Below are positions 1 through 64,000 of a stretch of 64,000 nucleotides of DNA, piece by piece. The translations under genes were made by a program, and so were the position numbers. Each line of letters opens with the position of its first letter. The stretch's first letter is position 1. Origin of the DNA: Paracyclopina nana (taxonomy: Eukaryota; Arthropoda; Copepoda; Cyclopoida; Cyclopettidae); contig JAGUCH010000001.1 of assembly GCA_019096065.1 (NCBI GenBank), positions 16,058,001-16,122,000 on the forward strand. The letters run 5' to 3'. A model generated the notes under the pieces. The model was not told the origin of the DNA and searched no databases. It was given only the letters and a program-made list of their open reading frames with translations.

Positions 1-1674
1 AGATCTCGCTGTTTGTCCATTTTTCAGCAGGAAATAAGGCTACCAATCTAAGAAGGCTGACTTTATATTGATCTTTCCAATTTTATTGCCCCAAAGAAGA
101 AGGCGGAAATAAATAAAAAAGTGCATTTTTCGTCGGTGGCACGTGATCTCCTTCACCTCCAGATGCTCGTAAAAAAATTGGCTCGCCCTAATGCAATGAA
201 TAATCGTAATTCATCAACTTCTGACCTTGTTTTGGACCTTTTCCAATAATACATACAGCAGCGTATTATGCAAATCCCATAGTAGCACTCCAAGATATGC
301 AACGAAATTCTATCAGGAATACATCGTATTTTGAGAAAAATGAAGGCATATAGAAGTTTTAGGTAGTTGCTACACTTCATGCGGCTTACTGATCTTACAC
401 ATGCAGATTTATGAAATTGGGTCCAAGAAAAGGCCTTTTTTCCACAGTGGTATACAACAAGAGACGAGAGAGTGTATGGCTTACCTAAAAAAAAAGATGG
501 GAAAGCATCGATAAAAAGACATTAGGATATGCGGTTGGTGACATTTTCTTTCGGATCCATTTGGGCTTCCTGCTTGATATCATCTTACAAATGGTTTCCC
601 TCCTCACGACTGCATTTTGTCGTCCTCCGTCCCCTTCTCAATCATCATCATACGAATAAGAAGTCCCTTGGGACGACAACAACAGCAGCAGCAGCCAGAG
701 AAGCTACTTTTTTCAAATGACCACATATCCTACTAACTACATACACAGTCAAAACAATGCACATCGCCAGGAAATCGGTTGCACTTCTTCCACAACTGGG
801 AGAAGCTATTGACATAAATCATAATAATGCACGTGTTTTTTTAATGCCATGCCTAGCAGCTGCTGCTGAAAAGATAGCAAAGGAAAGAAGAGGCCACTCG
901 GCTACAACTACTGAGTCAGCAGCGTACGTTGTTGTATCACTCTGGCAATTACTGTTAATTTGGGCAATAAACACTCTTGGCCAACACAAAAGAAGCTCTG
1001 ATAGAGGCAGAAAAAGAACAAGAATCGGCCCGAGCCGGGGACTCAAATGGTTCCTAAGCAGGGCATTCAAATTCTGCAGAAGATTCGAGGTTAAACTTGA
1101 TTTACTGAGCTGCCTCGTTTCCTAAACTGTAGTTAAGGGTTGGTGGGCTTTATTGTTTTGCATCCAAAAAGAGGATGCTGCTGCTGCTGATGGATAAGGT
1201 TGCCAAAGGCTCGGAAAGCCCCAAGCCTTTATTGGATTTTAATGTCGCAAGATTTATTTCCCATACTTTGGCACACACACAATCCTACCCGGAAGCACTT
1301 TTATGCGCGCGTGAAGCTTTCAGCCACATTATCAGTTTATGAGGCAATTTGCTGCGATGATGATGAAATATGCGCCATTTTTTCAGTTGAGTGCAAGCAG
1401 AACTAATGAATTTAAGGCACAAGCAGGAAATTATTTCTTACTATGCAGCTCCCCTTATATACTAAGGAGAGTGCTTTTTCCCCCCGCGCGAAATCTCAGC
1501 TTTAGACAACAAATCAACCACTATTGAGAATGACGTACATATCACTCACAGTAAAGTGCATTAATTTGCTGAAAGTTGCAGCTTTCCTCTTCTTTCCAGT
1601 TCCACAACACCAAGAAACTTTTCTGGTGTGGTCAACAATCAAGGCCAAGTTTCGCTAATAATACTAGCGGCCAC
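1..1674. other. Spacer, no gene recognised
   Basis: AT-rich sequence with short chance reading frames on both strands and a few CAG-type triplets near 680 and 1180. I see no domain-like translation, splice-bounded exon or RNA gene. It may be intergenic or part of a long intron. Confidence 0.6.
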
Positions 1675-2060
1675 TATAAGCCATTGGAGGGACAAATTTT
1701 TTCGCTAGATGGCGCTTTTAGGGCAAGTATATTTGGAAAACTGTCGCGCGCGATACTTGTCACGTGATCACAAGCGGCAATTTCATTGGCTGATCAGCGG
1801 AGCCAGGTTAGAGAAAATTGGTTTCAGTAATGAAAAGCTTGGAAATGTGTGTGAGTTGCATATGGTTTTATGGCTTGAAAGGGTGCCATTTTATCCATAG
1901 ATTATGTCATATTAATAAAGTTTTCAGAATTAGTGCACCAAAAGCCAAAAAATAGCCCATTAGTGATCTCCTATGTAGTGCAGCCATGTCAAATGTACTG
2001 GGCAAAGTTGCCGGGCTAGATGGCGCATGGAATCTAGCGACTTTACGCCTTTGGCTTATA
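1675..2060 (+). mobile_element. MITE-like dispersed repeat, copy A
   Basis: A 386-bp unit that starts TATAAGCCATTGG and ends in the near-inverted form CCTTTGGCTTATA, so it has short terminal inverted repeats of about 9-13 bp. Most of it aligns by eye, in opposite orientation, to 10132-10540, including shared blocks near 1785-1875 and 1900-2060. The ends could reflect a TA target duplication as in Tc1/mariner-derived MITEs, but I found no clear longer duplication. It carries two copies of CTAGATGGCGC (1705-1715 and 2016-2026). The reading frames inside look incidental, because differences between the two copies fall at all codon positions. Confidence 0.7.
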
Positions 2061-2065
2061 CCCAT

Positions 2066-2084
2066 GCGCGCGCGCGCGCGCGCG
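2066..2084. repeat. (GC)n microsatellite
   Basis: An uninterrupted alternating GC tract of 19 bases directly after repeat copy A. Such tracts recur at about 8137, 11703 and 16423. Confidence 0.9.
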
Positions 2085-5023
2085 AGATGTATCAACAAAA
2101 TATGGGCGGAACTTGCGGTAGCCCACGCAACCTAGTCAAGCCAATATAGCTTTTGCGGCCAATCAAGCCCCATAATTTCTGCTTTATGACATGTGTATGC
2201 TATATGTATATAGTATTGAAAGTAGTGAGAGTGGAAGCAAGAAACTAGTAATTGACCGGCACTCCGAATTGGTTTTGCTGCATTATTGGCTTAGTTTCTC
2301 CCCAATCAAGGCACGCGAAGCAATTTGCCTTTTCAAGTAAAAAAATAGTACTATATGCAAGGATTGTGCAATTATCAGGAAGTGCTAGAGCTCTATAAGG
2401 CCTCGATTTCAAATGTTTTTCCTGGCATAGGCCACATAGCAAACGAAGGAGGGAAGAGGAGCCGTTTCTATCGATTTTGCAATGAACCGTCTCAAGGAAA
2501 TGCCACAGAAGAGGAGCCACCCCACGAAACACACCGAGGCAAACTGGACCAAAACGAGCCATATCATTACTGTATATCTTCATATCCAGCTCGCATTGAA
2601 TCGATACGAAGGAAGACGTGATTTTTATTTCCAGAGCCATATATAAATTACGGCTACAGTACGTGTGCCATTTCCTAGAGTAAATGTAACCACTTAGGTA
2701 CCTTTATGACTACACATATACCACTTTAACCATATAGGATTTGTAAATCACGAGCCCTTAATCAAAGCCATTTATGAATACATTGCGAGCAGCGCTTTCT
2801 TGCAGCTGAAGCAATCCTTTCATGCAGCTTTCAGAAAGTGTCAAAAGTTGCACGAAAGCCTTTTTTCTTTGCCTTGACGGAATTTTTATCTCGATTGGAG
2901 CAACGTATAGCAAACCACAGGAGCCCTAACTCTAATTTAAGGTGCAATTGGAGAACGAAGGGGGGAAAGTTTGAGCATGAAATTGCCCGCTAAATTGCGT
3001 TGTTCAAGATTGTTTTATCAGTTCAATATTGTTTCCCAGCAAGTTCATAGCATAATGCTAGTACAATTTTCAGCTGCTGATAATTATTCCTGCAGATATC
3101 CATGCATCACGAGCCTAATTCGCATTTTACATGAAAGTTGGCCATAAAAACTGAGAGGCTGAAAGGGAACAACACAAGGGCCTTTTTCCCAACAGCAGCA
3201 GCAGCAGCAGCAGCAGAGATCAGCATGATGAGCGGCTACAAACAAAAACCGTCGAAAGGAAACTTTCTTTGTTTGGGCAGACCTATTGTAGAAGATAAGC
3301 CCCATTTTCACTTGTGCACTGACTGCTGTATGTGAAGGACGACGACCTCGATTCTTTGGTGGTGGAGCCTGCAAATGACATGGAGAGGGCCTGGCACATC
3401 GGCCTTCCATGCTATAGCAAACTATAGAGAAGAAAAAATGTCTTTTTCGAGTGGTGTCGATCATCCCAAAGAATCCGTTGGCCCTTTCAAAATATGGTGA
3501 AAAATCCCGCTCTTTTGACATCAATGCAATCTTCAAATTAATGACATCTATCACACTTACTAGCATGAAAATGGGGATTTCTCAGCCTTCGAACATTGAT
3601 GGCGGGTGGTGGCAGCCAGCACAAAAAGTGATGATATTTCGCGATCGGTGTTGAACAAAAAGGGCCAATAAATGAACAAAGAACATGATGTATCGCATCG
3701 GTTTTTGATAGAAGCTATACTCAGCCCTGTCTATAGCTATCCCTGAGCAAGATTAGAGACAGCCAGCGGGAAAAATGGATGGAAACCTACCAAAACTGTG
3801 CCTAGCTTTTTAGTCAATCATAATGAGCTCATCATCATAGAGCAATTGCGCAGAAATATGTAACAGAGGAATGCAGCTACTCCTATACATGTATTAAAGT
3901 GAGCTGGGAAACGTGCCTGAAATCTTATTGTGAATGGAGATGTGTGTCGTAGTCAATTTCAAGGATGACTTGAATATTGCGTCAAAATGTTCAATCTCAC
4001 AGATAGGATTTTTTCCGCATATCTCTCTGGAAGAAGCAGCAGGAGCTCTGGCTTTCTAAAACTGGTTCCGCAAAGACATGCACCACTACGACTAAAATTG
4101 GAGCTTAGCAGAAGATGTGGCGGCACCAGTACTACTACTACCACTACTCGTGAGTGGGTTGAAAACAATTTTGCAGTCAAAAAGTTATCCTACATCGTAG
4201 TACACACATGGAACACTCAAGGGGAAAATGAGTAAATTCCTGTGGATCTTGCTGCCTCGCTGTACATGAAGAATAAGTGGCAAAAAGTTTCACGCGCGTA
4301 TATATATATATTCGCTCTGTACAGCAATGTAGACAACTTTGCTGGCTGCGAAATTTCCACATTAGATCTGGGGGGAAAAAATTCACCGCCCACTTTTTTG
4401 GTACTTTTCCTTGGATATTGTGTATGTGCAAAGAAGATGATGGTTGTTGCTGCCAGATTTGACGGTTCGTAATTGTCCCAGAGCTGTCATCGCATTGACA
4501 AGCGTTGCATGTTACGCCTGGTTTGATTGCAAGAAAATTACATATCGATTTCTTAATGCGCCATCAAATTAAATCCGAGCCAAAGAGGCATGTGAAAAAG
4601 GCCGTAACACAAAGGCAACGAGGATTTGGTGCGGAGTCGCAGCGTACTTTAGTGGCCTTAACGTTTGTAGCTCAACATCAACAACAATGGACGCGCAGTT
4701 ACAAATTGTAAACAAACATAGCTGGTCTTGATCTCTGCAACTTAAAGAGGGTCTCTGGTGAAAGAAGCCGTCGTTTTATGCCAACCGCCCCTCGTCTTCC
4801 TCCAGAATAGTGTTGTGGCACCAAAACCGACTCCTCATGCCATAGTGCACCACCGCCACCACTTACAACAACTTTGCGCAATGCGGACATGTTTGAGATC
4901 CAGCCACTAGCTCTTCGCGAAAGTAGAAGACGAGAAGCACTGAGGCTGGTATGGCAACCATGAAACAATAAGAATTAACTACATAATGCCCCTTTTCACT
5001 TTGAATACAAATGGGGGGCATAA
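2085..5023. other. Spacer or intron, no gene recognised
   Basis: AT-rich DNA without a recognisable gene. It holds a (CAG)8 microsatellite at 3193-3216, which creates artificial poly-Cys and poly-Ala frames, and scattered short open frames that do not resemble proteins. Confidence 0.55.
3193..3216. repeat. (CAG)8 microsatellite
   Basis: Eight perfect CAG units. The poly-Ala frame on plus and the poly-Cys frame on minus across this tract are by-products of the repeat. Confidence 0.9.
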
Positions 5024-5353
5024 ATCCCTTGTTCCGTAGCGCATCCAAGTGAGCTTTCTCCTTTCAATTCCATATTAGTTGTATCAAATGAAGTGGATTT
5101 GATGGAGCTTACTCCCCCTGAAATGTATATGGAAGAAGGTGAAGAAGAAGTTGAAAGGAGGCCAAGAGCATTAGCACAAACTGTCAGTCAGTCAATGCCA
5201 AGCGAGGTACTGCTGGGCGTTTCAAATGACCAACCCTCGTCATTACCAGATTAACTCAGCTTAGCTTGGAGACCTCCAGTTGATTATCCTTTGCAGGAGC
5301 TAAGAAGCTATGAAGGAAAGAGCCAAGAAACTATTGGAATTGCACCTAGCTGA
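5024..5353 (+). pseudogene. Coding-like block with one internal stop
   Basis: One frame is open for 76 codons from 5024, meets TAA at 5252-5254, and then stays open for 32 more codons to TGA at 5351. The translation has a protein-like composition: an acidic stretch (MEEGEEEVERRPR), then Ser/Gln/Pro-rich sequence, then after the stop a WRPPVDYPLQELR segment. A good acceptor (pyrimidine-rich, ending ATTAG) lies at about 5075, so this could be a terminal exon ending at the first stop, or a decayed exon or transposon remnant. I do not recognise the family. Confidence 0.3.
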
Positions 5354-8300
5354 GCAAGTGCATTAATACATTTTGTGTTGATGAGCAATATAGAAAGGGG
5401 CCTTCAACCTTTGAGACTCTTGCTGTAATTTATATGTCCAGATCAAAAGCCAACGTTTGTTGGCTGCAACACGAGATGTTGTTGTTTTTTTTCTCTCAAG
5501 GAAAAGCGCCTGTAGATGTGTGTGTGTGCAATAAGAGCAAATGGAATTCCGAGCTGGTGCCATATAAGACCAGCCACAATCATAAAACATTATGCATGGT
5601 GCTTTCACTTTTTTGCTGCTGCTCCAGCTGCTGGGGCTTCAAATGGGCCGTGTCTATGTTAGTCACAGTCCATATCCTGCTAATGAGGCCGTTTATTTCT
5701 CTCAAGCCACCATCGCAGAGTTCAAATTTGCCTAAAACTTTGATCCCAGCCAATTTTTCGGGCCAAGCTTCTGCTGTCTTTCTCCTAACTGCATGTGATT
5801 TATAGTACGAGTGCTATTTTACATATACTTCCTTATAGAGTGTATGCTATTCCCAGTTCCCATACTTTTGAATAATGGCTGGGGGTCATTGTATGTTTTA
5901 GCATTTTTAAACTCCCACTGAGGGAATCATCCTTTATAATGACTTATAATACTAAAAAGGTACTACTAAAAGAGAGAGCCCAAGAAGCCACATGAAAAGC
6001 CTTTTCTGAGCACAGTTTGGCACAATACGCAAAATGAATGAATTCTCCCCAAGCTCCAAATGCGAGGAGCAGCTCCAAAATAAATTCAAGCTCGGGACTT
6101 TTTTCACATTTTTTTCTCGTATAAAGTGAAGTATAGCCTCTTTGTTGCAAGAGCAATTAATTTTGAGCACAGATGAATCCGGAATGTGTTGCATTTTCCA
6201 TCCTTCCACTATTTCTGCGAAATGACTTCGGCTACAGAAGAGCCTTCAGTTCAAAACACGTGTGTGCAACTGCCTTAAATGGACATAAAGCTCAACGTGA
6301 GAAAGGAACTTCCTGGCATGAGAATAAATGTTTGACCTTAGTCCGACTGGGCCATAAAAAAGGCTCCTTTTTCATCTGTCAAGGGCCCAAAGCTATCAAG
6401 GAGCAAAGTCATCTCAAGGAAGAAGTGTTTGTTTATCACTCCACGACTATTCAATGGATCTCGACACGTCAATGCAATCGTTGCTCAATGGCCAAGTATC
6501 AAGTGCTCCTCTGAGTGATCCAGCTAACTTTCAACCAGCCAGCAATACAAAGTAGGACCAAGAAAGAAAGGGGTTGGGGTTGCTAACCCTCTGATCACTC
6601 TGCAGAAACTTTACGAGCTTTTCCTTTATATCTAGGTTAATATCTGCAAGCTTTTCCTCGTTTAGTGCAAGCACCAAAATTATAAACTATTCATGGAAAG
6701 AGGCCAAGAAAAGAACTCTATAAATATTTCTCACGCATGAGTCAGGATAAATGATGCGCAGCTTGTAATGGAAGTTTTGTGCCTTTCTTACCTGAAAATG
6801 GAAATTACGTAATGAATTAAGGATGTGGAAGTGGTTTTGCTCACATAGAAAGCCTCAAACTTGTGTGGCCTACTCAACGACGACTTTTGCCCAACATAGC
6901 AGTTCTGGACTTAATTTAGGGTAAGCTGGCTTTACGCTAATGAACGGATTTTTTTAACTGTAACTGACAGAGCTTAGCCTTGAGCCCTGAAAAGACGACG
7001 ATGCTATCTAGTTAACACGCGTTACTTTTAGTTGCAGTTATTACTACAAATTTCCCCCCTTTGTTTTTTGTGCTGTAATCCGATACAAAACAGGACCACC
7101 ATTTATTTTAAAAAGTTTAAGTTGTGCAGTTCATAAAAATACTAGGTATAGCTATCAGCTTGAAATAATTAACCCTTCTTAAGATTTTTCCCCTTTGCCG
7201 AAGAGAGATAAACTGCAGAGTAATTCGAGACCTTCGGAATGCTGATACTTCCTCTTCTGCTATTCTACGTATATTACCTAGTGCATAGCTACTTTAGTGG
7301 ATGGCTGTTAGTCTCTGTCAACTTTTTTCCCCGAAATAATTGCTGCGAAATCTCGGTTTACAACAATAGCAGGAACTACCGCGATGATTAATGGTCGTTC
7401 CCACTCTCTCTTGCTATTCTGCTAGCAAAAAGTTAGCGGAAAGAATTCGCATTAGCAAAGCAGCTTTTCTTGATGAGGAAGAACAAGAAAAGTCTGTCTT
7501 TGAAAATCGCTCACTGTCACATGATTTTGTTACGCTGCTCAAGCTTCTCAAGTTCCCATCTGAGCAAAAGCCAAAATGACGAGGGTTGTGCGTGAGCTGC
7601 TGATGATCATCTTGCTGAGGTCACTTTAAAAAACGAAGCAGGGGGCAAAATGCTGAAAAACTACGCAGTAGTACAACTGGGGAAGCGCGGAAAAAGGCTG
7701 CTCGAAAAATAAAAGGAAAAGTCAGCTGCTAATTGAGGGAATTTTTGAATCTTTGTGACACAGCGAAAGGAAAAGAAAGCCAGCTTCACGAGGTAGAATG
7801 TAGAAGTAGCTCATTTCGGGGTCATTTGACAATGAGTAGCAGAAGACGTCTTAAAGTTGCAGTAGCAGCAAAGATTGTTACTGGTAACTTGCCAAGTGTC
7901 ATGACTGACCCGCGCCAGCAGCAGCAGCAGCTTTTCTCTTTTAACTAGATGGAGAGCATACGCGCATTTTGCAAATTATCTTGACCCCAGGCAAATGAGT
8001 TTTGAAAGTTATGTACAACTTCTTCTGCACACCTCTGTAGGAGCTCTCTGCTCATTATCTGACGAAAAATGAGTGGCAATGAAAAAAGATTGGAACGCCA
8101 CGTGGTTTGTTTGTTATTGTTGTTATTTTTTACTTCGCGCGCGCGCGTCAGCTGCTGCATGGGCTTGCGCGCGCAACAGCTGTTACACTCCTTTGAAAAT
8201 AGTGTCGCATAACTAAAAGTAAAGAGGGTGCCATCTGGGGCACGCAAAACAAAAGAAATGAGCAAAAAATCCAAGTGGAAAAAGTCACACCGGAATGAGC

Positions 8301-9979
8301 TTGAAAAGCTGGGGGGGGAAAGAGGCAAAAGTTTCCATTGTAATCTACTTGCAAATAAGCACTTGACACTACAATCTGCCGCATAATACTTGGGTGTCAT
8401 GTCTTCCTGTTGATAGTTTCAGAAATTGGTTGCCTGTTACAGCAATTTACCAAGCAATGCAATGCTAGCTCTTGCTCAAATATGTACTCTCGAAGTATGT
8501 TGTCTTGATGAGCGCACGCAGCATCTGCAAGAACAATGCCAAGAATTTGACAACGTGACTTTTTTAATGCTCGACACGAGTGATTAAGGAACTTTTACTC
8601 TTTCAAGAGCTTCATGTAGTTGTACTAGTAGTACAGCATGCGTGCATTCGCCTCCCAAGAGCAGTGGCGAGCTCAAGAGTTCCCTCCACTCTAGTTTTTA
8701 TGGCTGCAAATTCAAATGAAGCATGTCTTTAACAGCTCTTGCTTCTAACAACAGTGACTATAGCAGCCAAAATGGCTCGTAAAAATTATTACAAGAATTG
8801 TGCTGGCTTAAGTGGCTCGCACTGCAGCTGGTTTAGAGGTGAATTTCATGACAAATAGATGCAAAACTGACGTTGACGTGACACACAATAAGTTGAAAAT
8901 GCAGGCTCCTTCTTCCACAGCAGCACCAGCTTTGATGGTAGTCGTTGCTGCTGCTGTTGTTGTTGTTGTGGGTGCACCACACTCACACGCACCATATTTG
9001 CATCTTGAACAAAGCGATGTGCTGAGCCTACGCTTGGCTTAAATAGTTTGTTTCCAGCATCAGCAGCATCTAGTATTTATATGAATAGCTCAGCCTCATT
9101 CTCTCTCAGGAGATTCATTTCAAAGGCAACCAGGATGGTGTGTATATGCCATACAGGAATCCCATTTTGGGCCCCTGTGAATGATGCCCTTAGGAAGCTA
9201 CTCTATGCAACGTACTACTGTGTGTAGGCATTAAACTTTGCCTCCACGACTACGACAAAATGTGCACAAAGCGTGTTGCAAATTTTGGTTAGACTTCTGC
9301 TTTTTCTGTAAGCTTTCTAAAGAGAAGGCCGCAAAAAGAGTGATGATACATTCTGGCCAGCCTCATCGTGATATGTATCACTCTCCTCTCCAAACTGCAC
9401 AAAATGCATATATATCCACCACCATTCAAAATTGTCAGTCAAAATGTGGCAGTTTTATGTGCTCCAATTCTGCTATTGTGCCATATAGTACTGCTATGCG
9501 GTGGGGAAAAAAGGGTGGTTCAGCGCAGTCCTCTATCCATTATCCAGAAAATACTGTTGAAAAAAACAGCAGTGAAGCCATTGCTGGTGCTACGATATGC
9601 CAGCTACTCGGCTCAAAAATTGCATGTATCATGCAATTCCCAGCAGAAATCAGAGCACACAACAAAACACTCGGGCACAGAAAACATGTAAATTCAACCT
9701 TCCGATTACACAGTGGCTCAAAATGCCTTCTGGACGCGCACGGTAAAAAAACTCGCGAAATCGTAGGAGTCAATTTTCATAGGGCCGTAAGCTAAAAACT
9801 ACCATTTTTGTCAGCTTGGCGGTGGGTTCACTACATACGGCAGTGAAGCGAAAATCCCGGTATATTGCTGAGATTTGGCGTGCGCTCGCTTCCACCGTAC
9901 AATAATGGATTTTTTCGTCACATGTGAAGAAATAATGCTCATTATTGTACAGTTGGCAGCTTGAAGGTTCTTCTTCAAT
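5354..9979. other. Spacer or intron, no gene recognised
   Basis: No recognisable gene. Contents include (CAG)5 at 7916-7930, a GC-rich island at about 8137-8180 with alternating CG followed by TCAGCTG and AACAGCTG, and a 185-codon open frame at 9238-9795 on plus that opens with TTG rather than ATG and resembles no family I know. Confidence 0.55.
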
Positions 9980-10055
9980 AAAAAAAGACTTGACCAGGAT
10001 TCGAACCAGAGTCTGCTGAGTGAAAGGTCTGAACCATACCACTGTACTATTAGAA
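9980..10055 (-). pseudogene. tRNA-like relic (tRNA-Glu-like)
   Basis: On the minus strand there is an A-box-like TAGTACAGTGG (10039-10049), then 42 bp start-to-start to a perfect B box GGTTCGAATCC (9997-10007), then a run of seven T bases (9980-9986) as a pol III stop. The sequence where the anticodon loop should be reads CTTTCAC, as in tRNA-Glu (TTC). The acceptor stem pairs poorly and the anticodon stem does not close, so this is a decayed tRNA gene or the head of a tRNA-derived SINE, not a working tRNA. Confidence 0.45.
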
Positions 10056-10131
10056 CACACACTCATACATATACATTCTGGCTTTCTAAAAATATTGCAT
10101 TACGTTTTATTAAAGTCTTCCAAATCAATCC

Positions 10132-10540
10132 TATAAGCCAAAGGCGTAAAGTCACTAGTTTCCATGCGCCATCTAGCCCGGCAACTTTGTCCAGTACATT
10201 TGATATGGCTGCACTACATTGGCAATCAAAAATGGGCTATTTTTTGGCTTTTGGTGCACAAATTCTAAAAACTTTATTAATATGACATATTCTACGGATA
10301 TATGGCCCCCTTTCAAGCCTTAAAATCATATGCAACTCACACAAATTTGCAAGCTTTTCATGGTTAAAACCAAATTTTTCTAGCCTGGCTCCGCTGGTCA
10401 GCCAATCAAATTGTCGCTCATCATCACGTGAAAAGTTCACGCGCGACAGAACATTAAACATTCTCAATCAATTTTTAGCCAAACTCGTCAATTTGGCGCT
10501 TTTTGTAAAAATTCTGGCTAAATAGTAAATATCCCTCCAA
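10132..10540 (-). mobile_element. MITE-like dispersed repeat, copy B
   Basis: Inverted relative of the unit at 1675-2060. The end carrying the inverted TATAAGCC terminus (10132 side) is preserved, while the other terminus has diverged near the GGAGGGA block. It keeps one CTAGATGGCGC motif (reads GCGCCATCTAG on plus, 10166-10176); the second motif position has decayed. A shorter partial match, again with CTAGATGGCGC, lies at 11299-11309. Confidence 0.7.
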
Positions 10541-10716
10541 ATATCTGGTTACCCTGCAAGTGCTGAGCTCTCGCTGGAAATGCGCGTGCGCGATTGACCG
10601 CAGAGCTTGACCTGCAAACTAGCTATCTTTTTTAAGGCTAATTTCTTCGTTAAATTGATCATTTTTTAGCATCTAAAAATACTATTGGGACTTTAAACCG
10701 TCACGAAGCTGACAAA

Positions 10717-10878
10717 AATGTCAATACTGTCCAGATGACTCGTCCATATAGGGTTTTTCGCTCATTCGTAGTAAAATTCCAGATCACTCGTGGCTTCGCC
10801 ACTCGGTGATCTTTCATTTGACTACTCATGAGCGAAAAACCCTATATGGACTCGTCATCAGGACAGTATTGTTACATT
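10717..10878. repeat. Foldback element (162 bp)
   Basis: A nearly perfect inverted repeat of about 79 bp per arm, centred on GTGGCTTCGCCAC near 10796. The arms share AATACTGTCC, GATGAC, CCATATAGGGTTTTTCGCTC and AGATCAC in mirror order. As RNA it would form one long hairpin. It is probably a small foldback transposon; it encodes nothing. Confidence 0.85.
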
Positions 10879-13800
10879 CTGTGCTCCCAAGTCCGCAAAT
10901 TTCCGCAGCCAATTTTGATGAATAATCATTAAATGGGGTCTGATTGACCTCTCAGTCATAAAAGAACAATTCAATTCGATTCCAATCAAAAGTTATGGAT
11001 GCCCAAAAAATGGCCAAAAATGGCTATTCTACCATTTTTATTACTGACAACTTTTTCAAGCAAAGTTTGATTTTGAAGCCAAATTTGAATATGTATCTGT
11101 CAATTCAAACCATTTTTGGCTCTTTTCATTGCCTAGAAGTCAACACAATTAGAATTTGAAAATTGGTGGTTAAATGAGAATTCGGGCGATTTGGCGGATT
11201 TTCTCGTGCGCGTGAAAATGGCTTTTTGACCCACTGTGGATTACTTACTCCCATGTATGTAGTAATAGAACGTTAAGACACTTCGAATATGTCAGCCGCT
11301 AGATGGCGCTTTTACCACAAAAATACAGAGGGTAACTCATCGATCAGTATTAGGATTCTTTAGAAAAGCGAAAAGTTTTGGCACAGAGTTGAAACTTGTC
11401 AAAAAGATTTGCATGCCAGCAATTCCGACACAATAGCTGCTGAGAAGTCCTTTTTTAAAGTTTTTTGGCAGCTGCCACTGCGAGCGCGGGCTTGCTATAT
11501 AGCATTAGCGTAGCCGTAGCGCGAGGCATTCGGAGAAGGCCAAAAAAGCATTAATTTTTCATGATTGAGCACCACACACTAAAGCCCATTTATAACTGGC
11601 ATGGCAAAGGCACATTTAACCCTGCTGCATTTTAACTTCAATTACTTTGCTAAGGACACTTGAATACCAGCCATTCATTCTAAAACATTTAAGTATGTAA
11701 TCGCGCGCGCGCGCTCTTGCGTGATAAATCGTGCGGAAGTTTGTAGGCAAAACGAACTGGTATGTAGTACTATTTTTGATAAAAATCTAAATTGAGCTTA
11801 TAGAACTAGAGTGGCCATATCTTTCTAAGCATATAGTGCCATACACAAGTTTATAACCCAGTACCACCACCAACCACTTTCTTTTTGCTGGAAAAAAGGG
11901 AAGGGGACTACAATACAATACAGGAAATCTTTCTAGGATTTGCTTGAGCCTGCTAGCTTCGATAATAACGGAATTTTTCCAGTGTGTAGTAGACTACTTT
12001 AGTGATAGATCGACTGGAGGGCTCGTCAACTCGCGAGGAATTAATCGCCGCAATTTGGCCCCAATTTTTTTGGCTCGCTGCTTTAATGGAGATAATAAAT
12101 ACCGGGTCGAATAAAAGTGGAAATTACCTACACAAGTAGCAGCTCTCTGGCTAAAAGACAACTAATTTATCTCTTGGGTGTGGAAGTGAATGGTCAATTT
12201 GGCCTTCCTTCTAAGTAGAAAGGTCATAAATATATCGATTGCCAACATCGCACGAGCTGTTCGACCAACTTCTATTTACTTAATTTTGAGCTGCCCCTAA
12301 TTTGCTCTAGGCTCGCTTTCACAAAGTGCAAATAAATCTTGAACTTGCCATTCCTTTGAGCGGCTGAAATTATGAGGCCCAAATTCAAACACCAGACAGA
12401 ACAATTGACAGACAAACACGAACAACTTGTAGACACAGGTGCAAAACAAATACGACCGATGCAGCTGATTTTGCACCAATAAACCCAAACTTGAAGGATA
12501 GAACCGAAAACCACCAACGCTTAGCGTAAACAGCCACAATTGCCTAGCTATCTTGTCAATATTCCAAAATTAGCCAATTTCTGATGGAAAGGGCCAACTG
12601 ATTGCTTAAAGAAAATCTGGAAAATCCAGATCAAATTATTGTGGCGCAATAAGGCCATTTATTGGCAGAAAGTGCCATTTTTACACATCCTAGCACGTTG
12701 AATGCTTTTGGACGAGGCAATATATTTGAGCTTGGCAGCAAATTAAAGAGTACCATGATGTTCTCAAGGAAGGAGTGCATTTTGTGGTACAATAAAATAC
12801 TCGTCAACAGCCATAAAGAGCAGAGATTGTTGTAATGCCATCAATCAGGAGTGTGCCAACGATTTTCCCTAGCTTATGTAGTGTAGCAGTTAAACAAACA
12901 GTATTTCGAGTCCTTGAGATTCCTGGCACTGCTCCACGGCTATTTGCAAAGCCTTTCCAGCAGGCCTTCTAACAATGAATAAAGGCCACTAAAGCATAGC
13001 GGCCTTTGATGAGACGACACGAACCAATTGAGCCCTTTGTTTTATACAACTACTAAGAGTACCCAATGCTTGGCCTTGAAACGAGCCCAAATCGAGTACA
13101 CTCTTTCAATACGTCTATGTATGTATCCTATGGTATTCTGTTTACACGGAGGTGCCATCTCTCAAAGTGGTCGATTTCCCACAGGAGGGCCGAGAATCAA
13201 AACAAAAAAGCAGTGCCCCAAACTGGGCAATATTTCATGCAGGAGCATATAGAATTTCACAATTCAACTGGGAGCAAAGTACTACAAGTTGCAGTGAATA
13301 ATTTATTCGAGTCTGCGTATACATACACACTATTGAGCTCCCCTTTTTTCTTGTAATAAAAAGAGAAAGCCACTCGAGCTGGACGAATGTGGCTGATTGA
13401 TACTTTTATGGCCGTGTCAGCTGCAAAAATTGTGAAGTCTTGAGCTGACCGGAATAAACGATGTGCTGAAAGTGTCGGTTTTTGCTCATAAAAAGTACCC
13501 ATTTGCCATGTTTGAAAGGCCCTCTCGAAAATCCATATCCGATTAAGGACGAGCTTAAGAGGAAAAGTGAATTGACCAAAGATCTCTTTCATCGAGAGCA
13601 TTTCCAAGAAAACTAGTACAGTTTGCAAAAACTGGAAAATTGTGGGGGGTATACCGAACAAGAGAATTACCATTACTTTATGCCATATCATTGGAACGAC
13701 TCCATATAGTACTAGTATATCGAATGGGTTGCACAATCAGCAAACTGTATAAATAATGCCAAAATTGCCCTGGAAAAGTATATTTGTGGTGGTACGTTGG

Positions 13801-14940
13801 AAGGGGGGCTCAGAATTAAGCCCTTCGTGGTAGAAGTGGTGTATATGATAGATATGTGCTCAAGTCTCATCGCGTTTTCACACTATTGCGTCAAAAATGG
13901 TGTGTGTGTGTGGAACTGGTTAACATTTTGACCAGAGGGGACGCTACTGACCATGATTTAGTGCCATGAGAGCATGCCCAGAATATAATTTTTTCACATA
14001 ATGATTGCAAATGCGGCAAAAAACTTTCCCCCCCATTTTCTGGGGGCAAAAGTGTGCGCTTAACCAGCCATTGATCTTTTTTAAGTGGCTTATTTACATT
14101 TCGGCTATCGCGCGCGTATAATTACCGCGTGGTTTTGTTTACAAATGCTCTGTTGTTGTTTCGCTCTTTAATTACCGCGCAAAGTAGCACACAGAATATG
14201 CTTTGCCTTCAAGGTGCAATTATTGGTCTTGCTATGTGGCAATTAATTATATTAAACTTTTGTGAAGCAAATAGCTCCAGATTTTCCGAACTTGCTACAT
14301 AAGTAGCAGTTCTACTATTGACAATAGAAGCCTGGTGGAAAGGCGCAGTAAACATAAATATTTATCTACCTTATTGCCTACCCAAGTCAAGGGGCAGGAT
14401 TTTAAGCTCAACGGGCGCAGATGTCACATTATCTATCCTTTATGTAAATCTTTGAGTCTGCTACATCGTTTCCAATCTCTATGGGATGGCTTAGAATCAC
14501 TTCAAGAAGCATGCAAGCCCCTCTAATAGGCCAGGGCAAGTTTCCAAATTAAGCCAGGGCTGTAGAGCGTATAGAGGGCCTTTTTTACTACTTTTCTCCA
14601 CTTAAGCAGTGTAGCTCAGTAGTATACTTCGTACAATATACAGCTGAGGTTGCAGACTCACAATGTGCAAAGGCTCCTTCTTCGTTTTCGTTTTTCCAGG
14701 CCAGCTAAAGCAGCATTCATTCGAATAACCATAAAATACTTCTTCCACCAACTGCTTCTGTTGCTAGGTCCCAATAAGAGGAACTTTTCTGATCATCAGA
14801 ACAACAACAACAAAAGTTTATCCCCACTTTGCTAATAAATGGAGAAAAGGCAGCTGGGTTGCTCTTAAAAGGATCACGAGCAAATTGATCAACCCGAAGC
14901 ATCTCATGCAACGTAGCAGCAGCCCTGGATGTGTAATTAT
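10879..14940. other. Spacer or intron, no gene recognised
   Basis: No recognisable gene. It contains a partial repeat match with CTAGATGGCGC at 11299-11309 and an alternating CG tract at about 11703-11713. A 159-codon minus frame at 13257-13736 begins with TTG and lacks protein-like composition. TAATTACCGCG occurs twice, near 14117 and 14170. Confidence 0.55.
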
Positions 14941-15108
14941 GGCTCAGTCTTTCGCAAGTTTTGCATAGTCACGCTATTTAAATAGCTCATAACATAAAAC
15001 GTATTTAAATAGCAGCTATTTAAATACATCCAGAGGCTATTTAAATACACTTAATGCTATGAGCTATTTAAATAGCGTGACTATGCAAAACTTGCGAAAG
15101 ACTAAGCC
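14941..15108. mobile_element. MITE with 51-bp terminal inverted repeats
   Basis: A 168-bp element. The 51 bases at each end (14941-14991 and 15058-15108) are inverted copies with one mismatch seen (GGCTCAGTC against GGCTTAGTC). The interior holds further copies of TATTTAAATA, so the whole element has five copies of this palindromic A/T core, mostly within CTATTTAAATA. No coding capacity and no convincing target-site duplication was found. Confidence 0.85.
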
Positions 15109-18100
15109 AATGTTGATGATGATGGCAAAATCTTCATGAATAGCTGGGTATGCATGGGGACATTGCTCCTTGACGCATCATGTTAATGGTTTCCAATAGG
15201 AAAGCTCGTAAGGGCCAATCCGTGAATATGGAGGAGCCAAAAAGTAATATGCCAAAACTGTAGTATGTATAGCAGTAAGAGTGCTCTAGAATGTAATTGG
15301 CATTCCTTAAGGATGGCTATAACAACAACAGATGATACTGAAAGGGCCAATCAAAATACCAGGCAGCTGCCATACTATAGTATACTTTTGATTTCAGCAT
15401 TTGTGCACCAGCAAGAAAAAAGCGTCTTCTCCTCCTCGTGGAGAAAATGGCTATTTTTTCTCTTCCATCCAACAGCGGGGAAATGGTGGAGCAATATGGC
15501 ACTGGCATACAAATATGGTTGTTGCTGATGCCAAATCCATGCCACTGCTGCAATTTGAGGCATATAGCATGACCCCACTTTTAAGTGTACTAGTATATAT
15601 GTATCTATCCAGCATAATTGATCCAGCTGCTTCTTCAAGGCTTAAGGTGCAGTGTGTTAACTTTTTGTAGCCTTGCGTGACCGCAAAGCAACGATTAGGG
15701 GCATATAATGTTGTAGTACTAGTATCTGCAGTCAACAGATCGATGATCAAAATGAGTGACCACAATTAAGATTTAATGCAGTTGAGTGATCGATACGTCA
15801 AAATGAGTGTAGCAAAACTGGACGACCCTCTATTAGACTAATTTGGAATTTTGATGGTGTGTCATTACGAAGAATGGATATCTTTGCTTTCTCTCTGCGT
15901 TTGCTTTCACGGACAGCATTGCGGCATGAAGACAAGCGAGATAATCAAAATGCGCGCGAGAATGACAGCAACTTTTTACTGCGCTCTTCATAAAGCATTG
16001 CTCACAAGTCAGTCAAACTTGATTTGTAAGAAACTAAATAAAAAGCAGGCTAGGAAGCCACCCATCATCGTAGTTTTTGACAAGGCTTGGCCAATACGTA
16101 GTATAGCTTCAACTACTCACAATAGCTGTGTAAAAAAGCCCTTTCTGTGCTTTTTATGCATAGGCAAAGACCATTTCGTGAGCCTGGAAACTAGCTGTCA
16201 TTACACACGGTGGTGAATGCGGCTGAAAAAGCACGAGCTATAAAAAGAAGGATAATGACACAAAGACAAATAATTCTTAAAAATGCTCGAGTATATATGG
16301 ATTTTCTCATTGCATGGCCGCATAATATACCATTACTATATTATTATAAGTCAAAAAGAAAACACCCATCACATTGTGACACACTATACTACACGAGCAA
16401 TCAATATGATAATTCAGTGCTCGCGCGCGCGCGCGTCAGCTGCAGTGCGCAGCAAGAAGTAAACAAAGATCTCGCGGGCGCAACAGCTGACTTTATTGCA
16501 ATGGATGTGAGCTCAATTGAATTTGAGGACTGCGGAACAATTTAGTCTATTGGGGCAGAATCCGGGTGGATGTGGCAGCAAAATACAATGATGTCCTCTG
16601 GCAAATCCACACGAGGATTATGAAAGAGGAGGCAAGAACAATCGTAAAAAAGAAAGCAACCGTTGAAGAATAACCAGAGCTTATGCTCCCAGCGTATTAC
16701 TGGCCGAAAAATCATGGCATGTTGCTATATAGGGCCAGCGCATTCTTTTATATCTGCATTGCTCAAAAGTGAGAATTTGTGACGAACACACAGCAAGCTC
16801 CATCTCGGGGGAAAAAAGAATGCGGACCTCCTGGTAGCATTTGAAGCTCTTCAACTTTTGGATGTGTTCTTCTTCCTTCTGGTGTTGACACTGCAGTGCT
16901 TAAATTACACTTATGGACTTGCACAACGAGCAGTGCGAGGAAGAGGAGGAGATAATTGAAAAAAGTCACTGCAGCAGTAAACAATTGAGAAAATATGGTA
17001 GCACTCGCACCAAATGTGCCGCAATGAAGCAACCAAGAGCCTCTGGCAGCTTCATTAGCAAGAAATATTGCTAAATGAGTCAGGCAGCTGATGCGCGCAC
17101 ACGCGAGCCGCCTTATTGGCTAGTTGAGATTCACTCAACGCGCACGTGCAACAGCTGTCAGCCAATAAATCTTGGAGTAATCTGCTCATCGCGCGAGCAT
17201 CTCACAGAGATACAGATTTATGCGTTCCTCTGCCTTGTAGACAGGCAAAATCCTTCTGGTGTTGCACCGAGGCTGCGGAGGCCACTCCGGATCAGGGCAA
17301 AATTGAAATTGATTCCTTCTGTTCCGTTTGCAGATCTGCCAAACTTGGAGAGAAGAAGTCACATTTCTCCCCGAGAAAACGACTTGATCCTGCTATTACT
17401 TCTGATGATGATCGTGATGAGGACAAGTGTGGAGTAGCAGTGCGACTATATTCCTATATGGGCTGACTTGACACTTTCAAATCTCTCAAGGAGATCCCTT
17501 GATAGTAGTACTATAGTGTGCAAAACTGCCAAGAAAGGTTTTCCTTAACGAGCAGTTCCACACACTCCTTTCCCTACTTTTGATTGGCTTTCAGCATACT
17601 TAAGTTCTGGATTTCACCTAGCTTGATCCACCTTCCATTAATCAGTGAGGAAATTAAATTGCCATCACAGTTATAAATGGGTCCATTGTCATGTCCCAGC
17701 AGTTTTAGAAGTGGAATGACATCGCCAGCTGTAGGCAAACTTCAGCGCTGAAAGTTGACATAAACCATAGTATATATCCAATAGTACTACTATACTTGGT
17801 AGTGGCAGTAAACTACTGGATATGGTGAAGTTTTTATGGGAATATTACGTCTATGGTAGAGTTCAAATTTGCGATCACGGGTCAATTCTGGTTGAGCTCG
17901 TAAAATTTGGACTTGGCAATGTCCAAGCTGTAATCGAAGCTCTGGAGAATTGCTGTGGTAGAAAGGAGATCAGTGGCTGGAAACGCAGATTCTGAATGTG
18001 AGCATAACAAATTGGTCGTTTGGCTAAGACAGATCGTGGCAATTTTCCCATCATCTTCAGCCTTTGCATGTTGTTCATGCTCTTGGAAATTCAGGGAGCA

Positions 18101-19077
18101 TCACAGAGGAAGAAGCCATGATGATTGGTGGTCGCGCGTACGATATTTCCGAAATTCGGTATGGTAAAATAAGGCTGCAGCTCGCAGCCATTTTGGCAAA
18201 TGTGCCAACAACAGAAAATTCTGCTCTGTCATGAAGAAAAGGTCCTTGAATTACTGCAATTCCAACTTTTTGGCTGGTCTGGATAGCCTCAGTAAATTAC
18301 TCCTCTATATTTACAGCAGCAGCAGCCGATTCTTTGGCTTTTTTCGCGAGCATTCGGCCGCTTTCGCACCCACGCCTCCCATTTACGCCTCTCTGGTTTG
18401 CTACCGTTACAGCTGCCACCTCGGGGATTTGCAAGCCTAGCAGGCAATTTCGGATAATGTTGAAACTTGGCAATATTACTTTCGCCTAGAGAATGATGCC
18501 ATTTTGGACTGGAGGTGTTAAAGCAACTATTGCCTTATTGGGCACCGATAATTTCATGAGCATTCAGCTCCTGCTGAGCCAAGTTGATAAATTGAGCCAA
18601 ATTCATCTTTAGTGGCCATCTGGAGGTACTATATGGAGCAATTGTTCGAAAAAAGCCTTCTCATAACTCAAGAGGAGAAGGGTCCGAAGTAGTATAGCTA
18701 AGCAGGCTTTTTTGCTACTAAACAATCTCCCCCTTGACCTTTTTTTCCGAGGCCAGACAGCTACGATCGTGTGCGCGGCCGGAAGAATGCAAAGTATAGA
18801 AAACATAGTAAACAGAGCAACCTGAAACTTTCGGCTGCTGCTACGGCAAAATCGCGAACAATTGGCAAAAAGTAGCCCTGCTGCCACGCAATCTGATGTG
18901 AACTCTTACCACAATTGCAAAAAGTCTCGCGCGCCATAAAATGGCAAGCTCCCTAATTCTCCTTGCGCGTATGCAAATGAGCAACGCAGTTGCAGTTAAA
19001 ACTTTTTTTTGGTTTCCCCACTAATATAGAGCGCAATAAGACGGGTTGAAAAATTCGGAATCATTGCACTTTCTTAC
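15109..19077. other. Spacer or intron left of the Gln/Ala-rich exon
   Basis: If the gene starting at 19725 on minus continues to the left, this is its first intron. I found no following exon I can support. A GC island near 16423-16490 pairs alternating CG with TCAGCTG and GCAACAGCTG, and a related block at about 17085-17165 adds mirrored CCAAT-type boxes. A 57-codon ATG frame lies at 17822-17995 on plus with unknown meaning. Confidence 0.5.
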
Positions 19078-19725
19078 CTTGCTTCCGGGGATGAGGATCT
19101 TTTGCACCGAGGTGTATTGGGGAGAATTGGCAGCGGCCGCGGCCGCCGCCAGAAATTGCGGATTATTGTGCAATGAAGACACCGTGGAAACAGCCGGGGC
19201 GGCCTGCAAAAGGCCGTGCATGCCATGCAGCGTCATCATGGCCGGGCTCTGGGTCACAGAGGTCATGTTGGAGTACATCAGCGGCTGCTGACTCGCCTGC
19301 ACCTGCTGCTGCTGCTGAGCGTGCTGCTGAGCGCTCAGCGCGGCCGCCAGCGCCGCCGGCAGACCGGTCACGGCCTGGCCGTGACCGGCCGCTGCCGCCG
19401 CAACGGCTGCGGCGTGCTGAAGCGCGCTGTTGTATTGCTGCTGCAGCGCGTTAATTTGCGCCATCTGCAGCGAGTTGGCTGCGGCCGCCTGCGCTGCGGC
19501 TGCGTGTTGCGGTTGCGTGTGCTGCTGCTGGAGCTTGTGCAGGTTTTGCAGGTGCTGCAGCTGATGGTGCGGATGGATGTGTTGCTGTTGCTGAGGCTGC
19601 TGTTGAGGCTGCTGCTGTTGCTGAGCACCGTTGTGGAGCTGCTGCTGAGCCACAGCAACTTGCGCTGCGGCCTGCTGATTGCTGAGTCCCATCCATGGGA
19701 TGAGAAATGGTTGCTGCACGTTCAT
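19078..19725 (-). CDS. First coding exon of a Gln/Ala-rich protein
   Basis: The minus strand encodes 216 residues from ATG at 19725 to a strong splice donor (AAG then GTAAGAAA) at 19078/19077, phase 0. The protein starts MNVQQPFLIPWMGLSNQQ, then has long Gln tracts, His/Gln stretches, Ala runs near the middle and end, and ends in ILIPGSK before the donor. Such low-complexity starts are common in arthropod transcription factors and RNA-binding proteins, but no folded domain is present in this exon and I do not recognise the gene. Later exons should lie at lower coordinates, possibly outside the window. The CAG/GCN repeats keep several other frames open; those are shadows. Confidence 0.7.
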
Positions 19726-21917
19726 GCCGACGATTTGAAAGCACGCCTCGAGTTCAAATGTGCGTTATGCAGGTCTTATCTTGATGCCGGCTGAGCATGG
19801 ACTGACGACTGCTGCTGTTGGAAAGGCCATCAAGAAACCAAAGCACTACGTACTACTGCTATATACGAGTGAAATTCGGGCGCTCGAGCTCTCACTTTCT
19901 ACTGCTCTTTCCCCATTCGGCGCACGGGGAAAGACACTCTCATATACTCGCGAGGTCTTGTACTCCACGGGACGATTTATTTTTCGCCTCGTTTTCCATG
20001 GATATCTCGAATTTTTCCAGCGTTTCTTGCCTTTTTTAATGAATTCATAATCTAATCAGTGAATTAAATAACTTTCGTTTTGGCTTTGCTAGCATATTAT
20101 TTGAAAAATGTTACATTTGCGAGTTTTAAGGTTTACAGCTAATTACTTTATTCACGATTCATGCTTTTCAAGATTTCGGAAGAAAATAGTGTCTTTGCAT
20201 GCATAAAGCGCTCTAGCAGGCTGCACAGTTAGATTGCGACAACTGTAACATTCGCAGTAGTATATAGTGTGAATGTAGCCTAGTCTCCTCGTCGTCTTCT
20301 GGTTTCGCTGCAGAGCTTTTGCTTTTGCCCTCGCCGCTGCCCCAAGACACGAGCTTTCCACTTTCGCTCGGTGTCGCACGAATTTGCCCCATGCGCGGTT
20401 CATCTACTATTGTGTCTTCGCTCGAGGCAATCCGATTATTGCCCGCACGAAAATAATAACGCTAATTCCCCATATTTTCGTCCCTTTTCTTCTTCATATT
20501 ACGGTTAGGCGTAATTCCCTAGCGGGGCTTTTTTCTCCCATATGCCATGCACCTTTTTCTTCTTTCGAGGAATCATCATTATTATTAAATTATGGCCTAA
20601 CTTACATGGCACGTCTGGGCCGGGCCCTGATTAAATTAAGACCTCTGCTCCATATGCAGAATAAAAAATTTGGCCTCGGCTGCTGTTGGTTTTGTGGCCT
20701 CAAAGAAAGGGGCCTATTTAACTGCAAATTGCTCGCGTTGCAAAATGGAAACAATAAAAGTAGCCATAATCTTAAATGTCGTTCCACAATACTATAATAA
20801 TATTCTTGCAAAAGTTTTAATTTGCTGTATAGAAATGGCACACTATTTTTTATGACGAGTAAACGAAGAGCAACGAGTTTACGGCCATTTTTCTTTCGCT
20901 GCTTCTCGTAAAATGATGCATAATTTTGCTATATCCGGATGCGGAATTTCCCCATCCGAAATATAACAATAAAGTGTCTTTTCTTGCTAGATTTTTCAAA
21001 AAGTCTTTGTGGCCAAATTTTGCCAACTATTGCGGCGGTGACGACTTTTTGTGTCTGCTTCTATTTCTATACAGGCTTATTATACGCATAGTGTTCGAAC
21101 GAGGTTGATTTATGTTACACTACTTCTTCCTCGTTTTTCTTAACTTCAGTGGGTAAAAAGTGGCTGGCCTTTTTTCGTGACCTGCTCAGTTGAATGCAAA
21201 TTCCAGGGTTATCCTCACTTTTACCATTAATCAGAGTTAATTACAATAAGTAGCTGGGAGGAAAAGCTGCAAAGTATGCATAGATAAATGCATTCATACC
21301 TTTGCAAAAGCAATTGAGTATTTGAGAGAGGGGACTTTCCAATGCAATCACAGAAAGTTACTGTGTTGACAAGGCACGTATTTCTTTGGAAGTACCAGCT
21401 AGCAATGCTCCTCCATAAACAAAGCCATCAATGTCACTTCCTTAACTGATGTGAAAGCCTTCGAAAAAACTGCTTTCATAACTCAAGGTTGCCAACAGCA
21501 CCACTAATCTGAAAATAATTGAATGGTTCAATGCCGAAACATTGCTTGATTTTTAAGGCTGCTGTCAACGAAAGCCAATTTGTGGCCGCACCTCTCCCTA
21601 ATTATGAGTCATAAATCGCAACCAATAATCAATAGCAGCTTTGGAGGCGTCTCAAAATTGTAGCTAGATAGTCGCAAAACTTCCTGGCAAACTTGCTTTT
21701 AAACTTGAAAACTGGCTCGTTTCCAAACCTCATTAACGGCTGAAAACTAGATTTTTAAAGAATCACCACAGACAAAAAATTGTGCTGAACCCTGAGCCGC
21801 GTTCGGAAAATGACCAGTCAAGCGGTAAAAGGTTGCGTGAAACAAGGATGATTTTATCGTTTTGCAGCTGGACTATAATAGTGTATTTGCCAGCCATAAT
21901 TCATAATGATTTAATTC
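19726..21917. other. Upstream region of the Gln/Ala-rich gene and spacer
   Basis: The first few hundred bases right of 19725 should hold the 5' untranslated region and promoter of the minus-strand gene; CG dinucleotides are more frequent up to about 20400 than beyond. I found no second gene. Several short frames on both strands look incidental. Confidence 0.45.
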
Positions 21918-24407
21918 TTACGACACTTCAATGCAGTAAAGCTTCAATGTATCATCAAAAGATTCTCTCGAGCTCCTCAAAACCCTACAAATGCAATGAA
22001 ATTGGCACAAGACCTCCGAGGGAAACCATTGACAAAATATGCTAAATACTCGATTATTTGATAGACCTGAGTTGGTCAAGTGAACCAACTCTCCCAGTTT
22101 TTTGGCCTCGCTCTCCAGTTCACTCCACTCTTCTGTGTTGATGCTGAGCATCTTTTTGAGCAAGTCTGCCTTGTCACAAAACAATAGAGCAGCGTTGGTT
22201 CCATCCTCCACTTTTAGTGTGGCTTTTACATCGAAATTGGTCTCCACCTTGTTACCAGCATGACAGCCCACAAAACTGCACGAGCCGTGCTTGACCATTT
22301 GCCCACACGCTCCACAAGTGGCCGTAATGGACATTTTTATCACAGTCTCCACAGTAAAAAAGCAATGGAACGCTTTGCTGCTCTCAGGTGGAATAAACGA
22401 GACAAAGTCCACAGGTTGGCTGAAAATCTCCCCGTGTGAAGGGTTGACATGGCTCGACACTTTGAGAACTCTCATGCTTGAGAACAAAGTGGTCATGAGG
22501 TAGACATTGGACTTTTTTGAAATGGCCTTCACCACACAATTGAACTTGACGTGAACTCCGCGAAAGAGACCAAGCAGGTTGGCCTTCATATCCCATTTTG
22601 TAACGTAGAGAGACACAGTTGAGTGGTTTTTCAGTCTGTCTGAACTGGTTAGTTTTATCTCGATGTCAACGTGGCTGAGCAGTGAATCCTCGTTCGTTCT
22701 ACAACCTGTTGTATATTTGGACAGCTCCAGCCACTTTTCCACGATGACTCCTTCTACACTGATTAATTCTCCGCCTGGCAAGAGGTCAATGTCAGCCACG
22801 TCGTATGCATCATTCGGCGTGTACAGGCCCTTGGAAACAATCGCAAAGTCCTCCACGTCTATCACAGTTGGCTCTGATTTCATGCAATTTGCCTTTAAAA
22901 AGTTGTTCAGCAAGGGACTGAACTTTTCCTTGTGGGACTTTCTCAGGCTCATTTGACAACCGGGTAAGTAATCCAAGCCAGCTTTGGCAGGAACACGGAG
23001 AAACTTTTCCTCGTTTTTCTGCAAGCTTTTGGCAGCGATTAATACAGACATTTCTGCAGTTCCCATTCTCAGGGGATGAGATACCAATTTGACAGCCCAA
23101 GTTTCGCATCCTTCATTGGTGGAGCCTGGCAAATCTTCTGCCATTTGCAACAGTTGAAACTCTGTGACAACCAGGTAGAAATACTTCCATACGTATCTGC
23201 CTACGCTCGAGATTTCTTGGCAAGCCACAAACTTTTTGGCTCGTATCATATAGCCGGGATTGGGAAGCACTTTTTCAAAGATGACCTCGATTTTGCCAGT
23301 GTTATCGCAGATTTCGTATTGCCCCGACTCAGAGTTGATTTGTAGGTGGCCTATGACGAGGGGCAAATCCTTGATCTCATTCGAATCAAGTGTATAGTAT
23401 TTAAAACTGCAGGGGCTGTCTTTTCGACCGAATTCTTCTGTAGCAGTGTCTTGACATTCTTTGCGCGAATCGAGCTCATCGCTAATCAGCTTCCTCACGG
23501 TGTCCAAATTGCTCATACATGGCCAATTTTCACTTCCATCAGGAACATCAATGGAACATTCATGGGGATTTGATAGGAATTCATTAAGCAAACTTCTATG
23601 TGGCACTTGCTCAATTTTGAAGTCAAAAAAGTTGTGAGTGGCATCTTCAAAATGTGCGGAAGATTTGCACAACAGTTTGGCCTTCATACAGTTTTCCTTG
23701 AAAATTCGGACAGTTTTCTCTAGGTCTGTGAGAGCCTGGAAAATCTTGAGCAACTGCTTGGATGACAATGACAAATGCAGACACTTTTGTATGGTATGAT
23801 TGGCTTCAAAGTTACGGTGATCACGCTTCGAGTGCATAGATTCATCATCGTGATTTCTCGTGTCAACGCGTCCTTTTGCGCAGAGCAGTAATGCAAGTTT
23901 GCCATTTGGAAGCCTTCGCATGTGGCCATTTCGAATCACAACCTTGGAGCCACTTTGCACGGCTCGTATGTTGGTGATTACACAGAGAGTGCTCATCACG
24001 ACAGTCACTCGATTGTCGACGACAAAGACCCCAGCATCGATGCATAGGTCATTTGTCACTATTCCTTCATAGGAGACACAATCTTCGAACAAGTTTGATG
24101 TCACTTTCATCTCTTCGCTAATAGAAATTGTAGAATTAGGCTCAACCAGGAGCATTTTAATTTGGCCATGGCTCATGGACAGAGTGCTGCTCTTCAAGTT
24201 TCTCAAATCAATCAGCTTTGACCAGAACAATTCGGGATGGACTTGAATTTTCTTGAAATCTGCGCTCAAATCCTTCTCCAAAAGAATGAGGACAAAGACT
24301 GGCTTGTCGCGGTTTTCAACTTGAATTTGCAAGAAGAAACACTTTGGCTGTCCGCTTAGGTAAAACACGTGGCTCACCGCCACCAAAACACCTTTCAAAT
24401 TCACCAT
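21918..24407 (-). CDS. CTC1: CTC1-like CST complex subunit
   Basis: An intron-free ORF of 829 codons. The C-terminal half matches the layout I know from vertebrate CTC1, the largest subunit of the CST (CTC1-STN1-TEN1) complex, which binds single-stranded telomeric DNA and recruits polymerase alpha-primase for C-strand fill-in. I see a block near residues 340-430 like a CTC1 OB fold, a GLFRGVHVKF...KKSNVYLM segment near 620-650, a zinc ribbon CX2CX8CX4C near 697-714, and then LKVEDGTNAALLF followed by an EEWSEL helix. The Zn-ribbon OB fold near the C terminus is typical of CTC1 and of RPA70. At 829 aa it is shorter than the vertebrate protein (about 1200 aa), so N-terminal OB folds are reduced or lie in an unseen exon. 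The start follows an in-frame upstream TAA. A divergent RPA-like protein is the main alternative. Confidence 0.75.
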   Translation of the reverse strand: MVNLKGVLVAVSHVFYLSGQPKCFFLQIQVENRDKPVFVLILLEKDLSADFKKIQVHPELFWSKLIDLRNLKSSTLSMSHGQIKMLLVEPNSTISISEEMKVTSNLFEDCVSYEGIVTNDLCIDAGVFVVDNRVTVVMSTLCVITNIRAVQSGSKVVIRNGHMRRLPNGKLALLLCAKGRVDTRNHDDESMHSKRDHRNFEANHTIQKCLHLSLSSKQLLKIFQALTDLEKTVRIFKENCMKAKLLCKSSAHFEDATHNFFDFKIEQVPHRSLLNEFLSNPHECSIDVPDGSENWPCMSNLDTVRKLISDELDSRKECQDTATEEFGRKDSPCSFKYYTLDSNEIKDLPLVIGHLQINSESGQYEICDNTGKIEVIFEKVLPNPGYMIRAKKFVACQEISSVGRYVWKYFYLVVTEFQLLQMAEDLPGSTNEGCETWAVKLVSHPLRMGTAEMSVLIAAKSLQKNEEKFLRVPAKAGLDYLPGCQMSLRKSHKEKFSPLLNNFLKANCMKSEPTVIDVEDFAIVSKGLYTPNDAYDVADIDLLPGGELISVEGVIVEKWLELSKYTTGCRTNEDSLLSHVDIEIKLTSSDRLKNHSTVSLYVTKWDMKANLLGLFRGVHVKFNCVVKAISKKSNVYLMTTLFSSMRVLKVSSHVNPSHGEIFSQPVDFVSFIPPESSKAFHCFFTVETVIKMSITATCGACGQMVKHGSCSFVGCHAGNKVETNFDVKATLKVEDGTNAALLFCDKADLLKKMLSINTEEWSELESEAKKLGELVHLTNSGLSNNRVFSIFCQWFPSEVLCQFHCICRVLRSSRESFDDTLKLYCIEVS

Positions 24408-25072
24408 TAAGAAAAATATCGCGAAAGTGCAGGATTCACAAACTTGGATTTGTTATTGTTTACGTTTGAATTTTCCCGCAAAAGATAAATTCTCAAAGAG
24501 CCACGTCTCTATGCTTGCGGGAGCCGTGACAGCTTTTCTAAGGCAAACTACATTGGATACCGTTCGTGCATGCGCATGAAAAGATAAAACTTGGATTTTT
24601 AAAGACTTTCCAAAGCATTTTTGCTAGACGCTTAATCTAATGAAAGAGCTGAGAAGAACACTTTTGCTGTGAGAGTAGCGTAAGGTTGTCGGTTGGGTAG
24701 GTTCGGGATTAAAATACGATTCGTCAATCTTAGCAACCGTCGTTACATTATCAGCAGGCCGCGCGAGAGCCGAAGTCTTAACAGAAAGGCAAGGCCGACA
24801 GCGACGTACCGTGTGTTCGCAGCAGCCTTTCATCCAGAAGAAAGTGTTGGCCGCCGCCATTGACCCGACCCGATTCAGTAGTATACTATTTGAAGACAGC
24901 AGCAGCTACAGCTAAAATCGTCGGCCGTGGCCTTGACTAATTTGTGAGGAAGAAGAGGTTGATGTTCATCTTGGATTCGCCTAATCTGCGATCGCGTTTC
25001 CACTCACAAGTGTTTCATCAACGTGTCTCCGTCGTCGAGTTGTTGCTGGAACAGTTCACTTAAAACTCGAAG
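24408..25072. promoter_or_regulatory. Divergent promoter region between CTC1-like and VAP
   Basis: About 665 bp separate the two divergent start codons. An arthropod-type initiator TCAGT lies at 24875-24879 on plus, which would give VAP a 5' leader of about 195 bases. Just left of it is GCCGCCGCCAT, which reads ATGGCGGCGGC on minus and resembles a YY1-type housekeeping promoter site. This minus-strand ATG (24860) opens a 78-codon frame with an early GTACGT donor-like site; it may be a leader exon or may only reflect the promoter motif. Confidence 0.45.
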
Positions 25073-26752
25073 ATGTCGAAGCTAGAGCAGGTTCTGCAGA
25101 TCGAGCCTCAACACGAGTTGACGTTCATCGGGCCCTTCACACAGGCCGTATCGGCTGTGATGACTCTGAGGAACCCCTCGGACAAAAAAGTCTGCTTCAA
25201 AATCAAGACCACAGCCCCGAAGCGGTATTGTGTCAAACCAAACTCCGGTGTCATTGATCCGCGGCAATCGGTCCAAGTTGCAGGTTTGCATTATTCTTTA
25301 TCATTGCTTGTGGCCTCCCTCAAGCTCTCTTTTTGGTTTTGCAGTGAGCTTACAGCCCTTTGAGTATGACCCGCAAGAGAAGAACAGACACAAGTTCATG
25401 GTTCAAGCCATGTTCGCGCCTGACGGGGAGATCAATCAGGACACACTGGTAAGTTGTTTTTCATGGCAAGACATTTACGTCATGTTAGTAAGGAGTTTCG
25501 TTACAGTGGAAAGAAACAGATGGCAGCCAGCTAATGGATTCCAAGCTGAAGTGTCTCTTCATGATGCCTGAAAATGGCGGAGTGACCTCCAATGGAGCTG
25601 CCACGAATGACCACGCCAATAAGCAAGATTTCCACCTATCGAGCTCAGCTCCAGTACCAGGAAAGCCAGCTGGATCCTCATCGTCTCCCAAGGTAACATA
25701 CAATGACTTTTTCATATCATTCCATTTAACATCTCTCTTTCTATCTCCTTTTTAGGTCAGTTACAGCCATTCACTGGACTCCGATAGAAGCTCGGACAAT
25801 TTGAAGAGGTCAGTTGATGAGATCAAGAGGCTGCAAGAAGAGGTCAGTTCCTTGAGGCAGGAAAATCTTCAGCTCAAGGTAAGAAACTCAATAAGACGCG
25901 TGTGAGCTTTACCCTCTGATTCACATTACGTCGTAAATTGAGATACAATAAAACTGGCCCATGCCTACATAGCCTTAAACTGATAAGAACAGGAACGGCC
26001 AGCTGCTAGCCTCAAACAATGTTCCTTCAGTTTTCGAGGCTTAGCCTAATGGCAACGCCTCCTCAATGAAACTTTTCAACGTAAATAAGAAACGAGTCCT
26101 GTTGTCACGGAATTGTGTGAATGCATGCATATTTAAAGAAGCTGCTTCTCTCCAGAGGCTTAAAAAAAGCTATTTTTCATGCTGTGGAGAGCTTATATTG
26201 ACAAATTGTCTATGATAAAGAAATGTACTCCGAGGAATTTTTTAAATATGCCTGGAACTTGTCTGATATTCCTTGTTTTCCCTACTTAACGTGATCGATT
26301 CAATAATTGCATTAATTATACCATTAATGTTGGTACCAAGTCGTTCAGGCTTCTTCCGTCCTTCGTGCATAAATACTTTAACACGCTGGAGACAGACCTC
26401 TAAGTTGGGGTCAATAAAGCCTTAGCTTCAGGTTAAATGAAGGAGAGTAGAGTATGTCACCTTGCTAAGCGAATTTTCTGCCACTTTTGATCCCAGTGTG
26501 CCATTGGACTAATCGGATTGTTTCTTTTTGCAGGAGGAAGCCTTGAGACAAAAACGTCTTGCTTCAAGCCGCAGCGGCCTCGGAAATGAGGCCAGCTCCA
26601 GCAGCAGCTCCTCGAGCAGCCTTCGTCACGGCTCCGAGGCCTTTTCTGTCCAGGCCATGTCTCCAGATGCAACAGCCTTGAGCACCACCTACATCTACGC
26701 TGCCCTGTTCGTCCTCGTCCTCGGCATTATCATCGGCAAATGGATTTTCTAA
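25073..26752 (+). CDS. VAP: VAMP-associated protein (VAP-A/B family)
   Basis: Five coding exons: 25073-25283, 25345-25448, 25507-25692, 25756-25878 and 26534-26752, all with GT-AG introns (61, 58, 63 and 655 bp), giving 280 residues. VAPs are ER tail-anchored proteins that bind FFAT motifs of lipid-transfer and tethering proteins at membrane contact sites. The MSP domain spans about residues 4-125 with the family signature [15 protein letters not shown] (Pro49 corresponds to the Pro mutated in human ALS8) and the HKFMVQ strand whose Lys87 and Met89 line the FFAT pocket. A coiled coil lies at about 181-218, and a single C-terminal membrane helix at 259-280 carries a GxxxG. Ser-rich linkers precede the coil and the tail. 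The first AATAAA found is at 27273. Identification is secure; paralogue A versus B is not meaningful here. Confidence 0.97.
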
Positions 26753-29572
26753 AGGAAACCAATCATGTGACCTACCACAGCATCTCCCCCTGTTAGATCC
26801 CTTTAAATGGCTAAGAATTATTGGAATAGTTGCACTCACATTCCTTGTCCTCCCACCCATTTTTATTTTCGATTTTTATCATCAGCTTTTTTCGTTTGCT
26901 CTACTATAAGATAAAAGTGCGAGGAGAAGAAAGGATTTTATGTAATTTTCCTCGTTTATTCCAGAGAAAAAAATTGACGACTTTAAAACACACATCAATC
27001 TTACAATAATTATGAAAGCTAACTAATATTACTAGTACATCGTCTTTGGAAAAAAGCGTCTCTGTCAACTGAAGAAAGAGCAGTAGCCAAATTCTAAAGC
27101 TGAGCCACGACTATGCTTCCTTCTACCCATTTTTTGATGTACACCGAATGTCTAAAAAGAAAAAAAGAGAAGATTTCCTCCTTCGTCGCATTAATGTGGT
27201 TTATATAAATATGGTGCGTGCACGGGAAGAAGAATGGTTATGATGGTATATAACGAAAAAAGTGAAAATAGTAATAAACGAATATTCACTATTTACTCCT
27301 CACATCCAAGCTTTTTTCAGGTGCTCGAGTCGGCTACCAATTTTACGAACAGTTGAGCCACATGATAGAGAAGTATTTTGTCAACTTACAAAAAAGAATC
27401 AGCTATGCAAATTAGCATAGAAGAATTAGCATAACACACAGGATGGAATGGAGGCAAAGGCCCCATATAGCACAAGATAGGTGAACTTTTTCCGTTTTTT
27501 CCCACTGTGAGCTCGAACAAAAGAGCAGCTTGATGTCAAAATGACTCATGTGAGTTGGCAACCACTACCGCAAGCAATCACGAAATCCTGTGAAATTGAT
27601 TTTTCGAAAAATCCTCATTAGCACATACTACGTACTAATTTCGATATGTGATTTGACATTGGTTGCTTCCGGATTTTTTCGCTCCAGATTCAAATATTAT
27701 TGTGGCTTTGAAATGAAACTTTGATGATCTCATCGCCATTAACTGTGAAAACCCATAAGTCATAATGGCTTTTGGTAGCTTTAGCATTGGCCTCGAATTT
27801 GTTGAGTGTTGAGTGGCCTCTTCGTCAACGTCAAATAAGTGCCTATATTGCACTATGGGGAAGTACCCTAATAAGCCCATTTTTCATTTTTCTTTAAAAG
27901 GCCCTGTCCGGGAAATGCATGACGTGAGTTTACGGATTTTTAATCGGCCAATGCTTGAAAATATTCACCAGTGTGGTCGGTATAAAATGCCCAACGTTGC
28001 GTAAATATAGACTATTAAAAATCACGCAAATTAGGTCGCACTTTTTATTGCACCTCTTCGTCATCATAATAATTCTTGACTCGGGAGAATTTAGGATCAA
28101 AATGCTTAAAATTGCAAATGCTTCCACTTTTTCACAGTCCGAGCTAATTATTGATCGCAAAAGATTAGCAGCCGGTTATTTGCTGAAGAAATTCTTTATT
28201 TTTTAGCATGTTTTATCATAAAAATAGGATTTTTGAAGAATTGCAGTTTAGCAATCTAAACATGGCAGCAGTAGTAAAAAAATGCAACTTTTATGTCGAG
28301 TCTGGAGTCTTGCAAAAGTAAACAGCCATAAAAAATCACTCATCAATTCACGAAAGCTCATATACTACTTCTATATGATTGCTACTTAATAGTCTGCATG
28401 TGCCCAATGTGGAAAGAAGCTCAGCTCACAGATATGTGTGAATAGCAAGCTATTTATATTTGTGCACATGTACGCCATTAGTTCGACCACTCTGCCAAGC
28501 TTCTTAGCAAATATGGCACACACATATTTGCTCAAATACTAGTTTCTTGGTATTTCATGCACTTGAGATCATGAAAAATACTTGATTTTGATTGGCACAT
28601 TAATTTGCAGCTTGTCACTTAGATGCCCTGCGCTCCAATAATTTGGACCATGATGTCACCCATGTTCCACCCTAGCAAAAGTAAGGTGACCTGAAATAAG
28701 TTCAATAGTTTTCCATTCACAGAGCTATTTTTCTTGCGGGGCTTGTCTGGACAAATTATGAATGCAAATGTCAAAGCTGGCCAGGTCCACTTACTCCTGC
28801 GCTATATAGTAGAACTAGGCGAAGTACTGCAGTAGGAATAAGGGTTGTAACTTCTGGCAAATCTTCAATGCATTCATCATGTTGTTATTTGTGACCTACT
28901 CAAGTTACTCCTTCTTCTCTTTAGAATTCAAGATCTTGTCATGCATGCATGGAAATGTAAACAAACAGCTGACAGAAATGCTGTCGGCGCGGCGGTAGCG
29001 GAAACGGCAATGTCAACAAAGGAGCAGCGCGGTAGCTAGCATGATTTCAAAAATCCAATCAAAGCGGCTACAACATTCCAAAGTTCTTTGTTGAACTTTT
29101 ACAAATTACGCCAAAAGGGCTCTAGCTAATTCGGTTTTTGTCCCCTTTTGCGCTCAAAGCACACTGGGCCAGAAGCCACGAAAATGGCCAGATATAATGT
29201 TTGCAGTAGAAAAGCATATTTTTTCCTTATGATTCAAAGGTGAGAAAGCTTCCAAAAATAGTAATAGTGTCTAATGTGAAATTGCTTGAGGGTAAAGTTA
29301 CAGTAGCGCAAAGTCTTTATGTTCTTCAACCCCTTCAGTAGTATTATACTAAGTAGAGAACAAATGTGTGACCGAGTTGAAATTCTCCTCAGGCTTCATG
29401 AAACCCACCCAACTTTTAAATGAGCAAGTGTGCAAACATTTCAGTAGCACAAACGATTCGCTGTCTTCGTTTCACATGTTGACAAACTCCGTCCATGTCG
29501 TTTGAAAGTGAAATTGCAAATTAGAATTAAACCGGATTGAACACTATGCAGCTTATGATTGATTATGGGGCA
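26753..29572. other. VAP 3' region and spacer before the retrotransposon
   Basis: The first ~530 bases probably form the VAP 3' untranslated region, ending near AATAAA at 27273-27278. The rest is AT-rich spacer with no gene recognised. It has a 10-bp-arm inverted repeat at 28506-28532 and a GC-rich patch with CAGCTGACAG at about 28960-29035. Confidence 0.5.
27273..27278 (+). terminator. Candidate poly(A) signal for VAP
   Basis: AATAAA on the plus strand about 520 bases after the VAP stop codon; no closer canonical signal was seen. Confidence 0.4.
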
Positions 29573-29577
29573 GATGC
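29573..29577. repeat. Target-site duplication, left copy (GATGC)
   Basis: GATGC directly abuts the left LTR and is repeated at 41369-41373 directly after the right LTR. A 5-bp duplication is usual for LTR-element integrases and fixes the element boundaries. Confidence 0.95.
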
Positions 29578-29866
29578 TGTTTCTAGCAGCATGTAGCGTC
29601 GCTATCAAAGGAGGAAAGGAACCTCGAGGAGACGAAGAATGCAACGCATAGAAGAGCATCTAAATGAAGCTGCATCGCAGCTAGGTAATCATGATATAAA
29701 AAGAAGTAAAATAAAATCACATATTCAGTATATTCAATGCAATGTTGATTCAATGGTAGTGTAACAGATACTGGTAAAGCACAAAAATTCTGCAATGGAG
29801 TCCGCTGAGAGGAGCTACGAGATGAGAGTCGAGGGAGACGTGCGCACGCGCGTGCGACTAGCAACA
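29578..29866 (-). repeat. 3' LTR (289 bp)
   Basis: Begins TGTTTCTAGC and ends CTAGCAACA on plus, with TG...CA termini that form a short inverted repeat. No difference from the LTR at 41080-41368 was seen. No AATAAA lies inside it. It contains the dyad TAGCGTCGCTA (29594-29604) and the mirrored AGCTGC-ATC-GCAGCT (29668-29682). Confidence 0.96.
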
Positions 29867-29881
29867 TCTTCCCCCCTAGAA
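29867..29881 (-). promoter_or_regulatory. Polypurine tract
   Basis: On the sense (minus) strand the bases just upstream of the 3' LTR read AGGGGGGAAGA, the purine run that primes plus-strand DNA synthesis in LTR elements. Confidence 0.85.
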
Positions 29882-30014
29882 GCTTCCAACCCCGAAAGAA
29901 AGTTCCACATAGGAAAACGGAGGTAAAAGGGTGGAATCTTCTCAACTTTGGTACTAAAATCGCGACGCGATTAAAGATCAGGGCTCAAATGACCGCGACG
30001 CGGCATGAAAATTC

Positions 30015-30020
30015 TTTATT
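30015..30020 (-). terminator. AATAAA after the second element ORF
   Basis: The sense strand reads AATAAA 28 bases after the stop of the downstream ORF, between that ORF and the 3' LTR. Because the LTR itself lacks the hexamer, this may serve the element's polyadenylation. Confidence 0.35.
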
Positions 30021-30047
30021 TTCTTAAATAAGGTTTGGCGGAGCGGC

Positions 30048-33023
30048 TCAAGCATCGGCAAAGGGCACCTCCACAAGCCTCAAGGCTTGCTCGTCTTGAA
30101 GACTCATGAAAAGGCCATCTTCTTCAAACTCGCAAATGAACGTGGCGCAGTCATGTAGAGACAACGTTCTTCTGTTGAAGAGGGCGCAAAAGCGAAAATT
30201 CTCCACCATTTTGACAAAATCTTCATCTTGATGATGATGAGCCAGATGCCCATACATTTGGCACTTCTCGCATCTAATCCACATCCTGTGGCACACATAC
30301 ATGACATGGTAGGCCGAGCGGCAAAGGGGGTACAGGCATAGAAGATGCTCTTCCTTACAATCTTTTGCCAAATGGTCTGGAGAGCCGCATTTGTCGCAGA
30401 CATGCGGGGAGAAAGCTCCCATCTTGAAATGATATTCGAGCAACATTCCCCAGTTCAGCGAGTTCAAATGTCCACCCGTAAAATCCCTCAGGAAACTGAC
30501 CAAATCTTTGTCCAAATTGTGCAAGTCGTGGGCGAATTTGTGGCCTTGAAAGAAGGTTTTCTTCGCCGGCAAAGGATGGCGGACACTGTTTGCGGCGCAA
30601 CTATCCAGCAGTACCCATTCAGCTCTCAAGGGCACGCCATGACGGCTCTCCGCCTCGGAGTGGAACTCCAACAAGTTCCAAGGCCTGCGTTGCAGCGAAG
30701 TCTTGCCAATCCCGTTAACTCCTGGCATATTAAGGAGCCTTGACAAAAGGAGACGCAGGTAACGGAGGGCGTCTGCTTTAGGTGAGCACATTTCTAGCTC
30801 CATAGCACGCGTCGCGGCTTTCCACATCAAGGCGAACGGCAAAGACATGGTGCAGAAGGTGTGCATCTTCATCTCCCTCGTCCAGTCATCAAAGGGCAAA
30901 GAGAAATCCGATTCAGCTAGGTTGATGTAGAAAGCTCGGTCAGTCAATGAAGCTCCGCCTACCGCATGCCTCTTTTCTCGTCGATCCTTGTGCACAATGA
31001 TGGGGACGGCAGGGGACTCCAAACGGACGGCCACGTAAGTAGGATTGCATTGCATGCGTCCTGGCTCCACTCCGGGCTGCGGGAATTGAGTGAGGGCCAA
31101 TAAAGTGGCATCGACATAGCTTTTTAGCTCGATTCCCATCTCGACGAATCTGCCCTCTTCATGGATTCCCGACTGCACCTTGATCACGACGTCAGATTCC
31201 AGCAGGCTCACAATGTCAGCGGGCACATGGTGATTCAAGAAACCCCGCTCATTGCCTGAATACAGGCATTGGTCCACGAGGACTACTCCATTGGCTGCTC
31301 CCAGCGCGTAGCCGGCCATGCAGAACCGAGGTTGTTCCCCCCTGCGGTTGAGCAACCCGCGGGATTCGAGGGCAGACTTGGTCCAATTTAGTGCACCCAG
31401 AGTAGCCACGCCGGAACCATTGATGGCCTCGAAAAAACCCAAATCTTGGAGCACCTCCTTCACATCGGCCCACTCTTGATCGCGCCCGTAGAACACGTAG
31501 GTCCTTCTTCCGTTCTTCCTATTGTCGTACGGTCCCGTTTCCATCTTCGCCCACTGGCTGACCTTGTCCATAGGATAATAAGCCCAGCTTTCTTTATTCA
31601 CCTGAATAATATCCCCGTCTTTGAGGGCCAATCCTCTAAGTGGGCACGACTTGGAGTGGCATGAGGTCTTGGCGTCGACGCCAGTAATGCAGGCCTCCAG
31701 ATAGGGGCAATTGTAGTCGCTGCCAGGTTGTGGGGCCTCAGTGGTGGGAGCAGGAGGCCTTACCAGGTAGGCAGGCTTGCCAGGTGGCATTGACGGGCCT
31801 GGAGCCTCCGCGTCGCGGTCGATCAAGGGCCTTTGGCCTAAAGGAGGGCAGGTGTTGGCCAGGGCTGAGGGGCTCTTCGACACAACTTTCCAGAAGTCTC
31901 TGACCCACTCCAGCGAGCCCACGGGCATGCGGTCAGAGTGCCCCAAAAACGCCATGATTTGCTCAATGGCCGACGGCGCGGAATGCAAAACTTGAGCGGC
32001 TGGGCCAGGCGTAGCTGCATCCAGAAGGAGTTTTCTCCCCAAACAATCCAAAAACGTGACGTATTTTTCAGCCACAATGTCCGCCGCCGTGCGGAGGTTG
32101 TCCGGAAGGACCCTGTAGCCCACATCTTCCTCCTCTTCTTTGCCCATTTGGTAGCTCAGGTACGGAGATCTCAAGTTGGGGTGCCATTTTGCCAAGACGT
32201 CACCGGGCAAATAGCCAGCTGCCAATGAGGCTATCCTCATCGAGTCGGCTCTCACGGCTGCGGCGCAGCTTAGGGCCTTCTCGTCTCTGGAGCGTGGGTC
32301 TCCTGCATTGGGTGGCCCATAGGCGCCCGAATCGGCCAGTATTGCCACGCTTGGATCCGCGTAGATCTCAATGAGCTTTTCTCCTTCCATCTTCAGTAGG
32401 TGATCCTCAAATTCCGCTTCCCTCAGACCTAGCATCTCCTTCATGAGTGCCTTCACCTCTAGTTGTTCGGGGGTAAGCGGTGTCGAACCTGAAAAATCAG
32501 ATACCATAGAAGGAGGTCCAGGATTTACGCGACGCGCATGTTGGCTACTGTCCTCGTCGAAGGCAGCCGGGTCTGCCTCTTCTTCTTCTTCTTGCACCCT
32601 TGGGATCGTTACGAGCATAGTTTTGAAGATGGGCTCCCTTGCTTTACTTTCCCCCCTTGACGACGGTAGCGCAATTTGTGCAGTGTCGTCGTCAACCAAA
32701 ACATTTTTACTTGTATTGGAGGATTCAGCGTCGCTGCCACCAGTAGTAGATCCCGATGAAGATGAAGTTGTCGATGCATCGCTACGTCCAGTCCCCTTGG
32801 AGGATTCAGATCCAGTAGACGATGAGCTAGACGACCTCGCCCTCCTCCGCTTCTTAGGTTTTGACGCTTTGGGCATCGATTCGTCACCAGATTTGGATTC
32901 AAATGACTCGTTGTTCTCCATTATTACGACATCTTCTTCCATGGGGACGGGTTGTTCACTGGTTGGTGGATTTGGAGCAGCGACGCTGGACCCCTGAGAC
33001 TTAGATTTAATTTTCTTACCCAT
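30048..33023 (-). CDS. Downstream ORF of the BEL/Pao element, zinc-knuckle protein
   Basis: A 991-codon ORF in the env position, 240 bp after the pol stop; the first ATG is at 33023 (MGKKIKSKS) and the frame extends only slightly further upstream through a GTG. It is not an envelope: no signal peptide or membrane helix is evident. Order of parts: basic and Ser-rich N terminus with a nuclear-signal-like KPKKRRRAR near residue 58; an acidic run near 147; a Cys-rich patch near 438-463; a long central part without known motifs; then a CX2CX4HX4C knuckle at about 876-889 and a related CX2CX4HX4H at about 918-931. The knuckles suggest nucleic-acid binding, perhaps a second gag-like protein. Function is unknown. 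It could be translated from a spliced RNA. It carries ten of the GCG-N-CGC dyads. Confidence 0.85.
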   Translation of the reverse strand: MGKKIKSKSQGSSVAAPNPPTSEQPVPMEEDVVIMENNESFESKSGDESMPKASKPKKRRRARSSSSSSTGSESSKGTGRSDASTTSSSSGSTTGGSDAESSNTSKNVLVDDDTAQIALPSSRGESKAREPIFKTMLVTIPRVQEEEEEADPAAFDEDSSQHARRVNPGPPSMVSDFSGSTPLTPEQLEVKALMKEMLGLREAEFEDHLLKMEGEKLIEIYADPSVAILADSGAYGPPNAGDPRSRDEKALSCAAAVRADSMRIASLAAGYLPGDVLAKWHPNLRSPYLSYQMGKEEEEDVGYRVLPDNLRTAADIVAEKYVTFLDCLGRKLLLDAATPGPAAQVLHSAPSAIEQIMAFLGHSDRMPVGSLEWVRDFWKVVSKSPSALANTCPPLGQRPLIDRDAEAPGPSMPPGKPAYLVRPPAPTTEAPQPGSDYNCPYLEACITGVDAKTSCHSKSCPLRGLALKDGDIIQVNKESWAYYPMDKVSQWAKMETGPYDNRKNGRRTYVFYGRDQEWADVKEVLQDLGFFEAINGSGVATLGALNWTKSALESRGLLNRRGEQPRFCMAGYALGAANGVVLVDQCLYSGNERGFLNHHVPADIVSLLESDVVIKVQSGIHEEGRFVEMGIELKSYVDATLLALTQFPQPGVEPGRMQCNPTYVAVRLESPAVPIIVHKDRREKRHAVGGASLTDRAFYINLAESDFSLPFDDWTREMKMHTFCTMSLPFALMWKAATRAMELEMCSPKADALRYLRLLLSRLLNMPGVNGIGKTSLQRRPWNLLEFHSEAESRHGVPLRAEWVLLDSCAANSVRHPLPAKKTFFQGHKFAHDLHNLDKDLVSFLRDFTGGHLNSLNWGMLLEYHFKMGAFSPHVCDKCGSPDHLAKDCKEEHLLCLYPLCRSAYHVMYVCHRMWIRCEKCQMYGHLAHHHQDEDFVKMVENFRFCALFNRRTLSLHDCATFICEFEEDGLFMSLQDEQALRLVEVPFADA

Positions 33024-33263
33024 TTTGAGTCGATGTTGCCCCGTTGAGAACACGAACTAAACTGGTTTGTTGTGTTGGCGGAGCGGAAGCGGCAAAGCTG
33101 ATTGTTTACTTTGTCGGAAACGCTACTCTCCCAACCTATTTGCTCAACCTCTTGCTTTTGCGTCGTTATTTGTTTACCAACAATTTGGTAAGTTGCTTAA
33201 AATCGCCAGGGTATTAATTTATTGCAATACTGTTCAAAGGGATAAAATCAGTGTTTTGTTTGT

Positions 33264-36200
33264 TCACATTTCTTGAATGAGCCGGGATACAGGTTTGGTT
33301 TTTCTTTTAGTTTGCAACGGAGCTGGCAACGTCGAGTTTGCCGGGGCGTGCTGCGCTGCAGTGCTGACGACGGGGCGCTTGAGGACGTCTTGTAGCCGTT
33401 GGAATTCTACCGAATCAAACAGTGATCTCGTTTCCTCTTGTGTTGCCACCAAATCCTCCTGATGGAGATCGTGCATAGTTCTGGCTGCCGATACCTTTCG
33501 AATCATGTCTGCAGTGTCATCTGGTTCAATGCAGCTAAGTGGCACGAGGACTTCTACCGATTTCTCATAAAAAACCGGAGTATCACTGTGAGGTACCATC
33601 ATACGGACGTAAGCGCGTCTTGCTATTCCGTCGGAGTCTTCATAGGTGCGATGAACCCGGGCCACCGGCCATTGGAATCTCTTCTTGAAGAGCTCCTTGT
33701 CGAGTACTATGACAATGTCTCCCGACTTGACCGCGGCGCGGTGGTTTTTCCAGGTACCAAGTTTTTGCATTTTATGTATTATGTGCTGAGTCCAACACTT
33801 CCACATGTCCTGCAGGCAAGCATGAGTTTGCTTGAGTACGTGGTCTCGCTTGGTGATGTCCGCAGGATCAATGACAGGTACGAGATCTCCAGGGGGTCCT
33901 CGAGTGAGGAAATGATTCGGGGTGATAATCATGCCTTCAATGTCGCCCAATGGTCTGCCGTTTATAAAACCTTCGGCTTTGATGATTAGCGTCTTAAAAA
34001 GCTCCATGGGCGTGATAGTAGAGCAGAAATACCGGTAGAATGTCTTTTTGAATATTTTCACTGCTGCTTCCACTAAACCATTTGCGTGTGGTGTATGTGG
34101 TGGTGACAGCGTCCAATGTAGTACACCAATTTGAGCACCATACTGTCTCAAATCCTCCCAGGATAAGTGGTGAAGTTTATCGACTAGCTCGTGATAGCGT
34201 TCATTCGCTGCGATTTCGTTTCTTAGACCGATGTAATTAGATCCTCCGTCGCTGCGCAGCAGATATGGGACGCCTCGCCTTGCTACAAATCTGTCCAGAG
34301 CTCTACTTAGTTCTTCCGTGGTTAAATCGTAGACTTCCTCCACGTGAATGGCTTTGGTGTGGCGGCAGACAAATATGGCCACATACATGTCATAGGAGCT
34401 ACGCAAAAAAGACACCTTGAATGGGCCACAAAAATCCGTGCTGACATATTTGAAAGGGAGTAAATCACCCAGCGGTATAGCGTTGGCGGGTAGCAGACCC
34501 ATGTGAGGTGGGACTGCCACGGCCTTTCTCCTCTGGCAAATGCCGCACCTCTTAAGGATTGATTTCATGAGTTTTGAGGCTGAAATTACATGGTGTGTGA
34601 TCTGTGCGTCGCACAAGTATCTTGCAGTGCCATAACCACATCCCACTTGGTGATGAATTTTGTTGAGGAATGCTTTCGCAAGAGGGCCCATGAGAATGAG
34701 CTGCTGCCTTCCAATCCACTGAACTTTGGAGTTGGAGAGCCTGCCTTTGGTTCTAAGCTCTCCATAGTATCCAATTATGGGGTCTAAAGAGGCTAACTTG
34801 GACTTTGGTGGCCAACTTTTGTTGCGGAGGAAATAATCAAATTCGTCCCCTAGATACTTTTGTTGTTGCGTCGCAATCAGTTGTATTTCCGCCCTTTTTA
34901 GCTCTTCTGGAAATAAAGGCCCTTTAAACTTAAATAGCCCCCTCTGCATAAATCTTTTCGCTCTAGCCCAAATCCTGATTATTCGATCGTAGTTGGAGAA
35001 CTTTTCGACTGACAGGCCTTGCAGGTTCCTGTAACACTTCCACCGATAAGCGACGCTTTCGTTGGGTTGTAGGTGGGGAGGAATCACAAATAAGGTTAGA
35101 GCCACAGCAGGTTTGGCTTTCATAGCTTTTAGCGGCTTCAACTTTTCGGCATTTTGGGCGACAACTGCGGCCAGTTCGTCATCTGTGGGTTTGATCTTGG
35201 TGACAGGCCACTCACTTTCTAAATTTTTCAGATAGTTTGGCCCGTTTATCCACAACGTGCTGGCGGCTAATTCAACAGGAGTACAAGTGCGAGTGGCGTA
35301 GTCTGCAGGATTACATTTGGTGTTGACTTTCCTCCATGGCCATTCTCCCACCGCCTCACAGATCTTAGTTACTCGTCGGCCAACGTACTGAGCCCAGTTG
35401 CATGCGGGTTTGCTTATCCAGGTGAGGACACAGGTGGAATCGGTCCAGAAGACGACCTTATCCACCCTATCCAACTCTCTTATCAGATTGCTGGCGTACA
35501 TGGCCCCCAGGACGGCAGCGTTCAGCTCCATCAACGAGATGGCTCGAACTTCCTTCAGCGGTTTCACCTGCTTTCTGGAGCCTACAATGGTGACCTGTAC
35601 ATCATCGTTGGGGTAAGTCACTCTCATGTATGCTACCGCTGCTAAGGCTAGCTCCGAGGCGTCTACGAAAATGTGGAGCTGCACAGAATTTGCGTATTGC
35701 GTGCGGGTGGTGCGAGGAAATCTAAGTAGCTCCATGTGTTGATTGTCTGCGACATACTGAGCAAAGTCTTTTACGATGTCTTGTACACCGTCGTCCTCGA
35801 TATAATCCAACGCAGTATCCCAATCGATTGGTATCGTGCGTCGCGCCATGTGGACTCGTTGAAGTAGGAGCGCGCCGCGCAGAGTTATGGGGTCGATGAG
35901 TCCTAAAGGATCATATTGCGTAGGGACATATTTTGTCATTGATCTCAAGGTGGTTGGTTTCCCTGCATTGCTATCTGGAATTGGAGGATATATGATTTGG
36001 TCAGACACTGTGTCTATGTACAATCCCAGTGCTTTAGTCACGTGACTCTCGTTTGGTTCTATGGCGACGCCAGCGATTCTCAAATCCTCCGGCACGTCTT
36101 CTAGAACAGCGGGATGTGAACTTCCCCACTTTCTGAATGTGAGATCGGCCTGCTCTCCTATCTCTCTTATTTCTTTGATAGCCTGGATTGCTTGTGCTTC

Positions 36201-39200
36201 GGTCTCAAATCCGGCGACCAAGTCATCAACATAGAGTGATTCATTCAAGGCTTTATATCCCAGCGGGTGTGAGACTTGATAATTTGCAATATGATGCTTG
36301 ATGGCAAATGTGGCCATGCAAGGTGCCGATGCAGTGCCAAATACTACTGACGAAGCCTCGTAGTGGTTGCCTTGCCAGATGAACCTCTGATATTTCCGCG
36401 ACGCGGGGTCCACCTTGAATCTCAGGAACATCTTACTAATGTCTGCTACTACTAAAATAGGGGCAGCTCTTGCTCTCAATAGCACGTTATGCACATCGCT
36501 CTGCAGCTTTGGCCCTGGTAGTAGCGCGTCATTTAGACTTTTTCCGTCGTGCTTCCTTGCTCCATCAAATACGAGTCTCACTGGCATGGAGGGCTTATCT
36601 AGCCTGATTACTAGAAGCCAATCGAGGTACCTTCCATCATCCAGGTCGTCTAAATCTGGGTCTAGAATTCGAATGAAACCTAACTCTAGCCATTCTTCGA
36701 TCTCTGCCTTGGTCTTGTGATAAGTGTCCGGCTGCCATAGGAGAAGCCTCCTTTCCAAAGCCGAGGTGTCCTTCAAGACTTTGAGGCGGTTCGAGCGGAA
36801 TGCGGGTTCTCCGTCTTTCCACATGAGGTCCATTTGCAGAGCCCTGCTGCTGAGTCTAGTGACTGTGCGATTTAAGATGTCCAGGGCTTTTTGCTCGTTT
36901 ATACTCATGCGTTTGGTTTCAGTGACGGGGTAGGTGTCGACTCTATCCGGTTCCCATATGGCCTTGATTATTTCGGGTGCAGGGCCATTGTGTCCGCCGC
37001 ATGCGTCGCATGGAGGAGGATAGCTACTTTCTACTTGGTATGCTTGGCTTGGTATTACTGCTGTATGCATGAGGTGAACAGGGTCCTGCAGCTTGAAGAC
37101 TTGATTAGAGTAGGTGACCACCCTGCCTAACCTGATGTCTACCACGTAGGGTTCGTTGGGCTTGTCGTGCACGATACGCTTGACCTTCATTAGCTCAAAT
37201 TGATCTATTCCCAGAATAATATCCGCGACGCGGTTGGTGGCGAAATCTGGGAAGTGCAGCTTAGCTAAGTCGTGAAACTTTTTCTTCAACATGGTGATAG
37301 GGGGCATCTTTATAGTGTCTGGTATCTCTGGTGTGGTGTGTGCGACAAACTCGTATTCTTCCCCTTCTATCGTGGTCATGTTCATGCTCACTATCTTGCT
37401 GGGGATCCACCTGGTTGCGGTGAGCATTCTCAGGAGTTGATCATCCCTCGGCCCGTCTAAACCTAGTTTTTTGGCCACCGACTCCCTTATGTATGAGTTC
37501 TGCGCGCCGCTATCCACAAACACGTTAACCAGCATTTTGCTATTTGGCCTTTTTGGGTTGCTTATGTGGACGGGGACAACATTAAAGCAGCACGTAGGAT
37601 TTCCCTGGTTTTTGTAGACAGGTTGTTTCGACTTGCTTATCTTTTTATTTCCCCCCTGTTTTGGATGCGGCGCATTTGGTGTCGTTACTGTCAAGTTGAT
37701 TTGTTCTTGGTCGTCTTGCACGCTCAACGAGTGTAATTGTTGCTGAATGTGCGCTAACGAGTTGTTCATTTCATTCAGGCGTACAGCGGTGTTGTTAGTG
37801 TCAGCATGGTGTGGTTGAATTGGAGCTTGCTGTGCCGATTTATTAAGTTGCGCTTTCTTTTTCCAAACTTTGTGAATTAAGGTGTGATGATCATTGCCCT
37901 TGCAAACTTCGCACACGATCTGCTGCGCACAGTCAGCGAAGCTATGTATGCCGAGTAGGCATTTGAAGCAGGCCCTTATTCTGTGTAATTTCGTCATTCG
38001 ATTTTGATCGGACATTGCTAAGAAAGCGGGACATTCATAGAGCTTGTGGTTGCTCCTGCATTGAGGACACGAAGCGTACGTGCCTTTTTTATCTGGCATG
38101 ACCTGAAGTAGGTGAACTTCATCAGTGAGGTCTATCAGCTCTTCTTCGAAACTATCGTCCGGTGTTGGCATCGCGTCTTGCTCTACAGAAGTGTGCATAA
38201 CTGGTTGCTCTGTTTGAAGTGCGTTGACTGCCTTGTAACGTTTGTTTTTATCTTTTAGGAATTGCCCCTTCACGGCCATTTTATTGCGGTGCAATCCCAG
38301 GACAGCTTTGACATAATTGTCAAAATGTTGGAAGTTGAAGCTGATGAGGCCTCGATTGACCAGCCAAGAGTCCATGTGCTCCTGCGTCGCAGGGTCCACA
38401 TTCAGGCAAGAAAACACAAAGGTGTCGAACTGACCGTTGGTCAATGCTTGTTGCCCGTGCATGTAGGTAATTTGCAAGAATATGTTCCTCACTTCGCTTT
38501 GGCATAGCATTAGGCTTTCATAACTTTTCTTGTTCATAGGTGGCAGGGCCTTTAGTTGCGCAAGCAGATAGCTCAAGTGTCTTTCTTCATTGCCATAGTG
38601 AGCGTCGAGCTCCTCGAGAGCCGCGATGTAAGTTTCATAACTTGCTTGTTTATTTGCCACAGCGTAGTGTGCGGGGCCTCCCATGGTGAGGCTGCAAAGT
38701 CTGGCCCATTTTTCGTGAAATGACACCGTAGTGTTTTCATGAACGAAGGTACGGAAGTTTTCTCTGAATGTGAAGTATTGACTGTCATCCCATCCGTCGA
38801 ACTTGACTAGCGCTATGGGTTCCATCTTTATGTTAGGTTTGACACCAGGGCCAGGGGCCGTGTCACCCACGTCTTTCCAGAAGGCATCCTGTTTCCTCTG
38901 TTGTAGACTGGGCGAGGGAGTCTGCGTCGCAGTTAACGTCACTGGTGCTGGAGAGGTGAGGACATTGTTTCGTTTTAAAATGGAGACCGAAGGTGACGAA
39001 GTCGCCGCAGAATTTTCTCGATGTGCGACCAATTCTTTCAGCGCGTGAAGCAGATCTTTGGCCTCGTGATACGTTTCCACGTCGTCTTTGGGCAGTGTCG
39101 AGGCCGGAACTAAAGTTAGTAGGGCCTCCCTTCTCGCCTGATATCTACCCATTGCAAACAGAGACTTTTGTTGTGCTGCCTGAATAAAGCTGTTAGACTC

Positions 39201-40997
39201 CATCCCTGAGATGGCAGCTTTCATAGCGTCTACTTGCGTCGCAAGGGCTTTCACCGACTCGTGATAGTCTTTCACCAGGGCGTTCCATGCTTGTTTTTGA
39301 GCCGGAGCTAAATCTTCCCTGGGAGCCAAAGGATCTCTATATGTGTCGTATGAATTAAAAGTTACTTGTTTGTTTGAATTTCTCCATGAGCTTGCCGTCG
39401 CCATGTTCGGTGGAGGTTGTGAAGTATCAGGCAGCCTGTTGATGTTGTAAGTGTGCGAAGGGACCTCGAACGTTTTATTGAGGTAAGCCGTGCGCCAGTC
39501 CTTAGGGAGGTTAGGATTCTCGTGGCCAGGTTGAGTGTCTCTAAGAAAATTGTTCTGTTCGATTTTGTTTCTGTAGAACTCCTGCTGGGACAGCTCTGCC
39601 TCTTTTAGCTTGTAGGCTGCTAACGTCATGGTTACGATCTTTCCTGCCTGGTTCAATGTGATGTGTCCCGGTGGAGGAGCAGCCCAGAGCTGTTGCGAAG
39701 AGCCCTGTGCGCTTGTTCTGCTGCTTTCGCTGGAGATGGATTCAGGGCCGTGCGAGGCTTCTGACAGAATCGGGGTTTGTCTGAGGTGCGTTTCTTGGCG
39801 GGCAAGCAGCTCTTGGTCCTTCATCATGCGTAGCATTTTGGTGAGGTACTGCATGCTGGCGTTGTAGCATCGATCATAAACTCGCTTTATATCCGCTGAG
39901 GGAGTTTGAAGGCTTGCACCGCAAGCTAGCATATACTCGTCCATCGTTTCCTCAAAGTGAGACACGTAGAGTTGTAGATCTTGGCTGCGTTCCTTCAGAT
40001 ATTCAAGCGTAAGGGACCGTTTCGACTTAAAATCTCTTTTTATTTGCGAAAGTTGTTGACCCGCTTCATCGAAGAGCTCGACGAAATAGAGAGCTAGCCT
40101 TTCCACATCATGCAGCGCTTGCCTCTGTCCGGCAGTGGGAAGTGTTTTCCCCTTACCAACCTGCTTGCTATTCCCCTTTACTTTTACGGTTTTTGGAGCT
40201 TTTATTTTCTCAATGAGCCGCCTAGGGTCCGACGGGTCGTCTTGTGTCTCAAACGGTGACAATTGTTCCTGATTTCGAGGCCCCGTGGAGGGTCCTGCTG
40301 CCCCTAAGCTGTCCCCAGGCTGTCCAGAGGGAGCTGGCACGTGCGGAGCAGTTGATGCGTTGCTTGACATACCGGGTAACTGATCGGGGTTAGACGTAGG
40401 ACCTCCCTGGGCTACGATGGTATTATCGTCTGCGGCGGACGAATTCCCCCCTGGGCCCTTTGGAGCGTCGCTCTGCTTGGGCTCTTCGTGCAAGCTATCG
40501 TGTGTCTGACCTTGCAAGGTCGGCACGTTTACATATGGGGTCCCTTGTCTAGCTGCTACGTGCCCCGCAGTGGACGTGGAGCTAGGCAACGCCCTGCTAA
40601 GTAGCTGCTGCCTCGCTAGCTCGTACTCCGATTTTGAGGGCTCTCTCAGAACCTGAGGATTCACCCCTGACCCTGCAGCTGGTGTATCCGCGATGAGTGA
40701 TACGCCACTTAGGTCCGCCCAATCTTGGGTGGGAGTCCTTTGTATGCGGCTTCTCGAAGCGAAAGCATCCTGATCTTGATCTCCCGACGACATAACCTTT
40801 GATTTTTGTAGCTCTGCTAGAATTGTGGGTGTACTTTTACCTCTGCCCAAAGCTCTTTTCTTCGCTTGAGTGTAGGGGGACTTTTCTGGATCCGTGGGAG
40901 TCAGTTGCCAGGGTGACTCCTTCCGTTGCCGTTTGCTGTGCCGTGTAGGTTCCGGTGCGGCTGCCTTTGCGGCTGGCTTAAGCGTCCTTCTCGGCAT
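33264..40997 (-). CDS. BEL/Pao Gag-Pol polyprotein
   Basis: A single uninterrupted frame of 2577 codons; ATG at 40997 lies 83 bases inside the 5' LTR. Approximate order: basic low-complexity start; a predicted coiled coil near 292-365; a DUF1759-like gag core near 730-900; zinc knuckles near 975-1035, including CFKCLLGIHSFADC; aspartic protease with FVDSGAQNSYI near 1158; reverse transcriptase with ADISKMF near 1519 and YVDDLV near 1589; RNase H with FVDAS near 1772 and WTDST near 1850; integrase with an HHCC zinc site near 2135-2155 and catalytic Asp/Asp/Glu near 2185, 2250 and 2307; and a DUF5641-like C-terminal part near 2440-2470. All catalytic residues I can check are present, so the protein looks functional. 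It is large for the group, mainly through about 730 residues before the gag core. No frameshift separates gag and pol, as usual for BEL/Pao. Confidence 0.97.
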   Translation of the reverse strand: MPRRTLKPAAKAAAPEPTRHSKRQRKESPWQLTPTDPEKSPYTQAKKRALGRGKSTPTILAELQKSKVMSSGDQDQDAFASRSRIQRTPTQDWADLSGVSLIADTPAAGSGVNPQVLREPSKSEYELARQQLLSRALPSSTSTAGHVAARQGTPYVNVPTLQGQTHDSLHEEPKQSDAPKGPGGNSSAADDNTIVAQGGPTSNPDQLPGMSSNASTAPHVPAPSGQPGDSLGAAGPSTGPRNQEQLSPFETQDDPSDPRRLIEKIKAPKTVKVKGNSKQVGKGKTLPTAGQRQALHDVERLALYFVELFDEAGQQLSQIKRDFKSKRSLTLEYLKERSQDLQLYVSHFEETMDEYMLACGASLQTPSADIKRVYDRCYNASMQYLTKMLRMMKDQELLARQETHLRQTPILSEASHGPESISSESSRTSAQGSSQQLWAAPPPGHITLNQAGKIVTMTLAAYKLKEAELSQQEFYRNKIEQNNFLRDTQPGHENPNLPKDWRTAYLNKTFEVPSHTYNINRLPDTSQPPPNMATASSWRNSNKQVTFNSYDTYRDPLAPREDLAPAQKQAWNALVKDYHESVKALATQVDAMKAAISGMESNSFIQAAQQKSLFAMGRYQARREALLTLVPASTLPKDDVETYHEAKDLLHALKELVAHRENSAATSSPSVSILKRNNVLTSPAPVTLTATQTPSPSLQQRKQDAFWKDVGDTAPGPGVKPNIKMEPIALVKFDGWDDSQYFTFRENFRTFVHENTTVSFHEKWARLCSLTMGGPAHYAVANKQASYETYIAALEELDAHYGNEERHLSYLLAQLKALPPMNKKSYESLMLCQSEVRNIFLQITYMHGQQALTNGQFDTFVFSCLNVDPATQEHMDSWLVNRGLISFNFQHFDNYVKAVLGLHRNKMAVKGQFLKDKNKRYKAVNALQTEQPVMHTSVEQDAMPTPDDSFEEELIDLTDEVHLLQVMPDKKGTYASCPQCRSNHKLYECPAFLAMSDQNRMTKLHRIRACFKCLLGIHSFADCAQQIVCEVCKGNDHHTLIHKVWKKKAQLNKSAQQAPIQPHHADTNNTAVRLNEMNNSLAHIQQQLHSLSVQDDQEQINLTVTTPNAPHPKQGGNKKISKSKQPVYKNQGNPTCCFNVVPVHISNPKRPNSKMLVNVFVDSGAQNSYIRESVAKKLGLDGPRDDQLLRMLTATRWIPSKIVSMNMTTIEGEEYEFVAHTTPEIPDTIKMPPITMLKKKFHDLAKLHFPDFATNRVADIILGIDQFELMKVKRIVHDKPNEPYVVDIRLGRVVTYSNQVFKLQDPVHLMHTAVIPSQAYQVESSYPPPCDACGGHNGPAPEIIKAIWEPDRVDTYPVTETKRMSINEQKALDILNRTVTRLSSRALQMDLMWKDGEPAFRSNRLKVLKDTSALERRLLLWQPDTYHKTKAEIEEWLELGFIRILDPDLDDLDDGRYLDWLLVIRLDKPSMPVRLVFDGARKHDGKSLNDALLPGPKLQSDVHNVLLRARAAPILVVADISKMFLRFKVDPASRKYQRFIWQGNHYEASSVVFGTASAPCMATFAIKHHIANYQVSHPLGYKALNESLYVDDLVAGFETEAQAIQAIKEIREIGEQADLTFRKWGSSHPAVLEDVPEDLRIAGVAIEPNESHVTKALGLYIDTVSDQIIYPPIPDSNAGKPTTLRSMTKYVPTQYDPLGLIDPITLRGALLLQRVHMARRTIPIDWDTALDYIEDDGVQDIVKDFAQYVADNQHMELLRFPRTTRTQYANSVQLHIFVDASELALAAVAYMRVTYPNDDVQVTIVGSRKQVKPLKEVRAISLMELNAAVLGAMYASNLIRELDRVDKVVFWTDSTCVLTWISKPACNWAQYVGRRVTKICEAVGEWPWRKVNTKCNPADYATRTCTPVELAASTLWINGPNYLKNLESEWPVTKIKPTDDELAAVVAQNAEKLKPLKAMKAKPAVALTLFVIPPHLQPNESVAYRWKCYRNLQGLSVEKFSNYDRIIRIWARAKRFMQRGLFKFKGPLFPEELKRAEIQLIATQQQKYLGDEFDYFLRNKSWPPKSKLASLDPIIGYYGELRTKGRLSNSKVQWIGRQQLILMGPLAKAFLNKIHHQVGCGYGTARYLCDAQITHHVISASKLMKSILKRCGICQRRKAVAVPPHMGLLPANAIPLGDLLPFKYVSTDFCGPFKVSFLRSSYDMYVAIFVCRHTKAIHVEEVYDLTTEELSRALDRFVARRGVPYLLRSDGGSNYIGLRNEIAANERYHELVDKLHHLSWEDLRQYGAQIGVLHWTLSPPHTPHANGLVEAAVKIFKKTFYRYFCSTITPMELFKTLIIKAEGFINGRPLGDIEGMIITPNHFLTRGPPGDLVPVIDPADITKRDHVLKQTHACLQDMWKCWTQHIIHKMQKLGTWKNHRAAVKSGDIVIVLDKELFKKRFQWPVARVHRTYEDSDGIARRAYVRMMVPHSDTPVFYEKSVEVLVPLSCIEPDDTADMIRKVSAARTMHDLHQEDLVATQEETRSLFDSVEFQRLQDVLKRPVVSTAAQHAPANSTLPAPLQTKRKTKPVSRLIQEM

Positions 40998-41059
40998 ATG
41001 GCTGGGATAGATCCTGAAGTCTCAAATTTAACCCCTACCTTCTTCTAGGATTGAGAGAG

Positions 41060-41077
41060 GCCCCACGTTGGGCGCCA
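41060..41077 (-). promoter_or_regulatory. Primer binding site, tRNA-Lys type
   Basis: Two bases inside the 5' LTR the sense strand reads TGGCGCCCAACGTGGGGC, an 18-base match to the 3' end complement of the tRNA-Lys1,2 primer used by several retroelements. Confidence 0.92.
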
Positions 41078-41079
41078 GA

Positions 41080-41368
41080 TGTTTCTAGCAGCATGTAGCG
41101 TCGCTATCAAAGGAGGAAAGGAACCTCGAGGAGACGAAGAATGCAACGCATAGAAGAGCATCTAAATGAAGCTGCATCGCAGCTAGGTAATCATGATATA
41201 AAAAGAAGTAAAATAAAATCACATATTCAGTATATTCAATGCAATGTTGATTCAATGGTAGTGTAACAGATACTGGTAAAGCACAAAAATTCTGCAATGG
41301 AGTCCGCTGAGAGGAGCTACGAGATGAGAGTCGAGGGAGACGTGCGCACGCGCGTGCGACTAGCAACA
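41080..41368 (-). repeat. 5' LTR (289 bp)
   Basis: The promoter-bearing LTR for this minus-strand element; same length and apparently the same sequence as 29578-29866. It is followed on plus by the GATGC duplication at 41369-41373. It carries one copy of the GCG-T-CGC dyad (41096-41106). Confidence 0.96.
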
Positions 41369-41373
41369 GATGC
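41369..41373. repeat. Target-site duplication, right copy (GATGC)
   Basis: Matches 29573-29577 and marks the right boundary of the insertion. Confidence 0.95.
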
Positions 41374-44300
41374 GCTCAAAAAAAGTGCTGATTTCATGTT
41401 GCAGAAACACGACCAAATTGTTGTTGCCAAAGGCTAAAAAGGGCTTATGCAAATTCAGTTCTGCAGACCTGAAAAAAGCTTATTCAGCTCTTTCAAAGCT
41501 TTATATTTTTTCATCGTGAGTCCGATATTCGCGCGCATACAACGTATAAATATATGTAAAACGTCACAATGACACCAATAAAACGTTATACGAATGTGTC
41601 CACAGGGGATATCTTACATTACATTTTATTACGTAATATCGTTATGGGGATGACCACGTGCGCGAAACAACGAATGCCCCATTATATTTCGTGGCCTCAT
41701 TCCTCACCTTTTCAGCTTTTTTATGGGCGAAATTGATAGGCTAGTAGTGATTTTTTGCAACAGCTCGCACGAGTATTCATTACACTGAGTGCAAAAGCTC
41801 CCTTCTTTTGTTCAAAAGCAAATCTCTCATCTGCGCAGTATATTGCTGATGAATGAAAAAGAAACACTTGCTTCTTCCACATGACTTGGCCCAAACCGAG
41901 GACTTTGACAGCTGCTACAATTCTGTGTTTTTGAGCTTCCATCATCAGAGATTCGCAGTTCAGTATATACAGTATTTGACAAGATTAGCGCATTGATATT
42001 CAGCGTTGGTACGCGGCACCTGGTGACACACTGGCTTCAACTTGAGATAGGAGAAAAAAACGCTTTCTAATTCGAAAAATATTTAAAAATATTTTTGAGG
42101 GGATAATGAATAGCAGAATGATGCGTTCCTACCCAATTCTGAGAAGCCATACTGTGCCAGCTCCAAATATGCCACTAGACCGGCTGTCAGACAGCCAAAT
42201 GCAAAACGTGAGGTGTGTGGGGGCAATCCTGACCGCCTGATTTGCACAGTCACGGTAGGAAATGGCCCACTAAAACACCAGCCAAAATTAGTAGCATGTG
42301 AATCGACGCCGGCCGTACGTGGTGTAGTATTTGCACTATGGATGTGTTAATTGCTATGCAAAGATTTCGGCTGAAAGTGACAAAAAACTGCAACGAAAAA
42401 AGTTGTAGTTCCATAATGTAGAAGAGGGGGAAAGTAATAGTGTTTACCCTGTAATTTTGGCAAAAGTCTGCATAGGGCTACTATTTTTAAATCTGACAAT
42501 GAAAAGGGTCGAAATAAGTGGGTAAATCCAAAATAAGAAGAGTGAATTCTCTGCTAATCTCAATGTCAAGATAATCTAGCGCAGAGCGAGGCAAAAAAGA
42601 AAAGTTGAAATCCCCTATAAAATGATAATTCTCTGAGATAACTTTATTAGGCTACTAAGTTATCTGAATATGCTCAACATAAAAGAGTCCATAGAAAAAG
42701 CATGTAGGCCACAAAACGCCCACTGTGAATGTCAAGCTCATTTTCAGGAGTTTTCAAGGGGAGACAACTCACATTTCAGGATTTTTATTCACCCTTATGT
42801 GGATGGCTGATAATATGAGAAAAACCTCACATGCATGACTCGTAAAGCTGCCAAAATTGATAGTTATGAAATCGAATCGTATTATGCGAGAAATTCATGT
42901 GAAACTGGACCATGCAGCTTCTCTTCTGCTCAGATGATGAAGATAAACGTGTCAAGATTGAGCTAACTGATACAACTTGGGGTTTGTTGTAGTAGCTAGC
43001 TCCAGGGGGTGCAAAAGTTGATTCTAGCACAAGAATAGCAACGATTTTGAGAGCATCAACTTGTCTACTATGAAAAAAATCCTCCTCCTTTCTGACATTG
43101 GCCCATTAAGGCCTGCCTTTCGTATACTACAAAAATTACTACAGAGACACAAAGATAATCAGTAGCTATAAAGTGGATGCATTTGTATATACACATGACA
43201 ATGAGCAGATCATCAATCCACTTTGACAGAAAGCAACTTGGGCTGAATCTTGCCCTAATTGGTAAATGTACCACAACTGCTGAAGTAGCATTACCCCTCT
43301 CCTTGGAAGTCAGCTTGCATCTCCAATGAAAAAAGCAGACATGGTGAGAAAAAATCCTGGATTTCCCAAAGTCTAGCTTGAATTTGTGTCTTCAAGTGTA
43401 AGTTTGCATCTGAAAAAACCTGGGAGAAATCAGATTAGGATTGGATTTAAAAAAAAGCCATTAAATGTCAGCTAGCATAAATAAACACAAATAGCTAGTT
43501 TGAATATGTTGGGCCAAATTATGCTAATGTATGAATACCACATGGTTTTTTATTCGGGGCTATTGGCTGTAAACATTTCAAAAGATGGGTATCTTTTATT
43601 GAAAAAAGGGAAGAGATGATCCCCCCACAGAAAATCGATTTAGTATTATGGTTTAAGCAGCCCCCATTTTAGGCAAGCAGAGGATTACCACCAATATTTT
43701 ATCAGGTTGCAAAACTGCTTTAGTGTGTGTTGTGTGAAAAATGAACTCCAGATTTCTTGTTGATGCCTGCATGCTGGAACGGATTGGGTCGATCCATTTG
43801 TTACCCAGAACATCCATTATTATTGTATATGCCAAATCCATATTGAAGCCTGAATTATAATTGAGTTGAATTTCATGCCCGGTGGGTCCAATTAAGAGCT
43901 GGCTTAATATTTCTCCACTGGGAACTGGGAGAGACAGAGAGGGAAAAAATGCTCTACACCCATTCCAAGATGTCAAAAGATATCACAAAGGCAAAGATGT
44001 GAAATGCAAGAGCAATCTGGGGGAAAATAGGTTTTTTTTCTCGATCCAGTAGCTTCTTCTCCCTTTGACATATCCTGCCTCAAAGAAATGCTTGACTGGT
44101 TAAGCTATAAGACAATCTAAATAATGCTGCCTGCTATAAAAAATAGGCTCTTTTCCTGCCAGGGCGGATATTGTGTGTGGGTAGGATAAAACGCCCCATT
44201 TATACCAACAAAAGTCACTCTTACCAATTGATAGAGATGCTCCTTAATTGTGTTTTGGTGGTGGCCATTTCCAGTGAAGAAATCGGAGCAAAAAAGAGAC

Positions 44301-45230
44301 GCTTTGAAAAACGAGTTTAAGATATGCAAAAAAGGAAGGATTGCGCTCCCTAGTACAACAACAGTACACGATGGCCTGAAGTATTTAGGAGAAACGAGGA
44401 GATCAGACTTCAATGCTCTTCTTTGCATTTTTTATTAAGCATGTAGAGCAAAGCTCTGTCAGCTGACACCTTGTTCGGTTGCTTACTAGCTTGGCTGGCG
44501 AGGCGGGCCAGTACGGCACGCTGGCTGCGCTGGCTAAACAGACAAGCGCGTCAGTACGCCAAGCGCACACGGGGCACCAATAAGAACGTTTCTTTGAAAA
44601 TGGGGGTAATTTGTTGTATTCAGGTCAATGTGCTTCCATGGTAAAAAAGTTTAGTGTGGCCAATGTACTATGCCACGTTGCAGATAAGAAAGGTAATATC
44701 TTATGATGACTGGAAGTTTATGCTGAGGGTTTTAAACAAATAAGATTCGGCTTCCCCTTCTTTGCCCCTCATTTCTGGCATTGTTCTCTCACATGAGCTG
44801 CTGCCTGCTTTTAGGCAAATAAACAAATATCACGCTAAGTAGGATAGTGGAGAACGCAGGATCTTCCTTTATTATATTGCTCTCCTGCCCTACTGAGCAC
44901 CAAGTGTCCCTTTTATGGGGTTGCAAATTATTCTTCAGCACCCCCTCACTCCATACTTGCATGCAGGGCGGCTCTGGTTCAGCATAAAGTTACTTTTATG
45001 GCGAATTTGGAGTCCAAATTGACCATTGAGCCACAGAGAGGGACCAATTTAATCTTACACTAGTGTCTTTTTACAACTTTATTTTGGTGCAAACTTGTGA
45101 ACTTAATCAATTTGACGGGGGCAAAAAAAGCGCTCATTTCTCAGAGCAAATGCTTGCCAAAGCAATTGTGTCTGTGCCTTCAAAAAGAAAAAGAGCTCAT
45201 AGTGTGACATAAATCATTATGGAACACTGT
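41374..45230. other. Spacer right of the retrotransposon
   Basis: AT-rich, without a recognisable gene. A GC-rich patch at about 44457-44580 begins with the perfect 12-bp palindrome TGTCAGCTGACA (44457-44468) and continues with repeated CTGGCTG-like words. Open frames are short and unlike proteins. Confidence 0.5.
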
Positions 45231-45361
45231 GGGTATAAATAGATGAGCTCCGCGCACGTTCGCTGCTTCCCGCAATTTCCAAGATTGAATGGGCCCGCAT
45301 CAACTGTAAATAGCACAGCGCTGCGGCCAACTCTGCTTTTTTTCGCGGTTGCGAAAAGCAG
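45231..45361 (+). promoter_or_regulatory. TATA-type promoter candidate with a downstream hairpin
   Basis: TATAAATAG at 45234-45242 is followed by a CG-richer stretch. About 100 bases further on, a hairpin at 45333-45361 has CTGCTTTT...CGC and GCGAAAAGCAG arms around a GGTT loop, with a three-base bulge. This could be the start of an unseen gene or of a small RNA. No open frame nearby looks convincing, so it stays a candidate. Confidence 0.25.
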
Positions 45362-46640
45362 GGCCTTTCACAATGGCGCCACACGAGCAAAATCATAAAT
45401 TAAAGGGGCCTTCCCATGCATAATTAAGCAGAAACACATCTACCAGTTGCTAAGAGAGAAAGCAATAAAAAGGCCATGAGCAAAAATGGAGAAACAAGCA
45501 TAAAGAACAGGTTTAACTATAAAATCTATTGTAAATAGTACGTACTATGTATAATATTTCAAATCTTACCTTGAAAATGGGTGGTCATTTTTATCTTTTA
45601 AGTAGCGGTTATAGTGAAGTTCAGTATTTTGCGTTTTCCGCTCGCCCAATGCAATGTGAAAATATTTTTTTTTCGTTAAATGAACGAGTGCAAAAAACTC
45701 ACTGCGCAAAGAAGAAGCGGCCAGAAATGTACTCATCTTTTAGGTAAGCGAGAACAGTTTGACGATTTGCTTTGCCCCCTAAAAATGAAAAGCATTTGAA
45801 GAATTATTTTAAAAAGTTCATCGTGATAAAAATTTCAATGCTTTGGTATTGATTTTACGAACGAAAAAGTTTTTGCGAACAAGTTGCGTGCTTGCATTCG
45901 CTTTCTAGGCCTTTCAGTGTAGACCTCGTAAAAGAGAAAGCAGCCAGCTTTGCTGCAGAAAATGTCTTACAGAAATGCAATCGTAGAATACAGGGCGGAT
46001 CATCCTCGCCGTCATCATCACAATTTTGTAGGCAATTTTCCCAAACTTTCGAGAGTGATGAAAAGGCCATAACGTAAATGAGTGCGAGCATTCCGGAAGT
46101 AAGTAGCGCAAGTAATTTCCTTTAAGAGCAGAGCATAGTTAACGTAAACAATCGGGTTCACTACACAGAATCTGCTTTTTACCATTTAGTATAGCGTAGA
46201 GAGCCTCGTAATTTCCTCGCTATTTAAACAGGGCCCGAAATGGGCTTTCCATTGATTAAAACATGGTTATTTTGACTGCTCTCGATTAGATCCCTGTTCA
46301 GTGGAAATGCTCTTCAATTAATTAAATCGAAGCCTGCCCTTTAAAAGCCTGCTGTTCAAGCCTTTTTGTGATAAAGACAGCGACGATTGCAGCAAAGCAG
46401 ATCTGCCCTTGATGATTAGTGATGCTTATTAGCTAAACTATTTGAATGGAATTTGAATGACCCTTTCGAAACAATCGACTCTTAAAGCTTCGATCATTAG
46501 CAAATTCATCAATCACATTTTCTATACACATTTGCGGTTGATCTCGAATCATTAAAAGTTCAGAGGCACTCAAAAATAATCTGAGAATTGCATGCAGTTT
46601 TCAGAGGCAAAGGGTTTTTCTTTTTGCCAAGAAAATCTGA
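45362..46640. other. Spacer, no gene recognised
   Basis: AT-rich with short frames. A 62-codon frame at 45892-46077 on plus has a balanced composition and a possible acceptor just upstream, but no similarity I can name. Confidence 0.45.
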
Positions 46641-46659
46641 ATTTATGTCGTTGGTGTCC

Positions 46660-46822
46660 TCGGCTGCGCGAGGGAGGGCGGCCTCCATTTTGGCTCGAAC
46701 GTCGACGTCGCGTTCGCGATCGCGGCGACGCTCAAGCAGTTCGCGGAAAAAGTCCTCAGTCGATCTCGTTCAGTATAGCTGTGAACTGCAAAAGTGATTT
46801 ACTTCAGCTTATGGCCAAATAA
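46660..46822 (+). promoter_or_regulatory. CpG-rich promoter and possible leader exon
   Basis: A local island dense in CG (46669-46760) with a CCTCCATTTTGG element, then two initiator-like TCAGT words (about 46757 and 46770), then a GTGAGT splice donor at 46823. This arrangement fits a transcription start with a noncoding first exon on plus. The next plus-strand gene found is the secreted protein at 54370, whose upstream acceptor (TTTTGCAG at about 54104) could be the partner, giving a leader intron of about 7.3 kb. This link is inference. Confidence 0.35.
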
Positions 46823-49800
46823 GTGAGTAACATTCAGCTTCCTTTGTGCTTGAGAAAAAGGCTGCATTCTTTATAGAGGGCTCAAGCAATTGAAGCAAAT
46901 TACAGCATAAAGATAAATCCGAGCAATTTGTATTTTGCAGCGCGATGTCATGCATTTTGGGCGCTTTGCCCAGACAAATAAAACGGCTGGATTTTTCCGT
47001 CTTTTTTGGCGTTTTTTGCTTGTTTTGCCCGCCATAACATGTATACAGGGTAGTGGCGAATTCGGGCCTTTATTTTTTGCACAGAGCAGAAACTCGATAT
47101 TTTCTGTTATTTGGGGCTTAACGTCTGAGCTTGCATGATGTCTTAGCGAGTCGTTTTTTGTGAACTTGTCAATTCTAATTTAGGTTTTAGGGCGACGTTA
47201 TGCAGAAAGTGAGTCATCATATCGCTTAATCTCGGGACTTTGAACTGTGATTTAACGTGTGTTTTTTTCGGCCCCCAAAAATGGCCGCATGCTTTTCGCC
47301 ATTAGCTCTCATTACGCGAGAATTTAGCCTGGAATTTGCAAATGAAAATTCCATATTTGACCAAAAATTGAAAATTGAAAATGCAGAGACAATATTTTGC
47401 CATTTTTGTGCATTTCTTGACAAGTAGGTGACGTAACGTGTGACTCACAGAGAGTGTCACTTTGTGCAAATGCAACGTTTAATTTCACAAGGCGTGAAAT
47501 CACTGGAGAGCAGCTGCTACTCGAATTAAAAACTGAACAACTCTCATTAAATTGTCAGTTTTTCGTTTCGTAAATAAACATTGCTCAAATGCATCATAGT
47601 TGATTAGACTTTTAACAAGACGAAAATCATCAGCTCGAGTGCAAATTTGGGCAACACTTGCAGTTCAAAGTCCGATTCCATAAATCTTTCAATATTCTGT
47701 TGGTGCTGCTAGTGGGTGAGTCAAAAAATAATAAACACATTCAGAATGTCAATCACTCTTTTGACCGCAAAATTGGCCATTTTTCACCCTTTTTGCCACT
47801 TGCATCGAAAGATATTTCCGCACTAAGAAAGCGTTGGCATGTTGCACTCTCGATTTTAGGCTCGTGTTGGAGTTTTTTGCTACTAGTATTAATGGAATGA
47901 CAGCTTCGAAATTCAGATTAAAATCAGGTGTCAGTCAAAGTGACAATGAACTGCAGAAAAGTACGTGCAGCTTAAATTGGGTATAGGCTATGTTATCCTC
48001 GAATTTTTTGGCTAAACATCACAAAAGATCCCCTTTGTAGATTACCGCAGTACTCAATCTGGGGGAATACAAAGTAAAACGGCTTTTCAAGCCCACCAGC
48101 AGGAAATTCAGCGATTTTTTGCTACATTTTCCCTCCACAAATGTGTGTGTGCACTGTTACTTACAGACACCTTTTTGGACTAATCTTAATGGACTTTTGC
48201 TATTAAATAGATAAACACGATGCTAATCTCGTACTGGTGGACTACTTTTTGCACAAAAAATTCGCAAATGGAAATCAGGCTGACATGACCGTTTGTTCTG
48301 CTCTGTGATTATCAGCACACTTTTTTGGCTTGCCAAAGTTGTCACTCTTTTTGAATGAAACTGCGCGGTGAATTGAAAATTAGAATGTCGTCAGTTGAAA
48401 AAGGGCTTAAAATGCATTTTGCTGTCAACTTGATTTTCTACGAAAATGTGTGACATATGCTTTTTCCCCCCTGCTCTGATGATAGTTTGCATTAATTTTT
48501 ATCACCGGTCATATTTTGGGGCTACTTTACTTCCAACGAAACTTGATCTTCAATGACTTGACCAGATTTCCATATGCTTCTATATCGTGGCGGTGCTATG
48601 ACACTTTTTAATTCGCAAATTAAAGCCAAGAACTTCAGGAGCGAATTGCAGTCCATAAAATGTCAGAATTTTAACGACCACCGTGTTCCCCTTTGTCATC
48701 ATTAGGCTCATTTGCTGTGAGCAAATTGCGTTTAGTAACAACCCTCTTCGAATAGATGTATGAAGGGTCAGAGCAATTTAAAAATCTTCTAACTGCAGTG
48801 CTTTATAGTGAAAGTGACAAAGTAGTGCCAATCAGAAGCGATCTTTGAAATTGAACAAAGTCTCTTCACTTGGAGTGTTTTTCTAGCATTTTAACGCACT
48901 CGCACAGATATAGTACACACCCCACTATGATGTTTATGACACACATTTTTCTCAAGTCACCACAAAATCCCCAAAATTCACCAGTTTTCCTGCGGTAAGA
49001 AAAATCCTGCCAGTCTTGCCATAAATCAGTAACGAATCAAAAAAATAGTACAGTGAAGTAAAAGCATATCAAAGTAAATAAAAGTAACGCGAGATGGCGT
49101 TGCTCTTTTTTGACAAAAAGTGATGTCATTTATTTGGGGGCAGAATTAACCTGCAATTGCTTTCGATGTGATGGAAGTCATAACTCACCACTCAATGATT
49201 TGTGAGGTTTTTCTTATCAACCCTCACAGTGGGGCACATGAAAATGAAGTCCTCACAAATAAAGCAGTTTTTGGGGGTGCACCCCCATTGTGCCCCTCCT
49301 CGGTCAACATCAACTATAGCTGCTCATATTTGGTAACCCCCCCATTTAGTTTTTGACTTTTTCATCCCCATGCTACGTACGAGCTAGTTACCTGGCTTCA
49401 AATAGTGATGCTTGGAAGCAAATCTTTCGTCAACAAAAGTCAAACCTCCCCCCGTTTGAGGGATGCCAATGATAACAATTTCGAAGCCGAAAACGTGCAA
49501 GATTTACTGCTCTGTTTCCCCTTTTACAGAAGCCATCAGTCAGGCTTGTTTCTTGGCTGAACCCATAAAAACCTCTCAGTGCTCTTCTCTGAGAATTAAC
49601 CTGCTTAAAGTCCTTTTTTGCAAGCACTGCAGAATTGACAATCGATAAGCCTCATGTTTGGGTTTTCTGGAACAAACTTTTCACGTCAACTCTCTTTGTA
49701 AAATTGAGTGCAGCTAGATACACACATACTAGTAGGACTTACACATCCAGACAAATAATAATACAGTAGAATGCACAGTAGGAAGCACACGAACAATGAA

Positions 49801-50434
49801 ACAAACCGAAAAAGCCAGTCAAAAGGAGCGTAAGCTATATAATCACAAAATGTGTAGTGAAACAGAAAAGGCACTCTCAAAACTTGCAATTGCAGCAGAA
49901 TTGGATTGGAAATGGGTGCAATCCATCCTTACCTCAATTAAGAGATTTTGGGAGAAATTCTCCAGAGATTCATTTCTCATTCTACGGAGTTCAAAGACCT
50001 TCTTAGTAAAGAAGTTGCGCGCAAAAATTACACAGCATTCACCCCCTCCCAACGAGGCAACAAATAGTTCAGATTCACTGTGGGAAAAGTGGTATGCAAA
50101 AATGTCATACAAAATCCGCAGGAAAGCAATGATATAAATGGTAAGATTAGTTTTTAGAATCGACCTCATCAAGCGGTCAAAAGTGTGCACTTGTAGACCT
50201 CATCTAGGCCAAATAACCCTTGCTTATCTGGATAGTTACAAAGAAAGTTATACTATAAGATCGTTAGGGCTTAACGATTTAGACTCTCACAGGGTGACTC
50301 AAAAGCACCCACATTTGCCCCAAATACTCAACAGCTTGTGAAATTGATGGTAAAATCAAGTTTTCTATGAGGCAAAAAAGACATTTGTTTTTGGCTCACC
50401 CTTTAGATTATCTGCTTTGCTAGCAAGTATTTAG
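46823..50434. other. Spacer or leader intron, no gene recognised
   Basis: Strongly AT-rich. No recognisable coding exon or RNA gene. The plus frame at 49796-50137 (113 codons) overlaps a similar minus frame, and neither resembles a known protein. Confidence 0.5.
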
Positions 50435-50820
50435 TAGCTTGTTCTCATAAACATTTCTGTAAGGTAAGCAAGGCACTTTGCGCGCTCATATCTCAGCATC
50501 TACTCGTCCGATTGGAACCAAAATTGGAGGAATTCATAAGGTCATATTGAAGAATATTCATGCCAATTTTCATCCGGATTGGAGGACGCTAAGGCCGCCT
50601 TACTTAAAGTAAGGCAAATCAGTTAAGCAAAGGAGAAAAATCAGCCACCTCCTTAGAGTTCTCCGATCCGGATGAAATTTTGCATGTAGATTCTTCAATA
50701 TGCTCTAATGAATACCTCCAAATTTGGTTCCAATCGGCTCTGTACTTACTGAGTTATGAGCTTCCAAAGTGCCTTGCTTTGCTTACTGCCTGCCTTACTG
50801 AGTTTTATGAGAACAAGCTA
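50435..50820. mobile_element. Palindromic element (386 bp)
   Basis: Two diverged inverted arms of roughly 150-170 bp run from TAGCTTGTTCTCATAAA (50435) to TTTATGAGAACAAGCTA (50820). Shared arm blocks include AGCAAGGCAC, CCGATTGGAACC, ATATTGAAGAAT and TTTCATCCGGAT. A small perfect inverted repeat, GCCTTAC-TTAAA-GTAAGGC, lies at 50597-50615, slightly off centre. The flanks offer only TAG or TA as a possible target duplication. It is a nonautonomous foldback or MITE-type element without coding capacity. Confidence 0.8.
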
Positions 50821-53800
50821 GTGGGGAAGATTGGAAAGTCTGTAGTATGCGAGCTAGCGCTTCTGAAAGATGCTGCCAAAAAGAAATAGATGGCTTTATA
50901 TATCCTCCTGCATTCACTATGAGTGTTGTACCACCAAATGCATTCCAGGATATCTGCAATAAAGGCCCATATAAGTTGCCATTAATCATAGAGCTAGCTT
51001 CTTCCTATTCGAGGATTTGGGCAGATTACACTAATTGTAGTGCATATTGTAAACAGATGTTCTAAAATTAATCATTTTTGAGACCTCACACAAACGCTCT
51101 TCGAAGACAGGTTAATCTCCCTAATTAATGGCACGCGTTTTTGTGCTGCACAAATCAAAACATACAAGCTAAATATAAGTGAGGAAGGGGGTGTAAAATA
51201 TTCATTTCAGATAAATAATCTACTAGCCTGATAATGAACACTTATACCAAGCTAGGGTAGAAAATTATGGCAGCATTTCGCAATTTTTGCATTGAAAGCA
51301 CTCCAAAACATTTGGTGCAAAAAAGTAATGCTGTCATGCAATTATTTCCCGTTTATTTGAGAATTATACAGTAATAATGATTCATGAGTTGGTTATCAGA
51401 TGACACCTCAGAAATGTTGTTAAGTAGGTGATGTTTGCCAAAAGGATTGCATGACAGTTCACTTTTTGAAGGCTCAAAGGGCTCTCTCATGATCTGAAAT
51501 AATTTTAAAATTCCTGCCACCACCCATGCTAGATTCTTGTCAAAGTCAGAGCCTTGTCATAAAAATAAATAAATCCCAACAAAAGGCAACATTTGTAATC
51601 TTGGTCATCGCAATGGTGAAGCTAGGAAAAAAAAAGAGTCAATTCTAAAGTGTCGTTCAATCTCACGAAGATGTTATTGCCTTTTTTGTCACCTTTACTA
51701 GAACAAAGCCTCTTTTTGTCGGCTTTGTTAAAAAGCCATTTTACCAGACATTTTGGTTATCTGATTACACAGAAGGGGGGGAAACAGTTGGAAGTTTTCA
51801 TTTGCACTTTTAGCACTTACAGAGCAAAAATATGCAAATGGATCGGATAATAAATCAATAACCGTTTTGTCGGGTTTGCATATCTTGTTTGAATTATAGC
51901 AACACACCATTCATTTTAAAAATTGGAATCCAATTGTTCATTCAAATATCTCTAAAACTAAATCGTGTACACCTTAGCTAAAGTCTGCTTCCTTGTTGTT
52001 GTTTTACAATCGTGTAAGGGTTCGAATTTAGGCCCAATACTAAAGTGAATTGAAATTTTGCCTTGAAATCACTTTGATGGGACGCTATTGGTCTATTTTC
52101 TGATCTTACTTTTTTATTCATAGCTGAACTATTAAGAATTATGCATTTGATTGCTTTGGACTCCGAAGAAGCAATTCTGAATAATTAAAAGTGTGCCTTA
52201 TATTTATCCGTCCCACATTTTTTGGAGATAAGGACGCAATATTAACTTGAAGTCACATTTTTTTTTTGCTTCAGACACACATTTAGATGCAAGTCACTTT
52301 AATGAAAGCAGGCTGAAAAACTGCAAATGCAAAAAATATGAGAACTGCAGCATACTTACGGAATTTTGCCAGCTGCAAATTCTGCCGAATTTGCAGCCTC
52401 TGCAAAGAAGTTTTCCACATTCTAGGGATGGAAATTTTGGGATTAATTTTATTCTTTGACATTCTCTTGCTTGGTTCATCGTCATTTGGGTTATACATTT
52501 GGCCCAAAAGCTGACCCAAGATTAAGTACATGGAATTTTCCGCTAGTTTATGCTTGTCTGGCAAAATTGCATTCCACTTTTGTCCTCAAATCCACTTTAC
52601 TTAATTCGTCAAATTGCCCACAAAAAGATGGTCAAAATAAATATGCATTGCTTGAGTCAATACTCAGTAGTAGCTTTAAAAGTCTTGAAAAATCACGCGG
52701 AAAAAGGCAGCAAAAGCCCAACCTTAAAGTTTTTCAAGTGCCCACTTCAATTTATTGCACAAATAAAAATGAGTCATGGCTCTTTTGCACAATGATTTTT
52801 TTCACACCCTAATTCATAGTTATTGTAGTTTTGCCCACATTTTTCAATTACTACGCTTTTTACAGTCCAGAAAATTGGCAAAATCTTAATCTGCAGCGAC
52901 TCAAGAGTGTGTGTGCAGTTTTATGCAATTTAAATTAGAGTCAAAGTTGAGAGAAGGAAAAAATCACACGAGACTAATAGAAAACTGCATCAATTTCACG
53001 CCTCTAAAAATCCTTTTTTATCACCTTCGGTCCAATTTCTCAATTACCATGCAGCCTTAGAAATTGTAGCCTGATTTTTTTCTACAAAATTTTTCGGTCT
53101 CCTTTGCCTTTTGTCATAGACCACCTATAGAGCCCCCCGAAAGTTTGAATGGATGCACTTATTAAGGTGAGATGGAGGGACGCAGGGTCAAATAGTCGAC
53201 ATAGAATTGTTCTTGTTGTTGTCTTTTCACACTCCCAAGTGAAATGGCCGTAAATAATTTTGGGCGTTTTCACCACATCAGGTCTAGTGACGTGAAAAGT
53301 GCGAAGAATTCACCGGGATTGGACTTGACACATTTTCAACAAATTATTGCATATTTTGTTCAAGCTTTAGTCCCACGAAAATCAGGCTGCAACAATCAAC
53401 AAACAACAGTAACAGAGGAGCAAAAATTGCCAGTTTGATTTATGGCAGCGGGCACTCAATTTTGCCCATTTTTCTCTGAGCTTCTATATACTGCTGCTTC
53501 TATACACATTCGTTAAAGCTTCGTTTTTGAATGATGATGATGAAAAACAAATGTCCTTTTCCCTATTTTGCCAGCTTGGCATTTTAAAAGGTCAGAAAAG
53601 CTCCCTTGGCAAAAATCAAGAGTTTTAAGGTTACCATAAATTACATTAATTTTGCACGAACTGAATAATGTCAAGTCTTTAAGTAGCAATGTAAAGGGTT
53701 AAAAGCTGGCCTTTTTTCTCAGTCGGCCTAGTAAAAGCAGGAAGCATAAATCTTGGCAAAAGTTTTTGGGCTTTTGATTCTGCACACTCAATTAACTCTG

Positions 53801-54369
53801 AGACAGTTCAGCCACTGTGTCGGATGTTACAGGCTATCTCAGCATTTTCTTGGGGTCAGCTCCACTTATAAATTGGCCATCTCTTGGTATATTTGTTGTC
53901 TAATGGCTAGCTGATGTTTAGATAGCTGAGCAAAGATTGATGAGACTGAGGCTAGCGGTCAATTCGAACACAGCAAAACTCGAAAAGGCAAATAAATTCA
54001 CCCAGCCTATTTGTTATATGAGAAAAGTCGTTAAACTCTTGCTGCTTTTCCAAGCTAGAAGAAAAATCAAAACTTGACCTTTTTCTCTGAATTCTTTTGC
54101 AGATGCAGTTGTTGTTCACAATTCGGTAATTTCACTGGCGAGAGCTCTGAAGAAAAAACCTCGACCCCTAGGAGAGCAGAAGAATTTGGCTACTAATTGC
54201 CAGGAATTCTGGAGAATAGTGATGTCCTTAGAATGCTGAAAATAGGGGACAATTTTGTGTGAAGAATGTGAGTGCAAAAATGACTTCTCCAGCAACAGGG
54301 AAAAGTGCGTGATTTGCCCTAAGAATCAAGCTTATTGATCAAACTGCAAGAACTGTAATTGGCACAAAG
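50821..54369. other. Spacer and 5' region of the secreted-protein gene
   Basis: AT-rich and without recognisable exons until a good splice acceptor, TTCTTTTGCAG, at about 54104. The bases from there to 54369 may be 5' leader of the gene that follows; they contain a short upstream ATG frame. Confidence 0.45.
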
Positions 54370-57300
54370 ATGGAATTAGTGAAAATAATAGTAGTGGTTT
54401 TTGCATCCATTATTTGGCTGGCAACTCCTGGCGAGGCTAGGTCAAGGCGAAATCCACCTTGCAACGATGACCAAATGAAAGAAAACAATGGAGAATTCCA
54501 AGCCTGCCTTAAAAAGTTCACCAAAGAGCACCACGAGTCATTTGGAAAAGCCACCACCGCAGAGGAGTTTCAAGTAAGCATCTTTAAATTTCCCGCCTAT
54601 TTGACATCAAAACAAATTTTACCGCAACTAATTATTTAAGGCCAAACACAAACAAAAATAACTATAAAGAAAAACTATTTAGCATCTAGTTATGAGTTTT
54701 TGATTTAAATGTGCAAAAGTACGGACATTTGGTTTTGGATGAATGCTAGACACCAATTAAGGAATGCAAGGTTGGAGCTCGGGCAAAATACGGCGCCTCA
54801 TTCCAATGCTTGTTTGAGAAAAGCGGGAATAATTGAACTTTGGGCGGGTAGCAGATTGACATGAAGCACCTATAGCTTCTTTTAGGGATAATTAATCAAA
54901 GTGACACACACCAGTATGCCACTACCTGAGTAGCAATAGAATTTCCATGCAAGCACAAATTGCAGTATGTTGTAGTATGTATTCCCATTCTCCTGTTTAT
55001 TGCACCTTCGGGAGGTGCCATATAGCCATAATTTGTTTGCAAATTATTGGGATAGAACTTGTGCCAAGCTTTTCTTTCCTGCCCTGAGGTATGTCATGTT
55101 GTTGAACACAGTTGTCAACAACAATGAGGGCATCCTTTGACACTTGACAGTTTAACATAAATATAAAGGTCATTATGCATTCATTTGAAGATCTTTGAGC
55201 TTTAAAAAAATATCTTGAAAATTTTTGAACTAGTACGTAGCAATAAGTCACTTTTTTCCAGCCCACATTTGTCTTAGTTTTTTACAACCTGCCACGTACA
55301 AAAGTATTAATCAGCATCAGTTTCACAGAAATTCTTGTGCCTTCCTCTTTTGGCACTGACAACTGCCGAAAAGAAAATCTAGAATTACAAATTGTAGATC
55401 ATTTGTAAGTGATGATTTGGGTAGGCCTCATGATATCTATCAACATCAGCCCACGGTTTTTTTCCAAATGGAATTCGCCACAGCTCTTTACTCATAGCTG
55501 TGCACCACAAGTAGTTATTTGGACCAGCATCAGGGTGCCAAAAGTCAGAAAATGTATATGAAATGTTCTCAAAATTGGTATAACATGCGTGACGCAATTG
55601 ATCTGCAAATGGAGCATCTCGTGGTCTAGCGTCGATCTCTGCTGAAAACCATAAATACTCAGAGCATTTATGGCCAAGCTGTTTGCTTTTTTCAAACGCA
55701 ATTGCAAACGTGAATATTAAACAAAATTATTTTGCACTTTGCATAACTGTAGCACGAAAATGCATAAATGCAGCTAAGTGCTTTGAAAAAAAAATTGTAA
55801 ATCAAATACAGCCTAAATGTACCAATCAAATGAATGATGTTACACATATGCAAATAGTTATAATGCAAATTCCTTGTTTGAAGCCAAGCCTGGGTAGCAT
55901 TTATTGCAAGGAATTCTTCTCATCCCCTTTAAAAGTTGCGATCCATCATGGGTGATCTGACATGATCATGAAAAGCAGCCAGCTTTGCATACAATCAAGG
56001 TCTTGTTGGGTCACACAAACAAGTTTTAATATAAAAATAAATGTCACCATGATCCTTAAAACACACTGATCTATTCTCAGTCATTTCAAAAAGATTTTCC
56101 AAATGATTTTTAAATATTTTATGCAGCGAGCATTTTTTTGCTCATTGCAACCCCATGTGTGTTGGCTTATATGGCAACACACTCTAATATTTTCTATGTG
56201 TGATCATGAGGGGAGAATAAAAGTGGGTGGTAAAAGTGACAGGTATATGATAGATTTGCAGCTCAGTTTTCGCATATATCTCAGTACTGCTACTGCCAGT
56301 TCTGTGGTTTCCTTCTTGATCTAGCTCTTCCATTATTATTGCAACAATGAGCCCAGCATGGCCCCATAATTGCACCACCACAAGCAGTAGCAGCAATCCA
56401 AACAAGTTTCAATTACTTTTTCTCTCTCTTGGCAACCTGTCAAGAGGCTCAGCTGACTGTTTGCACATTTAGGATGATGTGCTAATTAAAAATCTTGCAT
56501 TTCAGAAATTCACCTGTAAATTATTGTCAGACACTGTGGAATGTGGAGCGCTTTGGAAGCGTTGTCATCCTCCAAATGAAGTCAGGTCCTTGCAGGATAT
56601 GCACATTCAGGCTCGAATTTCGCAGTTCAGGTCCAATACAGATGGCATCGATGTATTCAAGTGTCCTGTTGTGGCTGAATACATAAATAGTGGACGCGCT
56701 GATCGAGTGGATCAATCCACGGAGGGAGCCTGCTCAATCTCAGAGGTTAGTTTTTTAAGCACTTCCAACAAACTTATTTTGATTTGAAATCAAGCAAAAA
56801 AGCGTCGCGAGGAAATACTTTGCAAGATGCAGCATAAACAGCCCTTGTTTATGTTTTCTCTTTGTTGTCATTTCCGCTCAAGTGAAAACGGCGCCATTTT
56901 TGAAAACAGCTCGAATATTTCCGGTTTGCGCCTCTCTTGACCTAAATAATAATATGCAAATCGTAATTGCGACAAAATGAACCTTTTTCCACATACAGAC
57001 AGAATGCACATCGAATAATGCATAGAATAATTTGATTAATGAATGGCATGTTGTCAGACACACCCGTTTTAGAGTTAAAACCGAGTCAGCATGATCATCC
57101 AAAGTTGGATGGATACTAAGGAATTTAGTGACACGTTCAGCATTTCAATTATACTAATTAAGCAGGTTTTTGTAGATGCTGTAGCTGGCCAATTTCCAAG
57201 TCATTTTCATTCATTGCAGTAGTGGACCTGGAAATAGTCACATGATGCACTTTTCCGCCTTTATCTCACATGCTGCATCATCAAGACATTTGATATCCTC

Positions 57301-58389
57301 CGAATTTTGTGCAATTGTGTGCACAAACCGCGAAATCGACGTCGTCTTTTCAATAGCTTTGATTTTTATGTATCAAATGACACGCGCGTTTTTGCATGTG
57401 GATGACACGCGCGTCTAACAATTGCTGTTCGTCTTGTTGTTGTTCATTCCCGCTTTGCCCTTTCGAAATTTGATATGCTTTAATCTGAATTTTACGGCTT
57501 GCGAAAAACACACTTTTTTCTTTTGTGCAAATTAAATTAGTCAGTTGGGAAAAGGCCACGTGAAGGTTTCCTCCAAAAATAATACTAATTTTGATAGTAC
57601 GAGATTGCTCAGGTTACTACTGATAGGGTTTAGAAATATAGCCCTACTCTCCAATTACAGGTGAGCGACGTTCAACGTGACTTCCAGGAGTGCTCTCACA
57701 ACATCAGCTTGAAATTGTACGAGGACATTCAGAGGCTGCAAGAGGGCCGGTTTTCAAGGGACACCAACGATTTGAGTGCAGAATTGAGTCGCGAGGACAG
57801 AGAGACCGCTACCTTGGACCCAATCTTGGATATCAAGCCGAAGTTGTGCAGTGCACTCAATGCCATTTCCCAGGATTGCATCAGTAGCTTTGATAAATGC
57901 TACAGCCGGGAGGACAGGCAGCAAATTCAGCGACAGCACATTGAGCAGATGACAAGCTACTACTCGCGTATTTACGAAGGAGTTGGCAATCTCACGGATT
58001 GTCCTCAGCTGAAGGAGGAGCAAAACGAGGAGCAAATACTCGCGTACGAAGAAGACGAGCACTACAACGAAGTGGATCCAACTTTCAACAAGGAGTACGA
58101 CTACGATGACTATGAAAATTACGAGGCCGAATTCGAGGCCAGGCAGGCCACGACCACAACGACACCCATGCCACCAATCAAGATCTCCTCTTCTTCGTCT
58201 TCCTCGGCTGAGGATGAAGTTTTGGGCTGGGAGCCTTCGAGTTCTTCCTATCCGGATGAAGATCCGGAAGGCAATGCTGTGATCGCTGAGCCACCGCAGG
58301 CAGCCTCAGAGGCCGGCAGCCTCCATTACAAATCGACAAGGATGATCCTTCTTTGCCTTCTATTTGGCCTTTATCCCTTTGTGAGGTGA
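54370..58389 (+). CDS. Secreted Cys-rich protein, probably GPI-anchored
   Basis: Three coding exons, 54370-54573, 56506-56745 and 57661-58389, joined in phase 0 by GT-AG introns of 1932 and 915 bp, giving 390 residues. The N terminus is a clear signal peptide (about residues 1-23). The first ~265 residues carry 12 Cys spread over all three exons and two N-glycosylation sites (Asn162 in NIS, Asn257 in NLT), which suggests a disulphide-bonded extracellular domain. Next come an acidic Tyr/Asp/Glu-rich stretch (about 273-305), a Thr run and a Ser run. The C terminus has small residues, a short polar spacer and a hydrophobic end at about 375-389 without a cytoplasmic tail, as in GPI-attachment signals. 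AATAAA follows at 58661. I do not recognise the family. Confidence 0.85.
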
Positions 58390-58660
58390 ATGCAAAAGTG
58401 CTGATCTAAGACATTTTTATGATAATGGCCACCTACTACGTACGCTCTGCTATATATTCATGCCTGTGCGTGGCTGACGTCCAAGTGGCCTCCTTCTCGA
58501 ACTCACTTAAAAAACGTATCAATGTGTCCCCTGAGAGGTTGGAGTCAAGAATATTTCCGGTGAAATTACTGCTGTGTCTGTTGGCCAACGTTGCTCTGAA
58601 ATGCTTACTTCGTCCAAGATTTTGTGTGTAGTATGTAAATGTGCTGCTCGTCGAATGAGA

Positions 58661-58666
58661 AATAAA
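58661..58666 (+). terminator. Poly(A) signal of the secreted-protein gene
   Basis: AATAAA 272 bases after the stop codon at 58389, on the same strand. Confidence 0.65.
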
Positions 58667-59659
58667 TCTGTCACCTCGCCCATTTTAAGGTGCTGTAGTG
58701 TTAACAAACGAGTTAATCGGACTTTGACCTAGTTCCAATGCTGTGTTATATGCGAGAAAGCATCACAGACTCGCCAAGCAGCCGGATATTAAAATGCCCC
58801 TAAAAGGTTGCGCGATAAAATTAACTTTTGTTCCGCATTTACAAAGCTAAGAGACAAGATTGGGTAAATATTTGGCCGAAATATTTCTTCTATGAAATAA
58901 ATGTTCAATTATTTTTTAGTTTCACGATTACAGCTTCTTACGATAAATCGGCCAGAATCTGGTATTACAACAGAAAAGCAACAAATATGCGATATGAATA
59001 TTTCATCAAAATCCCACCCAAATCTGATTCTATTTTTGAAAAGTAGCATTTCGGACGAATAAATGGAAAATGTTGAATGGAATTTTTTTTGCTTTTTATA
59101 AGGCGAGCGCAAATTGGGCCGATTTAAGTAAAGTTGGGAAACAAATGCCAGTCCCCTTTAAGAAAACGAAATGTAAAGAGCAATGATTCGACTAACAACT
59201 ACTGTTAGCCGAAGTCACTGATCAGTTAATTGCATGTAACAATAAATTGTTTTTTTTTCAAAAATTAACGACACTGGCCAATGTCATCTACTTGGCAACA
59301 ATCTCTATTCGAGAGCAAATCAGAGCCCACATTAATTTAGTTTTAGTTTCAGCAACTTACTGCACCACCCAAACAAATTACTTTTCTGTTTCATAAAAGC
59401 TTGATTTAAATTAAAATTGCTACTAAGGACACACTAAAGTTTCAGGGTGCAGAATTCGCGAAAGAACGCCATCTTTGGTTGGCAAAGGAAAAAACGATTA
59501 ATTTCTCCATCTGGTCACACAAACAACTTTTGACCGTTGCTGTTGGTGAGGGTGGGAGTTGTTTGTGCGAAATCGTAATCCGTTCGCAGCCACCAGGACA
59601 GACGAATTTCTAGGTGAAACGAGGAGCAGCTCAATAGCAGCTGCTCCTCAATTTTGATA

Positions 59660-59665
59660 TTTATT
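59660..59665 (-). terminator. Candidate poly(A) signal of the glycosyltransferase
   Basis: AATAAA on minus about 385 bases past the stop at 60049, immediately before a strong hairpin. Confidence 0.45.
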
Positions 59666-59999
59666 CCTCGAATATGTTACATAACTGAACCATATTATAT
59701 TCGCTATGATGATTTGTATACTATAATTATTATGTCGATGATAACGTTGCTTATATCTACTATTTTGCTGTTTTTCTTGTGATAATCAGATCTAATTGAG
59801 ACACAAACTGAGATAGATATTTTCATTGAAAAAAAGCACATAAAGTAAAAGAAAATGTTGTGTTATAGTTGTTGGCAAGTATTCCAAGGCGATCATCATC
59901 TCGTGAGTTCAGATCAACAATCACAGCCAAATATATATCTGCATTAATAAGAAACTAACCTGGGATGATAATAACATGCTCCATTTGTTGTAGTAAGCT

Positions 60000-60027
60000 C
60001 TCTTCTTCTTCTTCTTCTTCTTTTTCA
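60000..60027. repeat. (TTC)n microsatellite
   Basis: Nearly perfect TTC/TCT repeats of about 27 bases, just outside the glycosyltransferase coding region on its 3' side. Confidence 0.85.
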
Positions 60028-60048
60028 TTGACTAGCCCTTAATATTAT

Positions 60049-61226
60049 TCAAACGGTCAAATGCGGCAAATCAACCAGAATCCACGTGAACAGCCTTTTG
60101 GCCACGACCTCGACTGGCTTGTATTTGAGTGAGTTGTAGCCATCTTTGTCGATCCTCTTGGCACCCGAGTACAAGTACTTGAACCGGTCAGGATTGGCCT
60201 TGTCCTTGCTATGCTTGAGCATCCGGTACCGAGCGATGTTGGCCGGGTATCTCGAGATGTACAGCTTCTTCTGCCTCAGTCTGTTTGACATGTCATCATC
60301 TTCTCCACCCCAGCCCCAGAACATGTTGGAAAAGCCATTCACTTGTCTGAACTGGTCCACAGTCATGGCTGACACTCCGCCAAAGATGTCATCATAGGGA
60401 AGACGGTACAAAAAGCTGCATTAAAAACGGGGAATCAATAAAGAAGCGTTCTCATTAAGCCTGAGACTTTTTACTTGTTGATGGCCACTGACATGTGCCT
60501 CGGCTGGACAGGACAGCTGTAGAGATTTCGGTCATCCTCTGGAAGCAAATCAACATCATGGAAGATGAAGCACTGGAAGTCGTAGCTTTTGAGCGCTTCA
60601 GCAGCGCCCACATTCATCAGCATTGCCCGATTAAAAGGCTCAGCGCCATGTTGTTCAACAATGAAAATCCCATAATCCAACTGCTGTCTCGGCAGAAAAG
60701 AGTGCATATGAAGCAGAAATGTCCGCAAATGCTCTTCCCTGTCACGATACGGAACTATGATGGCAACACGATGTCTGGCAGCGCATTTGGGAGGCTTGTA
60801 GCGGCCTCCCGAGGACAAAAAGTCGAACTTGGCCTCGATTTGCTCCATCGTGGGAATTTCGGTCGTTTCCACCTTGACAGCTCCGTGGAGGCCAGGAGGA
60901 ATCATGGGGCAGACTTTGAGGCTTGCCACAGTAGCATTGGCGTCCTCTGCCAACGTCAAATTGTTCGAGGCTGAGGTCGTTGAGGCCACAGTGGCCTCGG
61001 TTGGGTCATCTTGAGGCGTGGGCTCGAGGTATTCAGAGAGGCTGTCAAGGATGCCAGAGCTCCTCTCGCTCTTCTCCAGGTAGAAAAGCGTCCTCGACTG
61101 GCCTGGCCTCCGCTGTTTTTCACTCACTTGCAGCAGACTCAAATATTGGAGGCCAATGAGGCAAAAGATGATGGCGATCAGAGCCTTGAGAGTCAAATAC
61201 GTCCTCGAGACGCCGGAAGCAGGCAT
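60049..61226 (-). CDS. Beta-1,4-GalNAc/Gal transferase (GT7 family)
   Basis: Two exons, 61226-60475 and 60415-60049, separated by a 59-bp GT-AG intron, give 372 residues, usual for the family. It is a type II Golgi membrane protein: short cytoplasmic end, membrane anchor at about 15-32, a stem to about 130, then the GT7 catalytic domain. Visible motifs: VAIIVPYRDREEHL near 147, FNRAMLMNVG near 195, the metal-binding DVD at 224-226, FGGVSAM at 262-268, and the acceptor-site WGWGGEDDD at 284-292. The residue matching bovine B4GALT1 Tyr289 is Ile261, with identical spacing from DVD; Ile or Leu here is associated with UDP-GalNAc use in invertebrate enzymes. I therefore predict a beta-1,4-N-acetylgalactosaminyltransferase that makes LacdiNAc or arthroseries glycolipids. 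The stop is followed by a repeat-bearing 3' region. Confidence 0.93.
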
Positions 61227-61769
61227 TTTGTGATGAGTAGATTTGTGGTGAGATTGTTCGTCGTCCCCATCGGCCTCTGGAGGCCGCCAGAGCTCCAGGA
61301 GAGACCAGAATGATGGAGGCTCTTGAGTACTTTATGCAGCAACAACAAGGATCACTTTTGCGGGATCGAATTTCAAGACTGCCACTATTTTGCTCGAGCG
61401 AAAAACAAGCTCGATCTCACTAAAGAAACCTTTTTTAAACAATTTTATTTTACATTTAATTACTGTTTTAGTAGTATTGAATTGAAGTGAAATTGGCTAC
61501 ATTAGTGTTTCTTGGCGGAGTTTCCTTTAAATTAACAAAATTGAAATGAGCCTTAGGTTTGTATGCTCGCTTTACCAATTCAGAACTGACGTCAGGCAGA
61601 GGAACGTCCTGTAGTTGTTATCAATTCCGCCAAAATGGAGCGAAAAATGCCAAAATGGCAAAACAGCTACCAGAGGTCCATTTAAGAGTTCATGCAGTAA
61701 GTGATTATAAAAATAAAGGAACTTGTTTTTCAATTGAAAAAACTGGAAGCGCTAGACTATTTCTGTATC
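61227..61769. promoter_or_regulatory. Upstream region of the glycosyltransferase
   Basis: The spacer between symplekin's 3' end and the glycosyltransferase start, both on minus; it should contain the latter's promoter and leader. I see no clear TATA box or extra gene. Confidence 0.4.
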
Positions 61770-61775
61770 TTTATT
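61770..61775 (-). terminator. Poly(A) signal of symplekin
   Basis: AATAAA on minus about 22 bases after the symplekin stop, implying an unusually short 3' untranslated region. Confidence 0.7.
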
Positions 61776-61796
61776 TAGTTACATAGTGATCATAGT

Positions 61797-64000
61797 TCAA
61801 CTTTCTTCCACCGGAGCATCATCAACGGACTCTGCTGCCTCCTCCTCTTGATCATCCTCCTTTTTAGGCTCGCCCTTTATGTAGTCGTTGTACAAGACCT
61901 TCATTGTCCTCGCGGACACGTGAGCTCTCTGGGACTCGTTAAAATTCTGAACATGGACCAACAAAGGATCGCGAATATGAGGAGCCTCGTCCAGAAATTG
62001 CTCCAATTGAGCGGGAGGAAGCTGCAGCATCACCGAAAAGCTTTGAGGAATCGTTTTCTCGCAGCATTTGATGAACCCATCCCATATGACTTTCTGCTTC
62101 CACACTTGCTTCGTGATCAGCCTCTGCAAAATGTTGGTAATGAAACCAACCATGTTTGGGTACATGGCCAAGGATTGAATCACAGTCCTCATAAATAGGA
62201 TTGGAAGGTTGGGCTGCTCCATCAGCTTTTGAAGCACGATTGCTAATACTTCTTGAGTGTACACAGACTTCTCCACAAAGCAGAGCTTTGTGGCATTGAC
62301 CACTGTTTTCGTATGAGCGGGCTCGTTCCCCAAGTTGTGCAAGGCAATCAGCAGCTCTGCAGGAGGCATAGGGCCCTTGTCATTGCTCCAGAGCCTATGA
62401 AACACCTCCTTGACGACCGCATTGGATAAATGAATCAGCTTGGGCAAGCACTGCACAATTTCACTTTTCGTCAGTCCATTCAACACTGGGATCAAGAACC
62501 TCACATCCTCGACCCTTTCCTCGTATAGCTTTTTGATCTTCTCCACAAGCTCCGGAGTTGGCATGGACTTGTCAGTCAGAATGTGGACTATTCTCGTGAT
62601 CAACGTCTCTGACCCTGGCAAAGGGTTGTCCAACAGTGCCATTAATCCAGGACTGTTCATGGGCACCTTGCTGATGGGATTATCTAGCTCCCTCAAAATG
62701 GTGTGCTTCACACTTACTGGCTTGCCTCCCATGTTGGCCTCGGAGTATACCATAGTTTTGGCATTGGTATACACTTCCGACAAACTTTTCAGCAGGTTTT
62801 GGTTCTTCGGTAGCAAGCTGAGAAAAAGGTACAGGCACACTTTGACAGTGTCCTCCATCCAGACACCGATCTTTTGAGACCTTCCTCTATCCACGGAAAA
62901 CAAAAGAGCGGGCGGAGAGGGGCTGAGCAGAAACTTGAGGTACATGACAGCATATTCTTCAATGATGTTTTTAAAGTCTCCCTCTGCGTGCAACTGGAGG
63001 ACGGTCAAAATCGCAGTTTGCCTCACTTCAGCTAAATCGTGCGAGCAGAACTCGAGCAAAAAGTTCAAGCAATTCAGCTTCTTGGTAGGCCTTCGAATCA
63101 CCAAATCTTTCATCAGGTTGACAACAGTGATGGCTGACCCCATAACTGTGATGAAGCTCTTGAGGAGATCTATCGCTTCTTCCGTGATAATTGGACTTTC
63201 GAGGTACAATCTGCGAGTAAGGTTTTCTCGCTCTTTCCCATCAGTTCTCTCAATCACTCCTCTGATGATGGTGCACAGAATGATATTGTACTCCGAGTCG
63301 TCCATTTTGCGGCTCAAAAGGTTGGAATTCCTATGGAATCCCTGGTAGAAGCAGTACTCGTCGTACAACCAGGAAAGCGCCAAGTCGATTCTCTTGCCAA
63401 AGTCAGCAAAAATGTAGGAGACCAGAGCTGACTTGGCAACATCTGGAAAACGAGCTCCCATAGTAGAAAGGATTTTGCTCCTGGCCTCAACCACTCCCCC
63501 AATCAAAGCCGATTTCTCCGATTTGAGGATCCTGAGGGTGGCTCGCAACATCAAGCCCTTTTTCTCGTCGGAAGTGAGGGGTTGCGTGATCTCGGCTAAT
63601 TTTAGAGACCTTGTCCTTGAGGTGGTCTTTTTGGTGACACCAGCAGGAGTAAGTTGAACCTTGCTTTTCTTTCCTGGTATTCTTCTGCTTCCAATTGATT
63701 CCAAGTCAGCTGAACCGATCACAGCAATTCTCGAGTCCACCAGCGAAGAGCTGTTTACTGCGGCTGTAGAGTCTTCTTCCTCGTCAGAGTCATGAACGGT
63801 AGGAAGGGGAATGGTGCTGCTTTTATCGCGGATCTCCTTGACTCCAGGACCAAGGCCAACAGCTGTCATTTGGGCTGCCAACAGCCTTGACACGTGCTTG
63901 ATTTGAGTCTCGGTGCCTGCTGCATCGATGGGAGTGTACGAGTTGGAAAATTGCGGAGGAACGTCACGAGGCAGCATTGGCAAGCTTCTCATGACCATTT
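61797..64000 (-). CDS. SYM: Symplekin, C-terminal part (cut by window edge)
   Basis: The frame is open from the window edge to a stop at 61797, covering 733 codons from an internal Met; the N-terminal part of the gene lies beyond 64000. Symplekin (Pta1 in yeast) is the scaffold of the CPSF cleavage machinery and of the histone pre-mRNA processing complex, in the nucleus. Recognition rests on the QFSNSYTPIDAAGTETQIKH and LAAQMTAVGLGPG region after the N-terminal HEAT domain, followed by helical repeats and the conserved Symplekin C-terminal domain from about visible residue 486 (ELVEKIKKLYEERVEDVRFL) to about 666 (LPPAQLEQFLDEAP). The tail is acidic. No intron interrupts the visible part. Confidence 0.96.
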   Translation of the reverse strand, partial: MVMRSLPMLPRDVPPQFSNSYTPIDAAGTETQIKHVSRLLAAQMTAVGLGPGVKEIRDKSSTIPLPTVHDSDEEEDSTAAVNSSSLVDSRIAVIGSADLESIGSRRIPGKKSKVQLTPAGVTKKTTSRTRSLKLAEITQPLTSDEKKGLMLRATLRILKSEKSALIGGVVEARSKILSTMGARFPDVAKSALVSYIFADFGKRIDLALSWLYDEYCFYQGFHRNSNLLSRKMDDSEYNIILCTIIRGVIERTDGKERENLTRRLYLESPIITEEAIDLLKSFITVMGSAITVVNLMKDLVIRRPTKKLNCLNFLLEFCSHDLAEVRQTAILTVLQLHAEGDFKNIIEEYAVMYLKFLLSPSPPALLFSVDRGRSQKIGVWMEDTVKVCLYLFLSLLPKNQNLLKSLSEVYTNAKTMVYSEANMGGKPVSVKHTILRELDNPISKVPMNSPGLMALLDNPLPGSETLITRIVHILTDKSMPTPELVEKIKKLYEERVEDVRFLIPVLNGLTKSEIVQCLPKLIHLSNAVVKEVFHRLWSNDKGPMPPAELLIALHNLGNEPAHTKTVVNATKLCFVEKSVYTQEVLAIVLQKLMEQPNLPILFMRTVIQSLAMYPNMVGFITNILQRLITKQVWKQKVIWDGFIKCCEKTIPQSFSVMLQLPPAQLEQFLDEAPHIRDPLLVHVQNFNESQRAHVSARTMKVLYNDYIKGEPKKEDDQEEEAAESVDDAPVEES

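What the first reader, a model, noticed from the sequence alone, without database searches (positions are those of the whole stretch)
29594..41106. Element-wide set of covarying GCG-N-CGC dyads in a retrotransposon
I count 27 GCGNCGC cores in 11.8 kb, where about 3 would be expected from uniform base use. In 23 of them the next two bases on each side are also complementary (about 2 expected), and these outer pairs differ between sites: TT/AA, CC/GG, CA/TG, AA/TT, TG/CA, GA/TC, CT/AG, AT/AT, TA/TA. Five coding-region sites have six-base arms (32257, 33730, 34603, 37000, 38381, 39233 region), and one noncoding site has seven (29958). They occur in both LTRs, the noncoding 3' region and both ORFs, in different codon phases, so amino-acid constraint does not explain them. 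At least three bare cores were seen elsewhere in the window, none with complementary flanks. Either DNA symmetry is selected (a dimeric protein, chromatin or silencing site) or the RNA forms many tiny stems with a GNC triloop, perhaps for packaging by one of the zinc-knuckle proteins.
Basis: seen in the sequence. Interest (0 to 1): 0.88.

Follow-up and report, generated by a model that had tools for sequence, protein, structure and literature searches.

The report
Lineage-specific RNA hairpin code in retrotransposons
A virus-like jumping gene in what is probably a copepod genome carries about two dozen tiny hairpin sequences scattered along its RNA, and several related lineages in the same genome carry similar arrays with a different hairpin loop, which looks like a private address label that an element-encoded protein reads.

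Summary
The BEL/Pao element (29578-41368, coding on the minus strand) has 27 GCGNCGC cores, 23 with two more complementary pairs; the other 52 kb of the window has 3 cores and no such dyad. Codon- and dinucleotide-preserving shuffles give 0.3 dyads in pol (14 observed) and 0.2 in ORF2 (5 observed). A reverse-transcriptase search finds 131 related places in the same genome. In the loci read, close relatives keep the GCG core; other lineages carry arrays with other loops: GC[A(A/U)U]GC, GC[CAD]GC, CC[GNC]GG, N[GAAA]N, C[GNNC]G, C[GAAAN]G. Asymmetric loops lie almost only on the sense strand, so these are hairpins of the element's RNA, not double-stranded DNA sites. One array-less lineage (2 loci) has Gag zinc knuckles but no ORF2 found (0 of 42 rows), pointing to the triple-zinc-knuckle ORF2 protein. 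Against this, L067/L070 have ORF2 but no array above shuffles, and the L066 subclade has an array but no ORF2 hit. I read it as a dispersed, lineage-private self-recognition code for RNP assembly, packaging or export. No binding was tested.

The parts
29578..29866 (-). 3' LTR (289 nt, TG...CA), identical to the 5' LTR; contains the dyad at 29596
   Evidence: 5-bp duplication GATGC flanks the element
41080..41368 (-). 5' LTR, contains the dyad at 41098
33264..40997 (-). gag-pol open frame, 2577 aa, BEL/Pao type; carries 16 cores, 14 of them full dyads
38460..38780 (-). DUF1759 (Gag region)
   Evidence: E 3.9e-10
37872..38069 (-). three CCHC/CCHH-type zinc knuckles of Gag
   Evidence: (pattern match only)
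37359..37529 (-). aspartic protease
   Evidence: E 3.8e-6
36135..36482 (-). reverse transcriptase (RVT_1)
   Evidence: E 3.1e-9
35436..35945 (-). Peptidase_A17 (Pao retrotransposon peptidase)
   Evidence: E 1.5e-30
33594..33833 (-). DUF5641 (that it is the end of BEL/Pao integrases is recalled)
   Evidence: E 1.2e-13
30048..33053 (-). ORF2, 1001 aa, unknown family; carries 7 cores, 5 full dyads; candidate reader
   Evidence: no relative scored in the protein database
30231..30398 (-). three tandem zinc knuckles near the C-terminus of ORF2, metal ligands invariant in 16 aligned sequences (window plus 15 loci)
29960..29970 (-). hairpin TCGCGTCGCGA (sense), 3' noncoding region
29993..30003 (-). 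hairpin CCGCGTCGCGG (sense), 3' noncoding region
30590..30600 (-). hairpin TTGCGCCGCAA (sense)
31808..31818 (-). hairpin CCGCGACGCGG (sense)
32258..32268 (-). hairpin CTGCGCCGCAG (sense), 6-bp arm
32726..32736 (-). hairpin CAGCGACGCTG (sense)
32978..32988 (-). hairpin CAGCGTCGCTG (sense)
33731..33741 (-). hairpin CCGCGCCGCGG (sense)
34604..34614 (-). hairpin GTGCGACGCAC (sense), kept in 6 of 7 group-A elements (gap in the seventh)
34866..34876 (-). hairpin TTGCGACGCAA (sense)
35048..35058 (-). hairpin AAGCGTCGCTT (sense)
35870..35880 (-). hairpin GCGCGGCGCGC (sense)
36062..36072 (-). hairpin TGGCGTCGCCA (sense)
36396..36406 (-). hairpin CCGCGTCGCGG (sense), kept in 6 of 7 group-A elements
37001..37011 (-). 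hairpin ATGCGACGCAT (sense), core kept in 7 of 7 group-A elements, full dyad in 6
37223..37233 (-). hairpin CCGCGTCGCGG (sense)
37665..37675 (-). hairpin ATGCGCCGCAT (sense)
38382..38392 (-). hairpin CTGCGACGCAG (sense)
38922..38932 (-). hairpin CTGCGACGCAG (sense)
39234..39244 (-). hairpin TTGCGACGCAA (sense)
40463..40473 (-). hairpin GAGCGACGCTC (sense)
29594..29604 (-). hairpin TAGCGACGCTA (sense) in 3' LTR
41096..41106 (-). hairpin TAGCGACGCTA (sense) in 5' LTR, 16 nt before its inner end

Best explanation
The element is a young, apparently intact BEL/Pao LTR retrotransposon. Its RNA carries about 25 copies of one small hairpin, NN-GC[GNC]GC-NN: a 4-bp stem whose outer two pairs are free and a fixed G-N-C triloop. 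The hairpins are spread over gag, pol, ORF2, the 3' noncoding region and the LTR (shown by sequence statistics). Several related lineages in the same genome carry the same kind of array with a lineage-specific loop and closing pairs (shown). I infer that each lineage's own RNA-binding protein, most likely the triple-zinc-knuckle ORF2 protein and otherwise the Gag zinc knuckles, binds many of these hairpins at once. It would thereby select the lineage's own RNA from host and rival RNAs to build an RNP that is packaged or exported. The array works like dispersed RNA packaging signals, with a loop that changes between lineages as reader and hairpin evolve together (inferred).
For: Dyads exceed codon-preserving shuffles in every array-bearing lineage tested. 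Observed versus mean (maximum) of 300 shuffles: A reverse-transcriptase (RT) loci 49 v 1.2 (6); A7 10 v 0.5 (3); E 14 v 0.8 (4); C 114 v 8.8; D 49 v 3.9; B GAAA 55 v 12.8; F 14 v 1.9 (5); L065 7 v 0.6 (4). Window ORFs, 2000 shuffles: 14 v 0.30 (3) and 5 v 0.20 (3). The lineage-by-motif table is near-diagonal, with host DNA near zero for the four tight triloop motifs. Stems end after the same two variable pairs in five sets. Loop polarity. The motif recurs in stretches not used to define it: L060 8/9, L061 12/13, L062 9/13, L063 10/12, L072 3/3, L073 2/4, L071 2/3, L068 9/13. ORF2 lies downstream of 90 of 106 RT rows tested outside the L064 lineage and of 0 of 42 in it. The two L064-lineage loci show no array although their Gag keeps three knuckle patterns.
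Against: No binding, expression or packaging data. Isolated stems are weak (-0.6 to -2.5 kcal/mol for 6 tried), and context folding does not favour them (mean stem probability 0.35 against 0.30 with shuffled flanks, 26 sites, 9 above 0.5). The G-U against A-C wobble test is not significant over both outer pairs (p = 0.37) nor at pair 2 (p = 0.065); only a post hoc subset gives p = 0.014 (correcting a miscount). L067 and L070 have ORF2 but no array above shuffles. RT, Gag and ORF2 trees agree in their main forks, so they do not tell which protein reads the hairpin. ORF2 and 3' noncoding hairpins would also sit in any spliced ORF2 mRNA. Single-stranded cDNA hairpins are not excluded.
Confidence: 0.58

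Rival explanations
1. Dispersed packaging signals read by the Gag zinc knuckles alone, as in single-stranded RNA viruses whose coat protein reads many hairpins; ORF2 has another job.
For: Three knuckle patterns of Gag in all eight loci checked. The L066 subclade has an array without a detected ORF2, and L067/L070 have ORF2 without an array above shuffles. Zinc fingers of the nucleocapsid domain bind viral genomic RNA (passage of PMC10309623).
Against: The L064/L069 lineage keeps the Gag knuckles, has no ORF2 hit in 42 rows tested and shows no array in 2 of 2 loci.
Confidence: 0.28
2. Sites for an element-coded nuclear export or RNA-coating factor, ORF2 acting like the CERV protein of Cer1 or like Rev, multimerising along unspliced genomic RNA.
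For: ORF2 lies downstream of pol, was not found in the L064 lineage, and carries zinc knuckles near its end. CERV has a possible C4 zinc loop, and its invariant cysteines are needed for gRNA foci and export (PMC10309623, abstract and section 15). Spacing in the window is slightly more even than random (CV 0.70; 2.7% of 5000 random placements as even), which fits coating.
Against: No sequence link to CERV was tested. Hairpins also lie in ORF2 itself, so a spliced ORF2 mRNA would carry them too.
Confidence: 0.3
3. A dyad in double-stranded DNA bound by a dimeric host protein (chromatin, silencing, insulator).
For: Group A dyads are close to strand-symmetric and cannot by themselves tell RNA from DNA (centre base A 32, T 39, C 15, G 13 among dyads).
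Against: Free but complementary outer pairs are not a protein-dimer footprint (general knowledge). Relatives' loops are polarised with the element's sense strand. One host factor would not explain different motifs in lineages of one genome.
Confidence: 0.05
4. A mutational product: reverse-transcriptase strand switching at small hairpins makes perfect palindromes.
For: Such processes perfect imperfect palindromes (general knowledge).
Against: It would not fix a lineage-specific loop, would not stop after two outer pairs, and does not explain loci without an array.
Confidence: 0.03

Closest known systems
Dispersed RNA packaging signals of ssRNA viruses and HBV (reviewed in PMC6281560; passages read)
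   Same: Many hairpins spread over the genomic RNA, a shared recognition motif and varying sequences around it; the review suggests similar mechanisms may occur with Gag-like proteins.
   Different: Found here in LTR retrotransposons, with a strict loop and stem length, and with a different loop in different lineages of one genome. Coat-protein binding is reported there, not tested here.
CERV of Cer1 in C. elegans (PMC10309623; abstract, section 15 and passages read)
   Same: Retrotransposon accessory protein with a possible zinc loop that colocalises with the element's genomic RNA and is needed for its export.
   Different: Cer1 is an element of another host. The passages read report no hairpin array, and no sequence relation was tested.
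BEL/Pao LTR retrotransposons
   Same: DUF1759, aspartic protease, RT, Peptidase_A17, DUF5641, TG...CA LTRs, 5-bp target duplication.
   Different: Extra 1001-aa ORF2 with three zinc knuckles and the hairpin array; neither is known to me as a BEL/Pao feature.
Retroviral packaging signal (psi), recalled
   Same: RNA hairpins recognised by Gag zinc knuckles (general knowledge).
   Different: Psi is local, near the 5' end; here about 25 sites run along the whole element.

Membership tests
BEL/Pao LTR retrotransposon | Pao-type RT and Peptidase_A17 with DUF1759 and DUF5641 (that these define the group is recalled) | tested here: met
BEL/Pao LTR retrotransposon | Two LTRs with TG...CA ends and a short target-site duplication | tested here: met
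   LTRs 289 nt, identical; GATGC on both sides
Dispersed RNA packaging signals | Multiple dispersed hairpins sharing a loop motif, above chance given coding | tested here: met
Dispersed RNA packaging signals | Located on the packaged (sense) RNA strand | tested here: met
   strand-polarised loops in lineages D, B, L065; group A itself is symmetric and uninformative
Dispersed RNA packaging signals | Hairpins fold in the genomic RNA | tested here: inconclusive
   context folding 0.35 against 0.30 with shuffled flanks
Dispersed RNA packaging signals | Bound by the coat or Gag protein and promote assembly | not testable with these tools
   needs binding and assembly assays
CERV/Rev-like export system | Element-coded accessory RNA-binding protein | tested here: inconclusive
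   ORF2 with three zinc knuckles; RNA binding not shown
CERV/Rev-like export system | Required for nuclear export of unspliced RNA | not testable with these tools
   needs experiments
Dimeric double-stranded DNA binding site | No preference for one strand of the element | tested here: not met
   D 38/47 v 1/5; A[GAAA]U 26/39 v 0/3; C[GA...]G 10/23 v 0/6; for group A itself inconclusive

The most novel reading that the evidence does not exclude
Most ORF2-bearing BEL/Pao lineages of this genome write a private hairpin word, repeated one to nearly three times per kilobase along their RNA, and read it with their own ORF2 zinc-knuckle protein. It is a self/non-self code that keeps dozens of co-resident elements from packaging or exporting each other's RNA, with rapid word change between sister lineages.
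Probability: 0.38. Interest if true: 0.95.

Novelty: new variant of a known kind. Interest (0 to 1): 0.87.

Why it matters
Dispersed packaging signals in RNA viruses are usually loose motifs (my general knowledge). Here the motif is strict, lies in coding sequence, exceeds codon-preserving shuffles several- to many-fold, and changes between lineages that share one host, so the genome is a natural experiment on RNA-protein specificity. It makes two questions directly testable: how co-resident retroelements keep their RNAs apart, and whether a retroelement RNA can be marked along its whole length rather than by one leader signal. It also exposes an undescribed protein family (ORF2) that may read short RNA hairpins with changeable specificity.

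Tried and rejected
Rejected: dsDNA dyad (loop polarity); amino-acid constraint (shuffles); CpG richness alone (element CpG o/e 0.84 against 0.72 outside, and only the GCG core shows outer symmetry). I first thought hairpin type tracked ORF2 rather than RT phylogeny (note); trees agreed in their main forks, so I dropped it. ORF2 structure prediction without relatives failed (mean pLDDT 33). The reversed-sequence control is uninformative by construction and is not used. The wobble test held a miscount (20 for 19); one search redoes it. The nematode SL1 pattern was absent. No relatives came from viral contigs and none of ORF2 from the protein database (one search used a half-length piece, which excludes full-length relatives; both scored only the 8000 or so candidates sharing most words). 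Single-locus signals are weak or near the shuffle level for group B (L022-24, L029, L032, L044) and for L053, L054, L028, L039; there the pooled groups carry the case. A possible long-stem motif with loop GNNGC in L067/L070 (13 places listed, 8 with stems of 5 or more) was not tested against shuffles.

Rows dropped: identical contexts (8 bases each side) were counted once. L030, L035, L037 and L058, close copies of loci kept, were left out of the groups, which otherwise hold homologous sites and are not independent. One search scanned 31 of 70 loci. One search used 106 of the 131 rows (the 20 rows of the L064 lineage and 5 partial rows left out) and 42 rows (16 partial rows of that lineage left out); 16 of the 106 had no ORF2 hit. 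Group E also holds the A7 loci L021 and L051.

Literature: only listings were seen for (61 rows shown; two searches showed 15 of 113 and 15 of 413). No title or abstract start among them reports such an array in an LTR element. Passages were seen of PMC6281560 and PMC12789967; abstract, section 15 and passages of PMC10309623.

Full report
OBSERVATION. The element has 27 GCGNCGC cores and 23 have both outer pairs complementary; the rest of the window has three cores and no dyad. The symmetry belongs to this core: 6 of 181 other one-base-gap dyads in the element extend to five pairs. Shuffles that keep protein, codon usage and dinucleotides give at most 3 dyads where pol has 14 and ORF2 has 5; the bare core count alone is extreme in pol but not in ORF2 (7 against a shuffle maximum of 8).

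ANATOMY. The element is flanked by 289-nt identical LTRs with TG...CA ends and a GATGC duplication, so it inserted recently. On the minus strand it encodes a 2577-aa gag-pol with BEL/Pao domains and a 1001-aa ORF2. The C-terminal half of ORF2 aligns in 16 sequences (window plus 15 loci) and holds three zinc knuckles whose metal ligands are invariant. Pfam finds a zinc knuckle in 9 of 16 and nothing else but a second knuckle model; the best solved structures by sequence are LIN-28 and retroviral knuckles at weak E-values (0.005 to 1). No ORF2 relative scored in the protein database.

HOST. The genome is 92 Mb in 10 contigs. Exons in the window match CTC1 and the N-terminal region of glycosyltransferase family 7. 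The best hit of the latter that bears an organism name is Tigriopus californicus, a copepod (57% identity), so a copepod is likely but not proven.

RELATIVES. An RT search finds 131 matches in the same genome, some of them fragments. Seven elements of group A (RT identity 67-100%) carry the GCG core in both their RT and ORF2 loci. Other lineages carry arrays with other cores: group C GC[A(A/U)U]GC, group D GC[CAD]GC, group E CC[GNC]GG, group B GAAA tetraloops plus G[CAA]C triloops, group F (L066, L068) C[GNNC]G, and L065 C[GAAAN]G. The element A7 (L021/L051) mixes GC[GNC]GC and CC[GNC]GG.

SPECIFICITY. One search gives dyads per core for eight motifs in eleven sets. Each array-bearing set is dense in its own motif and near background in most others: group C 127 of 145 for its own, 1 of 5 for group A's; group A RT loci 49 of 58 for its own, 0 of 2 for group C's. 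Exceptions: group C has 8 of 23 for group D's motif, group D 3 of 8 for group C's, group B 4 of 17 for group D's. Host DNA of the window, both strands, has 0/6, 0/2, 0/20 and 1/28 for the four tight triloop motifs; the looser motifs N[GAAA]N, G[CAA]C, C[GNNC]G and C[GAAAN]G have host background (16/244, 9/120, 38/202, 3/23). Observed dyads exceed the maximum of 300 codon-preserving shuffles in ten of ten tests.

SHAPE OF THE HAIRPIN. Counting outward from the core, Watson-Crick pairs are found in 113, 104, 47, 27 of 126 sites (group A), 121, 113, 50, 44 of 126 (C), 39, 39, 19, 17 of 47 (D), 25, 23, 4, 5 of 28 (E with A7) and 31, 31, 14, 7 of 39 (B, A[GAAA]U). So the unit is a 3- or 4-bp stem on a fixed loop in these sets, with at most a small excess at the third outer pair.

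RNA OR DNA. Group A is close to strand-symmetric. In group D the middle loop base is A on the sense strand: 23 of 27 GC[CAG]GC are dyads, and the single GC[CTG]GC is a dyad; in all, 38 of 47 against 1 of 5 for reverse-complement loops. In group B A[GAAA]U gives 26 of 39 against 0 of 3, G[GAAA]C 9 of 17 against 0 of 2, C[GAAA]G 7 of 31 against 0 of 9, and G[CAA]C 17 of 33 against 2 of 32. This polarity follows the element's coding strand, so the unit acts in single-stranded sense nucleic acid, most simply the element's RNA. The wobble test gives little support (p = 0.37 over both outer pairs), and predicted folding in context gives none, so the stems may need the protein.

EVOLUTION. In aligned group A loci 28 site columns carry the core in two or more elements and 23 are private to one. 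The outer pairs at shared sites are mostly unchanged (25 and 21 of 28 invariant at pairs 1 and 2, against 16 and 4 at pairs 3 and 4). Over five alignments clean two-sided changes occur at 7 of 113 shared columns, one more has two Watson-Crick types plus a mismatch, and one-sided changes to G-U or to mismatches also occur. Many sites are thus gained and lost whole while the array is kept.

WHICH PROTEIN. ORF2 lies 2.5-10 kb downstream of 90 of 106 RT rows tested outside the L064 lineage and of 0 of 42 rows tested in it. That lineage has three Gag knuckle patterns but no array in L064 and L069. This favours ORF2. Two things are against it. The L066 subclade has an array but no ORF2 hit in 5 RT rows, unless its ORF2 was missed; each ORF2 search scored only part of its candidates (86 of 211, 93 of 205). 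And L067 and L070 have ORF2, but the scan found no array above its shuffles; a later look found some long-stem hairpins with loop GNNGC, not tested. Trees of RT, Gag-protease and ORF2 agree in their main forks.

CONCLUSION. Shown: a dispersed hairpin array, selected beyond coding constraint, with a lineage-specific loop, and sense-strand polarity where the loop can show it. Inferred: an element-coded reader, probably ORF2, using the array to tell its own RNA from others during RNP assembly, packaging or export. The nearest known working principle is dispersed packaging signals (PMC6281560, passages read). Membership in that class is not established, because binding was not tested.

Noticed in passing
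window 30048-33053: ORF2 is an undescribed protein family: 112 and 99 match rows in this genome (some split or partial), none scored in the large protein database, and Pfam sees only zinc knuckles.
   Followed up: partly
G000:C3:2265355 and relatives: A separate BEL lineage with a pol frame of about 1400 aa, 12 rows at 95% RT identity or more and no ORF2 hit nearby in 42 rows tested; possibly recently active.
   Followed up: partly
G000:C2:12808034-12809131 (minus): An ORF2-like stretch on the opposite strand about 2 kb upstream of the RT at C2:12811269 (plus); it could be a rearrangement or a neighbouring element.
   Followed up: no
L067, L070: Some long-stem hairpins (5-9 bp) with loop GNNGC, possibly another lineage motif of a different build.
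   Followed up: partly
window 21921-24452 and 60474-61331: Exons matching CTC1 and Glyco_transf_7N lie on either side of the element; the latter resembles copepod proteins.
   Followed up: partly
G000, 62 places of PF03732: A different gag-like family (many open frames of 365 or 384 aa, near-identical scores) is repeated over the genome.
   Followed up: no
G000:C1:464235-464896 and 997359-997686: Tandem repeats whose units contain GCGNCGC; they inflate simple genome-wide counts of the core.
   Followed up: no
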